Assembly (NCBI GenBank): GCA_947302675.1
Contig: CAMYWI010000036.1
Span: 1-8,933, forward strand
Direction: 5' to 3'
Source: an uncultured Selenomonadales bacterium
Lineage (GTDB): Bacteria > Bacillota_C > Negativicutes > Selenomonadales > Selenomonadaceae
DNA: 8,933 nucleotides
The notes under the pieces: model-generated
Database searches by the model: none
Told to the model about the DNA's origin: nothing
What the model saw: only the letters and a program-made list of their open reading frames with translations
Part shown: piece by piece, positions 1-8,933 of the stretch
Numbering within the stretch: position 1 is the first letter of the stretch
Layout of the letters: the number at the start of each line of letters is the position of its first letter
Made by a program: the position numbers and the translations under genes

Positions 1-1158
1 ATCGACTGCGCGGTCAATGTCTTCTTGGTTCTTAAAGCGAGCCAAAGTTTCTTCAACATTTCTGAAATCAATGTATTTACCCTGCGCGTCGTGCAATTCT
101 TTACTTCCGATAAGACCGGCAAAAATATTGTTGACAAATTCTTGGGGCAAAATATTTCTGCCACTGAGGAATTTTTTTATCTCCTTCTCCTTGCAAAGAG
201 ATTCTCTTACGCTGTAATCAAAGATAAAGAAACTCGCGCTAAGTGTCGCCAAATAACCAAATTCATTATTCACGCCGTTGTAACATGACACATTAAAGCA
301 AAGATATTTATCGTTAGCATTTATGACATTGCCGATCGAATCTGTGCAAAGAAAATTTATTCCCGCCTCTGCAAATTCTTTTCCAAAAAATCTCTCGATA
401 TAACGCCGATAATTATGATAGTCGCCGACTTCTCCGCGCCGATTGCTACCGCGCTTGAGATGATATTTCCTGCAAAAATCTTCTGTAAAGCATCCGTCAA
501 GTGTCGTGAAAAATTTAAGCATACATTCTTCTAACTTCGGCTCGGATCTGCAAAGCTCGTTGATAATTTCGATAACTTCCTCATACAATGATTCCAATTT
601 TTTTACGCAGGAAGAATTTCCTGATATTTGTTCCAAGCAAGCGTCAAACCAATGAATAAGCTCCGAACGAAACGCTACATGGTCAATTTTGTCCGAACGA
701 ATGAGAGGATAGCGAATGAACGAACCTTTTTTGTAGCCAGAATGGTTTGCGCTTTTCTTGGATGGAAAATATCCTTCCGGTGACAAGTAATAGAGCACGG
801 GTGATTCACTGAAAAAATGTGTTTCATGGTATTTTTTGGCTTCGAGCCAATAATCGTCGCATTGCTTGGGTTGATCATCCGCCTCAATCTTGACTTCAAT
901 CGGTATGAAACGCTTATTCGTGATGATTACCAAATCTATTCGTTTTCGTTTGTTCTCTATGAACTGCATATGATAGCGATCTTCTTCGGGAGCTTTGTGG
1001 TCATCTACCAAAACCCGTGCGCTGTCCAACTCTTCCGCCGTCATGTTGAGGCGCAGAACATGTTTATCGAATAATTCAAGATAAAGTTTCCCGCACTCAG
1101 GATTTTTCTTAGGTGAAAGAAGTTCGTACATTGAATAACATAATTCGCGTTCAGTCAT
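1..1158 (-). CDS. PD-(D/E)XK nuclease-superfamily protein (PDDEXK_4-like), 3' end beyond the window
   Basis: An open frame runs from ATG at 1158 to the left edge without a stop, giving 386 residues so far. The start has an AAAGGAGG ribosome site (1167-1174) eight bases upstream. Around residues 73-103 it reads RIDLVI, then PIEVK, then ADDQ and a downstream Tyr. D75, E88 and K90 form the D-x(n)-ExK catalytic signature of the PD-(D/E)XK fold, followed by Q96 and Y103 as in the PDDEXK_4 group of prokaryotic proteins of unknown role. Family knowledge suggests a metal-dependent nuclease; the substrate is unknown. The rest is rich in charged and aromatic residues with no membrane segment or signal peptide. 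It lies alone downstream of metQ and beyond a strong terminator, so it is probably transcribed separately. No methylase or recognised defence partner is visible. Fold assignment is fairly confident; activity and role are not. Confidence 0.8.
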   Translation of the reverse strand, partial: MTERELCYSMYELLSPKKNPECGKLYLELFDKHVLRLNMTAEELDSARVLVDDHKAPEEDRYHMQFIENKRKRIDLVIITNKRFIPIEVKIEADDQPKQCDDYWLEAKKYHETHFFSESPVLYYLSPEGYFPSKKSANHSGYKKGSFIRYPLIRSDKIDHVAFRSELIHWFDACLEQISGNSSCVKKLESLYEEVIEIINELCRSEPKLEECMLKFFTTLDGCFTEDFCRKYHLKRGSNRRGEVGDYHNYRRYIERFFGKEFAEAGINFLCTDSIGNVINANDKYLCFNVSCYNGVNNEFGYLATLSASFFIFDYSVRESLCKEKEIKKFLSGRNILPQEFVNNIFAGLIGSKELHDAQGKYIDFRNVEETLARFKNQEDIDRAVD

Positions 1159-1180
1159 TTTGAAAACCTCCTTTGAAGAT

Positions 1181-1208
1181 ATTTTACACGACGGCAAAAA
1201 AAAATCAA
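1181..1208 (-). promoter_or_regulatory. Possible promoter of the nuclease-like gene
   Basis: On the minus strand TTGATT (1203-1208) is followed after 16 bases by TAAAAT (1181-1186), just upstream of the ribosome site. The -35 box overlaps the terminator hairpin and T-tract of metQ, so part of the match comes from that T-run. It is a weak candidate, offered because the terminator should isolate this gene from metQ transcription. Confidence 0.3.
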
Positions 1209-1236
1209 CCTGCCCGCATTTGCAGGAAGGCTGATT
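1196..1236 (-). terminator. Intrinsic terminator of metQ
   Basis: Read on the minus strand, a stem of about 15 positions (outer arm AATCAGCCT, inner CCTGC paired with GCGGG, one mismatch and two G-U pairs) closes an AAAT loop. It is followed directly by a run of nine T. It begins 8 bases after the metQ stop codon, the expected place for Rho-independent termination. Confidence 0.9.
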
Positions 1237-1244
1237 GAAATTTT

Positions 1245-2081
1245 TCAAAACGCGGGAACAATCGCGCCTTGATATTTGTCCTCGATAAATTTCTTGACCT
1301 TGTCGGATTTAATCGTCTCCAAGAGCTTTTTAATCTCGTCGCGATTCTCGTCGCCGTCGCGCACCGTGATTATGTTGACGTAGGGCGAATCCTTATCCTC
1401 GATAAAGAGCGCGTCCTTCATGGGATTTAAATCGGCGTTGAGCGCAAAGTTCGTGTTGATAATCGAAATGTCGACGTCCTCAAGCGTGCGCGGGAGCTGA
1501 GCCGCCTCGACTTCTTGAATCACCAAGTTTTTGGAGTTCTCGGCAATGTCTTGAACAGTCGCAGTTTCCTTAACGCCGTCCTTGAGCTTGAGCAAGTTCG
1601 CTTTTTGCAAAAGGAGCAAAGCGCGTCCGCCGTTGGTCGGGTCGTTCGGGATTGAAACCGTCGCGCCGTCGGCAAGCTCGCTCAAATCCTTAATCTTCTT
1701 GGAGTAAACGCCCATAGGCTCGACGTGAACGCCGCCCGCATTCTTGAGTTTCATTTCCGTATGCTCTTTAACAAAGTCATTGAGATACGGCTCGTGCTGG
1801 AAAAAGTTCGCGTCAAGCTCCTTGTCGTTGAGCGCAATATTTGGCTGCACGTAGTCATTGAACTCGACGATTTCAAGATTGATTCCCTGCTCCTTGAGAT
1901 CGGGCTTAATCTGCTCCAAAATCTCCGCGTGAGGAGCGGGCGTCGCGCCGATTTTCAAAGTCGTCTCGGCACCTGCCGCCGGTTTATCGCCGTCGGTTTT
2001 GGCAGGAGCATCGCCGCCGCCGCAACCCGTGATTAAAAGCGTCGCCGCCAAAGTCAGCGCGGCAAAAAATTTTCCTCGCAT
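1245..2081 (-). CDS. metQ: MetQ/NlpA-family methionine-binding lipoprotein of an ABC transporter
   Basis: A 278-residue substrate-binding lipoprotein that captures methionine (often D- and L-forms) and delivers it to the MetN-MetI ABC importer. The N-terminus has a basic start, a hydrophobic stretch and the lipobox I-T-G-C, so C20 would be lipidated after signal peptidase II cleavage. A Gly/Ala/Asp/Lys linker follows, then the mature NlpA fold beginning LKIGATPAPHAEIL. Typical MetQ segments include DYVQPN, the DANFFQHEPYL block, and NDPTNGGRALLLLQ near residue 150. Length is normal for the family. ATG at 2081 is preceded by AAAGGAGG (2092-2099). It has its own promoter and terminator, so it is monocistronic; no metN or metI lies beside it. 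The short leader leaves no room for an S-box or T-box. Closely related proteins can bind other small ligands, so the substrate is inferred from family. Confidence 0.93.
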   Translation of the reverse strand: MRGKFFAALTLAATLLITGCGGGDAPAKTDGDKPAAGAETTLKIGATPAPHAEILEQIKPDLKEQGINLEIVEFNDYVQPNIALNDKELDANFFQHEPYLNDFVKEHTEMKLKNAGGVHVEPMGVYSKKIKDLSELADGATVSIPNDPTNGGRALLLLQKANLLKLKDGVKETATVQDIAENSKNLVIQEVEAAQLPRTLEDVDISIINTNFALNADLNPMKDALFIEDKDSPYVNIITVRDGDENRDEIKKLLETIKSDKVKKFIEDKYQGAIVPAF

Positions 2082-2116
2082 AAAAAATTTGCCTCCTTTG
2101 ATTTACTACGCCGTGA

Positions 2117-2144
2117 AGTATATCACACAAAAAATAAATTTCAA
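2117..2144 (-). promoter_or_regulatory. metQ promoter (sigma-A type, extended -10)
   Basis: On the minus strand TTGAAA (2139-2144) is separated by 16 bases from TATACT (2117-2122). The -10 box is preceded by TG plus one base, giving an extended -10. Predicted transcription would start near 2110, leaving a leader of only about 30 bases before the metQ start. Confidence 0.75.
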
Positions 2145-2148
2145 GACG

Positions 2149-2177
2149 TTGCTAAAGTTCGCGCCGTGAATTAAAAT
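2149..2177 (+). promoter_or_regulatory. Promoter of the first DUF6056-like gene
   Basis: TTGCTA (2149-2154), a 17-base spacer and TAAAAT (2172-2177) lie just upstream of the ribosome site AGGAGG (2191-2196). The -35 box is four bases from the -35 box of the divergent metQ promoter. The spacer and downstream bases closely resemble those of the sirtuin promoter at 3773-3801, which strengthens the call. Confidence 0.6.
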
Positions 2178-2203
2178 TCTAAAAAACTTGAGGAGGCTTT
2201 TGC

Positions 2204-3595
2204 TTGAGATATTTTTTACGCCCGACGATTTTATTTGCAGTCTTCACGGGGATTTTCTTTGTGCGGACGATTTTAATGCCTCTCGCCTACGACGATTACG
2301 CCTACGCTTTTATTTGGGACGGGGCGCACGATGGCAATTTGCAAATGATGATGATTGGCTCGCCCGAAGTCGAGACTCGCGAGCGCGTCGATTCGTTCGG
2401 AGATATTTTTGATTCGATGTGGTCGCACTACTTCACTTGGGGCGGAAGGATTTTTGCTCATTCGCTCGTGCAATTTTTTATGTGGATTGGCAAACCCGCC
2501 TTCGACGTGGCGAACACGCTAGTTTTTATCGCGCTTGTCTTGTCGATAATCAAACTCGCCGCCGCGCAGTTCAAGCTTTCGCGCAACGTCTTGCTGTGGA
2601 TTTTTTTCAGCCTGTTCATTTTGTCGGCGTGGTCAATGACGACGATGTTTTGGCTGACTGGCTCTTGCAATTATATGTGGATGTCACTCGTGCAGTTGAT
2701 TTTCCTCGTGCCTTACGTCAACGCCCTGCGCTTAAACAACTCACCGCAAAAATTTTGGCTGATAATTCCGCTTGGGCTAATGGCGGGCTGGTCGAACGAG
2801 GCGGGCGCGTTGGCTACAATCTGCCTGACAATCTTTTTAATGAAACTTTGCAAGGCGCGGAAAATTTTTCGCTCGTGGATGACGGTGGGGCTGGTCGCAA
2901 TGGCAATCGCCTGCGCGTTCATGATGTTTTCGCCGGGAAATTTGGTACGCATGGAATTTTCTCACCCGCATTTTGTCTACAGCTTAGAAGTTTTCCTCGA
3001 CCACTTGACGACGGAATTCCCGCGCGTCGTCGGCGCGAATGTGATTGTTCTTTTGCCCGTGCTGATTTATTTTTTGCGAAGAGATTTTTTGGGACGACTA
3101 AACACGACAGAAATTTTAATGTTGGCGTTCGCGGCAACAAGTTTCCTTGTGCCAGTGATAATGTTGTTCTCGCCGGAATTTACTTTGCGCGTGTCGATAA
3201 CGTCAATGGTCTTCGCATTGATAGCGTCGGCGAATGCACTCTTTGAACTTGAGCGACGCCCGATTAAAATCCTTTCCGAAAAAATTCTGCGCGGGGTCTC
3301 GGCAAGTTTAATCGCCGTGTTCGTGGCGTACTGCGCAACGCTGATTTATATGGACGTTCAATTCTTTAAAGCGACGTGTCAAACGGAAGAATTTTTGCAA
3401 ACGCAAAAGGACGTTGAGCTGATAAAGTTGCAACCCGTTCCAATTAGTCATCGTTTCGACAGAATTCACGGCGACAGGGTGACGCGATATTACATGGCGC
3501 ATTTCGGCGGCATCGACACGAATCCGAAGGACTGCCGCAACGTCATTGCCGCGCAGTACTACGGCATTAAAGCTATCGTCGCCGTCAACGATTAA
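2204..3595 (+). CDS. DUF6056-like polytopic membrane protein, possible GT-C-type glycosyltransferase (paralogue 1)
   Basis: A 463-residue integral membrane protein. A TTG start follows AGGAGG by seven bases. Hydrophobic segments are visible at about 6-28, 102-120, 129-147, 155-175, 184-213, 224-244, 275-292, 302-322, 332-348 and 366-384, so about ten membrane passes. A soluble C-terminal tail of about 80 residues ends in an AQYYG...VAVN motif. The first extracytoplasmic loop begins with D30-D31-Y32 (LAYDDYAYAFIWDG). Other landmarks are HYFTWGGRIFAH (75-86), WSNEAGA (196-202), SPGN (243-246) and LFSPEF (321-326). An acidic pair after the first helix is typical of GT-C glycosyltransferases, and this layout fits the DUF6056 group of uncharacterised membrane proteins. 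A role in surface glycan assembly is inference. Its close paralogue lies two genes downstream. No intrinsic terminator follows; the gap holds hairpin repeats instead. Confidence 0.75.
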   Translation: MRYFLRPTILFAVFTGIFFVRTILMPLAYDDYAYAFIWDGAHDGNLQMMMIGSPEVETRERVDSFGDIFDSMWSHYFTWGGRIFAHSLVQFFMWIGKPAFDVANTLVFIALVLSIIKLAAAQFKLSRNVLLWIFFSLFILSAWSMTTMFWLTGSCNYMWMSLVQLIFLVPYVNALRLNNSPQKFWLIIPLGLMAGWSNEAGALATICLTIFLMKLCKARKIFRSWMTVGLVAMAIACAFMMFSPGNLVRMEFSHPHFVYSLEVFLDHLTTEFPRVVGANVIVLLPVLIYFLRRDFLGRLNTTEILMLAFAATSFLVPVIMLFSPEFTLRVSITSMVFALIASANALFELERRPIKILSEKILRGVSASLIAVFVAYCATLIYMDVQFFKATCQTEEFLQTQKDVELIKLQPVPISHRFDRIHGDRVTRYYMAHFGGIDTNPKDCRNVIAAQYYGIKAIVAVND

Positions 3596-3627
3596 AAACT
3601 ATTGTTGCGGTTAGTCGAGAAGTAGAA

Positions 3628-3742
3628 GGGGCGGCATGGACGCCGCCCCACGACGCCGCGTTTCAACAGGATGTTGAAGCGGCGACGCCCCCGCGAGGCG
3701 GGTTTCTTTGCATACTTTCTTTGCCCGGTCAAAGAAAGTATG
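3628..3742 (-). repeat. Composite palindromic repeat, copy A (four hairpins)
   Basis: Four inverted repeats in a row. 3628-3649 is an 8-bp perfect stem (GGGGCGGC) with a 6-base loop. 3654-3684 has CGCCGC and TTCAAC arms with a 2-base bulge and a 5-base loop. 3690-3702 is a 5-bp stem (CCCGC/GCGGG) with a 3-base loop. 3711-3742 is a perfect 13-bp stem (CATACTTTCTTTG) with a 6-base loop. Read on the minus strand, the same order of elements (A/T-rich hairpin, CAAAGAAA spacer, GGCGT-GCCGCTT hairpin) recurs at 8832-8933. None of the hairpins is followed by a T-run, so they are not ordinary terminators. A related arm, GCAAAAGAAAAGTATG, lies at about 3750-3765. Confidence 0.85.
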
Positions 3743-3772
3743 TTCACATGCAAAAGAAAAGTATGAGAAACA

Positions 3773-3801
3773 TTGCCAAACGCCGCGCAGTGATTTAAAA
3801 T
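3773..3801 (+). promoter_or_regulatory. Promoter of the sirtuin-envelope operon
   Basis: TTGCCA (3773-3778), exactly 17 bases, then TAAAAT (3796-3801); both boxes match the sigma-A consensus at five of six positions. It lies between the repeat element and the sirtuin ribosome site. Transcription would start near 3808 with a very short leader. Twelve of the 17 spacer bases equal those of the promoter at 2149-2177. Confidence 0.7.
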
Positions 3802-3811
3802 CTAAAAAAAC

Positions 3812-3816
3812 GGAGG
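3812..3816 (+). promoter_or_regulatory. Ribosome site fixing the sirtuin start
   Basis: GGAGG lies eight bases before ATG 3825. It decides against the longer in-frame ATG at 3708, whose extra 39 residues are translated repeat DNA and whose coding would run through the promoter. Confidence 0.8.
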
Positions 3817-3824
3817 CAACGCAA

Positions 3825-4565
3825 ATGACTGATATAGAAAAACTCGCCGAGATTTTGTCGAAGAGTGCAAGCGCGGTATTCTTCGGCGGCGCGGGCATGT
3901 CGACCGAGTCGGGCATACCCGATTTTCGGAGCGCGTCGGGCATTTACAATCAAAAGCTCAACCAAACTTTTTCGCCCGAAGAAATGGCGTCGCACAGATT
4001 TTTCGTGACTCACCCCGAAGAATTCTTTGCTTTCTATCGCGAACGATTTGTTTATCTCGACGCCAAGCCCAACGCGGGACACCTTGCGCTTGCGGAGTTG
4101 GAGCGGCGCGGAGTTTTGAGCGCGGTCGTCACGCAGAACATTGACGGACTTCACCAGCTCGCCGGTTCAAAAGTTGTCTACGAACTGCATGGCTCGATTC
4201 GGCGGAGTTACTGCGTTCAATGCGGCGCGAAGTACGACGTTGATTTTATTTTGAACAACGTCCCGATTCCGCACTGCGAACATTGCGGCGGCATTGTCAA
4301 GCCCGACGTTGTTCTTTACGGCGAAAATCTTGACGACGCCACGATTTCCAATTCAATTCGCGCGATTGCTGAGGCAGACACGCTAATTGTTGGCGGCACG
4401 AGTTTAATTGTCTATCCTGCGGCGGGGCTGATTGATTATTTTCGCGGGCGGCATTTGGTTTTGATAAATAAGACTGCCACGCGAGCCGACGCCAACGCGG
4501 AGCTTGTGATTCGCGAGCCGATTGGCGAGACTTTGTCGCGTGCGGTAAAGGAGGCGTTCGGTTGA
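3825..4565 (+). CDS. NAD-dependent protein deacylase, Sir2 family (CobB-like)
   Basis: A 246-residue cytoplasmic sirtuin that removes acyl groups from protein lysines using NAD, producing nicotinamide and O-acyl-ADP-ribose. All hallmarks are present and intact: the NAD-binding GAGMSTESGIPDFRS at 22-36, TQNIDGLH at 103-110, catalytic His122 in the ELHGS motif, a structural zinc site C130-x2-C133 and C151-x2-C154, and GTSL at 191-194. Length is normal for bacterial single-domain sirtuins. The ATG start is fixed by GGAGG eight bases upstream. The stop overlaps the TTG start of the next gene by 4 nt, and the ribosome site for that gene lies within the sirtuin coding end, so expression is probably coupled. 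The odd feature is context: it sits between two paralogous membrane-protein genes. No acetyl-CoA synthetase or acetyltransferase partner is visible. Deacylase identity is firm; the preferred acyl group and targets are unknown. Confidence 0.95.
   Translation: MTDIEKLAEILSKSASAVFFGGAGMSTESGIPDFRSASGIYNQKLNQTFSPEEMASHRFFVTHPEEFFAFYRERFVYLDAKPNAGHLALAELERRGVLSAVVTQNIDGLHQLAGSKVVYELHGSIRRSYCVQCGAKYDVDFILNNVPIPHCEHCGGIVKPDVVLYGENLDDATISNSIRAIAEADTLIVGGTSLIVYPAAGLIDYFRGRHLVLINKTATRADANAELVIREPIGETLSRAVKEAFG
4547..4554 (+). promoter_or_regulatory. Ribosome site inside the sirtuin gene for the downstream TTG start
   Basis: AAAGGAGG lies seven bases before TTG 4562, wholly within the last sirtuin codons. 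Together with the 4-nt TTGA overlap this points to translational coupling. It supports the TTG start rather than a later in-frame ATG. Confidence 0.8.
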
Positions 4566-5995
4566 CTTTTCTGCAGTACATCAATCAGACGCTGAACTCG
4601 TCGCGGTCGCTGATACTCTTTGCAATTTTCGCGGGCTTTTTCTTCGTGCGGACGACGCTTTTGCCGCTGAGCCATGACGATTACGCCTACGCTTTTATTT
4701 GGGACGGCGAGCACGGCGGCAACTTGGAGCAAATGCAATTCGGTTCGGAGGAAGTTGAAACTCGTCAGCGCGTCGAGTCATTGAACGACATTTTTCAATC
4801 AATGGAGTCGCATTACTTCACGTGGGGCGGAAGGATTTTCGCGCACGGGCTGGCGCAGTTTTTTATCTGGCTGGGCAAGCCGGTCTTCGACGTGGCGAAC
4901 ACGATAATGTTTATCTTCCTCGTGCTGACGATAATCAACCTGTCGAACACGTGGCTGAAAATCTCGCGGCAAGCGTTGGTTTGGATTTTCGTGAGCTTGT
5001 TCCTGTTCGCGGCGGCGTCGCTGATGAGTTTGTTTTGGCTGACTGGCTCCTGTAATTATATGTGGATGTCGTTCTTCCAACTGTTTTTCTTGACGCCGTA
5101 CGTCAAAGCGTTGCGGTCGGGCGAGGCGGGCAACTCAATCCTAAACTTTTTGCTGATGATATTGCTTGGACTAATGGCGGGTTGGTCGAACGAGGCGGGC
5201 GCGTTGGCGACGGTTGCCTTGACGATTTTTTTAGTCGTCATGTGCAGGGCGCGAGGAATTTTCCGCGTGTGGATGGTCGCGGGATTGGCGGCGTTGATAA
5301 TCGGCTGCGCGTTCATGATACTTGCACCGGGCAACTTCGCGCGGCTGGAGTTTGCTCACCCGAATTTTATTTACACGTCGGCGATTTTCTTTGAACACTT
5401 AACGAACGGCTTTGACAGAGTAATTGCGGCAGATTTAATCGCGCTAATTCCGATGTTCATTTATTTTTTAATGCGCAAGTCATCGGGATTGAACGTCGCG
5501 GAAATTTTAATGTTGGCATTCACGGCGGCGGGCTTGCTCGTGCCGACGGCAATGCTTTTCTCGCCCGAATTCAACTTGCGGGTGTCTGTGCCGTCGCTGG
5601 CGTTTATCTTGGTTGCGTCGACGAGCGCGATTTTGGAAATGGAGCGGCAACATTTAAAGCCGACACTGAACTTGCCCAAAAGATTTCTGCGCGGCGTCTC
5701 GATAACTTTAACGACGCTGATGATTGCCTACTTCGTGACTTTTATCTACGTCGACATATCGATATTCAATGCGGCGCGGCGGCAAGTCCGCTACATTGAG
5801 CGCAACACGCACCTTGACCCAATCCCTATGCCCGTCATGCCGATTCGTCATCGCTTTGAAGAAATTCACGGCGACCGAACCGCAGTTCCCTACCTTAAAC
5901 ATTTCGCGGGCGTTATCGAAAACCCGAACTTTTGCTTGAATATGCTGGTTGCTCAATATTACGACGTGCGTCATGTTGTTGCCGTCAATGAATAG
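4562..5995 (+). CDS. DUF6056-like polytopic membrane protein, possible GT-C-type glycosyltransferase (paralogue 2)
   Basis: A 477-residue integral membrane protein, by eye well over half identical to the product of 2204-3595 and co-linear with it throughout. It has about ten hydrophobic segments (for example 16-37, 109-128, 138-160, 195-225, 236-256, 287-303, 313-333, 343-356, 379-398). The same landmarks recur: D39-D40-Y41 in the first loop, HYFTWGGRIFAH (84-95), WSNEAGA (208-214), APGN (255-258), LFSPEF (332-337) and a tail ending AQYYD...VAVN. The N-terminus is about nine residues longer than in paralogue 1. The TTG start overlaps the sirtuin stop. The methyltransferase follows after 15 bases, so all are probably on one transcript. 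Conservation of the loop acidic pair in both copies suggests both are functional, perhaps with different donors or acceptors (inference). Confidence 0.75.
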   Translation: MTFLQYINQTLNSSRSLILFAIFAGFFFVRTTLLPLSHDDYAYAFIWDGEHGGNLEQMQFGSEEVETRQRVESLNDIFQSMESHYFTWGGRIFAHGLAQFFIWLGKPVFDVANTIMFIFLVLTIINLSNTWLKISRQALVWIFVSLFLFAAASLMSLFWLTGSCNYMWMSFFQLFFLTPYVKALRSGEAGNSILNFLLMILLGLMAGWSNEAGALATVALTIFLVVMCRARGIFRVWMVAGLAALIIGCAFMILAPGNFARLEFAHPNFIYTSAIFFEHLTNGFDRVIAADLIALIPMFIYFLMRKSSGLNVAEILMLAFTAAGLLVPTAMLFSPEFNLRVSVPSLAFILVASTSAILEMERQHLKPTLNLPKRFLRGVSITLTTLMIAYFVTFIYVDISIFNAARRQVRYIERNTHLDPIPMPVMPIRHRFEEIHGDRTAVPYLKHFAGVIENPNFCLNMLVAQYYDVRHVVAVNE

Positions 5996-5997
5996 TT

Positions 5998-6003
5998 AGG
6001 AGG
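5998..6003 (+). promoter_or_regulatory. Ribosome site for the methyltransferase TTG start
   Basis: AGGAGG begins three bases after the preceding stop codon and lies seven bases before TTG 6011. It supports a TTG start giving a 253-residue protein. The other envelope genes of the cluster also use TTG with the same seven-base spacing. Confidence 0.75.
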
Positions 6004-6010
6004 TAAAAAT

Positions 6011-6772
6011 TTGCGAGACATCAACAAATACATGCAAGAACACATGCACGGCGAAACGGCCGACTTCGAGCGAACACAGGAAAAATATCGTCTTCGCAAG
6101 CTCATTGAGTTACTGAATAAATGCGACCGTCGCAGTCTCTTGGAGGTCGGTTGCGGTTTGGATTCTTTGGCATGTCATGTGAACGGCTGGAATAAATATA
6201 CTTTGGTTGAGCCTTCCGAACGTTATTTGAATCATGCCAAGATAATGGTCTCGGGGGGGGGGGACTGTAAATTCATTCACGGACTTTTTGAGGACTCGTT
6301 CGATATTTTGAGTGGCGAATCTTACAGCGTCATTGTTATTTCAGGGGTACTTCATGAAGTCGAAGAACCTAAAAAGTTCCTCGATACCGCGATTTGTTTG
6401 AGCAAACCCGACACGACGATCATCCTTACCGTTCCAAACGCTAACAGCTTCCACAGGGTGCTTGCTTACGAGAGCGGGCTTATCAAGAACGTTTCCGAAT
6501 TGAGCCAAACCAATCTCTGCTATCAAATTAATAATGTGTACGACATGGAAGAACTTATGACGCTTGTTAATGAAGTTGCCGCTACGCGGAATAAGCAGGC
6601 GATCTTTCTTGAGCGCGGTAGCTATTTTGTCAAACCCTTCACGCATAAGCAGATGACGCAATGCTTGAGTTTCGGTATCTTCGACGAAAAAATCTTGGAC
6701 GGTTTGAACAACATGGTTAAATATATGCCCGACTTGGGCTCGGAAATTTATCTTGTTTTTAAAACGCATTGA
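6011..6772 (+). CDS. Class I SAM-dependent methyltransferase with an in-gene G11 tract, currently in frame
   Basis: A 253-residue protein with a Rossmann-type methyltransferase core. Motif I is LLEVGCGLDSLA (43-54), binding S-adenosylmethionine. The acidic end of strand 2 is LVEPSERYL (65-73, E67 likely contacting the ribose). The motif-IV region VIVISGVLHEVEEPKKFL (107-124) resembles small-molecule, sugar and lipid methyltransferases of the UbiE/Methyltransf_11-type group. There is no DNA-methylase (N/D)PP(Y/F/W) motif, so a DNA target is unlikely. The acceptor is unknown; the neighbouring membrane genes suggest a surface sugar or lipid (inference). Codons 81-85 (S-G-G-G-D) are built on 11 consecutive G. 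With 10 G, translation would end after about 99 residues; with 12 G, after about 86, in both cases before motif IV. TTG start with AGGAGG seven bases upstream; hinT follows after 15 bases. Confidence 0.85.
   Translation: MRDINKYMQEHMHGETADFERTQEKYRLRKLIELLNKCDRRSLLEVGCGLDSLACHVNGWNKYTLVEPSERYLNHAKIMVSGGGDCKFIHGLFEDSFDILSGESYSVIVISGVLHEVEEPKKFLDTAICLSKPDTTIILTVPNANSFHRVLAYESGLIKNVSELSQTNLCYQINNVYDMEELMTLVNEVAATRNKQAIFLERGSYFVKPFTHKQMTQCLSFGIFDEKILDGLNNMVKYMPDLGSEIYLVFKTH
6253..6263 (+). repeat. Homopolymeric G11 tract in the methyltransferase gene
   Basis: Eleven consecutive G span the end of codon 81 to the start of codon 85. Runs of this length slip readily during replication and act as ON/OFF switches in surface-modifying genes of, for example, Campylobacter. 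The present length keeps the frame open. A change of one base either way brings a stop within about 15 codons. Confidence 0.95.
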
Positions 6773-6787
6773 ATTGGAGGTTTTGAA

Positions 6788-7135
6788 ATGGCTGATTGTA
6801 TTTTTTGCAAGATTGCGGCGGGCGAAGTCCCTTCGCAGAAAGTTTACGAAGACGACAGCGTTATCGCGTTCAAGGACTTGTCGCCCAAAGCTCCCGTGCA
6901 CGTGCTGATTGTCCCGAAGAAACACATTCAAAGCGTCGCGCACTTCCAGGCGGAGGATAAAGAACTCGCCGCGCACATTTTTGTTGAAGTGGTGCCGAAA
7001 CTCGCCGCTGAGCTTGGAGTTGCTGACGCGGGCTTTCGTCTCGTCATAAACACGGGCGACGACGGCGGACAAACCGTTGGGCATTTGCACGTTCACTTAC
7101 TCGGCGGTCGTAAAATGACTTGGCCGCCCGGCTGA
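6788..7135 (+). CDS. hinT: HIT-family nucleotide-binding protein, HinT-like
   Basis: A 115-residue histidine-triad protein of the Hint branch, a small cytoplasmic dimer that hydrolyses AMP-lysine and other purine nucleoside phosphoramidates. The start is typical (DCIFCKI, with C4 and C7 able to help bind zinc with H46). The catalytic triad HLHVH is at 99-103 (H99, H101, H103), preceded by GQTVG and followed by LLGGRKMTWPPG, the usual Hint C-terminus. Length matches bacterial HinT. ATG is preceded by GGAGG at 6776-6780, seven bases upstream, and the gene starts 15 bases after the methyltransferase stop, so it is probably the last gene of the operon begun by the sirtuin. Its link to the envelope genes is likely positional. 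Identity is firm; the physiological substrate is generally unknown. Confidence 0.95.
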   Translation: MADCIFCKIAAGEVPSQKVYEDDSVIAFKDLSPKAPVHVLIVPKKHIQSVAHFQAEDKELAAHIFVEVVPKLAAELGVADAGFRLVINTGDDGGQTVGHLHVHLLGGRKMTWPPG

Positions 7136-7196
7136 AAACTTTTTATCCCGCTTGAAAGTACAATGTTTGTAACCTAAAAACAAAAGCAGGTATAAA

Positions 7197-7424
7197 ATGA
7201 TAGCGCAAGATTTTCGTCACAGCGGTAAACTGGGCAAAGTTTGTCTTAGTTGACAGATAATGGCTTGTTGTTATGACTTCAATGAGCTCAGCGACGACGA
7301 TTTACAACATTACCTAAAAAATTTATTTTTCCATCTCGTTGGCACTTCACTTGACCATTCAAGGTACAAAAAAACCCGCCTCTATAGTGAGACGGATTTT
7401 TTATCAATTACATACGCTTTTTAA
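7197..7424 (+). other. Intergenic frame interrupted by one TGA; no supported gene
   Basis: The 285 bases between hinT and the PHP gene hold no convincing gene. One frame opens at ATG 7197, meets TGA after 18 codons, reopens at ATG 7260 and reads 54 residues (starting MACCYDFNELSDDD) to a TAA at 7422-7424, through the terminator hairpin. There is no ribosome site before either ATG. It may be chance or the remnant of a small gene. Confidence 0.2.
7369..7402. terminator. Bidirectional terminator between hinT and the PHP gene
   Basis: Arms CCCGCCTC and GAGACGGA around a TATAGT loop are flanked by six A on the left and six T on the right, so both strands end in a T-run. On the minus strand the two odd positions become U-G pairs, giving a better stem; on the plus strand they are mismatches. 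It lies 19 bases past the PHP stop codon and is the only terminator-like hairpin after hinT, so it probably serves both converging units. Confidence 0.85.
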
Positions 7425-8245
7425 CTTGCAGGCTCAAGGAAAAACTTCTCGGCAAGCGAATCGCTAATCGTGAACTCCCCAAGCTCTTTAACAAACCTGG
7501 ACGACGCGCCGTGAAAATCACTGCCGCCCGTCACCAACAAATCATACTCTTTGGCAAGGAAAAAGTAATGCTGAACTTCCGCCGGCTTATGGAAGGGATA
7601 ATAAACTTCCAAGCCGTCAACTTTCTTGCAAAGCTCCTCAACCAAATTATCATCGCCGACAAGTTTTGGGTGAGCCAAGACAGCTTTGCCGCCCGCCGCG
7701 TGAATGACCTCAATCACCTCGTCGACTTCGGGCAGATAGCGCGGCACATAAGCCGGCTTTCCCTTGCCAAGCATTTTTTCAAAGGCGTCTCGAACAGTTT
7801 TAAACGCGCCAAACTTTACCAAAGTCCGCGCAATGTGCGCCCGACCGATTGAGTGACTGGTGCCCGCGACTTTCAAAACGTCAGCCTCGCGAATATTGAA
7901 CTTCTTAACTTGCAGAATGCTGATAATCTCGCTGAAACGCTCCCAGCGCGCCTCAATAATCTTGTCAATCATTTCCAAGAGGGCTTCGTTGTAAATATCA
8001 ATGTTGTAGCCGACAATGTGAATATCGCGTTCGGGGTGGTTCGCGCTAAGCTCGATACCGGGAATTATATTCACGCCCCTGCCCGGATAGAGCCCATTTT
8101 CGTAAAGGTAGCGAACACCGTCAACCGTATCATGGTCGGTTATGCCCAGATAGTGGAGACCGATTTTTTTAGCCGCCGCCACGAGTTCTTCGGGAGAAAA
8201 CGAGCCGTCCGAAAAATTCGTGTGCGTGTGCAAATCGCTCGCCAT
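7421..8245 (-). CDS. PHP-domain metal-dependent phosphoesterase (TrpH/RNase AM-like)
   Basis: A 274-residue PHP-family hydrolase. The metal-binding motifs are complete and in order: DLHTHTNFSDG (H6, H8, D13), GITDHDT (D37, H38), GIELSA (E65), D-I-H-I-V-G-Y (H76), HSIGRAHIA (131-139), KPAYVPR (163-169), VLAHP (H192) and GGSDFHG (D243, H245). This fits the YciV/TrpH subgroup, whose studied members remove phosphates from 3',5'-bisphosphonucleosides or trim 5' ends of RNA (RNase AM); the reaction here is inferred from family. Length is near the usual 280-290. ATG 8245 has GGAGG (8256-8260) about ten bases upstream. It starts 93 bases after the spoVS stop with no hairpin terminator between, so read-through from the spoVS promoter is likely. 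A hairpin terminator follows it. Confidence 0.9.
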   Translation of the reverse strand: MASDLHTHTNFSDGSFSPEELVAAAKKIGLHYLGITDHDTVDGVRYLYENGLYPGRGVNIIPGIELSANHPERDIHIVGYNIDIYNEALLEMIDKIIEARWERFSEIISILQVKKFNIREADVLKVAGTSHSIGRAHIARTLVKFGAFKTVRDAFEKMLGKGKPAYVPRYLPEVDEVIEVIHAAGGKAVLAHPKLVGDDNLVEELCKKVDGLEVYYPFHKPAEVQHYFFLAKEYDLLVTGGSDFHGASSRFVKELGEFTISDSLAEKFFLEPAS

Positions 8246-8338
8246 TTAAATTTTCCCTCCGTGACTTTAACAAATGTCCGCCCTTGAGGCTTTTGATACA
8301 ACGTTGATTGCCGAGACGGGGTGAGTTGCCAAAAGGAA

Positions 8339-8599
8339 TTAACGCGGTTCGACTATGAGCTTGATGGCAGTACGTTCGCTCCCGTCAATTTCAATGTCCG
8401 TAAAAGCAGGAATGCAGATGAGATCTACGCCGTGCGGTGCCACGAAGCCGCGTGCAATGGCAACCGCTTTAACCGCTTGGTTCAGCGCTCCGGCACCTAT
8501 CGCCTGCATCTCGGCACTTCCGGTTTCGCGGATAACTCCCGCGAGTGCGCCGGCGACGGAATTGGGGTTAGATTTGGCTGATACCTTTAATACTTCCAT
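8339..8599 (-). CDS. spoVS: Stage V sporulation protein S (SpoVS, Alba-like)
   Basis: An 86-residue protein with the highly conserved SpoVS sequence (MEVLKVSAKSNPNSVAGALA at the start, then QAIGAGALNQAVKA and a FVAPHGVDL segment). SpoVS is a small dimeric Alba-like nucleic-acid-binding protein. In Bacillus it is needed for late sporulation and influences septation, but it is also found in non-sporulating lineages such as Deinococcus-Thermus, so it does not by itself prove spore formation. Length and sequence are complete. ATG 8599 follows a very strong GGGAGGAGG site (8607-8615). A full-consensus sigma-H-type promoter lies about 90 bases upstream, agreeing with the known sigma-H control of spoVS in Bacillus. 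The PHP gene follows on the same strand. Confidence 0.97.
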   Translation of the reverse strand: MEVLKVSAKSNPNSVAGALAGVIRETGSAEMQAIGAGALNQAVKAVAIARGFVAPHGVDLICIPAFTDIEIDGSERTAIKLIVEPR

Positions 8600-8687
8600 G
8601 ATTGATCCTCCTCCCTTGTTCCTTTTTGGTGTTGTAGTGGTTTTCTACCTGCTGCGGCTCCTTCTGCGTCTAAATTATTTTCCTTGT

Positions 8688-8716
8688 TAATTCTTCAAAC
8701 TTAATTTAAATCCTGC
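8688..8716 (-). promoter_or_regulatory. Sigma-H-type promoter of spoVS
   Basis: On the minus strand GCAGGATTT (8708-8716), 11 bases, then GAAGAATTA (8688-8696). This matches every specified position of the Bacillus sigma-H consensus RnAGGAwWW, 11-12 bases, RnnGAATww. It implies a spoVS leader of roughly 80 bases. No better sigma-A promoter was seen in the surrounding bases. Confidence 0.7.
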
Positions 8717-8781
8717 ACTTGGTTAACCGATTTTGTCATATATTTTATTTCGCTTGGTAATATCTTTAGTTTATGCTGATT

Positions 8782-8853
8782 AACAAACTTTTCTTTTGCA
8801 GTTTGAACTTACTTTTCTTTTGCAATTTGAACTTACTTTTCTTTTGCTCGCCC
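8782..8853 (+). repeat. Three tandem 24-base repeats
   Basis: Units 8782-8805, 8806-8829 and 8830-8853 share the core CTTTTCTTTTGC. Units 1 and 2 differ at a few bases. Unit 3 diverges at its last six bases, where it becomes the left arm and loop of the adjoining hairpin. The units thus look like amplified copies of one arm of the composite repeat. Confidence 0.85.
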
Positions 8854-8933
8854 AAAAGAAAAGTAAGCAAAAGAAAAAGGCGTAGCCGCTTGAACTTCCT
8901 GTTCAAATGGCGAACGCTTGCGGTGCCAGCGTT
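8832..8933 (+). repeat. Composite palindromic repeat, copy B (reaches the window edge)
   Basis: A perfect 15-bp stem (CTTACTTTTCTTTTG) with a 6-base loop at 8832-8867, a CAAAAGAAAAA spacer, then a second hairpin with TTGAAC (8890-8895) paired to GTTCAA (8901-8906) around a TTCCT loop. A third inverted repeat, AACGCT/AGCGTT, lies at 8913-8933 and ends at the edge. Order, spacing and much of the sequence equal copy A read on the minus strand. The second stem has G where copy A has C, with the opposite base changed to match, so pairing is kept. Confidence 0.85.

What the first reader, a model, noticed from the sequence alone, without database searches (positions are those of the whole stretch)
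6253..6263. G11 tract in a methyltransferase gene: a candidate phase-variable switch in an envelope-type operon
Eleven uninterrupted G lie inside codons 81-85 of a SAM methyltransferase. At roughly even base use, a given run of 11 G is expected only about 0.004 times in both strands of a window this size. One base lost gives a stop after about 99 residues, one gained after about 86, both before motif IV. Poly-G tracts that switch surface-modification genes are well known in Campylobacter and a few other groups. Finding one next to two paralogous envelope-type membrane genes suggests a reversible surface methylation switch in this lineage. The downstream hinT could also be affected through polarity.
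Basis: partly seen in the sequence, partly recalled or inferred. Interest (0 to 1): 0.78.

Follow-up and report, generated by a model that had tools for sequence, protein, structure and literature searches.

The report
Poly-G switch in a methyltransferase gene
A bacterium of the family Selenomonadaceae carries a run of eleven G's inside a methyltransferase gene, and close relatives of the gene are found in nature in all three reading frames, so the run very probably acts as a random on/off switch, likely for a cell-surface sugar modification.

Summary
The G11 tract is real (6253-6263; the only G or C run of 6 or more in the window). It lies in a class I SAM methyltransferase gene (6011-6772), in a loop before beta-strand 3. 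Changing the tract by -1 or -2 predicts products of 99 and 85 residues. A database search with the pre-tract piece, limited to short proteins, returned two proteins of 99 and 85 residues; they are identical over 79 pre-tract residues and leave the tract in the two OFF frames. The window and two other alleles (92% and 87%) are ON. A divergent homologue has G12 in the same loop and is split. Related genomes hold many G tracts, often in glycan genes, 7 sites shared between species. In 17 of 20 relatives read, DUF6056 and hinT lie together without the methyltransferase. DUF6056 models as a GT-C glycosyltransferase fold, so a surface glycan is the likely target. Switching rate, reversibility and substrate are not shown. 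The kind of system is known; I found no report for Negativicutes.

The parts
6253..6263 (+). G11 tract, the proposed slippage switch (codons 81-85; loop between helix 70-80 and strand 86-90)
   Evidence: AlphaFold model
6011..6772 (+). class I SAM methyltransferase gene (TTG start), open (ON) in this sequence, 253 aa
   Evidence: Methyltransf_23, E 3.3e-12, above cut-off; fold match 2p7h/2p7i, TM 0.73-0.82
5998..6003 (+). AGGAGG, presumed ribosome-binding site of the methyltransferase, at the point where relatives have that of hinT
6308..6311 (+). TTGA: the stop (TGA, 6309) of the -1 frame overlaps an in-frame TTG (codon 100); natural ORFs P0241 (99 aa) and P0003/P0004 (154 aa) match this end and this start
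4562..5995 (+). DUF6056 membrane protein, second copy, predicted GT-C-type glycosyltransferase, directly upstream
2204..3595 (+). DUF6056 membrane protein, first copy (56% identical to the second)
3825..4565 (+). Sir2-family protein between the two DUF6056 genes
6788..7135 (+). HIT-family protein (hinT) with its own GGAGG, downstream

Best explanation
The G11 tract is a contingency switch. DNA polymerase slips on it during replication and gains or loses a G. With the frame set as here the cell makes a 253-residue SAM methyltransferase. In the other two frames translation stops after 85-86 or 99-100 residues, so most of the enzyme is missing and it is OFF. The enzyme probably methylates a sugar of a surface or periplasmic glycan made with the neighbouring GT-C-type (DUF6056) proteins. 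A clonal population would then hold cells with and without the methyl group. Shown: the tract, the reading frames, natural alleles in all three frames (as protein), and the position of the gene at a DUF6056-hinT junction that lacks it in relatives. Inferred: slippage as the cause, reversibility, the glycan substrate and the benefit (for example escape from phages or host antibodies).
For: (1): predicted OFF products are 99 and 85 aa; the search with the 84 pre-tract residues returned two proteins, P0241 (99 aa) and P0242 (85 aa), identical over 79 pre-tract residues and ending GGGTVNSFTAFSRSRSIF and EGGL, the two OFF frames of the DNA behind the tract (window: GGGTVNSFTDFLRTRSIF-stop and GGGGL-stop). 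(2): P0001 (92%, AGGGN, 10 member sequences) and P0002 (87%, AEGD, 3 members) are ON; P0003 and P0004 start at the TTG that overlaps the OFF stop. (3): the G536:C67 homologue has G12 at the same loop with residues 1-76 and 77-251 in different frames; G391 has G9 (split) and G624 G7 (open over residues 58-249) at a second site near residue 101. (4): the tract codes for a loop where homologues vary in length. (5): 44, 88 and 28 G runs of 9 or more in G536, G435 and G572, and 6-34 in each of the 10 relatives with the best DNA match; in G536, 32 of 42 examined tracts lie in long ORFs, 17 of these split. (6): 7 tract sites shared between species at 67-77% DNA identity, lengths for example 9/14/11 and 9/11/12. 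(7): 14 of 30 scanned tract ORFs of G536 hit glycosyltransferase, sugar-modifying or methyltransferase families. (8): DUF6056 models as a GT-C-type fold.
Against: No reads and no DNA of the close alleles could be seen; their tract lengths are inferred from protein. The pre-tract search could only return proteins of about 46-147 residues, so it says nothing on how common OFF is. P0241, P0242, P0003 and P0004 come from contigs of at most 721-1173 bases. P0002 and P0242 encode Glu inside the tract, so not all alleles have a pure tract. Homologues in G399 and G504 have no tract; the copy in G536:C87 has no tract and is cut by a TGA. No ortholog above 47% identity was found in 189 family genomes, so this switch is not conserved across the family. 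G11 runs also occur in 91 of 299 genomes of a wider control (88 of 292 without the 7 that are in the family), and genomes with 10 or more overlapping G11 words are equally frequent: 19 of 189 against 30 of 299 (my count). Some runs sit at contig starts and look like sequencing artefacts. Tract genes also include non-glycan families and many without a family. The substrate is not known.
Confidence: 0.8

Rival explanations
1. Decay: the methyltransferase was gained by horizontal transfer and is being lost; the out-of-frame alleles are ordinary frameshift mutations in a homopolymer, without selection for switching.
For: Gene absent between DUF6056 and hinT in the relatives read; lower G+C (0.445) than its neighbours (0.510, 0.549); Glu inside the tract in P0002 and P0242; a homologue in G536 carries a nonsense codon.
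Against: ON alleles that differ from the window by 8 and 13% keep the whole enzyme open; a homologue 29% and 47% identical in its two parts has G12 at the same loop; tract sites are held between species at 67-77% DNA identity.
Confidence: 0.1
2. Artefact: the tract length in the window and the OFF alleles come from sequencing or assembly error at poly-G.
For: Poly-G runs at contig starts in some genomes look like sequencing artefacts; the OFF alleles come from short contigs.
Against: The window tract is internal with intact flanks and an open frame; tracts align at the same site in different species; P0242 is OFF although its encoded tract is interrupted and short; a passage of the PhasomeIt paper (PMC6321876) holds that the poly-G tracts of Campylobacter can be read accurately on Illumina, though poor assemblies are less reliable.
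Confidence: 0.06
3. Recoding: RNA polymerase or ribosome slippage on the G tract makes some full-length enzyme from every tract length, so the tract sets a dose and is not a genetic switch.
For: Homopolymer runs, chiefly of A or T, are described as slippery for RNA polymerase and ribosomes (passages of PMC3711429); the TTGA stop-start overlap could allow re-initiation.
Against: Re-initiation at codon 100 would lack the N-terminal part with the usual SAM-binding motif (position recalled for class I enzymes); the alleles themselves differ in frame; this tract is G, not A or T.
Confidence: 0.04

Closest known systems
Poly-G contingency loci of Campylobacter, including SAM-dependent methyltransferases such as UbiE_3 (G8-10) and Cj0170 (G8-13) (PMC6321876, passages seen)
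   Same: G tract of similar length inside the ORF, same broad enzyme class among the targets, interrupted or shorter tracts in some homologues
   Different: Other phylum (Selenomonadaceae); homology of this enzyme to the Campylobacter ones was not tested; no switching measured here
Replication slippage at an intragenic G tract controlling pili in Bifidobacterium breve (PMC9187656, abstract seen)
   Same: G-tract ON/OFF switch in a gut commensal
   Different: Controls pilus genes in another phylum, not a methyltransferase
Helicobacter saguini homologue of the methyltransferase (L004)
   Same: 33% identical enzyme, with G14 and C16 tracts about 0.8 and 2.5 kb downstream
   Different: The tracts are in neighbouring genes, not in the methyltransferase
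ECA1738 of Pectobacterium atrosepticum (PDB 2p7h, 2p7i)
   Same: Nearest solved structure by sequence profile and by fold (TM 0.73-0.82)
   Different: 22% identity; the entry title gives only a methyltransferase family, no substrate

Membership tests
Simple-sequence-repeat contingency locus (slipped-strand phase variation) | Homopolymer of about 8 or more inside the ORF, beyond chance | tested here: met
   G11, expected 0.0025 per window
Simple-sequence-repeat contingency locus (slipped-strand phase variation) | Gain or loss of a unit truncates the product | tested here: met
   85-100 residues instead of 253
Simple-sequence-repeat contingency locus (slipped-strand phase variation) | Alleles in different frames exist in nature | tested here: met
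   ON: window, P0001, P0002; OFF: P0241, P0242; seen as protein only
Simple-sequence-repeat contingency locus (slipped-strand phase variation) | Reversible, high-frequency switching within one clone | not testable with these tools
   no reads, no culture
Simple-sequence-repeat contingency locus (slipped-strand phase variation) | Phenotype changes with tract length | not testable with these tools
   needs an assay
Class I SAM methyltransferase, Methyltransf_23 | Pfam score above curated cut-off | tested here: met
   46.9 bits against 27
Class I SAM methyltransferase, Methyltransf_23 | Methyltransferase fold | tested here: met
   model pLDDT 88.6; 2p7h TM 0.73/0.80
Phasevarion (phase-variable DNA methyltransferase) | DNA-methyltransferase domain | tested here: not met
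   Pfam at E <= 0.001 lists five Methyltransf_ families (23, 31, 11, 12, 25), no DNA-methylase family
GT-C glycosyltransferase (for DUF6056) | GT-C transmembrane fold | tested here: met
GT-C glycosyltransferase (for DUF6056) | Catalytic acidic residue after the first transmembrane helix | tested here: inconclusive
   D39 and D40 invariant in 25 aligned sequences, just after helix 2-33; catalytic role is recalled from GT-C enzymes, not tested

The most novel reading that the evidence does not exclude
A group of Selenomonadaceae (diderm Bacillota, known here mostly from metagenome genomes and probably gut or rumen dwellers) runs a Campylobacter-scale phasome: up to tens of G-tract switches per genome, many in glycan-building genes, conserved in place between species but varying in length. 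The window's horizontally gained methyltransferase is one recently added switch. In the related genus Quinella this could explain why cells of one sample show two surface types.
Probability: 0.5. Interest if true: 0.65.

Novelty: new member of a known kind. Interest (0 to 1): 0.52.

Why it matters
Phase variation by homopolymer slippage has been studied mainly in pathogens. Natural ON and OFF alleles in Selenomonadaceae suggest that surface variation by slippage is also part of the life of commensal diderm Bacillota, probably against phages or host antibodies. It also warns that gene presence in metagenome-derived genomes can overstate function, because many tract genes read as split, and that split genes there need not be assembly errors. 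The switch can be tested directly in existing read sets.

Tried and rejected
Own genome: none is held, so relatives were reached step by step. Plasmids (protein and DNA) and viral contigs gave nothing related. The DNA-methylation (phasevarion) reading was set aside because no DNA-methylase family is hit. I considered P0003 and P0004 as simple cut contigs; they start at the TTG overlapping the OFF stop, but this stays ambiguous. I considered poly-G as a special feature of this family: the control shows G11 in 91 of 299 genomes against 107 of 189, so it is more frequent but not exclusive, and heavy users are equally frequent (19 of 189, 30 of 299). Seven handles of the control (G033, G148, G178, G203, G228, G252, G276) are also in the family; three of them have a G11 word. 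Promoter and terminator scans gave numbers near the shuffled mean. My residue offsets for P0003/P0004 were shifted and those figures are not used. My notebook first called the internal start codon 98; it is codon 100. Where the window was sampled is not known from any call; 'gut or rumen' is inferred from a Quinella hit and recall.

Literature: Negativicutes with phase variation, 4 papers, listing seen; Selenomonas with phase-variation terms, 20 of 39 listed, none of the 20 holding Selenomonas; contingency loci with three genera, 10 of 543 listed, none of these ten holding 'contingency loci'; rumen with slipped-strand mispairing, 1 paper; Clostridia or Lachnospiraceae with poly-G, 10 of 399 listed; DUF6056, no paper. 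The review PMC11868660 has none of the words Firmicutes, Bacillota, Selenomonas, Veillonella, poly-G, rumen (term search). PMC9585023 (Quinella): term search without 'homopolymer' or 'frameshift' and section 10 read. Listings were cut and the library lacks most subscription journals, so this is weak evidence of absence.

Full report
OBSERVATION. The window has eleven G at 6253-6263 and no other G or C run of six or more. From base composition, 0.0025 such runs are expected on both strands. The tract is in frame in ORF 6011-6772, a 253-residue protein that scores above the Pfam cut-off for Methyltransf_23. Losing one or two G gives products of 99 and 85 residues, gaining one or two gives 86 and 100.

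WHAT THE GENE IS. An AlphaFold model from a 23-sequence alignment (mean pLDDT 88.6) has a class I methyltransferase fold; the tract codes for the loop between helix 70-80 and strand 86-90. Homologues vary in length at this loop, so changes of three bases should be tolerated. The nearest solved structure is 2p7h/2p7i, a SAM methyltransferase without a named substrate (22% identity, TM 0.73-0.82).

NATURAL ALLELES. A search of about 5.8 billion proteins with the whole enzyme found 234 relatives, 120 listed. Four are close: P0001 (92%, full length, AGGGN at the tract), P0002 (87%, 252 aa, AEGD), and P0003 and P0004 (154 aa, 90 and 89%). The other 116 listed are at most 44% identical. A second search with only the 84 residues before the tract returned two proteins: P0241, 99 aa, and P0242, 85 aa. 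By the tool's length rule it could return only proteins of about 46-147 residues, so it cannot tell how common OFF is. Both lengths match predicted OFF states. The two are identical over the 79 compared pre-tract residues, and their tails (GGGTVNSFTAFSRSRSIF and EGGL) are the two other frames of the DNA behind the tract; in the window these read GGGTVNSFTDFLRTRSIF-stop and GGGGL-stop. So all three frames occur in nature. P0003 and P0004 begin at the equivalent of TTG codon 100, which overlaps the TGA that ends the 99-residue product (TTGA, 6308-6311). They look like second halves of OFF alleles, but cut contigs cannot be excluded. Tract lengths of these alleles are inferred, because only protein could be seen. 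The Glu in P0002 and P0242 means that these tracts are interrupted.

A HOMOLOGUE WITH THE SAME SWITCH. No whole genome is held for the window. The window's own DUF6056 is 97% identical to an unnamed protein and 89% to one named Selenomonadaceae bacterium. Matches to the methyltransferase at E <= 0.001 occur in 11 of 189 genomes, several of them weak. In G536:C67 the homologue has G12 at the same loop, with residues 1-76 and 77-251 in different frames: OFF. In G391 the homologue has G9 near residue 101 and is split; in G624 the same site has G7 and is open over residues 58-249. A further G536 copy (C132) has G7-T-G5 near residue 100 and is split. Against this, the G399 and G504 homologues have no tract, and the G536:C87 copy has no tract and is cut by a TGA.

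TRACTS IN RELATED GENOMES. G11 or longer occurs in 107 of 189 family genomes and in 27 of the 30 genomes with the best DUF6056 DNA match (529 bits or more; zero in G573, G577, G582). In a wider control it occurs in 91 of 299, of which 7 genomes belong to the family as well. Genomes with 10 or more overlapping G11 words are equally frequent in both: 19 of 189 and 30 of 299 by my count. So heavy users are not confined to this family; some of these runs lie at contig starts and may be artefacts. Counting each run of 9 or more once, G435 has 88, G536 44, G572 28, and the ten relatives with the best DNA match have 6-34. In 400 kb of G545 there are 5 G/C runs of 9 or more against 0.14 (second-order) or 0.30 (first-order) expected. 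Those contigs were known to hold tracts; the unbiased figure is 20 in the 2.8-Mb genome, against about 1-2 when the rates are scaled up.

WHERE THE TRACTS LIE. I fetched 42 of the 44 tracts of G536. By a simple rule 32 are inside long ORFs, 15 in one open frame and 17 split; 5 are at an end of or beside an ORF, 2 have no long ORF and 3 are at contig edges. Lengths are 9-16, commonest 13. For six nearer relatives I fetched 84 tracts (12 of 12 in G521, 20 of 20 in G545, 30 of 34 in G569, 9 of 31 in G581, 9 of 9 in G524, 4 of 6 in G573): 62 are inside long ORFs, 40 open and 22 split. The rule can be misled by antisense ORFs. Twenty of the 84 fall into 7 groups in which the tract sits at the same place in different species at 67-77% DNA identity, with lengths such as 9/14/11, 9/11/12 and 9/10/11; one group is 10/10.

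WHICH GENES. Pfam was run on the longest ORF of 30 of the 42 G536 tracts. Nineteen have a family at E <= 0.001. Fourteen of these are glycosyltransferases (GT2 twice, GT9, GT90, GT92 twice), a pyruvyl transferase, TupA, FdtA, DegT or methyltransferases (FkbM twice, types 23 and 24; the type 23 hit is below its cut-off). Five are others (citrate lyase ligase, DUF1919, radical SAM, an aminotransferase, an acetyltransferase). Eleven have no family. Of 20 ORFs taken from the 84 tracts of relatives, 12 have a family above cut-off; 8 of these are of glycan type (GT8 twice, GT9, GT61, epimerase, pyruvyl transferase, FkbM, hexapeptide transferase), the rest being RTX repeats, transketolase, DUF1919 and a type I DNA methylase-specificity protein. 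Two have only hits below cut-off and six none.

HOW IT LIKELY WORKS. Replication slippage changes the tract by one G, which sets the enzyme ON or OFF. OFF products lack most of the enzyme. What would show switching is a mix of tract lengths in error-corrected reads of one population.

COMPARISON. It works like the poly-G contingency loci of Campylobacter. Passages of the PhasomeIt paper (PMC6321876) list SAM-dependent methyltransferases with variable G tracts (lengths between 7 and 13) and describe shorter or interrupted tracts in homologues that do not vary. A G-tract ON/OFF switch is also reported in Bifidobacterium breve (PMC9187656, abstract). Membership in the class of contingency loci is met for tract, frame and natural alleles; reversibility and phenotype could not be tested. 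I found no report for Negativicutes in the searches named under Tried and rejected. Section 10 of the Quinella paper (PMC9585023) describes cells of one sample with and without a surface layer; its authors mention growth stage or species for the differing surfaces. Phase variation is my suggestion.

VERDICT. A real and probably working phase-variable gene, of a known kind, in a group where I found none reported.

Noticed in passing
L207 (G536:C198:1-6500), tracts at 947, 2271, 3589, 4908: Four tracts G14, G13, G12 and G11 in a row, each about 150 codons before the end of its ORF; the first and last ORFs hit glycosyltransferase 92. Three are in one open frame and one is split.
   Followed up: partly
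L248 (G545:C90:42800-45200), ORF 675-2399, minus strand: A run of 9 G (C on the coding strand) lies inside a 575-residue ORF with N6 DNA methylase and type I specificity domains: a possible phasevarion.
   Followed up: no
window 2204-3595 and 4562-5995: DUF6056, of unknown function in Pfam, models as a GT-C-type fold, with invariant Asp39-Asp40 after the first helix.
   Followed up: partly
L186 (G536:C67): The homologue with G12 in the same loop stands about 2.7 kb from a flagellin gene and directly before an ATP-grasp ligase gene.
   Followed up: partly
G479:C9, G534:C30 and C31, G082:C26 and others: Very long G runs or runs at contig starts (2089 overlapping G11 words in G479) look like sequencing artefacts in public genomes.
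   Followed up: no
L240 and L241 (G545): Near-identical stretches (97% over 201 bases) carry tracts of G10 and G12 in one genome.
   Followed up: no
window 3708-3770 and 8780-8880: By eye: short repeats of the type CTTTTCTTTTGC and AAAGAAAAGTAAG in stretches without an assigned gene, partly as inverted copies.
   Followed up: no
window 1-1158, minus strand: A PD-(D/E)XK nuclease-superfamily protein (PDDEXK_4) with lower G+C (0.40) than the other genes measured.
   Followed up: no
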